Source of the DNA: Bacteroidales bacterium
GTDB taxonomy: Bacteria > Bacteroidota > Bacteroidia > Bacteroidales > VadinHA17
Assembly: GCA_012513795.1 (NCBI GenBank)
Contig: JAAZBN010000150.1
Location: 1 to 45,307 of the forward strand
Direction of reading: 5' to 3'
DNA length: 45,307 nucleotides
Shown here: piece after piece, positions 1 through 45,307 of the stretch
Position numbering within the stretch: position 1 is the stretch's first letter
Layout of the letters: each line of letters opens with the position of its first letter
Position numbers and translations under genes: made by a program
Notes under the pieces: generated by a model
Told to the model about the DNA's origin: nothing
The model's input: only the letters and a program-made list of their open reading frames with translations
Databases searched by the model: none

Positions 1-639
1 ACAGTTGTCTGCTTCCAGGGACCCCCGCAGCAATGCCCGGGTCCCTGGTCCGTTATTGAGAAGCATGTCAATGATGCTCAGCCTGGGGATGAATCCATGT
101 CTTTCACCAAAGACCTGGGTATAGGGCTGATCAGTATGTCCTGTTAAGCCTGAGGGCTTCTTGGGGATTATCGCATACCTGTAGTCATTGTCCCGGGAGC
201 CTTCCGCTTCAAACCTGTCAGTGAATTTTATCCGTGCAGTAAGTCCGATGGCTTCACACATGGCAGCAAGAGCTGCACTGTTCAGATCAATAAGAAAGGT
301 GTATGGTGCAGTGATGACATCCCTTATAATATCATAGTAGTATTCAAAGTAAGGCGCTGTGGCATAAGCAGCGGTGATACCACGGAGATGAAGATCGCGC
401 CACCGTTTGGTTTCATCTGTTCTCAGCTCACTGATGGCTGTCTTGTGGAATGATCCCCTGAGTACAGGCACTATTAGCGGCAGGGGACCGTTTGCTCCCA
501 TAATTATGCACCTGTTGCGGTAGGTTTGTCTGTGATAGTTCTCATGCCGTTCAATAAGAACCTCTCCAGTGTGCGCTATCAGGCTGAAATATTCAGCCGG
601 AGGAAAGTAGGCAGTTGAGAGAAGGACTTTTCCGGTCAT
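1..639 (-). CDS. WbqC-like family protein, partial (3' end off the window)
   Basis: The minus strand is open from an ATG at 639-637 through all 213 codons to base 1 without a stop, so the C-terminus is missing. The translation starts with the WbqC-like signature: MTGKVLLSTAYFPPAEYFSL, then an ENYHRQTYRNRC segment and a GPLPLIVPV segment. Near the end it has FGERHGFIPRLSIIDMLLNN, which in this family lies close to the C-terminus, so probably only a few residues are lost. WbqC-like proteins are found in Bacteroidota and in some O-antigen loci, but their reaction is not established. The start lies 5 bp after the larB stop codon, so it is probably cotranscribed with the lar genes. A functional link to the nickel cofactor is not shown. 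Family assignment is from recognised motifs. Confidence 0.85.
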   Translation of the reverse strand, partial: MTGKVLLSTAYFPPAEYFSLIAHTGEVLIERHENYHRQTYRNRCIIMGANGPLPLIVPVLRGSFHKTAISELRTDETKRWRDLHLRGITAAYATAPYFEYYYDIIRDVITAPYTFLIDLNSAALAAMCEAIGLTARIKFTDRFEAEGSRDNDYRYAIIPKKPSGLTGHTDQPYTQVFGERHGFIPRLSIIDMLLNNGPGTRALLRGSLEADNC

Positions 640-644
640 GAAAA

Positions 645-1391
645 TCAGAGCCTGTTAATCCTGCTTGCGGCAAAGCCTGCTCCGAATCCGTTGTCAATGT
701 TAACCACGGTCACTCCCGCGGCACAGCTGGTCATCATTGCCAGCAGGGCTGAGATGCCTTCAAATGATGCGCCGTAACCAACGCTGGTAGGAACGGCAAT
801 AACCGGCATATTGACGAGGCCGCCCACCACGCTGGCCAGTGCACCCTCCATGCCGGCAATCACAATTGAGATCCGGCAGGCACGTATCTCGGGCAGCTTG
901 TCAACCAGCCGGTGTATCCCGGCCACCCCGGCATCATATATCCTGACCACATCATTGCCCAGCAGTTCGGCAGTGACGGCCGCCTCCTCGGCAACGGGGA
1001 TATCTGAGGTGCCTGCCGTTATTACCGCTATCTTTGTGACCGGCGTCGGTATCTCCTTCTTTTTGATGCTTATGATACGCGCCGTCTCATAATAGACGGC
1101 ATCAGGGAAAGAGGGGACAATGAACCTGAACACCTCTTCCCGTGCCCTGGTACCTATAATATTATTGCCATTTTTCTCCATGGCGTTGAATATTGCCAGT
1201 ACCTGCCCGGGCGTCTTGCCTGCACAATATACTATCTCAGGATAGCCCGTTCTCAGTTCACGATGATGATCAATACGGGCAAAACCGAGATCAGTATAGG
1301 GGAAGTCGCGAAGCTTCTCCATGGCCTCATCCACACTCACCGATCCGTTCCTGATACCGTTAAGTATCTTCTCAAGCTCTGATGCATTCAT
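645..1391 (-). CDS. larB: LarB, pyridinium-3,5-biscarboxylic acid mononucleotide synthase
   Basis: LarB carboxylates and hydrolyses nicotinic acid adenine dinucleotide, the first step in making the nickel-pincer nucleotide cofactor. The protein has 248 residues, normal for the family. The N-terminal third carries FARIDHHRELRTGYPEIVYC, a strong LarB marker. The C-terminal half (about 118-248) is a PurE-like AIR-carboxylase fold with VITAGTSDIPVAEEA and VIAGMEGALASVVGGL, and ends in the typical NIDNGFGAGF stretch. Its ATG (1391-1389) overlaps the larE TGA (1390-1388) as ATGA, indicating translational coupling. Gene order on this strand is larC-larE-larB. Lactate racemase (larA) is not in the window. 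Confidence 0.95.
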   Translation of the reverse strand: MNASELEKILNGIRNGSVSVDEAMEKLRDFPYTDLGFARIDHHRELRTGYPEIVYCAGKTPGQVLAIFNAMEKNGNNIIGTRAREEVFRFIVPSFPDAVYYETARIISIKKKEIPTPVTKIAVITAGTSDIPVAEEAAVTAELLGNDVVRIYDAGVAGIHRLVDKLPEIRACRISIVIAGMEGALASVVGGLVNMPVIAVPTSVGYGASFEGISALLAMMTSCAAGVTVVNIDNGFGAGFAASRINRL

Positions 1392-2191
1392 GCCTCTTCT
1401 GTTTTGTTCATGCTTCCGCTGCGGTACCCCTCAGCATCAATTGTAATATATTGGAATCCCAGCCCCCGCAGGGCCTTTGTCAGTTTCATCCTGACCTCAC
1501 TGAGGGCTATCAGTTCAAACTGCTCACTCCTTATCTCAATCCTGGCCAGTTCACCATGGATCCTTACCCGTGCCCCTGTGAACCCGGCTTCTGTTACAAT
1601 GCTTTCAGCCTCTTCAATCCTGCGGAGGTTCTCCGGGTTGATTGTCATGCCATGCGGAAAACGCGTCAATAGGCAGGTGTTGGAAGGCCTGTCACTAAAC
1701 TCCAGGCCTGCCTCGCGGGCCAGGTACCTTATCTCCTCTTTTGTGAGGCCTGTTTCTGCCAGCGGACTCCTGACACCTGACTCACGGAGTGCCTTGAGAC
1801 CGGGACGATATTCCTTCAGATCGTCGGCATTTGTGCCGTCAAAGACAACCATGTAATTCCCTGTCCGGGCTTCGGAGGTAATAAGTTTCATAATCTCTCT
1901 CTTACAGAGATAGCAGCGGTCAGGAGGATTGGACATAACGGACAGGGGGATACCCGCAATTAATTCCTTATGCCTTACTCCGACCTCATTGCAGAAGCTG
2001 GCGGCATCCCTTACTTCAGAGGAGAACATGTATGGAGTACTTACGGTAACAGCCAGCAGACGCAGACCCGGCTGTGATGCGGCCACACTAACAAGAAAGG
2101 TGCTGTCAGTGCCGCCTGAAAGGGCAATGACCGCTGAGCCTGACTCCGCAAGGATGGCTTTCAGATCTTCCAGCTTCTTCGCAGCACTCAT
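1388..2191 (-). CDS. larE: LarE, pyridinium-3,5-bisthiocarboxylic acid mononucleotide synthase (sulfur transferase)
   Basis: LarE adenylates the two carboxylates of the LarB product and replaces them with thiocarboxylates. The reading frame is open further upstream, but I place the start at the ATG at 2191-2189. It overlaps the larC stop as ATGA and gives 267 residues beginning MSAAKKLEDLK; the longer version would begin inside larC. The PP-loop SGGTDS is at residues 25-30. A CYLC pair follows at 93-96 and a conserved Cys in NTCLLTRFPHG at 173. By family knowledge, the equivalent Cys in Lactobacillus LarE is the sacrificial sulfur donor, while some other LarE proteins use an Fe-S cluster for catalytic sulfur transfer. 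Which mode applies here cannot be read from the sequence alone. Confidence 0.93.
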   Translation of the reverse strand: MSAAKKLEDLKAILAESGSAVIALSGGTDSTFLVSVAASQPGLRLLAVTVSTPYMFSSEVRDAASFCNEVGVRHKELIAGIPLSVMSNPPDRCYLCKREIMKLITSEARTGNYMVVFDGTNADDLKEYRPGLKALRESGVRSPLAETGLTKEEIRYLAREAGLEFSDRPSNTCLLTRFPHGMTINPENLRRIEEAESIVTEAGFTGARVRIHGELARIEIRSEQFELIALSEVRMKLTKALRGLGFQYITIDAEGYRSGSMNKTEEA

Positions 2192-3480
2192 TTTATCCCG
2201 CTGATCTGTGCTGTTATCTCCTGAACTACCTGCTTCATGGGCAGTCCTGTGGCTGCCGCAATAGCGGCACATCTGTCAGCCTCCGGTTTAACGGAGACCA
2301 GTTGGTCATTGAAGTATGACTTTTTCACCATGACCTTCCCGAAACGGGTCTCAATCTCTTCGAACTCACGGTGCAGAGTCTCCTTGGCACAGGGAATAAC
2401 CCTCAGGCCAATGGTTGTTGACTCAGTAAACAGAATCATTCTTATGGCATCTACATGCTCTGCCTCACATATGACACTCAGGGTCAGGGCCGGCCTTCCC
2501 TTCTTCATAATGACAGGAGTAATCCAGACATCGCCGGCTCCTGCCTCAAAAAGCCTACGTGTAAGATACTCCGACAGTTCCGGATTCATATCATCCATGT
2601 TGCATTCGATCAGCCGTGCCTCGTGGCCATGTTCAGGCTCCCCGGGTATCTCAGCCAGGTATACCCTCAGCATGTTGGGACGAGCAGGATTGTTCTTCTG
2701 TCCTATGCCATAACCGCATTTTCTGATTATAAACCTCATTTCAGGGGGAAGAGGCTCAGCCGTGGCAGCTATTATTGCTGCTCCCGTGGGAGTGGTCGCT
2801 TCGAAATGAACTCCCCCGGTGTGGACCGGGAAACCACTGATTATCCGTGCCGTAGCCGGGGCCGGAACGGGAAGCAGACCATGCTGGCATCTTACCATAC
2901 CGCTACCCAGCTCAATGGTTGAGGCATATACCCTGTCAACGCCAAGATCATGAAGACAGATGGCAGCTCCCACTATGTCAACAATTGAATCCAGCGCACC
3001 CACTTCATGAAAATGAATCTCGTCAATCGGTTTATCATGTACGGCAGCCTCAGCCGCGGCAATATGACTGAATATCTTCATTGAGAGGGTCCTGACAGGA
3101 TCAGGAAGAGTGCTATTATTTATAATTCTTTCAATATCAGCAAGGTTACGATGGGGGTGATGATGTGTATGCTCGTGTGCATGATCATGGGTGTGTCCGT
3201 GATCGTGCTCATGTCCTTGATCCTGCCCATGAGTGGGATCATGGTCATGTTGATGATCTGTGTCAGGTAGGTGAGAATGCTCCCCTTCAGTAATTACTGT
3301 GACCTTTGTTCCGGTAATGCCATGGCGCTGGTCACGCGTTATCTCAAGCCTCCATCCTTCAGTTTTGAGCTTCTCCAGACCGCTGATAAGCGTATCAGTG
3401 CTAACCCCCAGGTCAAGCATCGCTCCGAGGTTCATATCTCCACTGATACCGGAAAAACAGTCATAGTAAAGTATCTTCAT
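2188..3480 (-). CDS. larC: LarC, nickel insertion protein (CTP-dependent cyclometallase), single reading frame
   Basis: LarC inserts nickel into the bisthiocarboxylated pyridinium nucleotide, completing the nickel-pincer cofactor. The 430-residue protein begins MKILYYDCFSGISGDMNLGA, the family signature. It carries HFHEVGALDSIVDIVGAA and TPTGAAIIA in the middle and the ECNMDDMNPE motif in the C-terminal part. Residues 68-110 form a linker with 18 histidines in 43 residues, a probable nickel-holding segment. In Lactobacillus plantarum larC is split and joined by a programmed frameshift; here it is one continuous frame. It is the first gene of the minus-strand lar operon, 154 bp from the divergent DUF362 gene. 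I found no clear promoter on its side of that gap. Confidence 0.95.
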   Translation of the reverse strand: MKILYYDCFSGISGDMNLGAMLDLGVSTDTLISGLEKLKTEGWRLEITRDQRHGITGTKVTVITEGEHSHLPDTDHQHDHDPTHGQDQGHEHDHGHTHDHAHEHTHHHPHRNLADIERIINNSTLPDPVRTLSMKIFSHIAAAEAAVHDKPIDEIHFHEVGALDSIVDIVGAAICLHDLGVDRVYASTIELGSGMVRCQHGLLPVPAPATARIISGFPVHTGGVHFEATTPTGAAIIAATAEPLPPEMRFIIRKCGYGIGQKNNPARPNMLRVYLAEIPGEPEHGHEARLIECNMDDMNPELSEYLTRRLFEAGAGDVWITPVIMKKGRPALTLSVICEAEHVDAIRMILFTESTTIGLRVIPCAKETLHREFEEIETRFGKVMVKKSYFNDQLVSVKPEADRCAAIAAATGLPMKQVVQEITAQISGIK

Positions 3481-3589
3481 TTCTTTTTAGTTTTTTTAAC
3501 ACTCGGTATGCCTCCCGCATAATCTCTCAGGCTCGCATTCTCAGGCTGCTAATATAAGAATACGAGGCCGATATATTAAAAAAAATGTT

Positions 3590-3596
3590 TACTTTG
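3590..3596 (+). promoter_or_regulatory. Possible -7 promoter element for the DUF362/polyferredoxin operon
   Basis: TACTTTG followed by CA lies 39 bp before the DUF362 ATG. It is one base short of the Bacteroidota consensus TAnnTTTG. No convincing -33 TTTG is visible. It is the best candidate in the 154-bp gap between larC and this gene, which otherwise holds only AT-rich sequence. Confidence 0.35.
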
Positions 3597-3634
3597 CACC
3601 TTCTCGTTTCAGGGGTAATATATAACAGAAGGGA

Positions 3635-4561
3635 ATGAAAAGAAGACTTTTCTTAAGGAATTCGCTTGGCGCCGGGCTGGCGGCAGGAGCGTTCATGAGT
3701 TTTGGCAGGGTTGAAAAGGCATTTGCAGGCAAACCTCTCCCTGCAGCAGCCAATTATGATCTTATAGCTGTAATGGGCGGTGAGCCAGCTGCAATGTTTG
3801 ACATGGGAATACAGACAATGGGAGGCATGGGCACCTTTGTCAGAAAAGGACAGAAGGTTCTGGTAAAACCCAATATAGGATGGGATGTTGTACCCGAGAA
3901 GGGCGGCAATACCAATCCGGCACTCGTCAAAAGGATCATTGAACACTGCTACCGGGCGGGGGCAAAAGAGGTTTATGTCTTTGACAATACATGTGATAAC
4001 TGGATAAAGTGCTACAAGAATTCAGGCATTGAGCAGGCAGTTAAGGACGCCGGTGCGAAGATAGTTCCGGGAAGTTCCGAGAGCTACTATCAGGAGGTTA
4101 CCATACCCAACGGCAAGAAGCTGACAAAAACCAAGGTGCACGAGCTGGTGCTTGAGAGCGATGTTTTTATCAATGTTCCCATTCTGAAGCATCACAGTTC
4201 TGCCAGGATGACCGGGGCGCTCAAGAATATGATGGGGGTAGTATGGGACAGGGGTTACTGGCACAGGAACAACCTCAACCAGTGCATTGCTGATTATGCT
4301 CTCTTTCCCAAAAAACCGCAGCTCAATGTCATGGATGCCTATAATGTGATGATGCGTAACGGTCCGCGTGGCGTCTCCGTGGCTGACCTTTCCAATATGA
4401 AATCACTGATGATCTCCACTGACTGGGTGGCCATTGATGCTGCAGGGGCAAAAATGATGGGCCGTGAGCCGGAAACAATTGAACATATAGCACTGGCAGC
4501 CGGAATGGGAATTGGTAAGATGGACCTGTCAGGCCTGAACATTCACAGGTTGAAAATGTAA
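3635..4561 (+). CDS. DUF362 domain protein with Tat signal peptide
   Basis: The 308-residue protein starts MKRRLFLRNSLGAGLAAGAF, a twin-arginine signal (RRLFLR plus a hydrophobic, Ala/Gly-rich stretch, probable cleavage after AFA near residue 31), so it should be exported folded. The mature part is a DUF362 domain: VLVKPNIGWDVVPEKGGNTNP near 75-95, then FINVPILKHH and LKNMMG, and VAIDAAGAKMMG near 276. Many DUF362 proteins occur beside or fused to 4Fe-4S ferredoxin domains. Here the next gene, 6 bp downstream, is a polyferredoxin, so the two probably form a redox unit at the membrane. No cofactor-binding cysteine motif is visible in this protein. The substrate and reaction are unknown. Confidence 0.88.
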   Translation: MKRRLFLRNSLGAGLAAGAFMSFGRVEKAFAGKPLPAAANYDLIAVMGGEPAAMFDMGIQTMGGMGTFVRKGQKVLVKPNIGWDVVPEKGGNTNPALVKRIIEHCYRAGAKEVYVFDNTCDNWIKCYKNSGIEQAVKDAGAKIVPGSSESYYQEVTIPNGKKLTKTKVHELVLESDVFINVPILKHHSSARMTGALKNMMGVVWDRGYWHRNNLNQCIADYALFPKKPQLNVMDAYNVMMRNGPRGVSVADLSNMKSLMISTDWVAIDAAGAKMMGREPETIEHIALAAGMGIGKMDLSGLNIHRLKM

Positions 4562-4567
4562 TATTTA

Positions 4568-6130
4568 ATGAAATCCTCTGCCCTGAGACATATAAGGACC
4601 GTTTTTGCACTCCTCGTCCTTGTTCTTTTTGCATTTCTGTTCCTTGACTTCAGGGGCTTGCTGGGGGAGGAGACCTTTGGTCCGATAACATACCTGCAGT
4701 TCCTGCCATCCCTGGTAAAATTCATCATCGCCGGAGCCACTGCCGCAACGGGCTTCATTGTGGTACTGGCACTGACTCTTCTGACCGGCAGAACCTATTG
4801 CTCATTCCTTTGCCCCCTGGGGATTCTGCAGGATGTCATCAGCAGAATCGGCGGATTTGTCAAAAGACGCTTTCGCAGATATGGCTATAAGAAACCCTAC
4901 ACCATACTCCGTTATTTCATTCTTGTGGTGACAGCGGGCATACTGGCCCTGGGAGGTATTTACGTCCTTACCATTCTTGATCCATACAGCATCTTTGGCA
5001 GGTTCATGTCATACTTTGTCCAGCCGGTGGTTCTCCTCCTGAACAACCTGCTGGCATCACTCCTCGGCAGGTTTGACATCTATTCCATTTACCATGTTGA
5101 TATCAAGCCTTATCAGCTTGCAGCATATATTGTTCCTTCAGCTTTTCTGCTGCTGGTGGGAATACTCTCCTTCAGTCACGGCAGGCTCTATTGCAACACT
5201 GTATGCCCCGTTGGGACGCTCCTTGGCCTGTTGAGCAAGGTGTCACTCTTCCGCATCAGGTTTGATGAAGACAAGTGCACCCGCTGCGGCAGGTGTGCCA
5301 TGGCATGCAAATCATCCTGCATAGACTTCCTTAACAAGAACGTCGACCTTAGCAGATGCGTAAGCTGTTTCAACTGTATTGATGCCTGCAAGGAGAATGC
5401 AATGTCTTACGGTCTTGTCAGGCTGAAGCAAAAGGAGCTCAGTAATGATGATGCAGATTCCTCGCGCCGCGGGTTCATTGCCGGCTCACTGTTACTTCTT
5501 GCCGGAGGCTCCCGGCTGATGCGGGCTCAGGGCACAACACCCGCACCCACTATTGAGTCAACTGTAAAGGAAGACAGGCTCTATCCCGTAACCCCTCCGG
5601 GGTCAGCAAGCATAGAGTCCTTCACTTCCAGGTGCACTGCATGCACACTATGCGTCAGCGCATGCCCCACAAACGTCCTTCAACCATCGGTGAGTGAGTA
5701 CGGATTCGCGGGTATCATGCAGCCCCGGATGGATTTTCACAGCGGCTTCTGCAATTATGACTGCACCCGGTGCACCGATGTGTGCCCGACAGGCGCCATC
5801 ATGCCCCTGATGATCGAGGCCAAGAAACTGACCCAGATCGGTAAAGCGGTCTTCATTCGGGAGAACTGCATTGTCCATACCGAGAAGACAGCCTGTGGTG
5901 CCTGCTCGGAACATTGCCCCACCAAGGCATGTCACATGGTTCCCTATGAAAATGGTCTCCTCATACCTGAAGTAAGGGACGAGATATGCATTGGTTGCGG
6001 TGCATGTGAGTATGCCTGCCCCACGAAACCCTACAAGGCCATCTTCGTTGACGGTAATCCCATTCATGAGGCAGCCGCCAAACCAGAGACGGAAGAGCTG
6101 GATGCAATACCTTCCGATTTCCCCTTCTGA
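4568..6130 (+). CDS. Membrane polyferredoxin, NapH-like module fused to NapG-like module
   Basis: 520 residues in two halves. The N-terminal half has about four to five membrane segments with the NapH/NosR-type CSFLCP (78-83) and CNTVCP (209-214) motifs, then two 4Fe-4S sites (CTRCGRCAMAC at 237-247 and CVSCFNCIDAC at 264-274). Residues 299-320 read SRRGFIAGSLLLLAGG and onward, a twin-arginine motif with a hydrophobic run, exactly where a separate NapG-like protein would start. The C-terminal half has four more cysteine clusters (CTACTLCVSAC 356-366, CNYDCTRCTDVC 395-406, CGACSEHC 443-450, CIGCGACEYAC 474-484). By analogy with NapGH, it should carry electrons between the quinone pool and an extracytoplasmic partner, perhaps the DUF362 protein encoded just upstream. 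The partner is inferred, not shown. Confidence 0.88.
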   Translation: MKSSALRHIRTVFALLVLVLFAFLFLDFRGLLGEETFGPITYLQFLPSLVKFIIAGATAATGFIVVLALTLLTGRTYCSFLCPLGILQDVISRIGGFVKRRFRRYGYKKPYTILRYFILVVTAGILALGGIYVLTILDPYSIFGRFMSYFVQPVVLLLNNLLASLLGRFDIYSIYHVDIKPYQLAAYIVPSAFLLLVGILSFSHGRLYCNTVCPVGTLLGLLSKVSLFRIRFDEDKCTRCGRCAMACKSSCIDFLNKNVDLSRCVSCFNCIDACKENAMSYGLVRLKQKELSNDDADSSRRGFIAGSLLLLAGGSRLMRAQGTTPAPTIESTVKEDRLYPVTPPGSASIESFTSRCTACTLCVSACPTNVLQPSVSEYGFAGIMQPRMDFHSGFCNYDCTRCTDVCPTGAIMPLMIEAKKLTQIGKAVFIRENCIVHTEKTACGACSEHCPTKACHMVPYENGLLIPEVRDEICIGCGACEYACPTKPYKAIFVDGNPIHEAAAKPETEELDAIPSDFPF

Positions 6131-6223
6131 GTATTGAAAAACATGATTTTTATCGTGTGAGGCAGAGTTAAATAAAGTTAACTTGCACGCTCTTATTTTC
6201 GTACCTGAATTAATTCTCGTTTT

Positions 6224-6646
6224 ATGAAACCTACACATATTGAACATATTGGTATTGCGGTTAGCTCAATAGCCGAGGCGCTGCCCTTCTATGAAAAGGT
6301 TTTGGGCCTGAAATGCTACAATATTGAGGAGGTGGCTGACCAGAAGGTTAAGACCGCTTTTTTTATGATCGGTCAGACCAAGATCGAGTTGCTGGAGTCG
6401 ACCGATCCGGAAGGACCGGTGGGCAAGTTCATAGAAAAGAGGGGAGAAGGCATACACCATATTGCCTTTGCGGTGGATAACCTTGAGGAGAGACTGCGCG
6501 AGGCCGAGGCTGCAGGGATACGTCTTATAGACTCAACTCCCAGGAAGGGCGCCGAAGGACTGAGCATAGCATTCATGCATCCCAGGTCAACTTTCGGGGT
6601 GCTAACCGAACTATGCGAGGACAAGAATAGCGAAAACAAAAAATAA
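6224..6646 (+). CDS. mce: Methylmalonyl-CoA epimerase (VOC fold)
   Basis: Interconverts the (R) and (S) forms of methylmalonyl-CoA, linking methylmalonyl-CoA mutase to the decarboxylase encoded next. The 140-residue protein has the duplicated vicinal-oxygen-chelate pattern: IEHIGIAVSSI at the N-terminus, IHHIAFAVDNLEE in the middle and GVLTELCE at the end. Metal ligands expected for the family are visible as His8, a Gln in ADQKVKTA, the His pair of IHHIAF and Glu near 131. It is the first gene of a tight operon; mmdA starts 9 bp after its stop. The 93-bp upstream gap contains TTAACTTGCA near 6178, a weak -7-like sequence. Mutase genes are not in the window. Confidence 0.95.
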   Translation: MKPTHIEHIGIAVSSIAEALPFYEKVLGLKCYNIEEVADQKVKTAFFMIGQTKIELLESTDPEGPVGKFIEKRGEGIHHIAFAVDNLEERLREAEAAGIRLIDSTPRKGAEGLSIAFMHPRSTFGVLTELCEDKNSENKK

Positions 6647-6655
6647 AAAGGCTAA

Positions 6656-8215
6656 ATGAACAGTCAGGAAAGAATCAAACAGCTCCTTGATTACAGGGAG
6701 AAAGCACGCAAGGGTGGTGGTGAAAAACGAATTGACGACCAGCACGCCAAGGGTAAACTGACGGCAAGAGAACGCATTACACTTTTGCTTGACGAGGGCA
6801 GCTTTGAAGAGTATGACATGTTTGTCACCCACAGGACGGAGGACTTCGGCCTGGCCGACAAGAAATTCCTCTCTGACGGAGTGATCACGGGTCATGGCAC
6901 TATTGACGGCAGGGTGGTCTACGTCTTTGCTCAGGATTTTACTGTTTTTGGCGGCTCTTTGTCGGAAACATTTGCACAGAAAATATGCAAGATCATGGAC
7001 CAGGCCATGAAGGCCGGCGCCCCTGTCATAGGCATAAATGACTCCGGTGGAGCCCGCATCCAGGAGGGAGTGAGAAGTCTTGCCGGATATGCTGAGATCT
7101 TTGAACGAAATATCCTTGCTTCCGGCGTAATTCCACAGATTTCAGCCATATTCGGACCCTGCGCCGGAGGAGCTGTCTATTCACCTGCACTGACAGACTA
7201 TATCATCATGAGCCGCAAGAGCAGCTACATGTTCGTTACCGGTCCCAAAGTGGCAAAGGCAGTTACCGGCGAAGATATCACCATTGATGATCTTGGCGGA
7301 GCAGGCGTCCATACAACCAAGTCAGGAGTGGCACACTTTGCCGTTGATGAGGAGAAGGAGGGTCTTGACCTTATCAGGAAACTGCTGGGATTCATGCCTC
7401 AGAATAACCTCGAGGAACCACCCCAGGTGGATTGTGATGACCCGATAGACAGGCTGGAGGATGACCTCAATGACATTATCCCGGAAAGCCCCAACCAGCC
7501 CTATGATGTCAAGGATGTAATAGTAAGGGTGGTTGACTACCATGATTTCCTGGAGGTTCATGAGGCCTATGCAAAGAATATTGTGGTAGGATTCGCCAGA
7601 TTTGACGGTATGCCAGTCGGGATAGTAGCCAACCAGCCGGCATACCTCGCGGGAGTGCTTGACATAGAAGCTTCAAGAAAAGCTGCCCGGTTCATTCGCT
7701 TCTGCGATGCATTCAATATCCCGATTGTCACCTTCGTTGACGTTCCTGGCTTCCTGCCCGGATCAACACAGGAGTACGGCGGCATAATCATTCATGGGGC
7801 CAAACTGATGTTTGCCTACGGCGAAGCAAACGTGCCAAAAGTGACTGTCACCCTACGCAAATCTTACGGAGGCGCCCACTGTGTCATGTCGTCCAAGCAA
7901 CTCAGGGGCGATATTAACTATGCATGGCCCACAGCAGAAATTGCAGTAATGGGTCCGCAGGGAGCCATTGAGGTGCTGGAGGGGAGAACAATCAGCGAGA
8001 TAGCTGACCCTGCCGAACGCAAGGAGTACATAGCCAAAAAGGAACAGGAATACCGCGATAAGTTCGCAAATCCTTATGAGGCAGCCAGGTATGGCTATCT
8101 TGATGATGTTATTGAACCCCGGAATACCCGGTTCAGGGTTATAAGGGCTCTCAGGACCCTCGCTACCAAGAAGGATCCGGGACCCATGAAGAAACATGGT
8201 AACATTCCACTCTGA
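6656..8215 (+). CDS. mmdA: Methylmalonyl-CoA decarboxylase carboxyltransferase (alpha) subunit
   Basis: 519 residues with the acyl-CoA carboxyltransferase fold in two crotonase halves. Markers are LTARERI near 36-42, [25 protein letters not shown] and [16 protein letters not shown] in the first half, and [21 protein letters not shown] and [12 protein letters not shown] in the second. It transfers the carboxyl group of (S)-methylmalonyl-CoA to carrier-bound biotin. The same family serves propionyl-CoA carboxylase. Here the neighbours are an OadG-like subunit, a biotin carrier and the OadB-like sodium pump, and no biotin carboxylase is present, so the decarboxylating, sodium-pumping complex is much more likely. 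It is not an OadA-type oxaloacetate decarboxylase alpha subunit, which would have a TIM-barrel fold. Confidence 0.94.
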
Positions 8216-8221
8216 TAATAA

Positions 8222-8596
8222 ATGACAATGATGCAAACACTGTTACTTGCCGGGGCTGCAGAAAGCCTCGATCCGCTCGCCTGGACCATTGTCGTGGTGG
8301 GCGTAGGTATAGTATTCCTTTCTCTGCTGATTGTCTATATCTTCTTCAGGTACATCCTGACCTTCATACTGAATTTTAAGCTGAAGAGTTTTGCCCGCAA
8401 AAAAGGAATTGATCCGGCCGAAGCACTTACAGCAAAGACAATCCAGTCAGGAGAGGTTAACGCAGCAATAGCCATGGCACTCTACCGGTATTTCAATGAG
8501 CTTCATGACGTTGAAAGCGGCGTTATCACAATCAAGCGCGTCTCCAGACACTACTCACCATGGAGCTCCAAACTCTACAACATGAACAACCTGTAA
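8222..8596 (+). CDS. OadG-like small membrane subunit of the sodium-pump decarboxylase
   Basis: The 124-residue protein has one strong N-terminal membrane helix (about 22-47, AWTIVVVGVGIVFLSLLIVY) followed by a charged cytoplasmic tail ending in a VSRHYSPWSSK segment. In oxaloacetate and methylmalonyl-CoA decarboxylases the gamma/delta subunit of this type holds the carboxyltransferase on the membrane pump. It lies 6 bp after mmdA and before the biotin carrier, as expected for that role. Sequence is weakly conserved in this family, so the assignment rests on topology and position. An ATG at the third codon is an alternative start. Confidence 0.85.
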   Translation: MTMMQTLLLAGAAESLDPLAWTIVVVGVGIVFLSLLIVYIFFRYILTFILNFKLKSFARKKGIDPAEALTAKTIQSGEVNAAIAMALYRYFNELHDVESGVITIKRVSRHYSPWSSKLYNMNNL

Positions 8597-8614
8597 GATC
8601 AGAAAAATCTGTAA

Positions 8615-8713
8615 ATGAAAATTAATCCGCATGATCAGGAGCTCAGAAAAAATCTGTTTCAGTATCATGCATATTCCATCCGACCAATAAAATCAATATT
8701 CATAACCGAATGA
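8615..8713 (+). CDS. Possible 32-residue small ORF between OadG-like and biotin carrier genes
   Basis: An ATG at 8615 opens a frame of 32 codons ending in a TGA at 8711-8713. That TGA overlaps the ATG of the biotin carrier gene (8710-8712) as ATGA, the coupling arrangement used repeatedly in this window. The peptide is basic and hydrophobic at its end (IRPIKSIFITE) and matches no family I recognise. It fills an otherwise unexplained 113-bp gap inside a tight operon. It may equally be chance; no ribosome-binding signal is evident. Confidence 0.25.
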   Translation: MKINPHDQELRKNLFQYHAYSIRPIKSIFITE

Positions 8714-9141
8714 AAAGCTACAAATTCAGGATAAACGGAAACCAGTACGAGGTTGAAGTTCTCGAAGTCGACGGTAACGTGGCCAGGATAGAGGTTAACG
8801 GCACCGTGTATGATGTTGAGATGCAGCGCGAGATACCCAAGGTTAAAACCGTGGTCACTGCAGCTCCTGCCCAGGCAAAACAGGTAAGGGAAACCAGACC
8901 TGCCCCGGCAAAGGATCCTTCAGGCAAGCCTTCCGATGTCAGGGCACCTCTGCCGGGTGTCATTATCCAGGTCCTTGTCAGACCGGGCGACGAGGTGAAT
9001 GCCGGCCAGACAGTCTGTACCCTCGAGACAATGAAAATGGAAAATGCCATTAAGGCAGAGAGTGCAGGAAAGGTCACAGCTGTAAATATCACTCCCGGGC
9101 AGTCTGTCCTTCAGGATGAGGTTCTAATTGTAATCGGTTAG
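8710..9141 (+). CDS. mmdC: Biotin carboxyl carrier protein of the methylmalonyl-CoA decarboxylase
   Basis: 143 residues. The N-terminal part (1-45) is the small folded leader usual in these carriers, residues 46-75 are a flexible Ala/Pro-rich linker, and 76-143 are the biotinyl domain beginning VRAPLPGVI. The biotin-accepting Lys109 lies in the canonical ETMKMEN. The carrier shuttles the carboxyl group from MmdA to the membrane pump OadB, where decarboxylation is coupled to sodium export. The stop codon TAG (9139-9141) nearly touches the downstream ATG at 9144. The gene symbol follows the role; the family is certain, the exact letter is conventional. Confidence 0.93.
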   Translation: MKSYKFRINGNQYEVEVLEVDGNVARIEVNGTVYDVEMQREIPKVKTVVTAAPAQAKQVRETRPAPAKDPSGKPSDVRAPLPGVIIQVLVRPGDEVNAGQTVCTLETMKMENAIKAESAGKVTAVNITPGQSVLQDEVLIVIG

Positions 9142-9143
9142 TG

Positions 9144-10496
9144 ATGGCAAAGAGAAAGACATGGACCATGCTGGCTCTGCTGGTGATAACCTCGCTGGCA
9201 TGGCTGGCATTCGTCAAGCCTGAACATGACAGGCAGAAGGCACAGGCAGAATCAGGAATTGAAATCAGTGCTGCACTTCCCCAGTATCAGCCTGATAACC
9301 AGCCGGAAGAGGGATTTCTGGAAGGTCTGAAGCAGTTCTGGGCTTTCACCGGGTTCCGTAATGTGACCTCAGGTCACCTGATAATGATCATGGTAGGTCT
9401 GATCTTTATCTTCCTGGCCATAAGATATGAATATGAACCTTTGCTGCTGATACCCATAGGCACAGGAATTCTTATCGGAAATATCCCCCTCTTTACTGAT
9501 GGCGGGATGAACCTCCAGGTGGGCATCTACCAGCAGGGAAGCGTATTGAACTACCTCTACTTCGGGGTACTCAAGGGGGTATATCCACCACTTATCTTCC
9601 TGGGCATAGGAGCAATGACCGACTTTTCCTCACTCATATCCAATCCCAGGCTGCTTCTGCTCGGAGCTGCCGCACAGATGGGGATATTCATCACATTCAT
9701 CGGAGCTCTTCTCCTGGGATTCGCACCTCCTGAAGCAGGAGCAATTGGTATAATCGGAGGAGCTGACGGCCCGACAGCCATCTTTATCTCATCCAGGCTG
9801 GCCAATGGCATGAACCTGCTGGCTGACGGCACCCCGGTGAAGAACCTTATAGGCCCTATCGCCATCGCGGCTTACTCCTACATGGCTCTCGTGCCCGTCA
9901 TTCAGCCTCCTATCATGAGACTGCTCACCAACAAGAAGGAGAGGCTGATCCGTATGAAACCGCCCCGCGCTGTCACCAAGACAGAAAAGATCCTGTTTCC
10001 TATTTTCGGACTGCTGCTGACCTGCTTTATCTCACCAAGCGCGTTGCCTCTTCTGGGTATGCTCTTCTTCGGAAACATACTAAAGGAATCGGGCGTCACA
10101 AAGAGACTGGCAGAGACAGCACGCACATCCTTGATAGACATAGTTACAATAATGATAGGCCTTACTGTTGGCGCTTCAACCCAGGCTGACGTATTCCTGA
10201 CAAAGGAGTCAATCCTGATATTTGCACTGGGTGCAACGGCATTCGCCATAGCAACCTCCTCAGGAGTACTGTTTGCCAAGACGATGAACCTTTTCCTGCC
10301 AGAAGGAAACAAGATCAACCCTCTTATCGGCAACTCGGGAGTCTCAGCCGTGCCTGACAGTGCACGGGTATCTGAGGTGGAAGGCCTCAAGGCCGATAAG
10401 ACAAACCATCTGCTGATGCATGCCATGGGTCCGAATGTAGCAGGTGTGATTGGTTCAGCCATTGCGGCGGGGATACTGCTAAGCTATCTGGGATAA
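9144..10496 (+). CDS. mmdB: Sodium-translocating decarboxylase beta subunit (OadB/MmdB family)
   Basis: 450 residues from the ATG at 9144; a GTG at 9141 is an alternative start. After an N-terminal membrane segment and a polar stretch to about residue 75, the protein has the multi-helix pump core. Key motifs are FLGIGAMTDFS near 152-162 and GGADGPTAIF near 205-214, whose Asp208 corresponds to the sodium- and proton-handling aspartate of OadB. A second conserved stretch, LIGNSGVSAVPDSARV, follows in the C-terminal third. It decarboxylates carboxybiotin and exports sodium, conserving the energy of methylmalonyl-CoA decarboxylation. It is followed 41 bp later by citrate lyase genes. Confidence 0.95.
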   Translation: MAKRKTWTMLALLVITSLAWLAFVKPEHDRQKAQAESGIEISAALPQYQPDNQPEEGFLEGLKQFWAFTGFRNVTSGHLIMIMVGLIFIFLAIRYEYEPLLLIPIGTGILIGNIPLFTDGGMNLQVGIYQQGSVLNYLYFGVLKGVYPPLIFLGIGAMTDFSSLISNPRLLLLGAAAQMGIFITFIGALLLGFAPPEAGAIGIIGGADGPTAIFISSRLANGMNLLADGTPVKNLIGPIAIAAYSYMALVPVIQPPIMRLLTNKKERLIRMKPPRAVTKTEKILFPIFGLLLTCFISPSALPLLGMLFFGNILKESGVTKRLAETARTSLIDIVTIMIGLTVGASTQADVFLTKESILIFALGATAFAIATSSGVLFAKTMNLFLPEGNKINPLIGNSGVSAVPDSARVSEVEGLKADKTNHLLMHAMGPNVAGVIGSAIAAGILLSYLG

Positions 10497-10525
10497 TATT
10501 CGTATGTTTGACTTGACTTTATTTC

Positions 10526-10534
10526 AAGGAGAGG
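10526..10534 (+). promoter_or_regulatory. Strong Shine-Dalgarno sequence before citDE
   Basis: AAGGAGAGG ends 3 bp before the citDE ATG, with the GGAG core 6 bp upstream. This stands out because most genes here are preceded by AT-rich sequence without a Shine-Dalgarno motif, as is normal in Bacteroidota. It supports the chosen start. Confidence 0.6.
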
Positions 10535-10537
10535 ATT

Positions 10538-11758
10538 ATGAAACAGGCTATTACCGGTAATGTCGGACCCAGGGTGAGGTCTGACATTGAAGTGACGCTG
10601 GAACTCACTGATTCAGGAGGCATTGAACTCAACATCAGGTCAAAGGTAAAGACCATGTATGGCAAAGCCATCGAAGAGCAGTGCCGCAGCCTCCTCCAAT
10701 ACTTTGGAATAGAAAATGCCAGGCTCTCATTGAATGATTCAGGGGCCCTCCCCTTTGTTATAGCGGCAAGGATAGAGGCAGCTGTAAAAGCCCTGACAAA
10801 CACTACCAGGAGTTTCATTCCTGAAATGAATGAGGAAAACCTGTATGGTTCATCCCGTGACAGATTCCGGTTCTCACGACTCTACCTGCCCGGCAATAAT
10901 CCCGGGATGTTCCTCAATGCAGGGCTCCATTCACCTGACGGAGTCATCCTGGACCTTGAGGATTCAGTGGCACCCGACAGGAAGGATGAGGCCAGGATCC
11001 TTGTCCGTAATGCCCTCAGGGCAGTAAACTTCTACGGGGCAGAGAGAATGGTTCGTATCAACCAGGGTGAACGAGGCCTCGAGGACCTTGAAATGGTTAT
11101 ACCCCACAATGTTCACCTTATTCTCGTGCCCAAGTGTGAGGATGCAGAAACTGTCAGGATTATTGACAGGAAGATCCGGGATATAAAAGATAAAGAGGGC
11201 CAGAGCGAAAGGATCTTTCTGATGCCTATTATAGAGAGCGCACGCGGAGTGGAAAATGCCGGAGAGATAGCTGCAGCTTCTGAATCAGTTGTGGCTATGG
11301 CTATTGGTCTTGAAGACTATACTGCTGATCTTGGTGTGCAACGCACAAAGGAGGGAGGTGAGTCGATTTATGCCCGGAACCGGATAGTAGTTGCTTCAAA
11401 GGCTGCCGGAATACAGCCCATTGACTCGGTCTTCTCTGATGTGGGCGATATGGAAGGGCTGCTACAGAACGTGCTGTCAGCCAAGGCCATGGGTTTTGAG
11501 GGAATGGGATGCATCCACCCCCGTCAGATAGCAGTCATAAGAAAAGGCTTCTCACCCTCGGAGGAGGAGATGGAAAAGGCAAAAAAGATAGTAATAGCCT
11601 ACCGTGATGCACGTGAGAAGGGACTGGGGGTTGTTGCCCTGGGAACCAAGATGATAGATGCCCCGGTGGTGGCCAGGGCAGAAAAGACCATCTCTCTGGC
11701 AGTAAGACTTGGCCTGCTGCCTGAGAACTGGATAGAAGAGGAAAAGGCTAAATCATAA
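10538..11758 (+). CDS. citDE: Fused citrate lyase acyl carrier (gamma, CitD) and citryl-CoA lyase (beta, CitE) subunits
   Basis: 406 residues. Residues 1-90 match CitD, including RSDIEVTLEL with Ser15 at the position that carries the phosphoribosyl-dephospho-CoA prosthetic group, and the end pattern LNDSGALPFVIAARIEAAV. A short link follows, then residues about 107-406 match CitE: RLYLPGNNPGMF, GVILDLEDSVAPDRKDEAR, RINQGERG, MPIIESARGVENA and MGCIHPRQI. CitE cleaves the citryl thioester to acetyl carrier and oxaloacetate. In the classical enterobacterial operon these are two genes. citF lies 13 bp downstream. The activation genes citC, citX and citG are absent from the window. The start is supported by a Shine-Dalgarno sequence. 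Confidence 0.9.
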   Translation: MKQAITGNVGPRVRSDIEVTLELTDSGGIELNIRSKVKTMYGKAIEEQCRSLLQYFGIENARLSLNDSGALPFVIAARIEAAVKALTNTTRSFIPEMNEENLYGSSRDRFRFSRLYLPGNNPGMFLNAGLHSPDGVILDLEDSVAPDRKDEARILVRNALRAVNFYGAERMVRINQGERGLEDLEMVIPHNVHLILVPKCEDAETVRIIDRKIRDIKDKEGQSERIFLMPIIESARGVENAGEIAAASESVVAMAIGLEDYTADLGVQRTKEGGESIYARNRIVVASKAAGIQPIDSVFSDVGDMEGLLQNVLSAKAMGFEGMGCIHPRQIAVIRKGFSPSEEEMEKAKKIVIAYRDAREKGLGVVALGTKMIDAPVVARAEKTISLAVRLGLLPENWIEEEKAKS

Positions 11759-11771
11759 TCCATACCCGGTC

Positions 11772-13322
11772 ATGAAACTTGTAGAAAATGCTGCCGGCAG
11801 AATGGTGCCGGATGAGATAAACGGTCAGGAGGCCATACCTTTCAAAGGCGTGGGTAAACACCGCCCTGCGGGAAGGAAATATGCACCTCCAATACCAACA
11901 TGTATTGACTATCCTGGAGACAATAACAAGGTTGCAGGGTCACTGAAAGAAGCACTGGTTCGTTGCGGCCTCAGGGATGGCATGACAATTTCCACTCATC
12001 ACCATCTGCGCGATGGCGACCTGGTAAGCAACCAGATATTTGAGATAGCGTCAGAAATGGGAGTCAGAGACCTTGTATGGTTTCCTTCAGCTTCGTTCCC
12101 CTGCAATGCCCCGGTGATAGAATACCTGGAGAAAGGCACTGTCAACCGTATTGAGGGCAGCATGAACGGCCCCCTGGGTATGTTCGTCTCTGAGGGGAAA
12201 ATGAAGGGTACGGCAGTCCTGCGTTCGCATGGCGGACGTGTACAGGCTATCCAGGACGGCGAGGTGAAGATTGACATAGCCGTGCTGGCAGCCCCGGCAG
12301 CTGACTCCTTCGGGAATGCAAAGGGGACCGGCGGACCCTCCGCCACAGGGGTGATTGGCTATGCAAAGCCTGATTACCTCTATGCCGATAAAGTCATTAT
12401 CGTGACTGACAACCTGGTTGACCTCCCCTGCTGGCCAATGGAGATAGAGGGTAATTATGTTGACTGCGTTGTGGTGGTAGATAAGATTGGCCTGCCGGAA
12501 AAGATAGTCTCTGGCACAACCCAGATAACCAAAAGCCCTGACAGACTGCTGATAGCCGAACTGACCACATCATTCCTTGAGAAATCAGGATTGCTGCATG
12601 ACGGAGCTACCATGCAGGCAGGGGCAGGGGGGACGAGCCTCGCAATAGCAGTATATGTGCACCAGCTGCTGAAGAAAAAAGGCTGGAAACTAAGTTTTGG
12701 CTTCGGTGGAAGTACGAAATACATGGTTGATATGCTCGAGGAGGGCCAGATGGGGTCTATCCTCGATGCACAGGCTTTCGACCTTGATTCAGTTAAGTCA
12801 ATTGAAAAGAACCTCAACCATATACAGTACCCTGTTTTCAATGCATATAACTACCACTCCAAGGGCAACCTGACAACCATGATGGACATCATGATCCTGG
12901 GCGCCACGGAGATAGACACAAATTTCAACGGAAATGTCGTGACTCATTCAGATGGCCTTCTGCTCCACGGCATAGGCGGATGGCAGAACTGCCTGCATGC
13001 ACGTAATGTGATAATACCCGTACCGCTTTTCCGCGACAGGATACCGGTGATAGTAGACAGGGTGACAACACTCTGCGGACCGGGAGAGCTCATTGACGTG
13101 ATCATTACCGAGCGAGGCATAGCCATCAACCCGCGAAGGCAGGATCTGATTGATGCAGTACGGGGAAAAGGATTGCCATTGGTGACCATAGAGGAACTGA
13201 AGGAGACTGCAGAAAAGATATGCGGCAGGCCGGAGAAGGCTGCCTTTGATGAAAGAGTTGTGGCTGCAATAAAATGGGTTGACGGCACGGTGATAGATGC
13301 AGTTCACAAAGTAAAAAAATAA
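11772..13322 (+). CDS. citF: Citrate lyase alpha subunit (citrate:acetyl-ACP transferase)
   Basis: 516 residues, the usual CitF length. It exchanges the acetyl group on the carrier for citrate, releasing acetate and forming the citryl thioester that CitE cleaves. The sequence shows the CitF pattern: [16 protein letters not shown] at the start, [10 protein letters not shown] near 74-83, a glycine-rich [15 protein letters not shown] stretch, [16 protein letters not shown], and [20 protein letters not shown] in the C-terminal third. Together with the fused citDE gene it supplies all three structural parts of citrate lyase. Direction in vivo is cleavage by family knowledge. Placement after a sodium-pump decarboxylase is reminiscent of enterobacterial citrate fermentation loci, but with a different alpha subunit. 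Confidence 0.94.
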
Positions 13323-13332
13323 ATTCCCCAAT

Positions 13333-13500
13333 ATGGAAAGCAAAAAATTCAGATGCCCCGTTTGTGGCTATATCTATGATCCCGCGACAGGTGACCCGCA
13401 TAATGATGTTGATCCCGGAACAGCCTTTGAAGATCTGCCATCAGGATGGGCCTGCCCGGTATGCGGCGCCCCTCAAGATGAGTTCAGGGAGCTTGACTAA
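13333..13500 (+). CDS. Rubredoxin
   Basis: A 55-residue protein with the two iron-binding knuckles CPVCGY (Cys8, Cys11) and CPVCGAP (Cys41, Cys44), plus the usual YIYDPATGD and [14 protein letters not shown] stretches. It binds one iron and transfers single electrons in the cytoplasm. It begins 10 bp after citF and is probably cotranscribed. Its last four bases overlap the 3' end of the convergent pepD gene. There is no rubrerythrin, superoxide reductase or flavodiiron protein nearby to name its partner. Confidence 0.97.
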
Positions 13501-14963
13501 TCCTCTTCTTCCGGGATGTGCCTCAGCACATCAATGAGCAGATCCCAGAACATCTGAACAGTCTCTATCTCAAGCCTCTCCTCAGGAGTATGTGCTCCCT
13601 TGATGGTCGGGCCAAACGAGATCATGTCTATCCCCTTGTATTTCTCGAGTATCAGACCGCACTCCAGTCCTGCATGAATGGCTTTTACCTGCGGCACCTT
13701 GCCGAACAGCTTGCGGTATGATTCTATCATCAGCCGCAGGATGGCAGAATTCATGTTGGGCTGCCAGCCGGGGTAACCATCAGAATGAGTGACTTTTGCA
13801 CCGGCAAGGTCAAAGCTGGTCTCAGCCTTCATGGCTGCATAATGTTTTGCCTCTTCAGATGAGCTTCTCTGGGTGGTAACAACATGAATCATGTTGTCAT
13901 CGGCGAACCGTATGGTAGCCAGGTTACTTGAGGTCTCAACCAGGTCAGGTATCTCCTTTGACCATCCAAGTACTCCATGAGGCACTATGCTCAATGCTCC
14001 CAGGAGCCTGTGTTGCGTACCTCCGTCAATAACTGTCTCCGGCACTTCTGCGGGGGTGGCGGCCACCTTGAGGTCAGGCTCCAGACCGTCATACTCCTCC
14101 CTGACATGGTTATTGTAGGCTGCCGTATCAGCAAGGATCTTCTCTTCATGGGCAGGATTGAATGTCACAGTTACAAATGCCTCCCTGGGGATAGCATTGC
14201 GAAGGTTGCCGCCGGTAAAATTGCTGATCCTGATATCATATTTCTTCTCCAGATCCTGTAACAGGCTCGAAATGATCTTAATGGAGTTGCCATAGCCCTT
14301 GTGTATCTCATCTCCCGAGTGTCCGCCGTGCAGGCCGGTGACGGAAAGATTCATCGCCCTGTGCCCCGAGACAACCTTCTCCGGTTTATAGGGAAGCAGT
14401 GCCTGTGTATCTATGCCGCCGGCACAACCGATGAAGAGAATGCCTTCATCCTCGGAATCGAGATTGAGCAGTATACTTCCTGTCAGGAAGTCCGGACTGA
14501 GGTTTATAGCGCCTGTCATTCCTGACTCCTCGTCAACGGTGAAGAGGCATTCTATCCGACCGCACTGCAGGTATGGATCAGTCAGTACAGCCATCTGAGC
14601 TGCGATTCCAATACCATCATCGGCACCAAGAGTGGTGCCGCTGGCAGTAACCCATTTGCCGTCAATGACGGGAATAATAGGATCCTCATCCCAATTGTGC
14701 GGATGAGAGGCATTTTTCTCACCTACCATGTCAAGGTGACTCTGCAAAACCACTGTTTTGACCTTCTCCTTTCCGGGAGCAGCTTCCCTGACTATTAGTA
14801 TGTTTCCTACGCTGTCTTCCTTCGCCTCCAGGCCGTGCTTACCCGCAAAATCAAGAAGAAATGCCCTGATACGCCCTTCATTTTTTGAGAGCCTCGGTAT
14901 CCTGGATATCTCTTCGAAATAACCCCAAACCTTCCTCGGCTTCATCTCCCCCAGTTCACCCAT
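13497..14963 (-). CDS. pepD: Aminoacyl-histidine dipeptidase / cytosol non-specific dipeptidase (PepD, family M20)
   Basis: 488 residues, normal for PepD. Zinc-peptidase motifs are in order: [12 protein letters not shown] near 87-98, [12 protein letters not shown] near 130-141, and [12 protein letters not shown] near 161-172 with the catalytic Glu pair. The lid domain has [17 protein letters not shown], and [14 protein letters not shown] is near the end. It hydrolyses dipeptides, including Xaa-His, in the cytoplasm. I keep the first ATG. A second Met at residue 7 is possible, but its GGGGGAG lies too close to act as a ribosome site. A consensus -7 element lies 40 bp upstream. Confidence 0.95.
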
Positions 14964-15002
14964 GCTTATATGAATTTAATAATGTGTTTAATAGCTTGGC
15001 GG

Positions 15003-15010
15003 CAAATATA
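15003..15010 (-). promoter_or_regulatory. -7 promoter element for pepD
   Basis: On the minus strand the sequence reads TATATTTG, an exact match to the Bacteroidota TAnnTTTG element, 40 bp before the pepD ATG. The predicted leader is about 30 nt. No clear -33 TTTG is visible. Confidence 0.55.
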
Positions 15011-15077
15011 ACTTTTTTCCATTGCATCATTTATGAATTTTACCTGCTGAATCTCTTTTTTTTAACACAACAAAAGC

Positions 15078-15085
15078 TATATTTT
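15078..15085 (+). promoter_or_regulatory. Possible -7 promoter element for isocitrate dehydrogenase
   Basis: TATATTTT matches seven of eight positions of TAnnTTTG and lies about 40 bp before the dehydrogenase ATG, in the same divergent gap that holds the pepD promoter. Confidence 0.4.
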
Positions 15086-15124
15086 TACGGGAGACAAATA
15101 ATACACAGACTAAAAGATAAAACT

Positions 15125-16318
15125 ATGGCTAAACGTACTATTGTGGCCCTGCCCGGAGACGGTATCGGGGTTATTGTTCTCAAACAGGCGCTCCGCGTTC
15201 TTGACGCTGCTGGATTTGATGCTGAATATGTCTATGGCGATATAGGATGGGATTTCTGGTGCCGTGAGGGCAATCCTCTACCGCAACGTACCATCGACCT
15301 CATTGCAGAACATAAGATAGCATTGTTCGGAGCAATTACCTCCAAACCCAAAGATGATGCGGCCGCCGAACTCTCACCGGCACTCCAGGGTAAAGGCTTC
15401 ACATACAGTAGCCCCATAGTGGGATTGAGACAGCACTTCGGACTGGATATATGCGTCAGGCCCTGCCGCAGCTACAGGGGAAACCCTCTCAACTTCATCC
15501 GCAGGGGTAAGGATGGTAATCCGGAAGAACCAATGGTAGATGTGGTGATCTTCAGGCAGAATACTGAGGGTCTTTACGGGGGCGTGGAGTGGTCTAACCC
15601 TCCACAGCAGGTGTATGACGCACTGATGACACATCCTAAATTCCGGAGTAACTTTGGCTGGTGCCCTAAAGGGGAACTGGCAGTCTCAACACGGATATTT
15701 ACAAAAAAATATACAGAACGCATAGTCAGGGCTGCATTTGAACATGCGGTTAAATTTGGCTATAAATCAGTTACCGTCTGCGAAAAGCCCAACGTTATCA
15801 GGGAGACGTCAGGACTCATGTGGAAAATTGCCAAGGAAATGCAGAAGAATGAGTTCCCAGGTGTCCAGCTCTGGAATACGAACATCGATGCCCAAATGAT
15901 GTGGCTGACAAAAAATCCTGAAGATTATGGCGTGATTGTCGCCGGCAATATGTTCGGGGATATTGTCTCTGATGCATTCGCAGGTCTGATTGGCGGACTG
16001 GGCTTCGCCTGCAGTGCTCAGTTCTCGGAAGATGGCATAGGAGTATTTGAGCCTACCCATGGATCAGCTCCTAAATATGCCGGCTATGAGGTTTCAATAG
16101 TGAACCCGATAGCAATGATTGAGTCGGCATGCATGATGCTTGACTATATAGATGAGAAGGAAACGGCCGCACGGATACGCAAGGCTGTAGCCGAAGTTAT
16201 CGAAGAGGGCAGGGTGAAAACATATGACATGATGAAGATGACTGGCAAGCCGGAGGTGGTGACAATGGGAGCAGCATCAACCGTCAAGATGACTGACGCA
16301 ATCATTTCACGCTTATAA
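15125..16318 (+). CDS. icd: NADP-type isocitrate dehydrogenase (beta-decarboxylating dehydrogenase family)
   Basis: The frame is open further upstream, but the family N-terminus RTIVALPGDGIGV places the start at the ATG at 15125, giving 397 residues. FRQNTEGLYGGVEW (near 143-156) is the substrate-binding and helix region, NTNIDAQMMWL and GDIVSDAFAGLIGG carry the metal-binding aspartates, and HGSAPKYAG (312-320) has Lys317-Tyr318, the pair typical of NADP-using enzymes rather than the Asp-Ile of NAD forms. It converts isocitrate to 2-oxoglutarate and CO2. Isopropylmalate or homoisocitrate dehydrogenase is less likely because of the KY pair and context. The HD-domain gene follows after 4 bp. 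Confidence 0.88.
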   Translation: MAKRTIVALPGDGIGVIVLKQALRVLDAAGFDAEYVYGDIGWDFWCREGNPLPQRTIDLIAEHKIALFGAITSKPKDDAAAELSPALQGKGFTYSSPIVGLRQHFGLDICVRPCRSYRGNPLNFIRRGKDGNPEEPMVDVVIFRQNTEGLYGGVEWSNPPQQVYDALMTHPKFRSNFGWCPKGELAVSTRIFTKKYTERIVRAAFEHAVKFGYKSVTVCEKPNVIRETSGLMWKIAKEMQKNEFPGVQLWNTNIDAQMMWLTKNPEDYGVIVAGNMFGDIVSDAFAGLIGGLGFACSAQFSEDGIGVFEPTHGSAPKYAGYEVSIVNPIAMIESACMMLDYIDEKETAARIRKAVAEVIEEGRVKTYDMMKMTGKPEVVTMGAASTVKMTDAIISRL

Positions 16319-16322
16319 GAAC

Positions 16323-16880
16323 ATGATCATGACCGAGGAAATAAAAAAACTCTGGCCGGAGCTGGAATGGATAAGTGACCCGGACCTGAGGGAAAAAACC
16401 GCCCGTACATGGGAGCTGGCACTTGAACGCAGCGTACTGACACCCGACGACCTGAACAGGATACCTTTTACACTCCTGTGCGGACCAGACCTGAAAGTCA
16501 CCTTCATGGACCACAAGCGTTGCGTGGTGCACGTGGCACGGGAGGCAGGACTGAAGATGAATGAGTTCTTCCGCAATGACCTTCCTGTCAATATGGATGT
16601 GCTAATTGCAGGCGCTATACTTGCTGATGTGGGTAAAATGCTTGAATATGAACTTGATACAACCGGTAAGGCCGTGCAGGGAAAATACGGCCAGTATCTC
16701 CGCCATCCCTTCTCAGGTGTAAGCCTTGCAGAGGAGTGCGGTGTGCCGCCTGAGGTGTGTCATATCATTGCGGCCCATGCCCACGAGGGTGACCTGGTGA
16801 AACGTACCACGGAAGCATATATAGTTCATCATGCTGACTTTATGACATTCCTGCCATTTAAGAGCAGGCTGATCATGTGA
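16323..16880 (+). CDS. HD-domain protein with an altered metal motif
   Basis: 185 residues from the first ATG; an ATG two codons later is equally plausible. The layout is that of a small HD-superfamily protein: histidines at 64 and 70 in MDHKRCVVHVARE, a GAILADVGKMLEYE stretch at 97-110, RHPFSG with His128, AHAHEGD with His152 and His154, and VHHADF with Asp172. In normal HD proteins the second motif reads LLHDVGK. Here the His is replaced by Ala101 while Asp102 remains. The protein may bind one metal, use another histidine, or have lost phosphohydrolase activity. It follows isocitrate dehydrogenase by 4 bp; no substrate is evident. The stop codon lies inside a perfect palindrome. Confidence 0.75.
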   Translation: MIMTEEIKKLWPELEWISDPDLREKTARTWELALERSVLTPDDLNRIPFTLLCGPDLKVTFMDHKRCVVHVAREAGLKMNEFFRNDLPVNMDVLIAGAILADVGKMLEYELDTTGKAVQGKYGQYLRHPFSGVSLAEECGVPPEVCHIIAAHAHEGDLVKRTTEAYIVHHADFMTFLPFKSRLIM

Positions 16881-16891
16881 TCAGCCTGCTC
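16862..16891 (+). terminator. 30-nt palindrome overlapping the HD gene stop codon
   Basis: The arms 16862-16875 and 16878-16891 are perfect 14-bp reverse complements separated by TG. The stop codon TGA (16878-16880) starts the right arm. As RNA this is a very stable hairpin, but no U-run follows, so it may act as a Rho-related or 3'-protecting structure rather than an intrinsic terminator. As DNA it is a near-perfect dyad. Confidence 0.6.
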
Positions 16892-16892
16892 A

Positions 16893-17037
16893 GGCAGCAG
16901 GCAATAGGCATTAGGCAGTGGTGAGTTGTTTGACTAACAAGTAGTTAGTTAAGCTGATGCTGTTTGTTTACGGAGTTTGATGACCTTATCAACACTATTG
17001 CCTACTGCCTCCTGCCTCCTGCCTATTTCCCATTGCC
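16893..17037. repeat. Two oppositely oriented arrays of 7-bp repeats (GGCANNA / TNNTGCC) in a convergent intergenic region
   Basis: 16893-16920 reads as four consecutive heptads: GGCAGCA, GGCAATA, GGCATTA, GGCAGTG. 16996-17037 holds six heptads of the reverse orientation: TATTGCC, TACTGCC, TCCTGCC, TCCTGCC, TATTTCC, CATTGCC. The two arrays form an imperfect inverted repeat around a 75-bp spacer. The right array runs into the last codons and stop of the GH2 gene on the minus strand, so it encodes that protein's end. Both arrays lie at the 3' ends of converging genes. The function is unknown. Confidence 0.8.
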
Positions 17038-18849
17038 TGCCATGGCTTTCCTGACATTGGCATATCCCATCTTATCAATCTTGCGGTCATAGGTCATCAG
17101 TCCGTTGGTCTCAGTTTCCACATCAGTGGTCTGGGTGTACACCGAGGCGCTCATGCCATTCTCAACCACCATCTGCCTCACCATAGCGTAGAACTCTTCG
17201 TACTTGCGCAGCAGGGCTGTGCTGTCTCCCATCTTCTCGTAGCCCCAGTTCTTCTGTTCCCATGTGTGGCCCTGTACTGGCAAACCCAGGCCTCCGAACT
17301 CGCCCAGAACGGTAGCCCTCTGTTTCTCAGCCTCAGGAGCAACAGGGTCAGGGTAATGGTGAATATCGAGCACATGCCCTGTGCCCCGGTCAGTCCAGCC
17401 CGAAGCGCTGTTAACCAGCCTGGTGGTGTCCAGGGCAGCGACGTAGTCTGTGACTGCCGGAGTGTCATACTGACCCCATCCTTCATTGTAAATCACCCAC
17501 ATGACTATTGAAGGATGGTTGAACTTCGTCTCAATCATTCTTGTAAGTTCATTCATGAAAAGTGCCGAATCTGCATGACTCTTGGTAATATCCGGTTTGT
17601 CTCCCCATATATATTCGTCTCCGCTGGGCATATCCTGCCAGACCAGCAGTCCCAGGCGGTCAGTATGGTAGTAGAACCTCCTGTTTTCTACTTTGACATG
17701 CTTGCGCAGCATATTGAATCCCATCTTCTTCAGCATCTCAATGTCATACATCATTGCCTCGTCTGATGGCGGAGTGTACAGGCCGTCAGGCCAGAAGCCC
17801 TGGTCAAGCGGTCCGTTCTGCCAGATGAATTCATTATTGAGCATCAGGCGGGTGAAGCCGTTATTGTCAACTCCCAGTGAGATCTTTCTCATGCCTGCAT
17901 AGGAGTGTACCTCATCGGTCACCTCTCCTCCTGTTATAAGCCTGATCTTCAGGTCATACAGGTAAGGATCATCCGGGCTCCACAGCCTTGCGCCCTGCAC
18001 GGACAGCGCTATTGCAGTACCGGTGATGCCTGATTCAGATGCAACAGTTGTGCCCCCTGACGCAAGTGTCACTTCTGCCAGTGATGGGGCCATATCAACA
18101 GGAGGACAGCCTTCGGGACCCTGGCAGCGTTCCTCAATGACGGTGACGTAGAGAACACCTTTATCAATATCAGGCACCAGACGCACATCACCTATCCAGG
18201 TCTTTTCCACCGGTTCCAGCCATACACTCTGCCATATGCCGCTTGTTGGCGTGTACCAGATTCCGCCCGGTTTCAACACCTGCTTCCCTCTGGGCTGCCT
18301 GCCCATATCAGTGGGATCGGTAACCTTCACAACAAGGGTATGCTTTTTCCTGTCACTGAGATAAGGTGTGATATTGCACCAGAAGGGATCATAACCGCCC
18401 CGGTGAATTGCGGCAAGATTGTCGTCTACCCAGATGGTTGTCTCCCAGTCGCTGGCTTCGAAGTTGAGGACTATCTGCTTTTCCTTCCAGGTTCTGGGAA
18501 TAACGAATTCTCTGGAATACCACAATGCCAGTGAGTCGGTCATCCTTGCCTTCACGCCGGAGAGGGCAGACTCCACGGGAAAGGGGACAAGTATCCTGCC
18601 CTGTGGCGCCGGACGATCAGCATCCTTCCCGATGATGGCGTAATCCCAGAGACCATTAAGGCTCATCCATTCCTTTCTTTCCATGGCGGGACGAGGATAT
18701 TCAGGCCACGGGTCTGTGTGATCAAGTGCCTCACCCCAGGTGGTGAATAGCGGATTCTCTGCAGGCATCCACCCGGGTTTCTTCTCACTGGTACAAAAGG
18801 TCATCACACCGGTGATAATGACAAATACCGGAATCAGTCTGGATCTCAT
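17023..18849 (-). CDS. Glycoside hydrolase family 2 protein (beta-galactosidase/beta-glucuronidase-like), probable lipoprotein
   Basis: 608 residues. The N-terminus has a short hydrophobic signal ending at Cys19 followed by TSEKK, compatible with a lipoprotein, although Phe at -1 is unusual. GH2 domains follow in order: the jelly-roll sugar-binding domain (about 55-215, with SLNGLWDY and FEASDWETTIWVD), an immunoglobulin-like domain (about 218-325), and the TIM barrel (about 330-608). WVIYNEGWGQ gives the acid/base Glu456 and LGEFGG the nucleophile Glu517. It should remove terminal beta-linked sugars outside the cytoplasm; the exact sugar cannot be told. It starts 19 bp after the acyl-CoA ligase stop. 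Its last codons are formed by the heptad repeats. Confidence 0.88.
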   Translation of the reverse strand: MRSRLIPVFVIITGVMTFCTSEKKPGWMPAENPLFTTWGEALDHTDPWPEYPRPAMERKEWMSLNGLWDYAIIGKDADRPAPQGRILVPFPVESALSGVKARMTDSLALWYSREFVIPRTWKEKQIVLNFEASDWETTIWVDDNLAAIHRGGYDPFWCNITPYLSDRKKHTLVVKVTDPTDMGRQPRGKQVLKPGGIWYTPTSGIWQSVWLEPVEKTWIGDVRLVPDIDKGVLYVTVIEERCQGPEGCPPVDMAPSLAEVTLASGGTTVASESGITGTAIALSVQGARLWSPDDPYLYDLKIRLITGGEVTDEVHSYAGMRKISLGVDNNGFTRLMLNNEFIWQNGPLDQGFWPDGLYTPPSDEAMMYDIEMLKKMGFNMLRKHVKVENRRFYYHTDRLGLLVWQDMPSGDEYIWGDKPDITKSHADSALFMNELTRMIETKFNHPSIVMWVIYNEGWGQYDTPAVTDYVAALDTTRLVNSASGWTDRGTGHVLDIHHYPDPVAPEAEKQRATVLGEFGGLGLPVQGHTWEQKNWGYEKMGDSTALLRKYEEFYAMVRQMVVENGMSASVYTQTTDVETETNGLMTYDRKIDKMGYANVRKAMAGNGK

Positions 18850-18868
18850 GTCAGTCTACTTATGCGGA

Positions 18869-20782
18869 TCAGCCGAGTTTCATCTTCTCAACCTCTTCCA
18901 TGTTGCGCTCATTGTATACTATCTTGCCCATAGGCGTGTACAGCCACTCTATCAGATCGCTGTATCTCTCCGTGATCTTGCCCCTGACAATCTTCATTGT
19001 GGAATTCATCATTCCGTTCTCCTCATTGAAGCTTTCGTTGAGTACTCCGAGAGCAACAGGAAGCCATCGGTGCGGGAACATATGCCCGTACTTGCCATTT
19101 ATGCGATACTCGTTGACCTCATTCTCAATAAGATTGAGCACTGCCCTCTTGCCTTCCTCAGTCGTTGCTGAAAGATTATGGTCATCAAGATAAAGCTTCA
19201 GTGCATGCTGATTGGGAACCAGCAGTGCAACAGTGTATGGTTTCTGATTATTGTAAAGCATGCACTGATCAATGTACTTTGATTGTTCACTGATGGCTTC
19301 TTCAATCCCCTCCGGACTGAACTTCTCTCCATCATCAGCAATCAGTAGGCTCTTGAAGCGGCCCATGACATACAGAAATCCGTCTTCAGACATGTACCCC
19401 ATGTCACCCGTATAGAGCCAACCGTCACGAATAGCCTCGGCAGTGGCACTCTCATTCATCCAGTAACCATGCATGACATTGCCGCCGCGAATAACTATTT
19501 CTCCCTTCTGGCCTGTAGGCACCTCATTGCCGTCGTCATCGCAGATCTTCAGCTCCATATTGTTTACCAGGAATCCTGATGACCCCAGCTTGTGCCTCTT
19601 GGCAGAGTTTGATGAGATGATGGGTGATGCCTCCGACAGACCATAGCCCTGGTACATTGGAACTCCAATGGCATAGAAGAATCTCTGCAACTCGATGTCG
19701 AGCAGAGCTCCGCCGCCAATAAAGAAATCGAGCTCGCCTCCGAATGCTTCCCTTACCTTGGTGAAGAGAATTTTGTCAAATAGCCTTAACAGAGGTTTCT
19801 TGAGTTTCTGTATTCCCTTTCCCCTGTTATAGCCTTCCTTGTTGTACGAATAGGCCATGTTCAGGGCGAAGTTGAAGAGTGTCTCAGTCATCCTTCCTTT
19901 TTCCCTGATCCCCTTCTCGATGTTCTTACGGAAGTTTTTTGCCAGTGCCGGGACACTCATCAGAAGGTTCGGCTTTATCTCCTTCATGCAGATCGGAATA
20001 TTGCGCAGTGTCTCCATTGGCGTCTTGCCTACTTTGACAGAGGCAATGCTGGCACCCTTGCCCATGAAGGCATATATTCCTGCCGTATGTGCAAACGAGT
20101 GATCCCACGGCAAAATGAGAAGCGTCTTGTAATACTGGGGGATGTCCATAAGGCTGTATGACTGGTAAACGTTTGTGACGTAATTGCCATGAGTGAGTAT
20201 AATTCCCTTCGGGTCAGCCGTGGTGCCGGACGTGTAGCATATATTGGCAAAATCAGAGGGAGTGATGGAGGATGTGAATTCCTCGAAACTTTTCCTGTTG
20301 GCAGGGTTTTCCAGCCATTCCCGGCCTATCTTCCTGACCTCATTGAAGTGGATCTGTTTTTCAGAATACTCTTCCCTGGGATCCATGAAGATCACCTTCT
20401 CCAGCTCCGGGCATCTGTCAATCACCTCCAGTATTTTCTGTGCCTGGGTGCTTGAAGTAATTACCATCCTGGATCCTGAGTGAGCCAGCCGGAACCTGAT
20501 CTCCTCGGCATTGAGCTTGATGGAGAGGGGCACGTTCACGCCGCCGGCATAAAGTATCCCGAGCTCACCGATAACCCAGCTGTTGCGGCCATCAGCAAGA
20601 AGACTGACACGATCTCCTTTCTTTATGCCCAGTTGCATCAGACCGGCACCAAACTCATGTACCTGGCGCCTGGCCTCCTGGTAGGTGGTGCCTTCATACT
20701 TATCCTGAAGCTTTTCCCACAGGTAAATATTGGAGGCATACTTTTCCACATTTTCTTCGAAAAACCGGATAAGTGACTTCAT
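18869..20782 (-). CDS. Long-chain fatty acid--CoA ligase (AMP-forming)
   Basis: 637 residues of the ANL adenylating family. The phosphate-binding loop YTSGTTADPKGIILTHGN lies near 184-201, the A5 motif GYGLSEASPII near 379-389, and the A7/A8 region GWLYTGDMGYMSEDGFLYVMGR near 448-469, with KFSPEGIEEAI after it. It activates fatty acids to acyl-AMP and then acyl-CoA at the inner membrane. The length and N-terminus (FFEENVEKYASNIYLWEK) resemble the FadD-like proteins common in Bacteroidota. It is the first gene of a two-gene minus-strand unit with the GH2 gene; the pairing does not suggest a shared pathway. The 147-bp gap to the divergent SPOR gene holds no clear promoter for it. Confidence 0.92.
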   Translation of the reverse strand: MKSLIRFFEENVEKYASNIYLWEKLQDKYEGTTYQEARRQVHEFGAGLMQLGIKKGDRVSLLADGRNSWVIGELGILYAGGVNVPLSIKLNAEEIRFRLAHSGSRMVITSSTQAQKILEVIDRCPELEKVIFMDPREEYSEKQIHFNEVRKIGREWLENPANRKSFEEFTSSITPSDFANICYTSGTTADPKGIILTHGNYVTNVYQSYSLMDIPQYYKTLLILPWDHSFAHTAGIYAFMGKGASIASVKVGKTPMETLRNIPICMKEIKPNLLMSVPALAKNFRKNIEKGIREKGRMTETLFNFALNMAYSYNKEGYNRGKGIQKLKKPLLRLFDKILFTKVREAFGGELDFFIGGGALLDIELQRFFYAIGVPMYQGYGLSEASPIISSNSAKRHKLGSSGFLVNNMELKICDDDGNEVPTGQKGEIVIRGGNVMHGYWMNESATAEAIRDGWLYTGDMGYMSEDGFLYVMGRFKSLLIADDGEKFSPEGIEEAISEQSKYIDQCMLYNNQKPYTVALLVPNQHALKLYLDDHNLSATTEEGKRAVLNLIENEVNEYRINGKYGHMFPHRWLPVALGVLNESFNEENGMMNSTMKIVRGKITERYSDLIEWLYTPMGKIVYNERNMEEVEKMKLG

Positions 20783-20929
20783 TACGCAGATTTGTTTATA
20801 GGGTTTTTTAAAATAGCGAACTAATATAAAAAAGAAATAGCTTTAAATGCTACGATTCCGAAATATTCATTGCATTTTTGTGGAGGATTCAATACCTTTA
20901 TCATCCAAAATAGTGAAAAACTGTCATTT

Positions 20930-21397
20930 ATGAAGAGATTACCACTTATGTTGCTTGCAGTTGTGCTGCTTCTGACTCCCTCATGTGATTTCATGAAGAG
21001 TATCAATCCTTTTGGTAAGAAGGCCAGGGAGGCTGAAGCTCTCAGGCAGCAGCAGGAGGCATTTCGTGTTGCTGACTCCATCAGGGTTGCCAGGGAAAAG
21101 GAGGCTGAAGCTGAGCGTATCCGCCAGGCAGAGCTTGCCGTGCAGGCGGAGGAGCAGATCCGGACAGTGACCGGATACCATGTGATCGTTGGCAGTTTTC
21201 TTACTCCTGCCTATGCCGAGGACTGGCTTGAACATATCAGGAGCTTCGGTTATGATGCCCGGATAGTGGAAATGAACGGAGGAAGATGGCAACTGGTCTC
21301 AGCACAGGCATATCCTGACATCCATGCGGCATTTAATGCCCTTGGCAGTATACAGAACAGGATTGACGGGGAGGCCTGGGTCTATAAGAATGAGTGA
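20930..21397 (+). CDS. SPOR-domain lipoprotein
   Basis: The frame is open 60 bp further upstream, but the ATG at 20930 starts a lipoprotein signal (MKRLPLMLLAVVLLLTPSCD, lipid on Cys19), giving 155 residues. Residues about 30-78 are a highly charged Ala/Glu/Arg coiled-coil-like helix. Residues about 82-155 are a SPOR domain (YHVIVGSFLTPAYAEDWLEH, then GRWQLVSAQAYPDIHAAFNAL), which binds denuded peptidoglycan glycan strands, often at division sites. It therefore probably sits in the periplasm, anchored to a membrane and touching cell wall. It stands alone, ending 3 bp before the convergent purA stop. A one-mismatch -7-like CATTTTTG lies at 20873-20880. Confidence 0.88.
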   Translation: MKRLPLMLLAVVLLLTPSCDFMKSINPFGKKAREAEALRQQQEAFRVADSIRVAREKEAEAERIRQAELAVQAEEQIRTVTGYHVIVGSFLTPAYAEDWLEHIRSFGYDARIVEMNGGRWQLVSAQAYPDIHAAFNALGSIQNRIDGEAWVYKNE

Positions 21398-21400
21398 CCC

Positions 21401-22663
21401 CTACCTGTAGATTGTGGCCGACCTGTCCGGCCCTACGGAGACGATGGCTATCGGAACGCCGGTCTCCTTTTCAATATAACTGATATAATCCTTCATCTCC
21501 GGAGGCAGGTCATCCCAGCTTCGGCAGCCTGTGATATCACACTGCCATCCCCTGAAACTGACATAGTTAAGTTCTTCAATATCATCAAGGCAATAGGGCA
21601 GTTCAGTCTCCTCTTTCCCTGCCACGGTATATGATTTGCATATCCTTATCTCACTGAATCCTGACAATACATCAGCCTTCATCATGAAAAGCTGCGTCAC
21701 ACCGTTGACCATGATGGCATATTTCAACGCCGGGAGGTCAAGCCAGCCGCAGCGGCGTGGACGTCCCGTGGTGGCACCGTACTCGTTTCCCTGATCACGC
21801 ATCATGCGCCCGGCATCATCGTCCAGCTCGGTGGGGAAGGGACCGCTGCCTACCCTGGTGCAATAAGCCTTGAAGATGCCGTAGACTTCGCCGGTACGTC
21901 CGGGCGCTACTCCCAGGCCTGTACAGGCTCCTGCAGCCACAGTATTGGATGAGGTGACATAAGGGTAGGTCCCGAAATCAATATCGAGCATTGTTCCCTG
22001 GGCACCCTCGGCAAGCACACGCTTCCCGGACTGTAGTGCCATGTCAATATGATGGTCAGCATTCACCGTTCTGAACTGCCTTAGAAATTCCACCGAGTCA
22101 AACCACTCATCCTCCAGTTCCTTCAGGTCACTGCTGTAACCATATCCCTGCAACATTCTCAGATGATCATTAACCCGTGACCGGTATATCTCAATGAAAT
22201 CCTTTCTTAAGAGATCACCTATCCTCAGCCCTTTCCTTGATGCCTTGTCAGTGTATGCCGGCCCTATCCCCCTCAGGGTGGAGCCAATCTTCGCATCACC
22301 CAGAGAGGCCTCCTGTGCAGCATCAATAAGCTTGTGTGTGGGCATAATCAGATGGGCTTTCACCGAGATGAGAAGCCTCTCCCTGATACTGGCAGTAGCC
22401 ATGCCAAGGCTCTCAACCTCGTTCCGGAAGACCACCGGATCAACCACCAGTCCGTTGCCTATAATATTAATCTTCCCTTCATGAAAAATTCCAGATGGTA
22501 TAAGATGAAGCACATGCTTTACCCCGTTAAACTCAATGGTGTGGCCGGCGTTGGGGCCACCCTGGAACCTGGCTACCAGATCATACCCGGGTGCAAGTGC
22601 ATCTACAATCTTCCCCTTGCCTTCATCGCCCCACTGGAGTCCCAGCAAAATATCAATCTTCAT
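21401..22663 (-). CDS. purA: Adenylosuccinate synthetase
   Basis: 420 residues. PurA joins IMP and aspartate using GTP, the first committed step to AMP. The N-terminal GLQWGDEGKGKIVD is the GTP P-loop with the catalytic Asp, followed by GGPNAGHTI with the catalytic His. IGSTLRGIGPAYTDKASRKGLRIGD lies near 125-150, and GATTGRPRRCGWLDL near 290-305 is the IMP/aspartate loop. All are intact. It lies 127 bp after the fur-like gene on the same strand and may be read from its own promoter or with rel-fur. That gap holds a small inverted repeat (CTGACC/GGTCAG) after fur. Confidence 0.97.
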   Translation of the reverse strand: MKIDILLGLQWGDEGKGKIVDALAPGYDLVARFQGGPNAGHTIEFNGVKHVLHLIPSGIFHEGKINIIGNGLVVDPVVFRNEVESLGMATASIRERLLISVKAHLIMPTHKLIDAAQEASLGDAKIGSTLRGIGPAYTDKASRKGLRIGDLLRKDFIEIYRSRVNDHLRMLQGYGYSSDLKELEDEWFDSVEFLRQFRTVNADHHIDMALQSGKRVLAEGAQGTMLDIDFGTYPYVTSSNTVAAGACTGLGVAPGRTGEVYGIFKAYCTRVGSGPFPTELDDDAGRMMRDQGNEYGATTGRPRRCGWLDLPALKYAIMVNGVTQLFMMKADVLSGFSEIRICKSYTVAGKEETELPYCLDDIEELNYVSFRGWQCDITGCRSWDDLPPEMKDYISYIEKETGVPIAIVSVGPDRSATIYR

Positions 22664-22740
22664 TGGTACAGATAATCGTGATTAGCAAAACAGGTTCGAA
22701 TTTACAAAATAATTCCGCCTCGGGGCCATTAAAAAACCAA

Positions 22741-22756
22741 TTGTTGACAAATAGGA
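22741..22756. repeat. Dispersed 16-bp motif, copy 1
   Basis: TTGTTGACAAATAGGA lies between the fur-like and purA genes. It matches the copy at 36263-36278 at 15 of 16 positions. Both copies sit shortly after the stop codon of a minus-strand gene. Confidence 0.45.
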
Positions 22757-22773
22757 TCATGACTGCCCTGACC

Positions 22774-22787
22774 GGGGTCAGCAACAG
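22774..22787 (-). terminator. Small inverted repeat after the fur-like gene
   Basis: CTGACC, GG, GGTCAG forms a 6-bp stem immediately downstream of the fur-like stop codon. No T-run follows on the minus strand, so it is only a weak terminator candidate. Confidence 0.3.
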
Positions 22788-22790
22788 GAG

Positions 22791-23237
22791 TTAATGGTTT
22801 CCCTTTTCCTGTTCTCCGTAAACGTAAAGGGCATAATGATGAAGTATAAATGAATTATCCTCACAGGCACTCTTGATGATGTCATTTATACGGGGATCAC
22901 TGAACTCTATAATCCTGCCTGACCGGGTATCTATGAGATGATCATGATGCCCTGACCGGTAAGTCTTCTCATACTGCGCCTGGTTACGCCCGAACTTGTG
23001 CCTGGTGACCAGCTTGCAGTCTATCAGCAGTTCAATGGTATTGTACAGGGTGGCCCTCGAAACACGGTAATTCTTGTTCTTCATGTAGTTGAAGAGCAAT
23101 TCAATATCGAAGTGTCCCTCCCTTGAATATATCTCATCAAGAATGGCAAAACGCTCCGGAGTCTTTCTCAGGGCGTGAGTCACAAGGTATTCGGTAAAGA
23201 CCTGTTTTACCACAGACCTGGCATCATCATCGGACAT
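22791..23237 (-). CDS. Fur-family transcriptional regulator without the CxxC zinc pairs
   Basis: 148 residues. The winged-helix half has LRKTPERFAILDEIY (24-38) and the recognition helix region VSRATLYNTIELLI (59-72). The metal-sensing half has YRSGHHDHLIDTRSGRIIEFSDP (93-115). The usual HHDHLICxxCG is replaced by HHDHLIDTRSG, and the second Cys pair is also missing; the protein has only Cys74 and Cys125. The regulatory-site histidines and glutamates remain, so it may sense iron, manganese or zinc, or haem in Irr-like fashion; which cannot be told. It begins 30 bp after the rel stop and is probably cotranscribed with rel. Confidence 0.9.
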   Translation of the reverse strand: MSDDDARSVVKQVFTEYLVTHALRKTPERFAILDEIYSREGHFDIELLFNYMKNKNYRVSRATLYNTIELLIDCKLVTRHKFGRNQAQYEKTYRSGHHDHLIDTRSGRIIEFSDPRINDIIKSACEDNSFILHHYALYVYGEQEKGNH

Positions 23238-23267
23238 CTTTCTTTTTCTTCGTCTTTATGCTAAATG

Positions 23268-25529
23268 TTATTCAATAAATTCCTCAATCCTCTTTACACT
23301 GGCAATACCCTTGATGTTTGAGAGTTGCATAATAAGATTATTGAGGTCTCGAGTGTGATGCACGTACAGATCAATCGTCCCCTCAAAGATCCCGTCATAG
23401 ACTGACACATTAATATTTCTAATGTTGACGTTGAGCTCCTTGGAGATGATTGTGGTCACCTCATTGATGAGACCTATCCTGTCAATACCGTTTATACTGA
23501 TCCTTGCCAGGAAGGAGGCAAGCTTATGTATGGTCCATCTGACCTGGATGATCCTGTTGCCTTCACTGGACATCAGCTTGACAGCCACCGGGCATTTTGG
23601 CTTATGAACAATGATGGAGTTTGAGTGGTCAATATAGCCCAGCACCTCATCTCCAGGGATTGGCTGGCAACAGCTGGCTATGACGTATGAGTTGCGGGTA
23701 TTGTCAACGTTTTCCCGAAGCAGATAGGGATGGTTCTTGTCTATTTCTTCAGGAACGGGAGGTAATTCCTTTGTTTCTGCATTTTTCCGGGTCACTCCTC
23801 CGATGGCCAGTTGCCAGTATTTGCGCAGGCTTCCCTCAGGCGCCTTCTTCAGTACCTTGCGCAACTCGTCCAGGTTAATCAGTCCCAGACCTATCCTTGA
23901 ATAGAGCTCATCCTTATTAAGCAGATCATAATTATCAAGCAGCTTCTTGATGATGTCCGAATTGGGAAGGATGCCCAGTTCGCTCAGCTTCTCCTCCAGC
24001 ATTATCATGCCCTTTTGGATGCGGTCAGTGGATTGGTCCCTGAGGGCATCCTTGATGGCATTTTTGGCTTTCGCCGTATGCGCGTATTCAAGCCACTCTT
24101 TTTCAGGCTTCGCGATGGTGGAGGTGATGATCTCCACCTGGTCACCACTCTGCAGTGTGGTAGACAGAGGGCTGAGCTTGTAGTTTACCTTGGCGCCGAT
24201 GGCCTGATTGCCAATATCGGTGTGTATCTCATAGGCAAAATCCAACGCTGATGCTCCCTTTGGCAGATTGACAAGAAGCCCTTTCGGGGTGAAAACCATT
24301 ATCTCGGAAGAGAAGAGACTCATCTTGAATTCGTCAAGGAAGGTAAGTGGATCGGACATGGGATTGGCAAGCATCTCGCGGATGTGCTTGAGCCATTTAT
24401 CCAGCTCACTCTCTGACTGGGAGAGGTCTCCCTTGTACTTCCAGTGAGCGGCAAACCCCCGCTCTGCTGTGTCATCCATACGCTGGCTGCGTATCTGCAC
24501 CTCCACCCACCGGCCCTCCGGACCCATTACCGTCAGGTGCAATGCCTCATACCCGTTTGGCTTGGGCCTGCTTATCCAGTCACGCAGCCTGTCTGGTTTG
24601 GGCGTGTAAATATCCGTGATGAGGGAATATATCTGCCAGCATTGTGCCCTCTCACTCATCTCCGGACCGGGCTCGAACACTATCCTGACAGCAAGCAGGT
24701 CATACACCTCCTCGAAGGGAACGTTCTTGGACTGCATCTTCTTCCAGATGGAATAGATTGATTTGAACCGGCCGGAGATATCAAAAATGATATTGTTATT
24801 GTTCAGCTCCTCAATGATGGGCAGGCTGAATCTGTTAATGAGCGCCAGGTTCTTCTTCTCATCCATCTTAACCTTGCGGGCAATCTCCTCATATATGCGC
24901 GGATGCCTGAACTTGAAACTCAGGTCTTCAAGCTCGGTCTTTATTGCGAAGAGACCCAGACGGTGCGCAAGGGGCGCATAGAGATAAACGGTCTCACCGG
25001 CGATCTTCATACGCTTGTGTTCCGGCATCGAATCAAGGGTGCGCATGTTGTGAAGACGATCGGCTATCTTTATCAGTATGACCCTGAAATCGTCCGACAG
25101 GGTCATCAGCATTTTGCGGAAGTTCTCTGCCTGGAGTGAGTTGGTCTCTTTGTTATATGTGCCGGAGATCTTTGTAAGGCCATCAATAAGTGATGCTATC
25201 TTGGGCCCGAACTGGTTTGTTATCTCTTCCAGGGGCACCCCCGTGTCTTCAACCACATCATGGAGCAATGCTGCAGCAACTGACCTGGCCCCGAGACCGA
25301 TCTCATGATTGACTATCCGCGCTACATTGATAGGGTGGATGACGTATGGCTCACCGGAGTTGCGGTACATATCACGGTGTGCCTCGTTGGCAAACCGGAA
25401 GGCCTTCTCTATTAACTCCCGGTCACCAGGCTTGTCACACCGGTACAGATTGTCGGTCAGCAGCCTGTATTCTGACTCAATACGGTTTATATCTTCCTGG
25501 GTGAATATTTTCGTTTTAGTCTTTACCAT
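23268..25529 (-). CDS. rel: Bifunctional (p)ppGpp synthetase/hydrolase (Rel/SpoT family)
   Basis: 753 residues from the ATG at 25529; the frame can be extended two codons to a TTG. Domains in order: HD hydrolase (about 45-200, with YVIHPINVA and ALLHDVVEDT intact), synthetase (about 240-370, with GRFKSIYSIWKKM and VYDLLAVRIVF), TGS (about 405-465, IMVFTPKGLLVNLP), a helical and zinc-finger-like region with ASCCQPIPGDEVLGY (about 628-642), and a C-terminal ACT domain (about 680-750). Both catalytic halves look functional, so it can make and degrade the alarmone. It leads a unit with the fur-like gene, linking starvation and metal regulation by position only. A -7 element lies 25 bp upstream. 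Confidence 0.95.
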   Translation of the reverse strand: MVKTKTKIFTQEDINRIESEYRLLTDNLYRCDKPGDRELIEKAFRFANEAHRDMYRNSGEPYVIHPINVARIVNHEIGLGARSVAAALLHDVVEDTGVPLEEITNQFGPKIASLIDGLTKISGTYNKETNSLQAENFRKMLMTLSDDFRVILIKIADRLHNMRTLDSMPEHKRMKIAGETVYLYAPLAHRLGLFAIKTELEDLSFKFRHPRIYEEIARKVKMDEKKNLALINRFSLPIIEELNNNNIIFDISGRFKSIYSIWKKMQSKNVPFEEVYDLLAVRIVFEPGPEMSERAQCWQIYSLITDIYTPKPDRLRDWISRPKPNGYEALHLTVMGPEGRWVEVQIRSQRMDDTAERGFAAHWKYKGDLSQSESELDKWLKHIREMLANPMSDPLTFLDEFKMSLFSSEIMVFTPKGLLVNLPKGASALDFAYEIHTDIGNQAIGAKVNYKLSPLSTTLQSGDQVEIITSTIAKPEKEWLEYAHTAKAKNAIKDALRDQSTDRIQKGMIMLEEKLSELGILPNSDIIKKLLDNYDLLNKDELYSRIGLGLINLDELRKVLKKAPEGSLRKYWQLAIGGVTRKNAETKELPPVPEEIDKNHPYLLRENVDNTRNSYVIASCCQPIPGDEVLGYIDHSNSIIVHKPKCPVAVKLMSSEGNRIIQVRWTIHKLASFLARISINGIDRIGLINEVTTIISKELNVNIRNINVSVYDGIFEGTIDLYVHHTRDLNNLIMQLSNIKGIASVKRIEEFIE

Positions 25530-25553
25530 CAGCAATCACCTGCAAGGGAGTGA

Positions 25554-25561
25554 CAAAGATA
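25554..25561 (-). promoter_or_regulatory. -7 promoter element for rel
   Basis: The minus strand reads TATCTTTG, an exact TAnnTTTG match, 25 bp before the rel ATG. The predicted leader is about 20 nt. The element lies in the 61-bp gap after the type IX cargo gene. Confidence 0.55.
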
Positions 25562-25590
25562 CGAAAAACGGGTCATTCTCAATCCGGTGT

Positions 25591-27054
25591 TCATGGCAGT
25601 ATCGTTACCGTTCCGCTCATTACTTCAGTGTGCCCTGACGGTTTGGAGATCCTCAGTGACCAGAGATATACTCCTGGTGGCATGGATGCCCCGTTGTGCG
25701 TTCCGTCCCATCCTTCACCATGATCCGTGGTGCTGAAGAGAAGGGCTCCGTTGCGGGTATATATCCTGAAATCATATCCCCCGGGAAGAAAAGAGAACTC
25801 CGGTTTAAAAATGGCATTCTCTATGCCCCGGCCGGGTGTAAAAGCATTGGGCATGTAAATGCTCTCCGTTGTTATGATCACTGCTGCCGCCGAACGGTGA
25901 GCCGGTAGATCAGGCAAGGCCGAAGGGTCCTTCGCGGCAACGCGGTAAACAATGGCTGAGGACGTAACTTCCATGGCGAAGCGGGAATAATCATCAGACC
26001 ATAACGTATCACTGAGCGAGGTGGCAACCTCCTCAGGCCCATCCCCGGTATCACGCCAGACGGTAAAGAGCTCGGCGCCGCCTGCTTTTGGCCTGTTCCA
26101 CTTCAGGTAAATATGGGTTCCGGTGACAGAAGCCTCCGCTGCCATGTTGCGCGCCGGCCCTGACAGAGTAGACTCAAGACCGCAGCTGTTGACGGCTGCT
26201 GCCCTGTAAAGATTTATGGTTGCTGTGTCGGCAGCCGGAATGGTAAAGATGATCCTCCCGGACGATCCTGCTTCATAACCGGCCTCATCCCACGATGAGT
26301 TAGCCGGATTATAACGTTGCAGACGGAAATTACCAATGTCGGCAGCCTGGTCATATCCGGCTATGACCGTCAAACCTCCCTTCTCAACCACAATGGCATC
26401 AATGGTTACCCATTCCGGAGGCACCTCGCTGCCCGTGGTGACACAGACCATGTTGGAGGAGGAGAGGAGGCCGCCCCCGTCAAAGAAAGTAACATGAAAG
26501 CAATACTCAGTGTCCGGCTCATATCCGGTAAATATATAGGAAGTCTCTGATGGTGGAAGAGTTGGTTCGTCAATGATGGTTCCTGATCCATCAGTGATAT
26601 GCAATACCTGGCCCGTGGCAGGATGATATTCATTCTTGTACGGGGTCCAGGCTACAGTTATGCTGCCCGTGCATTCGTCATTGACAGCTGAGAGCCAGAC
26701 AGTGCTCAGCGGATTGCTTAGGGGACTGACATTCAGTGATGAATCAACGGCCGCAACAACATATGTGACACTCTGATATCTAGCAGCTGATGCCGTATGC
26801 GTGTACTCGGTAATGTAGGGAGAACGGACAGTGTCAATTGCAAGGGCTGTGGTTTCAGAATAGTTGTAAACAACGTAACTGCCCACATCCTGAGAAGCCG
26901 ATGGAAGCCAGCGTATAACCGCAAAACCTGTGACGGGGTCAACAGTGACCATGTCAAGACGCGGCGACAGGGGCTGCAATTCGTCCTGCCCTGTCATTGC
27001 CATCGGCAGCAGCAGGACACACACCAACGTTAATATAGTCTTCAACAGATTCAT
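25591..27054 (-). CDS. Secreted Fn3-repeat protein with type IX (type B, gliding-motility-associated) C-terminal sorting domain
   Basis: 487 residues. It has a Sec signal peptide (MNLLKTILTLVCVLLLPMAM, cleavage near 20-22) and then about four fibronectin type III-like beta domains (roughly 30-395). The first contains VIRWLPSASQDVGSYVVY, the second ITVAWTPYKN and the fourth YLKWNRPKAGGAELFTVWRD. Residues about 400-487 are a type B sorting domain: YMPNAFTPGRG, FRIYTRNGALLFST, GWDGTHNG and PPGVYLWSL. Such domains direct export through the type IX system. No enzymatic domain is visible; an adhesin or binding role is likely. Its ATG overlaps the stop of the upstream M16 gene as ATGA, so the three genes are translated together. 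Confidence 0.9.
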   Translation of the reverse strand: MNLLKTILTLVCVLLLPMAMTGQDELQPLSPRLDMVTVDPVTGFAVIRWLPSASQDVGSYVVYNYSETTALAIDTVRSPYITEYTHTASAARYQSVTYVVAAVDSSLNVSPLSNPLSTVWLSAVNDECTGSITVAWTPYKNEYHPATGQVLHITDGSGTIIDEPTLPPSETSYIFTGYEPDTEYCFHVTFFDGGGLLSSSNMVCVTTGSEVPPEWVTIDAIVVEKGGLTVIAGYDQAADIGNFRLQRYNPANSSWDEAGYEAGSSGRIIFTIPAADTATINLYRAAAVNSCGLESTLSGPARNMAAEASVTGTHIYLKWNRPKAGGAELFTVWRDTGDGPEEVATSLSDTLWSDDYSRFAMEVTSSAIVYRVAAKDPSALPDLPAHRSAAAVIITTESIYMPNAFTPGRGIENAIFKPEFSFLPGGYDFRIYTRNGALLFSTTDHGEGWDGTHNGASMPPGVYLWSLRISKPSGHTEVMSGTVTILP

Positions 27055-28337
27055 CTGGCACCGGCAATGATCTCAAATGCTTCGTCAATATTGAAATACG
27101 TGTTGAAGAGCTCTTTTATTTTGCCAGGAGTAATGGATCTGATTGTCTCTGTGAATCGGTTGTAATAATCATGCCCTGTCTCATGGTCAATAATGCCCCT
27201 TACTGTTTCTGCTATAGTAAACGGACCGTCAAACATGCGCGCTGTCTCACCCATGAGATGATTCCTTACCAATGTCATCTCCTCATCGGTTACTTCATCC
27301 TCACATAGAATACGTATCTCTTTTTTAATCTCCTTCACCGCAGCTTCACGGTACTCATTGGCAACATCGGTCATGATGACTATGTATCCCTTCTCACGGA
27401 AGGAGCCTGCCACCGCATGTATGCCATAGGTGTAACCTTTTTCTTCCCTTATGTTCCTCATGAGCCGTGAGCCGAAATAACCGCCCAGGATGGTTGTGGC
27501 TACCTGTAATCCCTGGTAGTCAGGATGATTCCGGGTAATCCCATCCCATCCCAGCCTTACCGTGCTCTGAACTGATCCGGGAATCTCACAGAATATCTTA
27601 ACCGGTCTGGCAGTCGCAAAATGCAGGATGGGTCTTACAGGTCTGCCTGATCCATCACGGCCGTTTATTCCGAAATGCTTCTCCAGCAATGGCAACGTCT
27701 GTTCCGGATATCTGCCCGCAACGGTAATATACATATTTAAGGGCAGGTAATGCTTTTGATGGAACCGTCGCAGATCACCCGTTGTCAGCGACCTGTAATC
27801 AGATTCACGCGCGATGCGTCCGTAAGGATTCTCTGCTCCGCAGAGAGCTTCGTAAAAGGCCTCCCTGGCAATCACTGAGGTCTTCTGTCTGGAGGTCAGA
27901 AAAGCCTGTATTCTTCTGTCAGTCAACAGCCTGAACTCATGATCAGGGAACGAGGGCCTAAACAGCACCTCCCTGGCGAGTGCCAATACTTCATCCAGTT
28001 TCCTTGTAAGGGTTATGGTCAGGAGTGAGGCGGTGTCCTTATCTGCAAGATGATAAAGTGCTGCTCCGGTGCTGTCAATAAGGTCATTTATTGTTGCGGC
28101 ATCATAGCTCCGGGTTCCTTCGGTGAGCATAGCGCTGGCCGACAGTGCCGAGAGGTGCACCTCTTCCATTATCTGTCCGGCCTGAAAGACGCACTCAATC
28201 CTCATGAGATCAACCGTGCCTTTGTCTATAAGGTAAACAGGTACACCATTACCCAGCCTTGCCATCTCAGGGAACGAGATAACGCCGGCTGAGGGGGTGA
28301 TGATCACCGGTGCAGCTTTTGGTTCTCCTGCTTTCAT
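27051..28337 (-). CDS. M16-family peptidase-like subunit lacking the zinc motif
   Basis: The frame is open to 28391, but the ATG at 28337-28335 overlaps the previous gene's stop as ATGA and gives 428 residues starting MKAGEPKAAP. The two-lobed M16 fold is visible: RLGNGVPVYLID at the start, LSALSASAMLTEGT where the active subunit has its HxxEH helix, KHYLPLNMYITVAG, and in the second lobe GGYFGSRLMRNIREEKGYTYGIHA (near 295-318), the R/Y substrate-binding motif. HxxEH is absent, so it is not itself catalytic. By family knowledge, M16B enzymes can pair one zinc-bearing subunit with one carrying R/Y; the zinc partner is encoded just upstream. Confidence 0.9.
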   Translation of the reverse strand: MKAGEPKAAPVIITPSAGVISFPEMARLGNGVPVYLIDKGTVDLMRIECVFQAGQIMEEVHLSALSASAMLTEGTRSYDAATINDLIDSTGAALYHLADKDTASLLTITLTRKLDEVLALAREVLFRPSFPDHEFRLLTDRRIQAFLTSRQKTSVIAREAFYEALCGAENPYGRIARESDYRSLTTGDLRRFHQKHYLPLNMYITVAGRYPEQTLPLLEKHFGINGRDGSGRPVRPILHFATARPVKIFCEIPGSVQSTVRLGWDGITRNHPDYQGLQVATTILGGYFGSRLMRNIREEKGYTYGIHAVAGSFREKGYIVIMTDVANEYREAAVKEIKKEIRILCEDEVTDEEMTLVRNHLMGETARMFDGPFTIAETVRGIIDHETGHDYYNRFTETIRSITPGKIKELFNTYFNIDEAFEIIAGAR

Positions 28338-29575
28338 CTCTTTGCTGGAAGATAGTGGATAACACTGCAGTTGCCGGGTCTGAAGGTACATTGTGATGCA
28401 ACCATTATCTCTTCTGCCGTTACGCTCATATATTGCTCCCTCTCACTGTTAATGCCCTCTGCATCACCCAGTACCTCCTGGTAGGCAAGGTTAAATGCCT
28501 TGTTCGCAGCACTCATGTATGACATCAGCCGGTTAGATTCATACCTGTTACGGGCTTTCTCCAGCTCAGCTGTGGTGACATACTCTTCTGCCAGATGGTT
28601 AAGCTCGGCTGTGACCGCCCCCTCTGCATCCTTAATATCAATACCCTCCCTTATTCTACCGCTGAAAATCACAAGCCCCGGATCAGCTTCTCCTGAGAGA
28701 TAGATGTCGGCGTCACTGAATAGCTCCTTCTTCCTGATAAGAATTGAGGGGAACCGGGCTGAATCGTAACCTGCCAGTATGTCTGTCAAAAGATCAAGGA
28801 CATAAAAATCACGACTTACTCTTGGTCCGGTATGAAAAGCCATGATCAGGTGAGCAGCCGGCACATTCCTGTGCACGGTCAGCTCACGTCTCTCATCCTG
28901 TTCAGGCTCCTGTTCCAGCCGTCTTCCATTGTGCTCTCCGGACGGGATGTGGCCAAACCTCTCTTCTGCCAGAGTGAAAACCACTTCAGGATCAACACTG
29001 CCAGCCACACTGAGGATACAGTTGGAAGGATTATAAAACCTGTCATAGAACTCCTTTGCCGATCTGCTGTCAGCCTTTTCTATATGGCTGATATCCATGC
29101 CAATGGCAGGCCACCGGTAGGGATGCACTTTGTAGGCCAGCGGCCTGAGCAGCAACTGCAGGTCACCATAGGGCTGGTTGAGATAGCGCTGCCTGAACTC
29201 CTCGGTGACAACACTCTTCTGGTTGTTCAGCCTCTCCTCCCTCAGGTCAAGCCCTCTCATCCTGTCTGCTTCAAGCCACAGGGCAGCCTCAAGATTGTTG
29301 GAGGGCAGTGTGATATAATAGTTGGTAATGTCATTGTTTGTGAAGGCATTGTTCTCCCCTCCGGCCATCATTACAGGTACATCAAAGAAAGGGACCGATG
29401 GAGTGCCACCGAACATCAGGTGCTCAAAGAGATGTGCAAAGCCTGTGGCTCGCGGATCCTCATCCCGTGAGCCGGCATCATACAGGATATTGGTTGTCAC
29501 CATGGGAGTAGACTCATCATGGTGGACTATCACCCTCAGTCCGTTGGTAAGCGTGTGCCGCTCAAATTTGATCAT
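28334..29575 (-). CDS. M16-family zinc metallopeptidase, catalytic subunit
   Basis: I start at the ATG at 29575, beginning MIKFERHTLTNGLRVIVHHD, the usual M16 N-terminus; the open frame 12 codons longer carries the promoter. The protein has 413 residues and the inverted zinc motif HLFEH (His48, Glu51, His52) in TGFAHLFEHLMFGG, with a likely third ligand in VVTEEFRQR near 126-134. The second lobe lacks the R/Y motif, which is instead in the downstream subunit. No signal peptide is visible, so the pair probably acts in the cytoplasm or is exported by another route. A peptide-degrading or processing role is likely. It is coupled by ATGA to the second M16 gene. Confidence 0.92.
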   Translation of the reverse strand: MIKFERHTLTNGLRVIVHHDESTPMVTTNILYDAGSRDEDPRATGFAHLFEHLMFGGTPSVPFFDVPVMMAGGENNAFTNNDITNYYITLPSNNLEAALWLEADRMRGLDLREERLNNQKSVVTEEFRQRYLNQPYGDLQLLLRPLAYKVHPYRWPAIGMDISHIEKADSRSAKEFYDRFYNPSNCILSVAGSVDPEVVFTLAEERFGHIPSGEHNGRRLEQEPEQDERRELTVHRNVPAAHLIMAFHTGPRVSRDFYVLDLLTDILAGYDSARFPSILIRKKELFSDADIYLSGEADPGLVIFSGRIREGIDIKDAEGAVTAELNHLAEEYVTTAELEKARNRYESNRLMSYMSAANKAFNLAYQEVLGDAEGINSEREQYMSVTAEEIMVASQCTFRPGNCSVIHYLPAKR

Positions 29576-29590
29576 GAATACAAAATATGG

Positions 29591-29607
29591 CAAACTTACC
29601 AAAGTTA
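29591..29607 (-). promoter_or_regulatory. Two close -7 promoter elements for the M16 operon
   Basis: On the minus strand TAACTTTG (29607-29600) and TAAGTTTG (29598-29591) both match TAnnTTTG exactly and lie 16-32 bp before the M16 ATG. Only one may be used; the downstream one would leave a leader of about 10 nt. Confidence 0.55.
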
Positions 29608-29629
29608 ACATCTGCTCCCTATTTTATCA

Positions 29630-29637
29630 TATATTTG
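29630..29637 (+). promoter_or_regulatory. -7 promoter element for the ClC gene
   Basis: TATATTTG matches TAnnTTTG exactly, 35 bp before the predicted TTG start of the ClC gene and back-to-back with the M16 operon promoters. Confidence 0.5.
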
Positions 29638-29671
29638 TGACCTGTATATTGTCCAATTTTTTTCTGTTATC

Positions 29672-31444
29672 TTGAAGGCTCTGTTATTTAAGCAGATAAG
29701 ACAGCTAAAATCTTTCCTGACCGAGCAGCAGACCGTGATTTACCTGCTCAGTTTCGTTGTCGGGCTGGTGAGCGCGCTGGCTGCGGTGGTGATGAAGAAT
29801 GCCATTCACTTTACGCATGTTCTCTTCACTCAGGGAGTAATGAAGGGTGCCGGAGGCGTGCTTTCTCTGGCTTATCCGCTGTTCGGGATAATACTGACAG
29901 TACTGGTAGTGAAGTATCTGGTACGTGATAATATCTCACACGGGGTAAGCAAGGTACTCTATGCCATCTCAAGGCGGAAAAGCTTCATAAAGCCACACAA
30001 CAACTGGTCATCAATACTTGCCAGTTCACTGACTATCGGCTTTGGTGGATCAGTGGGGGCAGAGGCCCCTATAGTGCTCACAGGCGCATCTATAGGTTCC
30101 AATATAGCCCGTTACTTCAAGCTTAATTACAAGTACGTTACGCTCCTCCTGGGTTGCGGAGCCGCCGGAGCCATATCGGGTATTTTCAAAGCCCCCATCG
30201 GAGGTATTCTCTTTACCCTTGAGGTGCTGATGCTTGACCTCACCATGTCGTCCATAGTGCCACTGCTTATCTCCTCCGTAACAGCTGCTACTGTGGCTTT
30301 CTTTTTTATGGGCGACAACGTTCTCTTTTCCTTCCAGGTCAACCAGGGCTTTACGCTGAGCGAACTGCCATACTATCTCATACTGGGGGTTTTCTGCGGC
30401 TTTGTGGGTCTCTATTTCACAAGGGCTACCATTGGAATAGAGAAGCTGTTCGGAAAAATAGGGAACAGGTGGACAAGGATGATCCTCGGTGGATTGCTGC
30501 TGGGAGCTCTTATTTACTTTTACCCGGCTTTTTACGGCGAAGGGTATGATACAGTGATGCTTCTCCTCAATGCCGAGACGGGTAAGGCCCCTGGCACCGT
30601 CCTGTTTGGCGAAATTGCCTCGGGATTCTGGGGCTTTGCCATTCTTATGGCCGGAATGCTGCTGCTGAAGGTGCTTGCCACAGCCTCTACCAACGGCGCC
30701 GGTGGAGTGGGGGGAGTGGTGGCTCCCGTACTCTTCACCGGAGGAGTGGCCGGATACTTTCTGTCCAGTATCATGAATCATATGCTGGGCATCTCACTGG
30801 TGGAAAGCAGCTTCACCCTTACAGCCATGGCCGGAGTCTTCGCAGCAGTGCTGCATGCCCCCCTGACTGCAATATTCCTCATCGCTGAGATAACAGAAGG
30901 ATACGGTCTGCTGATACCCCTGATACTCACCTCCACGGTGGCGTTTGTTACCAAACGCTCATTCAGGAAATATTCAATCTACAATGAACAGCTGGCACTA
31001 AGCGGGGAACTGATTACCCATGACAAGGATAAAGCAGTGATGACACTTCTTGACTGGACAAAAGAGGTGGAGAAGGACCTTCTGACAGTCAACCCGGAAG
31101 GTAACCTGGGTGACCTGGTGAAACAGGTAGCCAGATCAAACCGCAATATCTTCCCTGTGGTTGATGAATTCAATATACTTGAAGGAGTGGTTTTGCTCGA
31201 TGATGTTCGCGACAAGATGTTCAAACCAGAGCTCTATGAGAAGATCAGTGTCAGAGACCTGATGACCATACCGCCTTCTTATATAGACATCAACGAGAGG
31301 GGTGACGCCGTGCTTAAGGCCTTCGAGCAGACAGGAGCCTGGAACCTGCCAGTGCTGGACAGGGGAAGGTATGTGGGATTCATCTCCAAGTCCAGGATCT
31401 TTAGCGCATACCGAGAGCTTCTGAGACAGTTTTCAGAAGAGTGA
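29672..31444 (+). CDS. ClC-family chloride channel/antiporter with C-terminal CBS pair
   Basis: 590 residues. Residues about 20-430 form the ClC membrane domain, with GFGGSVGAEAPIVLTGASIG (near 115-134, carrying the gating-type Glu in GAEAP), GCGAAGAISGIFKAPIGG, and GAGGVGGVVAPVLFTGGVAG (near 344-363) for the anion path. Residues about 455-585 contain two CBS domains (LGDLVKQVARSNRNIFPVVD and VRDLMTIPPSYIDI), which usually bind adenine nucleotides and regulate the channel. It moves chloride or other anions across the inner membrane; channel or proton antiporter mode is not certain. No ATG precedes the conserved start, so I use TTG at 29672. The following gap holds the glyA promoter. Confidence 0.93.
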   Translation: MKALLFKQIRQLKSFLTEQQTVIYLLSFVVGLVSALAAVVMKNAIHFTHVLFTQGVMKGAGGVLSLAYPLFGIILTVLVVKYLVRDNISHGVSKVLYAISRRKSFIKPHNNWSSILASSLTIGFGGSVGAEAPIVLTGASIGSNIARYFKLNYKYVTLLLGCGAAGAISGIFKAPIGGILFTLEVLMLDLTMSSIVPLLISSVTAATVAFFFMGDNVLFSFQVNQGFTLSELPYYLILGVFCGFVGLYFTRATIGIEKLFGKIGNRWTRMILGGLLLGALIYFYPAFYGEGYDTVMLLLNAETGKAPGTVLFGEIASGFWGFAILMAGMLLLKVLATASTNGAGGVGGVVAPVLFTGGVAGYFLSSIMNHMLGISLVESSFTLTAMAGVFAAVLHAPLTAIFLIAEITEGYGLLIPLILTSTVAFVTKRSFRKYSIYNEQLALSGELITHDKDKAVMTLLDWTKEVEKDLLTVNPEGNLGDLVKQVARSNRNIFPVVDEFNILEGVVLLDDVRDKMFKPELYEKISVRDLMTIPPSYIDINERGDAVLKAFEQTGAWNLPVLDRGRYVGFISKSRIFSAYRELLRQFSEE

Positions 31445-31532
31445 TTTCAACTACTTCGCGGCACAGCTCACTAACTCTTTTCTGCACCCTCCGGGTATAA
31501 CCCAGATCATAATAAAAATTAAGATTAAAACG

Positions 31533-31540
31533 TATATTTG
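31533..31540 (+). promoter_or_regulatory. -7 promoter element for glyA
   Basis: TATATTTG matches TAnnTTTG exactly, 69 bp before the glyA ATG. The start site would be near 31547, leaving a leader of about 60 nt that contains three GTNACC repeats. Confidence 0.6.
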
Positions 31541-31558
31541 CCCCTGAACCATCCGTTA

Positions 31559-31577
31559 GTAACCGTTACCGGTGACC
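31559..31577 (+). repeat. Three tandem GTNACC repeats in the glyA leader
   Basis: GTAACC (31559-31564), GTTACC (31565-31570) and, after one G, GTGACC (31572-31577) follow each other between the promoter and the glyA start. Neighbouring copies make short dyads (GTAAC/GTTAC; GGTGACC is itself palindromic), which could form an operator. Confidence 0.4.
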
Positions 31578-31608
31578 GGATAATTAACAACTGAACAACT
31601 TATTTATC

Positions 31609-32889
31609 ATGGAAAGAGACAGCGTTATATTTGACCTGATCAGTCGTGAGCGCAAACGTCAGACTGACGGAATAGAACTGATAGCATCTGAGAACTTTGT
31701 GAGTTCCCAGGTACTGGAGGCCATGGGCTCAGTGCTTACCAACAAGTATGCCGAGGGCTATCCGGGGGCTCGTTATTACGGAGGCTGTGAGGTGGTGGAC
31801 GAGGTTGAGCAGCTTGCCATTGACAGACTCAAGAAACTCTTCAATGCCGAATATGCCAACGTTCAGCCTCACTCCGGAGCACAGGCCAATATGGCCGTGT
31901 TCCTGACGGTGCTGAAACCCGGTGACACATTCCTTGGCCTGAACCTGTCACATGGAGGGCACCTGTCGCATGGCTCACCTGTGAACTCATCAGGTATCCT
32001 TTACAGACCTGTGGCCTATGGGGTGAAAGAGGAGACGGGCAGGGTTGATTATGACATGATGGAGGAAGTGGCGTTGGCAGAGAAGCCGAAAATGATAATC
32101 GGGGGTGCATCTGCCTACTCCAGGGAGTGGGATTATGCGCGCATGCGGGCTATAGCCGATAAGATTGGCGCAATGCTTATGGTTGATATGGCACACCCGG
32201 CAGGACTCATAGCAGCCGGATTGCTGGAGAATCCGCTTAAATACGCTCATATCGTTACAAGCACTACTCACAAAACCCTCAGGGGACCTCGCGGTGGTAT
32301 CATTCTTATGGGTAATGACTTCCCGAATCCATGGGGGGTGACCACCCCCAAGGGCGAGATAAAGATGATGTCAGCAATGCTCAATTCAGCTGTCTTCCCG
32401 GGTATACAGGGCGGACCGCTGGAGCATGTCATCGCTTCCAAGGCCGTCTCCTTCGGCGAAGCCCTGACACCTGAGTTCCGCACTTACCAGCAGCAGGTAA
32501 AGAGAAACGCCTCGGTGATGGCTGATGCCTTTATTTCACTTGGATATAAAGTTATTTCCGGCGGCACAGATAACCACTCCATGCTCATTGATCTTCGTAC
32601 ACGCTTCCCGGAAATTTCCGGCAAGAAGGTTGAAAATACCCTCGTCAGGGCACATATTACAGTCAACAAGAATATGGTGCCATTTGATTCCCGTTCACCT
32701 TTCCTGACATCCGGAATAAGGGTGGGAACCCCGGCTATCACCACACGTGGCCTCAAAGAAGGAGATATGGGACAGATTGTCAGTTTAATAGATGAGGTGC
32801 TCGTAAATATAGATAACGAAACAGTTATTTCAGAAGTGGGTGAGAAAGTGGTGAGGATGATGAAAGATTATCCTCTCTTTGCCATGTAG
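31609..32889 (+). CDS. glyA: Serine hydroxymethyltransferase
   Basis: 426 residues. It is the PLP enzyme that interconverts serine and glycine while loading methylene on tetrahydrofolate. Family markers are intact: [19 protein letters not shown] near the start, [20 protein letters not shown] near 43-62, [45 protein letters not shown], and [11 protein letters not shown] (near 222-232) with the PLP-binding Lys. It is preceded by a good promoter element and a repeat-bearing leader, so it is probably transcribed on its own or with the following response regulator, 33 bp downstream. Confidence 0.97.
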
Positions 32890-32922
32890 GAAATTATCAA
32901 TCCCTTTACTACTTTTGTTGTC

Positions 32923-33324
32923 ATGGAAAAAGTTGTCTCCCGGTCTGACAACCTGATATATGTGGTTGATGATGACCCTGTGGTTACAGGCCTTGTATCT
33001 GCACGCCTGGAGGCTGCCGGGTACAGGGTCAGGCCATTTGCATATGCTGAGGAGTGTATTGCCGGTCTCGGAGAAGAACTTCCTGACCTTATCATTCTCG
33101 ATTTTTATTTCCTGAAGGAGGGCGAAGTTCCCATGAATGGTATGGAAGCCTATGATGAGATAACCAGGATAGCTCCGGAGGTGCCTGTCATCATGCTCTC
33201 TGCCCAGGAGAAAGGCGAGGTGGTGCTCGAATTTGCACGAAAGGGGATAGCTGACTACGTCATCAAAGACAGTGACCTGATAGACAACCTGCAGATGTCA
33301 GTCAAGGCGGTCCTCGAAAGATAG
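32923..33324 (+). CDS. Single-domain response regulator (receiver only)
   Basis: 133 residues forming one receiver domain. The acidic pocket is in YVVDDDPVV (14-22), the phospho-acceptor is Asp60 in LIILDFYF, the switch Ser93 is in VIMLSAQE and the conserved Lys115 in YVIKDSD. There is no output domain, so it must act by protein contact or as a phosphate relay, like CheY or Spo0F. A short insertion after Asp60 (LKEGEVPMNG) is typical of some Bacteroidota receivers. No histidine kinase is encoded nearby. It is followed 12 bp later by a TSUP permease. Confidence 0.93.
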   Translation: MEKVVSRSDNLIYVVDDDPVVTGLVSARLEAAGYRVRPFAYAEECIAGLGEELPDLIILDFYFLKEGEVPMNGMEAYDEITRIAPEVPVIMLSAQEKGEVVLEFARKGIADYVIKDSDLIDNLQMSVKAVLER

Positions 33325-33336
33325 TCCCCTCTGCTG

Positions 33337-34110
33337 ATGGAATGGTATATGTATCTGGCTGTAATAGCCGCCGGCCTTTTTGCAGGTTTTGTTAACACAC
33401 TGGCCGGCAGCGGATCACTGATAACACTGCCTCTGCTGATGTTCCTCGGGCTGCCTGCCAATGTGGCCAACGGGACAAACCGGATAGGTGTATTTGTGCA
33501 GAGCGTGGTAAGCAGCACAAGCTTTAAAAAACAGAAACTCTTTACTGTACATGAAGGCCTCCGGATGTCCCTTCCCGCGCTTGCAGGAGCCCTGCTGGGA
33601 TCACTTATAGCTGTCAGAATCAATGAGCGGATAATGGAACTGCTGATAGGCGGACTGCTGGTCATCATGTTTTTTATTATCCTCTACAAGCCTGAACAGT
33701 GGGTGCGTGATCACGCACAATCAGCCACAATGAAGCGACGCTGGTGGGTGCCTGTGATCTTTTTCCTTATTGGCATCTATGGCGGTTTCATCCAGGCCGG
33801 CGTTGGTTTCTTTCTGCTTGGAGCCCTGGTGCTGGGGGCAGGACTGGGACTGACCAAAGCCAATGCGCACAAGGTTTTTATTGTGGCTGTGATGACCACC
33901 ATTGCCCTTGTGGTCTTCATTGCCAGTGATCAGATACACTACCTCTATGGTATTGTGCTGGCTGCAGGACAGGGAGTGGGTGCATGGCTCGGATCACGCG
34001 TTGCTGTGAGCTGGGGTCCGCGTGTGGTCAGGATTATCCTCCTGGTAGCCATTATGGCTTCGGCTCTGAAACTGACCGGGGTGTTTGACCTGATGGTCCG
34101 CCTCTTCTGA
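33337..34110 (+). CDS. TSUP (TauE/SafE/DUF81) family permease
   Basis: 257 residues with about eight membrane segments in two repeats. The first begins AGLFAGFVNTLAGSGSLITLPLLMFLGLPANVANGTNRIGV (about 11-51), a strong TSUP signature, and the second GGFIQAGVGFFLLGALVLGAGLGLTKANAHK (about 149-179). Characterised members export or import sulfite, sulfoacetate, taurine-derived compounds or other small anions; the substrate here cannot be told. It lies 12 bp after the response regulator, with which it is probably cotranscribed. It ends in a convergent gap with tonB. Confidence 0.92.
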   Translation: MEWYMYLAVIAAGLFAGFVNTLAGSGSLITLPLLMFLGLPANVANGTNRIGVFVQSVVSSTSFKKQKLFTVHEGLRMSLPALAGALLGSLIAVRINERIMELLIGGLLVIMFFIILYKPEQWVRDHAQSATMKRRWWVPVIFFLIGIYGGFIQAGVGFFLLGALVLGAGLGLTKANAHKVFIVAVMTTIALVVFIASDQIHYLYGIVLAAGQGVGAWLGSRVAVSWGPRVVRIILLVAIMASALKLTGVFDLMVRLF

Positions 34111-34130
34111 AACGTTTAACTGTTTGTTTT

Positions 34131-34148
34131 CACCCTGTATGACAGGTG
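34131..34148 (+). terminator. Weak hairpin in the convergent TSUP/tonB gap
   Basis: CACCCTGT, ATG, ACAGGTG forms a 7-bp stem with one bulged C, 21 bp after the TSUP stop codon. No T-run follows, so a role as terminator is uncertain. Confidence 0.3.
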
Positions 34149-34214
34149 TGATTGTTATGCCGGTCAGGAAGATTATTACAGGTGCCAGATGTAACCACCA
34201 GTTCAGGAAGTATC

Positions 34215-35105
34215 CTACTTTAACCTGAAGATATAGGTAATGGTCCCTTTCTGAATGATAGGGGCATCATTGTTGCTTTCGAACGTGGTCTTCAGGGCAG
34301 CTTCCTTGGCCAGCTTAAGGAGATCTCCATCGAGTGTTGTTGACCCCTTGATGCCGGGTGTTGCATCGGTGACCCTTCCGTTACGGTCAACCGTTATCGC
34401 AACAACCACGGTTCCCTCTTTCTGCAGATCATAGGGAGGTTTGATGAGCGACTTAGCCTTTCTTCCGCCCAGGTCAAAGGATATACCTTCTGTTCCCCGG
34501 CCTCCTCCCGGCCCGTAATTGGGCGCATCAGGGGTACCAGACTGAACACCCTGGTTACCCTCTCCGCCCGCAGCCCCTTCGCTCCGGCCTGAGGTGCCCA
34601 CATTTCCTGCATTGCTGAAGGCGCCCCTGGCCCTTGCGTTGGCCTGGTCAATGCGGCGCTGCTCTTCCTCACGCTTAAGACGCTCGGCTTCCTCCCGGGC
34701 AAGACGCTGCCTCTCCGCTTCCGCCTCCAGCTCGCGCCTTATCTGCGCGGCACGGGCCTCGGCCTGCCTCTTCAACTCTTCTGGATCAGGTTCCTTCTTC
34801 TCAACCTCAACAGCCTCCTCAAAATCCTGGGTGAGCAACGCCTCCTCACCCCCTTCATCTCCTGATGATGGCGGCGGGGGCGGGGGTGAAACAGGCTCGG
34901 GAGCAGGCTCAATTAAACCACTTCCCGTCTCGTCAAAGCCGAAGTTGACAATCAAACCCTCTTCCACGGGCTCCGGCACCTTCACCCTGAAAGTGACAAA
35001 GATGATCAGGAGGGCAAACAAAACGTGTATTATGGCACTGATGATCAGCCCAAGCTGCCTTTCCCTCGTGAGTGGCTCTCCGACGCTATTTAGGAGTAGT
35101 GGCAA
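34215..35105 (-). CDS. tonB: TonB-family energy transducer with TolA-like helical spacer
   Basis: 296 residues. An N-terminal membrane anchor (about 19-38, LIISAIIHVLFALLIIFVTF) is followed by a Pro-rich stretch (67-79), then a long charged Ala/Glu/Arg helix (about 105-160), a Gly/Ser/Asn-rich linker (160-205) and a TonB C-terminal domain (about 215-296, with GTVVVAITVDRNGRVTDAT and ending GTITYIFRLK). It transmits proton-motive energy from ExbB-ExbD to outer-membrane receptors. The helical spacer resembles TolA, so a Tol-like role is an alternative. Its start overlaps exbD by 20 bp; there is no other Met before the membrane anchor. Confidence 0.9.
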   Translation of the reverse strand: MPLLLNSVGEPLTRERQLGLIISAIIHVLFALLIIFVTFRVKVPEPVEEGLIVNFGFDETGSGLIEPAPEPVSPPPPPPSSGDEGGEEALLTQDFEEAVEVEKKEPDPEELKRQAEARAAQIRRELEAEAERQRLAREEAERLKREEEQRRIDQANARARGAFSNAGNVGTSGRSEGAAGGEGNQGVQSGTPDAPNYGPGGGRGTEGISFDLGGRKAKSLIKPPYDLQKEGTVVVAITVDRNGRVTDATPGIKGSTTLDGDLLKLAKEAALKTTFESNNDAPIIQKGTITYIFRLK

Positions 35106-35481
35106 GTATCAGTTTGTACTGGTTTTTCGCTGCAATATTCATCACGTTCACAACATACTCAACAGGAACACTCCTGTCAGCATGAACTGAAATGTATATC
35201 TCAGGACTATCCTGAACCCTCGACTGTAACGCTACCTCGAGGTATTCGAGCTCTATGGGTTGATCTTCAATGAAATACTGAAGATCCTTGGTGATCGATA
35301 CAGTGGTAAGCGGCCGGGCTGAAGACTGGGTCGTGCCCTTGGGCAACAAGAGCTTAAGGGCTGTGGGATGTACCAGGGTTGAGGTCAGCATGAAAAACAG
35401 CAGCAGCAGGAACACAATATCCGACATTCCTGCATTGCTGAAGTTTACACTGACTTTATTCTTGTTTGATATAGCCATCAC
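35086..35481 (-). CDS. exbD: ExbD/TolR-family biopolymer transport protein
   Basis: 131 residues. The single membrane segment (about 16-38) lies in FSNAGMSDIVFLLLLFFMLTS, with the essential membrane aspartate in SDIVF. The periplasmic domain ends in YISVHADRSVPVEYVVNVMNIAAKNQYKLILAT. With ExbB it forms the proton channel that drives TonB. It starts 3 bp after exbB ends and overlaps tonB. Confidence 0.94.
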   Translation of the reverse strand: MMAISNKNKVSVNFSNAGMSDIVFLLLLFFMLTSTLVHPTALKLLLPKGTTQSSARPLTTVSITKDLQYFIEDQPIELEYLEVALQSRVQDSPEIYISVHADRSVPVEYVVNVMNIAAKNQYKLILATTPK

Positions 35482-35484
35482 TCA

Positions 35485-36168
35485 TTATTTTACAGGTTCA
35501 TTGAGGATGTCAAGAAACTCGGTGGATGTGGTCTCCAGCTGGAATACCACATTCTCTACCCTTACCACCAGCAGGTTATAGCCGAAGTAGGCAAGAATGC
35601 CAAGTATCAAACCCCCTACAGTGGTAATTAGAGCTGTATAGATACCTCCGCTGAGAGTGCTTATGTCCAGACTGTTGCCTGCAAGTGACATCTCATAAAA
35701 TGCTTGCACCATTCCAATGACCGTGCCCAGGAATCCCATCAGTGGAGCTGCACCGGCTATGGTTGCAAGGGTGGGAAACCGCTTTTCCAGCTTGTGTATC
35801 TCAAGTTTCCCCACGTTCTCAATGGCTTCAGTCACATCTGCCAGCGGCCTGCCAAGACGATTGATACCCTTCTCCACCATCCTTGCCTGGGGAGAGCTGG
35901 TCTTCCTGCATAGCTGCAGCGCGGCATCAACCTTGCCCTCATACATGTAATCCTTGATACGGTTCATAAAGTTCGCATCACCCTTTGATGCCTTCTTTAT
36001 TACCAGGTACCTTTCAATGAAAATGTACAATGCAACAAATGAGAGAAGTGTTAGGAAATACATAACCCATCCGCCTGCCAGGTAGAGGTCAGCCAGTGAC
36101 ATTGTTGCCTCTTCCGCGGTCTCTGCGGCTGCTGTTGTTCCCTGTAATAAAATGCTAGCTGATATCAT
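35485..36168 (-). CDS. exbB: ExbB/TolQ/MotA-family proton channel protein
   Basis: 227 residues. It has three membrane segments (about 35-52, 130-155, 170-195), with a cytoplasmic loop between the first and second containing ARMVEKGINRLGRP. Conserved helix residues are visible in IAGAAPLMGFLGTVIGMVQAF and GGIYTALITTVGGLILGILAY. It is the first gene of exbB-exbD-tonB and, with ExbD, converts proton flow to force. A one-mismatch -7 element lies about 52 bp upstream. Starts a few codons downstream cannot be excluded, because the first 25 residues are poorly conserved. Confidence 0.93.
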   Translation of the reverse strand: MISASILLQGTTAAAETAEEATMSLADLYLAGGWVMYFLTLLSFVALYIFIERYLVIKKASKGDANFMNRIKDYMYEGKVDAALQLCRKTSSPQARMVEKGINRLGRPLADVTEAIENVGKLEIHKLEKRFPTLATIAGAAPLMGFLGTVIGMVQAFYEMSLAGNSLDISTLSGGIYTALITTVGGLILGILAYFGYNLLVVRVENVVFQLETTSTEFLDILNEPVK

Positions 36169-36219
36169 TGTCTGTGATTTAAGATGTTAACTGTTCTTTA
36201 TGCCTTCTTTTTCATCGGG

Positions 36220-36227
36220 CGAATATA
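36220..36227 (-). promoter_or_regulatory. Possible -7 promoter element for exbB-exbD-tonB
   Basis: The minus strand reads TATATTCG, seven of eight matches to TAnnTTTG, about 52 bp before the exbB start in the 124-bp gap after tamB. Confidence 0.4.
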
Positions 36228-36262
36228 GTAAAAAACGGGCTACAACCCCTGTAAGTATCCTG

Positions 36263-36278
36263 TTGTTGATAAATAGGA
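36263..36278. repeat. Dispersed 16-bp motif, copy 2
   Basis: TTGTTGATAAATAGGA in the tamB-exbB gap matches the copy at 22741-22756 at 15 of 16 positions. Confidence 0.45.
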
Positions 36279-36292
36279 CCCATTGTTGAAAG

Positions 36293-39200
36293 CTATTTCT
36301 GTTTCTCCTCCTCATCCTCATCCTCATCCTCATCCTCTGTATTACCTCTCAGGCTCTTTTCCTCAGGCTTGATGAAGAGGTCCTTAAGTGTATTGAAGTC
36401 GCGCCTGTAAAAGACCCCCACTCCCTGGGTGTATGGATGGACCTGGTAGTATAAGTTGTAGTTGGAACGATTGAACACCTTGAATCTCAACATGTCAGTA
36501 AGTCTTACCTCAACTGTGAACTCTCCGCTGATATTGCTGGCGGTGGTGTTTGACTGGTTACCCCTGACATCCACATTTCCATTTACAGTCACCATATCAT
36601 TCAACAACTGGGTTGAGAGCGCCAGCTCAACCTCCTGGTCTGTAAGCTCACTGCCTGGTCTGTAGCTGAATCCTATGTCAAAATCATTACTGATCTGTGA
36701 CAGCCAGTTGCTGAGCTGGTTGGAGAGCATCTCGGTGGTGGTAGTGACTCCCACATTCGGTGAAACAGGTACTCCGGTCTGTCCTATGGGCGTGCCGATG
36801 TTTGATCCTGCATTGTAGAGTGAAGGATCAGGGTAAAAACTGTTCATTACCAGAAGGTACAGGAACTGACGGCTCAGTTCCTCCTCAGTATCTATGGCCA
36901 CCCGCAGTAACTCGCGCGTTCTTTCATCAGCCGTGGGGAGGTTAATGTCAAAGCTGATAGCAGGATTTAGCAGTTGGCCCGAGAGGCTGAGGATACACTC
37001 AACCGGCAGTTTTACCTTCAGTTCCGAAAATTCTTCTTCGCCAAAGATCTCGGAGAGTGCCGCCTTGGTTTTATAGAGAGCCCTGATGTTCAGACTTGCA
37101 TCCTCTATTGGACCGTTCCATGATACTGTGCCCCCTTCCTCCACTGCGAACCGTTTGTTCAGGATGTTCCCAAGGGTAAAAAGATAATCGCCGTCATCAA
37201 TGACATAATTCCCTGACATCCTGACATCACCGCGCGAGGAGAGTGATATGTTCAGTTTCCCTTCACCCTGGCCCCGTATAACCCCGCCTGATGTCTCATC
37301 AAGAATAAGCTGAACCTCTGCATCAGGGGTTACCTCCAGGTCAAAGTTGAGTTCTATCTTGCTCCCTTCCTCCTGCCTGATGAATACATTCCGGTCTGAG
37401 GCCACCTGCTCCCTGTCATCCTTCTCATCAGTACTGACAAAAGAGATATATGGATAATCACTCACACTTGCCGAGGTGTTGAGCGGTATGTAAAACTCTG
37501 TGTTTGGCGCTGTACGCGCCGAGATGTTGAAAACAATCTTCTCATCATTGCCCCTGATCCCTGCATACCCCGAAGCATAGGCCGTGCCATAGAAGCTGTC
37601 GCTGTCCTTTGGCCTGGTGTTTAGCACAAGCATCCTGTCCATGTTGATGTCGAAGCTCACTCCCAGATCCTTGAATGAGCGGTGTGTAAGCATCCCGTTG
37701 ATGCTACCCTCATTTCCTTTCTCATCAGTGATACGGATATTTCTGAATGTTATGCCGTCAGGAGTGAACCTTATGCTGTCAGAGAAACTATAGCGCGTTT
37801 GCAGGAAGTCTATTTTCATTGATGCATCACGTGCCATCACTGAGCCTGTTATCGCCAGCTCCCTTGGCTTCCCTTTCAGCCTGACGGTACCTGATCCTGC
37901 CCCCTGCAGGCCGCTGGCAAAGGCACGAACGAACGGATTGATTATATCCAGCGGCAGATCAGATGCTGAGACAGCAAGGTCAGTCATCCTGGAAGAAGGT
38001 GCATAACTGCCCTTAATGTCAATCATCTTCCTTCCTTCCAGGTTGTTGCTTATATCTATCGCTGCTACCCGTCTGCGCGGATCCCATTCGCTGGTTAATG
38101 AAACCAGCCCGTAATTGTTCTCATTCAGTTTGAAATCCTCAACTTTCATGTCACTCTCAAACAGCAGGTTGTTATATACATCAGAAAGAGTGATGCTGCC
38201 GTTCATAGACCCTTCAAAAGTCATCAGTTGACTGTTCTCCTTCTGTCCTTGATTCCTGTTGACCAGGTTGTTGAGATATGAAATGTTGAGGCCTTCAAAA
38301 CTCATCGTGAGCCTCTCCTCGGGTAACCCTGACAGCTTGCCATCGAGCCTGATGTACCTTGTCCTGCTGCTGACAAGAAGGTTGTCAAACAATGCATTGG
38401 TGCTGTCAATGACAATCCGGGCAGGGCTGATGTTCCATGGGATTTGGTTAACGGTGAAGCCGGAAGGAAGTAAAGCAATGGTCATCACCGGCTTGTTCAG
38501 CTCATTAAGGCTGAAGAATCCGCTCGCCATCAGCTCACCGAAGGTCCGGCCTCCATCCATGTTATCCCACCTCATTCCCAGGTCAATGGTGTCATTCATG
38601 CTTCCTGCCTCCAGGATGAAATTGCCCAGTTCTGACCTGTCAGGCAGTAATACGGTATCAACCTTCATCTCAGCCTTCATCTCAGCACCGGCAAAAGAGC
38701 CTGTAAGTGTCATCTGTCCCAGACGGATCCCGGAAAAAGTAATGGCATCCGATTTTACCCCGGCAATCATCTCCGGACGGTCTGACCATAAATGGCCGGT
38801 GAGACGGGTACCCTCTGCAATGCTCAGTCCTGTGCCAAGGAAATCATTAAGCTTGTCTATCCTCTTGGCTCTTACGTCTATGGCAAACATGGCTGCAGGT
38901 GTCTCTTCGCCCTTGGTATCTTCCGGCTCTCCAAACCGCGAGGGGAGAAGACGGGCAAGCATGACTGCCACTGTATTTTTTATGGCTTCAACAGAGTAAC
39001 GGCCTCTTACCTCCGCATCGGCGAAGTCAGACCTGAGCTGCAGGAGCGGCTCACCTGCCACAATCTCTGAGGTCACCAGGAAATCATAAATACTCAATTT
39101 TCCGTTGGAATTCTCCAGGGTTGAATTGATAAGCCTGAGGTTACCCTCCAGGTTGTCAGTGCGGTTACCCCTGAAGTTGGCGGTTACCAGGGCAGAGGCT

Positions 39201-40834
39201 CTGAATATTGAATCCTTCTCAATCAGGTTGAGTGTTTTCAGGTCGGCATGGGCAAGATTCAGACTGAAGTCAAACTCGGGCATGCTCTTCTCCAGATCAA
39301 ACCGGCCCATAAGGTTCATTTCTATGTTGGGCTCCATCACCTCCACGCTGCCATCCCATATATTGTCTGCATATGTTCCTGAGACGGTTATGTTGCGGTA
39401 GAGGTAGTTGTTTATCTCCACACTGTCAACCACCCCGGTTATGTTTGCCGTGAGGCGGCGGAAGGACTCGGTGGAACCATCAATCTCTGCATGCATCCAC
39501 AATCCGCCAAACATCTCCTCATCCCTGGCAATGTAACCCAGATCCACATTGCTTGTCCTGAGAGACCCCCTGAAGCCGAATGTGTTCCGTCCGTCAGGTT
39601 TGAGTGACAGGTCAGTGGCAAAAGTTCCCCGTTCAGTTGTCAGCCTGCCGAAAGAGACAAAATCAGTTGTAAAACCGGTGAAGTTACCATTATATGAAAT
39701 CAGACCCAGGTCATGTATTACCTGGGGCAGTTTGAGGGGCTTCTTTCCCGGAACGGAAAACCTTTCAATATCTGAGGCCCGTGTCTGCATCTCATTGAAA
39801 TCAATGTACAGAAAACTGTCGTCCAGAACCGGCAGTCCCGAGATGTCAAAATCAAACCTTAACCTGGTTGAAGATTTATAATCCATCCTGATGTCCCTGC
39901 CTTTCAGCCCGGCCACCGTACCGCTCACCCTGCCTGACAGGCTTACTTCTTCCTTTATGCCGGCCAGCGGCTGAACAAAATAGGCCAGATCAGAAGTACT
40001 GATATCCGAATCGTTGATCCGGATATCCATCCTGACTTCGTTGATGAAATCCTTCCATGAACTGCTGTCACGGGCTGCCAGCAGTACTTCTTCGGCAGAA
40101 ATGGTGCCGGATTCACTTATAAGATTTACTTCTCTGAAATAAAGCGAATTGTTGTGAACAGCAAAATTCATATCAAGATTTTTTGATATGAATCCGCCGG
40201 ACTCGCTGAAGCCCAGACCCCGGATCACCATACTGACCGAATCAGGAATGATATGCAGATCACGGATCTTGGTATTGATCCTTTCCAGATGCATGTTCCT
40301 GAAATTAACCCTTCCGGGTATGACTCCTGCTGTGTCTGAACTGTCGTACAGGAGGAAAGAACCGTCAATAATGTCAATATCGGCAAACCTGATGTCGGTA
40401 TTTCTTATGCTGTCACGCTCCCTGTCACTCCTGAGTGTCCGTAAATACTCCGTCAGGTTCATAACTCCGGCACTATCCTTTACCATCCTGAAATCAGGCT
40501 CATATATGTCAACCCTTCCAAACCTGTAAAGTTTTTGTGCCGGCCTTATTTCCCTCAGACGCAGGTCAAGCCTCCTGGCACTGAGCAGGGTGTCACCATT
40601 CAGATCATTGAAAAGTATGTCGTCTAATACTATTTCGTGCCATATTGAATAATTTACCCTGCCAATACTGATATCCCCACCCGTCTGTTCTGAGATGATC
40701 CTGGTGATGCGGCTCACCGTAAATGTCTGTATGCCTGGTATCTGCAGCAGGAGGAAGAGAACGGCAGGCACCATAACCGCTACCGCTGCTATGATGAGAA
40801 AGATCCTTCCGATTTTTTTGATAATTTTGGCCAT
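36293..40834 (-). CDS. tamB: TamB-like translocation and assembly module protein (DUF490)
   Basis: 1513 residues. A single N-terminal membrane anchor (about 9-31, IFLIIAAVAVMVPAVLFLLLQ) is followed by an AsmA/TamB-type start (VSRITRIISEQTGGDISIGRV) and then a very long series of beta-strand repeats, as in bridge-forming lipid-transfer proteins. The C-terminal DUF490 domain (about 1150-1480) contains SRGDVRMSGNYVIDDGDYLFTLGNILNKRF and ends with LFNRS/YNLYYQVHP-like strands. It spans the periplasm and probably carries phospholipid to the outer membrane or assists barrel assembly. The tail is strongly acidic, encoded by a CTCATC hexamer repeat. It diverges from tsaD across only 53 bp. Confidence 0.9.
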   Translation of the reverse strand: MAKIIKKIGRIFLIIAAVAVMVPAVLFLLLQIPGIQTFTVSRITRIISEQTGGDISIGRVNYSIWHEIVLDDILFNDLNGDTLLSARRLDLRLREIRPAQKLYRFGRVDIYEPDFRMVKDSAGVMNLTEYLRTLRSDRERDSIRNTDIRFADIDIIDGSFLLYDSSDTAGVIPGRVNFRNMHLERINTKIRDLHIIPDSVSMVIRGLGFSESGGFISKNLDMNFAVHNNSLYFREVNLISESGTISAEEVLLAARDSSSWKDFINEVRMDIRINDSDISTSDLAYFVQPLAGIKEEVSLSGRVSGTVAGLKGRDIRMDYKSSTRLRFDFDISGLPVLDDSFLYIDFNEMQTRASDIERFSVPGKKPLKLPQVIHDLGLISYNGNFTGFTTDFVSFGRLTTERGTFATDLSLKPDGRNTFGFRGSLRTSNVDLGYIARDEEMFGGLWMHAEIDGSTESFRRLTANITGVVDSVEINNYLYRNITVSGTYADNIWDGSVEVMEPNIEMNLMGRFDLEKSMPEFDFSLNLAHADLKTLNLIEKDSIFRASALVTANFRGNRTDNLEGNLRLINSTLENSNGKLSIYDFLVTSEIVAGEPLLQLRSDFADAEVRGRYSVEAIKNTVAVMLARLLPSRFGEPEDTKGEETPAAMFAIDVRAKRIDKLNDFLGTGLSIAEGTRLTGHLWSDRPEMIAGVKSDAITFSGIRLGQMTLTGSFAGAEMKAEMKVDTVLLPDRSELGNFILEAGSMNDTIDLGMRWDNMDGGRTFGELMASGFFSLNELNKPVMTIALLPSGFTVNQIPWNISPARIVIDSTNALFDNLLVSSRTRYIRLDGKLSGLPEERLTMSFEGLNISYLNNLVNRNQGQKENSQLMTFEGSMNGSITLSDVYNNLLFESDMKVEDFKLNENNYGLVSLTSEWDPRRRVAAIDISNNLEGRKMIDIKGSYAPSSRMTDLAVSASDLPLDIINPFVRAFASGLQGAGSGTVRLKGKPRELAITGSVMARDASMKIDFLQTRYSFSDSIRFTPDGITFRNIRITDEKGNEGSINGMLTHRSFKDLGVSFDINMDRMLVLNTRPKDSDSFYGTAYASGYAGIRGNDEKIVFNISARTAPNTEFYIPLNTSASVSDYPYISFVSTDEKDDREQVASDRNVFIRQEEGSKIELNFDLEVTPDAEVQLILDETSGGVIRGQGEGKLNISLSSRGDVRMSGNYVIDDGDYLFTLGNILNKRFAVEEGGTVSWNGPIEDASLNIRALYKTKAALSEIFGEEEFSELKVKLPVECILSLSGQLLNPAISFDINLPTADERTRELLRVAIDTEEELSRQFLYLLVMNSFYPDPSLYNAGSNIGTPIGQTGVPVSPNVGVTTTTEMLSNQLSNWLSQISNDFDIGFSYRPGSELTDQEVELALSTQLLNDMVTVNGNVDVRGNQSNTTASNISGEFTVEVRLTDMLRFKVFNRSNYNLYYQVHPYTQGVGVFYRRDFNTLKDLFIKPEEKSLRGNTEDEDEDEDEEEKQK
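36311..36334. repeat. Hexanucleotide microsatellite (CTCATC)4 in the 3' end of tamB
   Basis: Four perfect CTCATC units encode Asp-Glu pairs in the acidic tail of TamB. Copy-number change would alter tail length without shifting the frame. Confidence 0.6.
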
Positions 40835-40887
40835 CCGTTAGCGCTGTTCCCGCCGCAGGCGAAGTTATAAAAAAGTGTAATACAAAA

Positions 40888-41913
40888 ATGGCACCAGAAA
40901 TTACTATCCTCGCGATAGAATCATCCTGTGATGACACCTCGGCAGCGGTGATCTGTGACGGATTCGTCCTTTCAAACCTGATTGCCAACCAGGAGGTGCA
41001 CCGCGAATATGGCGGCGTGGTACCCGAGCTGGCGTCAAGGGCACACCAGGCAAATATTGTTCCTGTGGTTGACCGTGCGCTTGTGGCAGCGGGGAAGAAG
41101 GCAGAAGATATAAGTGCCGTCGCTTTTACCAGGGGCCCCGGACTGCTGGGATCGCTCCTCGTGGGTACCTCCTTTGCAAAGGGGTTCGCACTGGCCCGTA
41201 ATATTCCGCTTATTGAGGTAAACCACCTGCAAGCTCATGTCATGTCACACTTCGCCATGGAACAGGGAAGGGAAAACCGCATTCCGGGCTTTCCTTTTCT
41301 CTGCCTGCTGGTTTCGGGCGGGCATACACAACTGATAGTAATACGTGACTATCTCTCCATGGAGCTCATCGGCAATACCATTGATGATGCTGCCGGGGAG
41401 GCATTTGATAAGTGTGCCAAGGTGATGGGGTTGCCTTATCCGGGAGGTCCGGTCATAGACAGGATGGCCGCTGATGGCAACCCGTTTGCCTTCAGTTTTG
41501 CCAAACCCAGGATACCGGGACTGAACTTCAGCTTCTCAGGTCTGAAAACCAGCTTCCTCTACTTCCTCCGTGACAGAGTGGGGGAGGATCCGGACTTCAT
41601 AGGCAAAAACATCAATGACCTGGCCGCCTCACTCCAGCGCACGATAATTGAGATACTGATGGCAAAACTGGTGAGGGCATCAAAGGAGACGGGCATAAGG
41701 GAGATAGGAATCGCCGGCGGCGTCTCGGCAAACAAAGGCCTGAGACAGGCAGCTTCGCGGGAAGCAGCCAGACGACAATGGAACCTCTTCCTGCCTGAAC
41801 TCAGGTATACAACCGATAATGCAGCAATGATAGGCATTACAGGCTATTACAAGTACCTCAGATCAGAATTTACTGACCACTCAGTGGTTCCGGCGGCACG
41901 GATTGATACCTGA
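40888..41913 (+). CDS. tsaD: tRNA N6-threonylcarbamoyladenosine transferase (TsaD/Kae1)
   Basis: 341 residues, the usual length. TsaD transfers the threonylcarbamoyl group to A37 of ANN-decoding tRNAs. Motifs are intact: AIESSCDDTSAA at 9-20, the metal-binding NHLQAH with His113 and His117, LLVSGGHTQL, DDAAGEAFDKCAKVMGLPYPGGP near 168-190, and near the C-terminus GGVSANKGLR and YTTDNAAMIG with the third metal ligand Asp. The 3' end overlaps the convergent thioesterase gene by 44 bp. It shares a 53-bp divergent gap with tamB, in which no clear promoter is visible. Confidence 0.97.
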   Translation: MAPEITILAIESSCDDTSAAVICDGFVLSNLIANQEVHREYGGVVPELASRAHQANIVPVVDRALVAAGKKAEDISAVAFTRGPGLLGSLLVGTSFAKGFALARNIPLIEVNHLQAHVMSHFAMEQGRENRIPGFPFLCLLVSGGHTQLIVIRDYLSMELIGNTIDDAAGEAFDKCAKVMGLPYPGGPVIDRMAADGNPFAFSFAKPRIPGLNFSFSGLKTSFLYFLRDRVGEDPDFIGKNINDLAASLQRTIIEILMAKLVRASKETGIREIGIAGGVSANKGLRQAASREAARRQWNLFLPELRYTTDNAAMIGITGYYKYLRSEFTDHSVVPAARIDT

Positions 41914-42382
41914 AAGCTTCTCTGCCTGGATAGAAGTAACGGATTCTGGCAATTCTTTCCGGATAAATGAAATAGTCCAGATCAGCTTCGGCACAGAGTT
42001 TTCCTTCACCATCATATAATCTGGCATCAATCATGGCATTCTTTTCGCCCTGATACACCAGGCGTGCTTCCACCGACACCTTCCCTTTACTTATGTGAAC
42101 AGGCTTGAGGTATCTCACGCTCATGGCTGATGTCACACCGGCAGTACCGGCTTTCACATAGATGCACCATGCAGCTGCCTCGTCAAGCAATGTGGCAATT
42201 ATGCCCCCATGGAGAACGTTGATGTAACCCTGAAAAAGCATCTCCGGCTGCCATGATGCGTATATCTTCTCGTCATCCTCCTCAAATGAGAGCTTCAACC
42301 CTGAACTGTTGCCCGGGCCGCAACCGAAACACATGTTCTGATCCGCATCAAACGGATTCCTTACCTTTCTTCTTTCCGCCAT
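41870..42382 (-). CDS. PaaI-like hotdog-fold acyl-CoA thioesterase
   Basis: 170 residues. [18 protein letters not shown] near 16-33 is the N-terminal cysteine-bearing motif common in one branch of PaaI-like thioesterases. The hotdog helix [18 protein letters not shown] (about 58-75) carries the catalytic Asp/Glu region, and [20 protein letters not shown] follows. It probably hydrolyses an acyl- or aryl-CoA; the substrate is unknown. Its start overlaps the end of the upstream J-protein gene by 35 bp and its end overlaps tsaD by 44 bp on the other strand. Confidence 0.88.
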
Positions 42383-42941
42383 TTTTTGTTTCTTTCCTCT
42401 TCCTCTGCTGAGCTATCCAGGCACTCAGGTAAAGGAAGGAGATGATAGTATAGGCAAAACCCATTATAAAGGTGATGGCAGCCAGTGCCAGCGACGGCTC
42501 TTCCGTGGGATCAGTGGCTACCTGCATCCGATACCTGTAACCCGTGACTGACATCAACATCACCGTTCCGCCAAGCAAAAAGCCAAGAAATACCATCAGA
42601 CCGTCAATGTGGTTGGTACTCCTGTAAATGGGACTCTTCCTGAACTCTGCATATGATGCCCTGGCATATGCCTCAGCACGCTTACGGGCTTCCGCCTGAC
42701 GGTAATCAACCCAGGCCTGGTAATTTTTCCTGGCTTCCTCCTCAGTAATATTCCTCCCGTGCGGATGCGATGTCAGATACTCATACGCCTCTGTGATGCG
42801 GATGAACATATTATGAGCCTCAGGCGAAGGATTACGGTCAGGATGGTACTCCATCGCCTTCTTCCTGTATGCTTTGCGGATCTCCTCATCGGAAACCCCC
42901 TGCTTTATCCCAAGTACCCTATAGTAATCCCACAGATTCAT
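42348..42941 (-). CDS. J-domain (DnaJ-like) membrane protein
   Basis: I start at the ATG at 42941; two codons upstream is only a TTG. The protein has 197 residues. Residues about 4-60 are a J domain ([33 protein letters not shown] with the essential HPD), which stimulates the ATPase of an Hsp70. A charged helix rich in Ala, Arg and Tyr follows (about 68-103). Then come two membrane segments (about 112-132 and 152-176) and a very basic tail. It is not a full DnaJ, since the Gly/Phe and zinc regions are absent. It may recruit Hsp70 to the inner membrane. It overlaps the thioesterase gene by 35 bp. Confidence 0.88.
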
Positions 42942-43016
42942 CTTCAAACTTGATTCTAAATAAGAACTTTTTTTTCAGTCCTGATATTCCCGGGGTTGTT
43001 TTTACCGTTATTCTTT

Positions 43017-43024
43017 TAATTTTG
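43017..43024 (+). promoter_or_regulatory. Promoter for the ZIP transporter gene
   Basis: TAATTTTG matches TAnnTTTG exactly, 33 bp before the ZIP ATG. A TTG at 42996-42998, 18 bp upstream of the element, fits the -33 position, making this the most complete promoter in the window. Confidence 0.6.
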
Positions 43025-43056
43025 CAATTTAAAATGAATCTAAATAATGATGTTTA

Positions 43057-43923
43057 ATGGATAGCTCCCGGCTCTTATTTGCCTTCGGCATCACACTTTT
43101 TGCCGGCCTTGCAACCGGGATAGGAGGGTTGATTGCGTTCTTTGCCAAACGGACCAAAACCACTTTCCTGGCTTTTTCACTAGGCTTCTCAGCCGGTGTG
43201 ATGATATTCATCTCCTTCACTGAGATACTGACTGAGGCGGGACACCTGATGCAACTATCCTATGACCATGACACAGCCGCATGGCTTACATTCTTCTCTT
43301 TTATTGCAGGGATAGGTCTTTCTGCTGCCATTGATAAGATTCTTCCGTCCGAGGGCAACCCTCATGAGCTCAAGAGGGTGGAACAGATGCATCCTGAGGT
43401 GCGTGACCCTGACAAGCCTGAGTGTCAGGGCAGACGGGTGCAGAGGCGTATAGGGAGAGGAGTAAGAGACCGTAAACTTATGAGACTGGGAGTATTCACT
43501 GCAGTTGCAATAGGGATCCACAACTTCCCGGAAGGGATAGCCACCTTCATGTCAGCAATGTCTGACGTAGCAGTGGGGATAAGCATAGCGTTAGCCGTTG
43601 CCATTCACAACATCCCTGAAGGAATAGCTGTCTCTGTACCGGTATACTATGCCACCGGATCAAGGAGAAAAGCGCTTACATGGTCAGTACTGTCAGGTTT
43701 TTCCGAACCCATTGGAGCGCTGGCTGGTTATTTTATCCTTACCCTGTTCAAAACCGATGTGAGCCTGGGATATGTCTTTGCCATGGTGGCAGGCATAATG
43801 GTCTATATCTCATTTGATGAGTTGCTTCCGGCCGCCCACAAGTACGGCAAGCATCACGTGGCAATCTACGGACTGGTAAGTGGCATGATAGTGATAGGCC
43901 TGAGCCTGATCTTGCTGGGATAA
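43057..43923 (+). CDS. zupT: ZIP-family divalent metal transporter (ZupT-like)
   Basis: 288 residues with eight predicted membrane segments. The metal-pathway motifs are GIHNFPEGIATF (helix IV) and AIHNIPEGIAVS (helix V), both intact. The long cytoplasmic loop between helices III and IV (about 103-145) is basic and contains a single Cys rather than the usual His cluster. It imports zinc and possibly other divalent metals. It has its own promoter and faces the J-protein gene across a 115-bp divergent gap. Whether the Fur-like regulator in this window controls it cannot be seen. Confidence 0.95.
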   Translation: MDSSRLLFAFGITLFAGLATGIGGLIAFFAKRTKTTFLAFSLGFSAGVMIFISFTEILTEAGHLMQLSYDHDTAAWLTFFSFIAGIGLSAAIDKILPSEGNPHELKRVEQMHPEVRDPDKPECQGRRVQRRIGRGVRDRKLMRLGVFTAVAIGIHNFPEGIATFMSAMSDVAVGISIALAVAIHNIPEGIAVSVPVYYATGSRRKALTWSVLSGFSEPIGALAGYFILTLFKTDVSLGYVFAMVAGIMVYISFDELLPAAHKYGKHHVAIYGLVSGMIVIGLSLILLG

Positions 43924-43957
43924 AGGATGCCTGCCTGATTTGAGCCTGCAGCCCAGG

Positions 43958-45211
43958 TCAGTGACTGATATTTGCAGTCTCCTGTGGCACGTGTTTGTGC
44001 CTGAAGAGTATGGCGAAAAGTACCGCAACCACAAGTGCATACCCGGCAAAGGCAAACCAGATCCCCTTCCAGTCAAACGCACCTGTGTCAAGGGTGAAAA
44101 ACTTATCAATCACTATACCGCTTATCCTGCTTCCCAGGAATGCCCCGAAACCATTGGTCATCATCATGAACAGCCCCTGGGCGCTGGCGCGTATGTCAGG
44201 AGTGCTCTGTGTCTCCACGAAGAGCGATCCGGATATATTGAAGAAATCAAAAGCCATACCATAGATGATGCATGAAAGGATGATCATCCAGAGCCCTCCG
44301 GCAGGGTTTCCAAGACCGAAGAGGCCGAAACGCAGTACCCAGGCCGCCATACTCATGAGCATCACCTTCTTTATTCCGAACTTCTTAAGGAAAAAGGGAA
44401 TGGTAAGAATGAACAGGGTTTCGGATATCTGTGATACTGACATGATTATTGCAGGGTACTTAACCGCCAGCAGGTCCCTGTATGCGGGTATCTTTGCAAA
44501 ATCATGCAGGAAAGTGTCACCATAAGCATTGGTAAGCTGCAGGGCTGCCCCCAGCAGCATGGCAAAGATGAAAAAGAGAGCCATCTTGGTGCTCCTGAAC
44601 AACTTGAAGGCATTGAGTCCCAGCTCTTCCACCAGTTTTTTCTTGTGCCCTCTTGCCAGTGGCGGACATTTGGGAAGGGTGAATGCATAGATGCCAAGTA
44701 CCAGTGAGGCAGCTGCCGCAACGTAGAACTGAAGCGGCGAGGTCTCAAAACCAAGCAGGCTTACAACCCACAGTGCCACAATGAATCCTATTGTGCCCCA
44801 TACCCTCACCGGCGGATAATCCTTAATGATATCCATGCCGCTGTTCTTCATTGAACTGTAGGCCACCGTGATTGCCAGAGCCAGGGTGGGCATGTAAAAC
44901 ATCATTGTTAGCAGCAGCACCCAGAAAAAGGTGTCCGGATTGTCTATCGCCGGCAATGATGAAAGCAGTATTGCTCCGGCGATGTGAAATATGCCGTAAA
45001 GCCTCTCGGCATTGACCCACCTGTCTGCAATGATACCGGCTATGGCCGGCATGAACAGCGATGCCAGACCCATGGTTGAGAATATGGCCCCGAAATCGGT
45101 ACCTGACCAGTTCTTGTTCTGAAACCAGTATGCTCCGATGGTGAGCAGCCATGCCCCCCAGATGAAAAACTGGAGGAAGTTCATGATGATAAGCCGGCCT
45201 TTAAGTCCCAT
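43958..45211 (-). CDS. MFS transporter of the nucleoside:H+ symporter (NupG-like) family
   Basis: 417 residues with twelve membrane segments. The N-terminus (LIIMNFLQFFIWGAWLLTIGAY) is characteristic of the NHS branch of the major facilitator superfamily, as is VRVWGTIGFIVALWV in the loop after helix four. KKFGIKKVMLMSMAAWVLRFGLFGLG begins the second half, and the QGLFMMMTNGFGAFLGSRISG stretch is in helix eleven. It probably imports nucleosides; related Bacteroidota proteins are often found with purine or sugar metabolism genes, but none is adjacent here. A one-mismatch -7 element (TATCTTCG, 45249-45242) lies 31 bp upstream on the minus strand. Confidence 0.9.
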   Translation of the reverse strand: MGLKGRLIIMNFLQFFIWGAWLLTIGAYWFQNKNWSGTDFGAIFSTMGLASLFMPAIAGIIADRWVNAERLYGIFHIAGAILLSSLPAIDNPDTFFWVLLLTMMFYMPTLALAITVAYSSMKNSGMDIIKDYPPVRVWGTIGFIVALWVVSLLGFETSPLQFYVAAAASLVLGIYAFTLPKCPPLARGHKKKLVEELGLNAFKLFRSTKMALFFIFAMLLGAALQLTNAYGDTFLHDFAKIPAYRDLLAVKYPAIIMSVSQISETLFILTIPFFLKKFGIKKVMLMSMAAWVLRFGLFGLGNPAGGLWMIILSCIIYGMAFDFFNISGSLFVETQSTPDIRASAQGLFMMMTNGFGAFLGSRISGIVIDKFFTLDTGAFDWKGIWFAFAGYALVVAVLFAILFRHKHVPQETANISH

Positions 45212-45307
45212 AGCCCCGAATTATTTGTTAGTGTTGATCTGCGAAGATAACAACCTATTCACTTCAGTAGCCCTGCGCTGACAAAATGTTGAAAAAAAGG
45301 CCCCTTG
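45212..45307. other. Upstream region of the MFS gene, window edge
   Basis: This 96-bp stretch holds the possible -7 element for the MFS gene (minus strand TATCTTCG at 45249-45242) and no recognisable gene fragment. Confidence 0.4.

Follow-up and report, generated by a model that had tools for sequence, protein, structure and literature searches.

Can one redox polypeptide be inserted into the membrane by Sec, have its folded ferredoxin domain exported by Tat, and then remain in one piece? The question is raised by a gene in the window, by which we mean the whole 45,307-nucleotide stretch of Bacteroidales DNA analysed here. The open frame at 4568-6130 (+) has an ATG start and encodes 520 aa (57 kDa). 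A preliminary description had read its product as a NapH-NapG fusion, a reading borne out both by the NapH/MauN, NapF, NapG and MauM/NapG profiles, which match the fitting halves of the protein (all below their curated cut-offs), and by the published description of a relative. The two cytoplasmic-type 4Fe-4S sites that it had placed in the N-terminal half were recovered as ferredoxin-type groups (C237-C251 and C264-C274), in addition to two CX3CP pairs (C78/C82 and C209/C213). The twin-arginine motif and hydrophobic run that it had located at residues 299-315 (5462-5512) correspond to SRRGF at 5462-5476 and an uncharged run of 14 residues reaching 5512, and the second set of four cysteine clusters that it had announced beyond the arginines is likewise there (C356-C484), as groups C356-366, C395-406, C434-450 and C474-484. 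The same description overlooked a candidate cleavage site where the signal ends, as well as an upstream gene for a DUF362 protein with a Tat signal, which ends 6 bp before the fusion gene. The features of this region are as follows.

3635..4561, + strand: upstream DUF362 protein, 308 aa, with the N-terminal Tat-type signal MKRRLFLR (ORF, domain, alignment)
4568..6130, + strand: whole gene, 520-aa NapH-NapG-type fusion, a polytopic polyferredoxin or PFD (ORF and domain matches)
4589..4645, + strand: hydrophobic segment 1, residues 8-26, predicted N-in from the basic N-terminus (flat hydrophobicity scale)
4724..4780, + strand: hydrophobic segment 2, residues 53-71 (flat hydrophobicity scale)
4799..4816, + strand: CX3CP motif 1, C78-P83, predicted on the cytoplasmic side (sequence, alignment, Fer4_5 match to residues 58-102)
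4919..4975, + strand: hydrophobic segment 3, residues 118-136 (flat hydrophobicity scale)
5117..5173, + strand: hydrophobic segment 4, residues 184-202 (flat hydrophobicity scale)
5192..5209, + strand: CX3CP motif 2, C209-P214 (sequence, alignment)
5276..5389, + strand: ferredoxin-type region C237-C274 with two 4Fe-4S motifs, predicted cytoplasmic (domain matches, alignment)
5462..5476, + strand: internal twin-arginine motif S299-R300-R301-G302-F303 (sequence, alignments)
5471..5512, + strand: short uncharged h-region of the internal Tat signal, G302-S315 (sequence, hydrophobicity scale)
5513..5530, + strand: basic c-region R316-A320 and a possible signal peptidase I site of the Q-rule type, A320|Q321 (site counts)
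5528..6127, + strand: predicted exported NapG-like domain, Q321-F520, in which four cysteine groups lie between C356 and C484 (domain matches, alignment)

Topology was predicted from a simple hydrophobicity measure, in which segments were scored as 19-mers on a flat scale, lower values being more hydrophobic. The four strong segments score between -1.4 and 0.5, and the Tat h-region, at 6.36, is far weaker. A fifth stretch, residues 149-167, is about as weak as the Tat region, which it just exceeds in hydrophobicity with a score of 5.96; four strong segments and this weak one precede R300 on the simple scale, and the number of helices before the Tat motif would be odd if 149-167 spanned the membrane.

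The preliminary description took this protein to be unusual, a view that does not stand, since the family is already known: according to the accessible passages of Tooke et al. 2017, 'polytopic polyferredoxins' were found through a screen for internal twin-arginine motifs and are fusions of NapH with NapG (PMC5449189). In those passages, reporter fusions indicate that the MLMS-1 PFD (Q1NSB0) requires Sec and then Tat, exchange of RR for KK abolished export, and the Tat-dependent helix has low hydrophobicity; excerpts of a later review restate the dual targeting (PMC9360617). As far as Q1NSB0 is described there (PMC5449189), the window fusion shares with it an N-in orientation, four Sec helices and cytoplasmic Fe-S motifs (all predicted in our protein), as well as the twin-arginine pair before a weak last helix, the basic residues and the four C-terminal clusters. 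In the window fusion the twin-arginine pair stands directly before the final hydrophobic segment, that segment is weakly hydrophobic and followed by the positive charges R316 and R319, and Fe-S motifs in the polytopic half are accompanied by four C-terminal clusters. Whereas the PFD species named in the accessible text are non-Bacteroidetes (PMC5449189), the window fusion is from Bacteroidales, the label that its nearest relatives in our genome scan also carry.

Each half of the fusion also resembles NapH or NapG of periplasmic nitrate reduction in its cysteine layout, but those proteins are encoded by separate genes, and the fusion scores below their curated cut-offs (TIGR02163, 87.8 against 213.05; NF007012, 55.1 against 269). 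All 25 NCBIfam profiles shown, including those for NapH and NapG, scored under their cut-offs, and 'NapH-like' and 'NapG-like' are therefore descriptions here rather than orthologue names. A PDB sequence search returned ferredoxins, polyferredoxins and other Fe-S proteins, with no chain named as NapH-NapG-like. From its architecture and the NapH/NapG profiles, we assign the protein as a putative Bacteroidales member of the PFDs. A role in periplasmic nitrate reduction like that of NapGH would agree with NapH, NapG and NapF being the closest named profiles, but we give it almost no credence, as no shown profile reached its curated cut-off, the neighbouring gene encodes a DUF362 protein, NapA was not found over cut-off in the organism's own genome (88% complete), and no nap genes were seen among the fusion neighbours examined.

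To what extent the arginine pair is conserved was read from a scan of one genome per species, which yielded 42 loci; 38 matches were long enough and, together with the window, made 39 rows. R301 is present in all 39 (RR in 28, KR in 11), and in a 30-row alignment R301 and F303 are invariant, adjoining a poorly conserved linker; by these alignments, the [KR]R pair is conserved beyond chance. The cluster cysteines are kept in every row that covers them (37 to 39 of 39), with only C455 varying (20/39). Conservation of the pair, on which the preliminary description had made its reading depend, therefore holds for the second arginine throughout the 39 rows, but not for the first: in a larger set, 50 of the 89 Bacteroidota sequences have RR and 39 have KR, a departure from the MLMS-1 PFD, and RR is found in all 32 from Verrucomicrobiota, the phylum of an Opitutales relative. 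The site search applied to this larger set picks the best [KR]R close to the aligned position, so that its presence in every one of the 89 and 32 sequences is partly by construction, whereas the 39-row and 30-row counts are alignment-based. The accessible text of PMC5449189 describes no test of a KR variant. TatC is encoded in the organism's own genome. Of 25 further genomes selected among the 42 loci, 23 of them holding a PFD, 24 encode it as well (the TatC miss, G064, is an Opitutales draft genome), including those of all 11 KR members of the 39-row alignment. TATFind demands RR, and an RR-demanding screen of this kind would miss the KR members of the family.

For the DUF362 protein, an alignment of 18 rows, of which one is missing the N-terminus, shows conservation of at least 90% at R3, R4 and F6. 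Among loci with enough flank, 63 of the 84 in Bacteroidota and all 31 in Verrucomicrobiota have a DUF362 gene upstream of the fusion and on its strand. In its place, directly upstream of the fusion, 14 of those 84 Bacteroidota loci carry tatC, 13 being labelled Prevotella, Xylanibacter or Prevotellaceae and one (L033) Bacteroidales, and an aldo/keto reductase-ferredoxin gene follows the fusion at 20 loci, of 86 with enough flank. The neighbourhood survey contained no locus at which DUF362 occurs together with either tatC or the reductase-ferredoxin, and two loci (L120 and L093) at which DUF362, tatC and the reductase are all absent. A row of tatC, fusion and aldo/keto reductase-ferredoxin was observed in 14 loci (L029:5226-8902, L028, L030-L040 and L042); two of the reductases were read, those of L029 and L033, and each has a lipobox in addition to a twin-arginine signal at its N-terminus, the L029 domains being confirmed. 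This row seems to be a Tat locus carrying its own substrates. At the window locus, the DUF362 protein is probably the redox partner of the fusion, and the steady pairing with such proteins fits an electron route from menaquinol to the periplasm, the direction and chemistry of which would follow NapGH as discussed in the accessible part of PMC5449189. AlphaFold2 models of the fusion and of the DUF362 protein had mean pLDDT values of 42.2 and 48.5, both too low for use.

Further genes flank the pair. Divergent from the DUF362 gene, at 645-3480 (-), lie larB-like, larE-like and larC genes for nickel-pincer cofactor synthesis; LarC was confirmed by Pfam, and larB and larE are names that we assume from this gene set. 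In the phylum sample LarC is associated with the fusion, being over its cut-off in 11 of the 30 PFD-bearing genomes as compared to 9 of 266 others. A lar match was found at 18 of the 67 Bacteroidota loci that have 2.4 kb or more of upstream sequence; 14 of these 18 are close relatives, and the others are L082, L085, L090 and L097. At L097, larC, larE and larB matches come after a split fusion on the same strand. That the DUF362 protein is an exported nickel-pincer (LarA-like) enzyme was considered and rejected as a general explanation: 19 of the 30 PFD genomes are without LarC, and a Lar_N match on another contig of the organism's own genome was counted against it. In the lineages that have both LarC and the fusion, it may hold. 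Downstream of the fusion, the genes at 6224-10496 (+) keep their order in close relatives and include a glyoxalase-type Pfam match; they presumably resemble a set of methylmalonyl-CoA epimerase and sodium-pumping decarboxylase.

Were the C-terminal ferredoxin domain cytoplasmic, the RR pair would be an ordinary positive-inside signal. The topology of the window fusion is a prediction, 149-167 may form an extra helix and many relatives have KR, all of which would suit such an arrangement; we nonetheless regard it as very unlikely, given the invariance of R301 and F303 in 30 rows, the retention of TatC, the 14 loci with tatC directly upstream of the fusion, the Tat signal encoded by the adjoining DUF362 gene, cleavage-site signatures on the far side of the helix (see below), and the Tat export of the tested MLMS-1 relative in the accessible text of PMC5449189. 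Sec followed by Tat on one polypeptide, as the preliminary description had proposed, is supported by the sequence and by the same architecture having been tested in Q1NSB0, and we consider it highly likely that the fusion is a dual Sec/Tat-targeted PFD, whether cut or uncut. Excerpts of PMC7317946 describe a parallel in the actinobacterial polytopic Rieske protein Sco2149, which likewise uses Sec for its first helices and Tat for the last helix and cofactor domain, but whose cofactor domain is unrelated to that of the fusion and whose last helix is retained. As dual Sec/Tat assembly is established in a relative, the window fusion as first described only adds a member to the family.

Whether the fusion stays intact is a separate matter. 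The residues after its h-region are R-L-M-R-A-Q, placing A320|Q321 at the end of the signal with M318 at -3, so that the Q-rule feature of a small residue at -1 and Q at +1 after the h-region is present. As stated in accessible passages of PMC5837995 and PMC10653852, most signal peptidase I substrates of Bacteroidetes expose a +1 glutamine that is then cyclised, and the share of such substrates is ~71% across the phylum. We counted the pattern [AVILMSTGC]-x-[ASG]|Q with the Q lying 14 to 27 residues beyond the first member of the [KR]R pair. Identical proteins were taken out beforehand, and four sequences were dropped: L078 (a partial copy of the window gene), L096 (an N-terminal half at a contig end), L097.2 (the NapH half of a split pair) and L025 (Balneolales, in neither group). 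In the class of this Balneolales relative, 3 of 146 genomes, that relative included, had a match at E <= 1e-60, and it was not used as a control. For Verrucomicrobiota, 194 genomes were searched and 80 had a match; the best 30 loci were read together with L023 and L041, a selection that biases this group to close relatives.

The [ASG]|Q site, found in the window fusion, occurs in 69 of 89 Bacteroidota PFDs, as compared to an average of 12.2 and a maximum of 23 over 1000 shuffles of the same residues. In Verrucomicrobiota the count is 2 of 32 (shuffle mean 3.2). The sequences share descent, and clustering lessens the effect of kinship without removing it: the site is present in 36 of 56 Bacteroidota clusters at 70% identity (shuffle mean 6.6, maximum 15) and 19 of 34 at 55% (shuffle mean 4.3, maximum 11), and in 1 of 20 and 1 of 17 Verrucomicrobiota clusters respectively. 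Following such a triplet, Q stands at +1 in 36 of 56 clusters, as compared to between 2 and 6 clusters for each of N, E, D, K and R. For T, A, G, I, V and L the numbers are 11 to 23, occurrences taken to lie mostly inside the h-region. At the place of the Q site 12 of the 32 Verrucomicrobiota fusions carry a lipobox, for example ALSGC, where shuffling gives 1.1 on average and 5 at most. By clusters this amounts to 3 of 20 at 70%, a number attained by 3 of 2000 shuffles, and to 2 of 17 at 55%. Both the Q site and the lipobox set these fusions apart from the MLMS-1 PFD. The internal-lipobox fusions are L132, L134, L135, L137-L141, L143, L145, L146 and L156; 19 of the 32 have neither signature, one sequence being counted under both (2 + 12 + 19 for 32). 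The internal signal of the Bacteroidota fusion L120, whose neighbours include no DUF362, tatC or reductase gene, ends in the near-lipobox LNSC. At the split locus L097:4471-6049, the NapH-like and NapG-like halves are two overlapping ORFs, the second of which begins MDKSRREAIKK, so that the internal signal can stand alone, though the split could be a frameshift.

A further explanation for these counts, that the Q site is a mere mark of Q-rule genomes, was rejected: [ASG]|Q was found in 34 of 64 crude N-terminal signals from 10 genomes whose PFD lacks the site, and in 41 of 66 from 11 genomes chosen as site-bearing, one of which (G272, L107) is actually without the site. The Q site is hence not automatic in genomes with Q-rule signals, and in the site-less lineages the helix is probably retained uncut. 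The signal detector is crude, and some membrane anchors and lipoproteins passed it. Applied to 12 loci of the window and its close relatives, it gave [ASG]|Q in 1 of 11 signals (of the 6 examples shown, 4 are copies of the 9141-10496 gene), and for Verrucomicrobiota in 0 of 13. Another crude scan, covering the window together with nine loci of its own genome, listed 12 candidates; the majority are not signals for signal peptidase I, and two have the sequence G|Q or A|Q. The Tat signal of the upstream DUF362 protein departs from the Q-rule.

These signatures bear on two readings that differ solely in the cleavage step. In one, the last helix remains uncut as a membrane anchor, as in the MLMS-1 PFD and the polytopic Rieske proteins, and A|Q is incidental or marks the end of the helix. 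We give this a little less than an even chance. It accords with the published schemes, which in their accessible passages show the last helix inserted and retained (PMC5449189, PMC7317946, PMC9360617), with the 20 of 89 Bacteroidota PFDs that have no Q site and the 19 Verrucomicrobiota with neither signature, and with a hydrophobic span that does not separate the groups with and without the site (medians 14 and 15). The -3 residue of the window also speaks for it. Methionine is unusual at this position for signal peptidase I, and the 36 site-bearing cluster representatives mainly have L (10), A (9), S (6), I (4), G (3) or V (3). Harder to reconcile with an uncut anchor are the preference for Q over N, E, D, K and R at +1, the lipobox in 3 of 20 Verrucomicrobiota clusters at a frequency rarely reached by shuffling, and an uncharged span of 14 residues, which is short for a membrane anchor; a helix that always stays whole would not easily account for two known types of cleavage signature in a single place.

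In the other reading, the internal signal terminates in what resembles a signal peptidase site and the fusion may be cut after Tat export, which, judging from the sequence, may leave one half in the membrane and yield a ferredoxin that is released or anchored by a lipid. For cleavage at A320|Q321 alone we put the chances at even. Cleavage is considered lineage-specific, and we are evenly divided over whether many Bacteroidota and some Verrucomicrobiota fusions are polyproteins cut at the Tat signal by signal peptidase I or II. On that reading, for which the balance is just as even, signal peptidase I would leave an N-terminal Gln that becomes pyroglutamate and signal peptidase II a lipoprotein, and a single gene would provide equal amounts of a quinol oxidase in the membrane and of a ferredoxin exported as a separate protein, an outcome to which we give one chance in two. 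A precedent for a divided redox polypeptide is the FbcH cytochrome b/c1 precursor of Bradyrhizobium, which signal peptidase cuts at an internal signal; it is exported by Sec and yields haem proteins, in contrast to the Tat export, Fe-S clusters and inferred cleavage of the fusion.

Taken together, we propose that Sec would insert the four N-terminal helices of the fusion in an N-in orientation, leaving the CX3CP and the two ferredoxin motifs facing the cytoplasm. The last hydrophobic stretch would be too weak for Sec to keep, and the RR motif would pass it to Tat, which would export the C-terminal ferredoxin domain pre-folded with its four 4Fe-4S clusters. Signal peptidase I may then cut at A320|Q321 and part the halves, as it may in many Bacteroidota relatives. 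Electrons would probably be taken from menaquinol by the NapH-like half, handed to the NapG-like half in the periplasm and passed to the upstream Tat-signal DUF362 protein. Anatomy, conservation, gene context, presence of TatC and a non-random site signature were computed for the window fusion itself; its dependence on Sec and Tat is drawn by analogy from the experiment with its relative, in the part of PMC5449189 accessible, and its partner is inferred.

With the dual-targeted PFD itself already known, the possible new element is internal signal-peptide cleavage, of which we found no description in our searches of open-licence PMC papers. If the fusion is cut, a fragment of ~22 kDa (21.6 kDa from Q321) would offer a simple assay for the handover from Sec to Tat in Bacteroidota, and predictors limited to protein N-termini would miss internal signal-peptide sites of this kind. 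No Tat case is known to us where export of a folded domain is followed by the splitting of the multispanning precursor, and if cut, the fusion would, to our knowledge, be the first.
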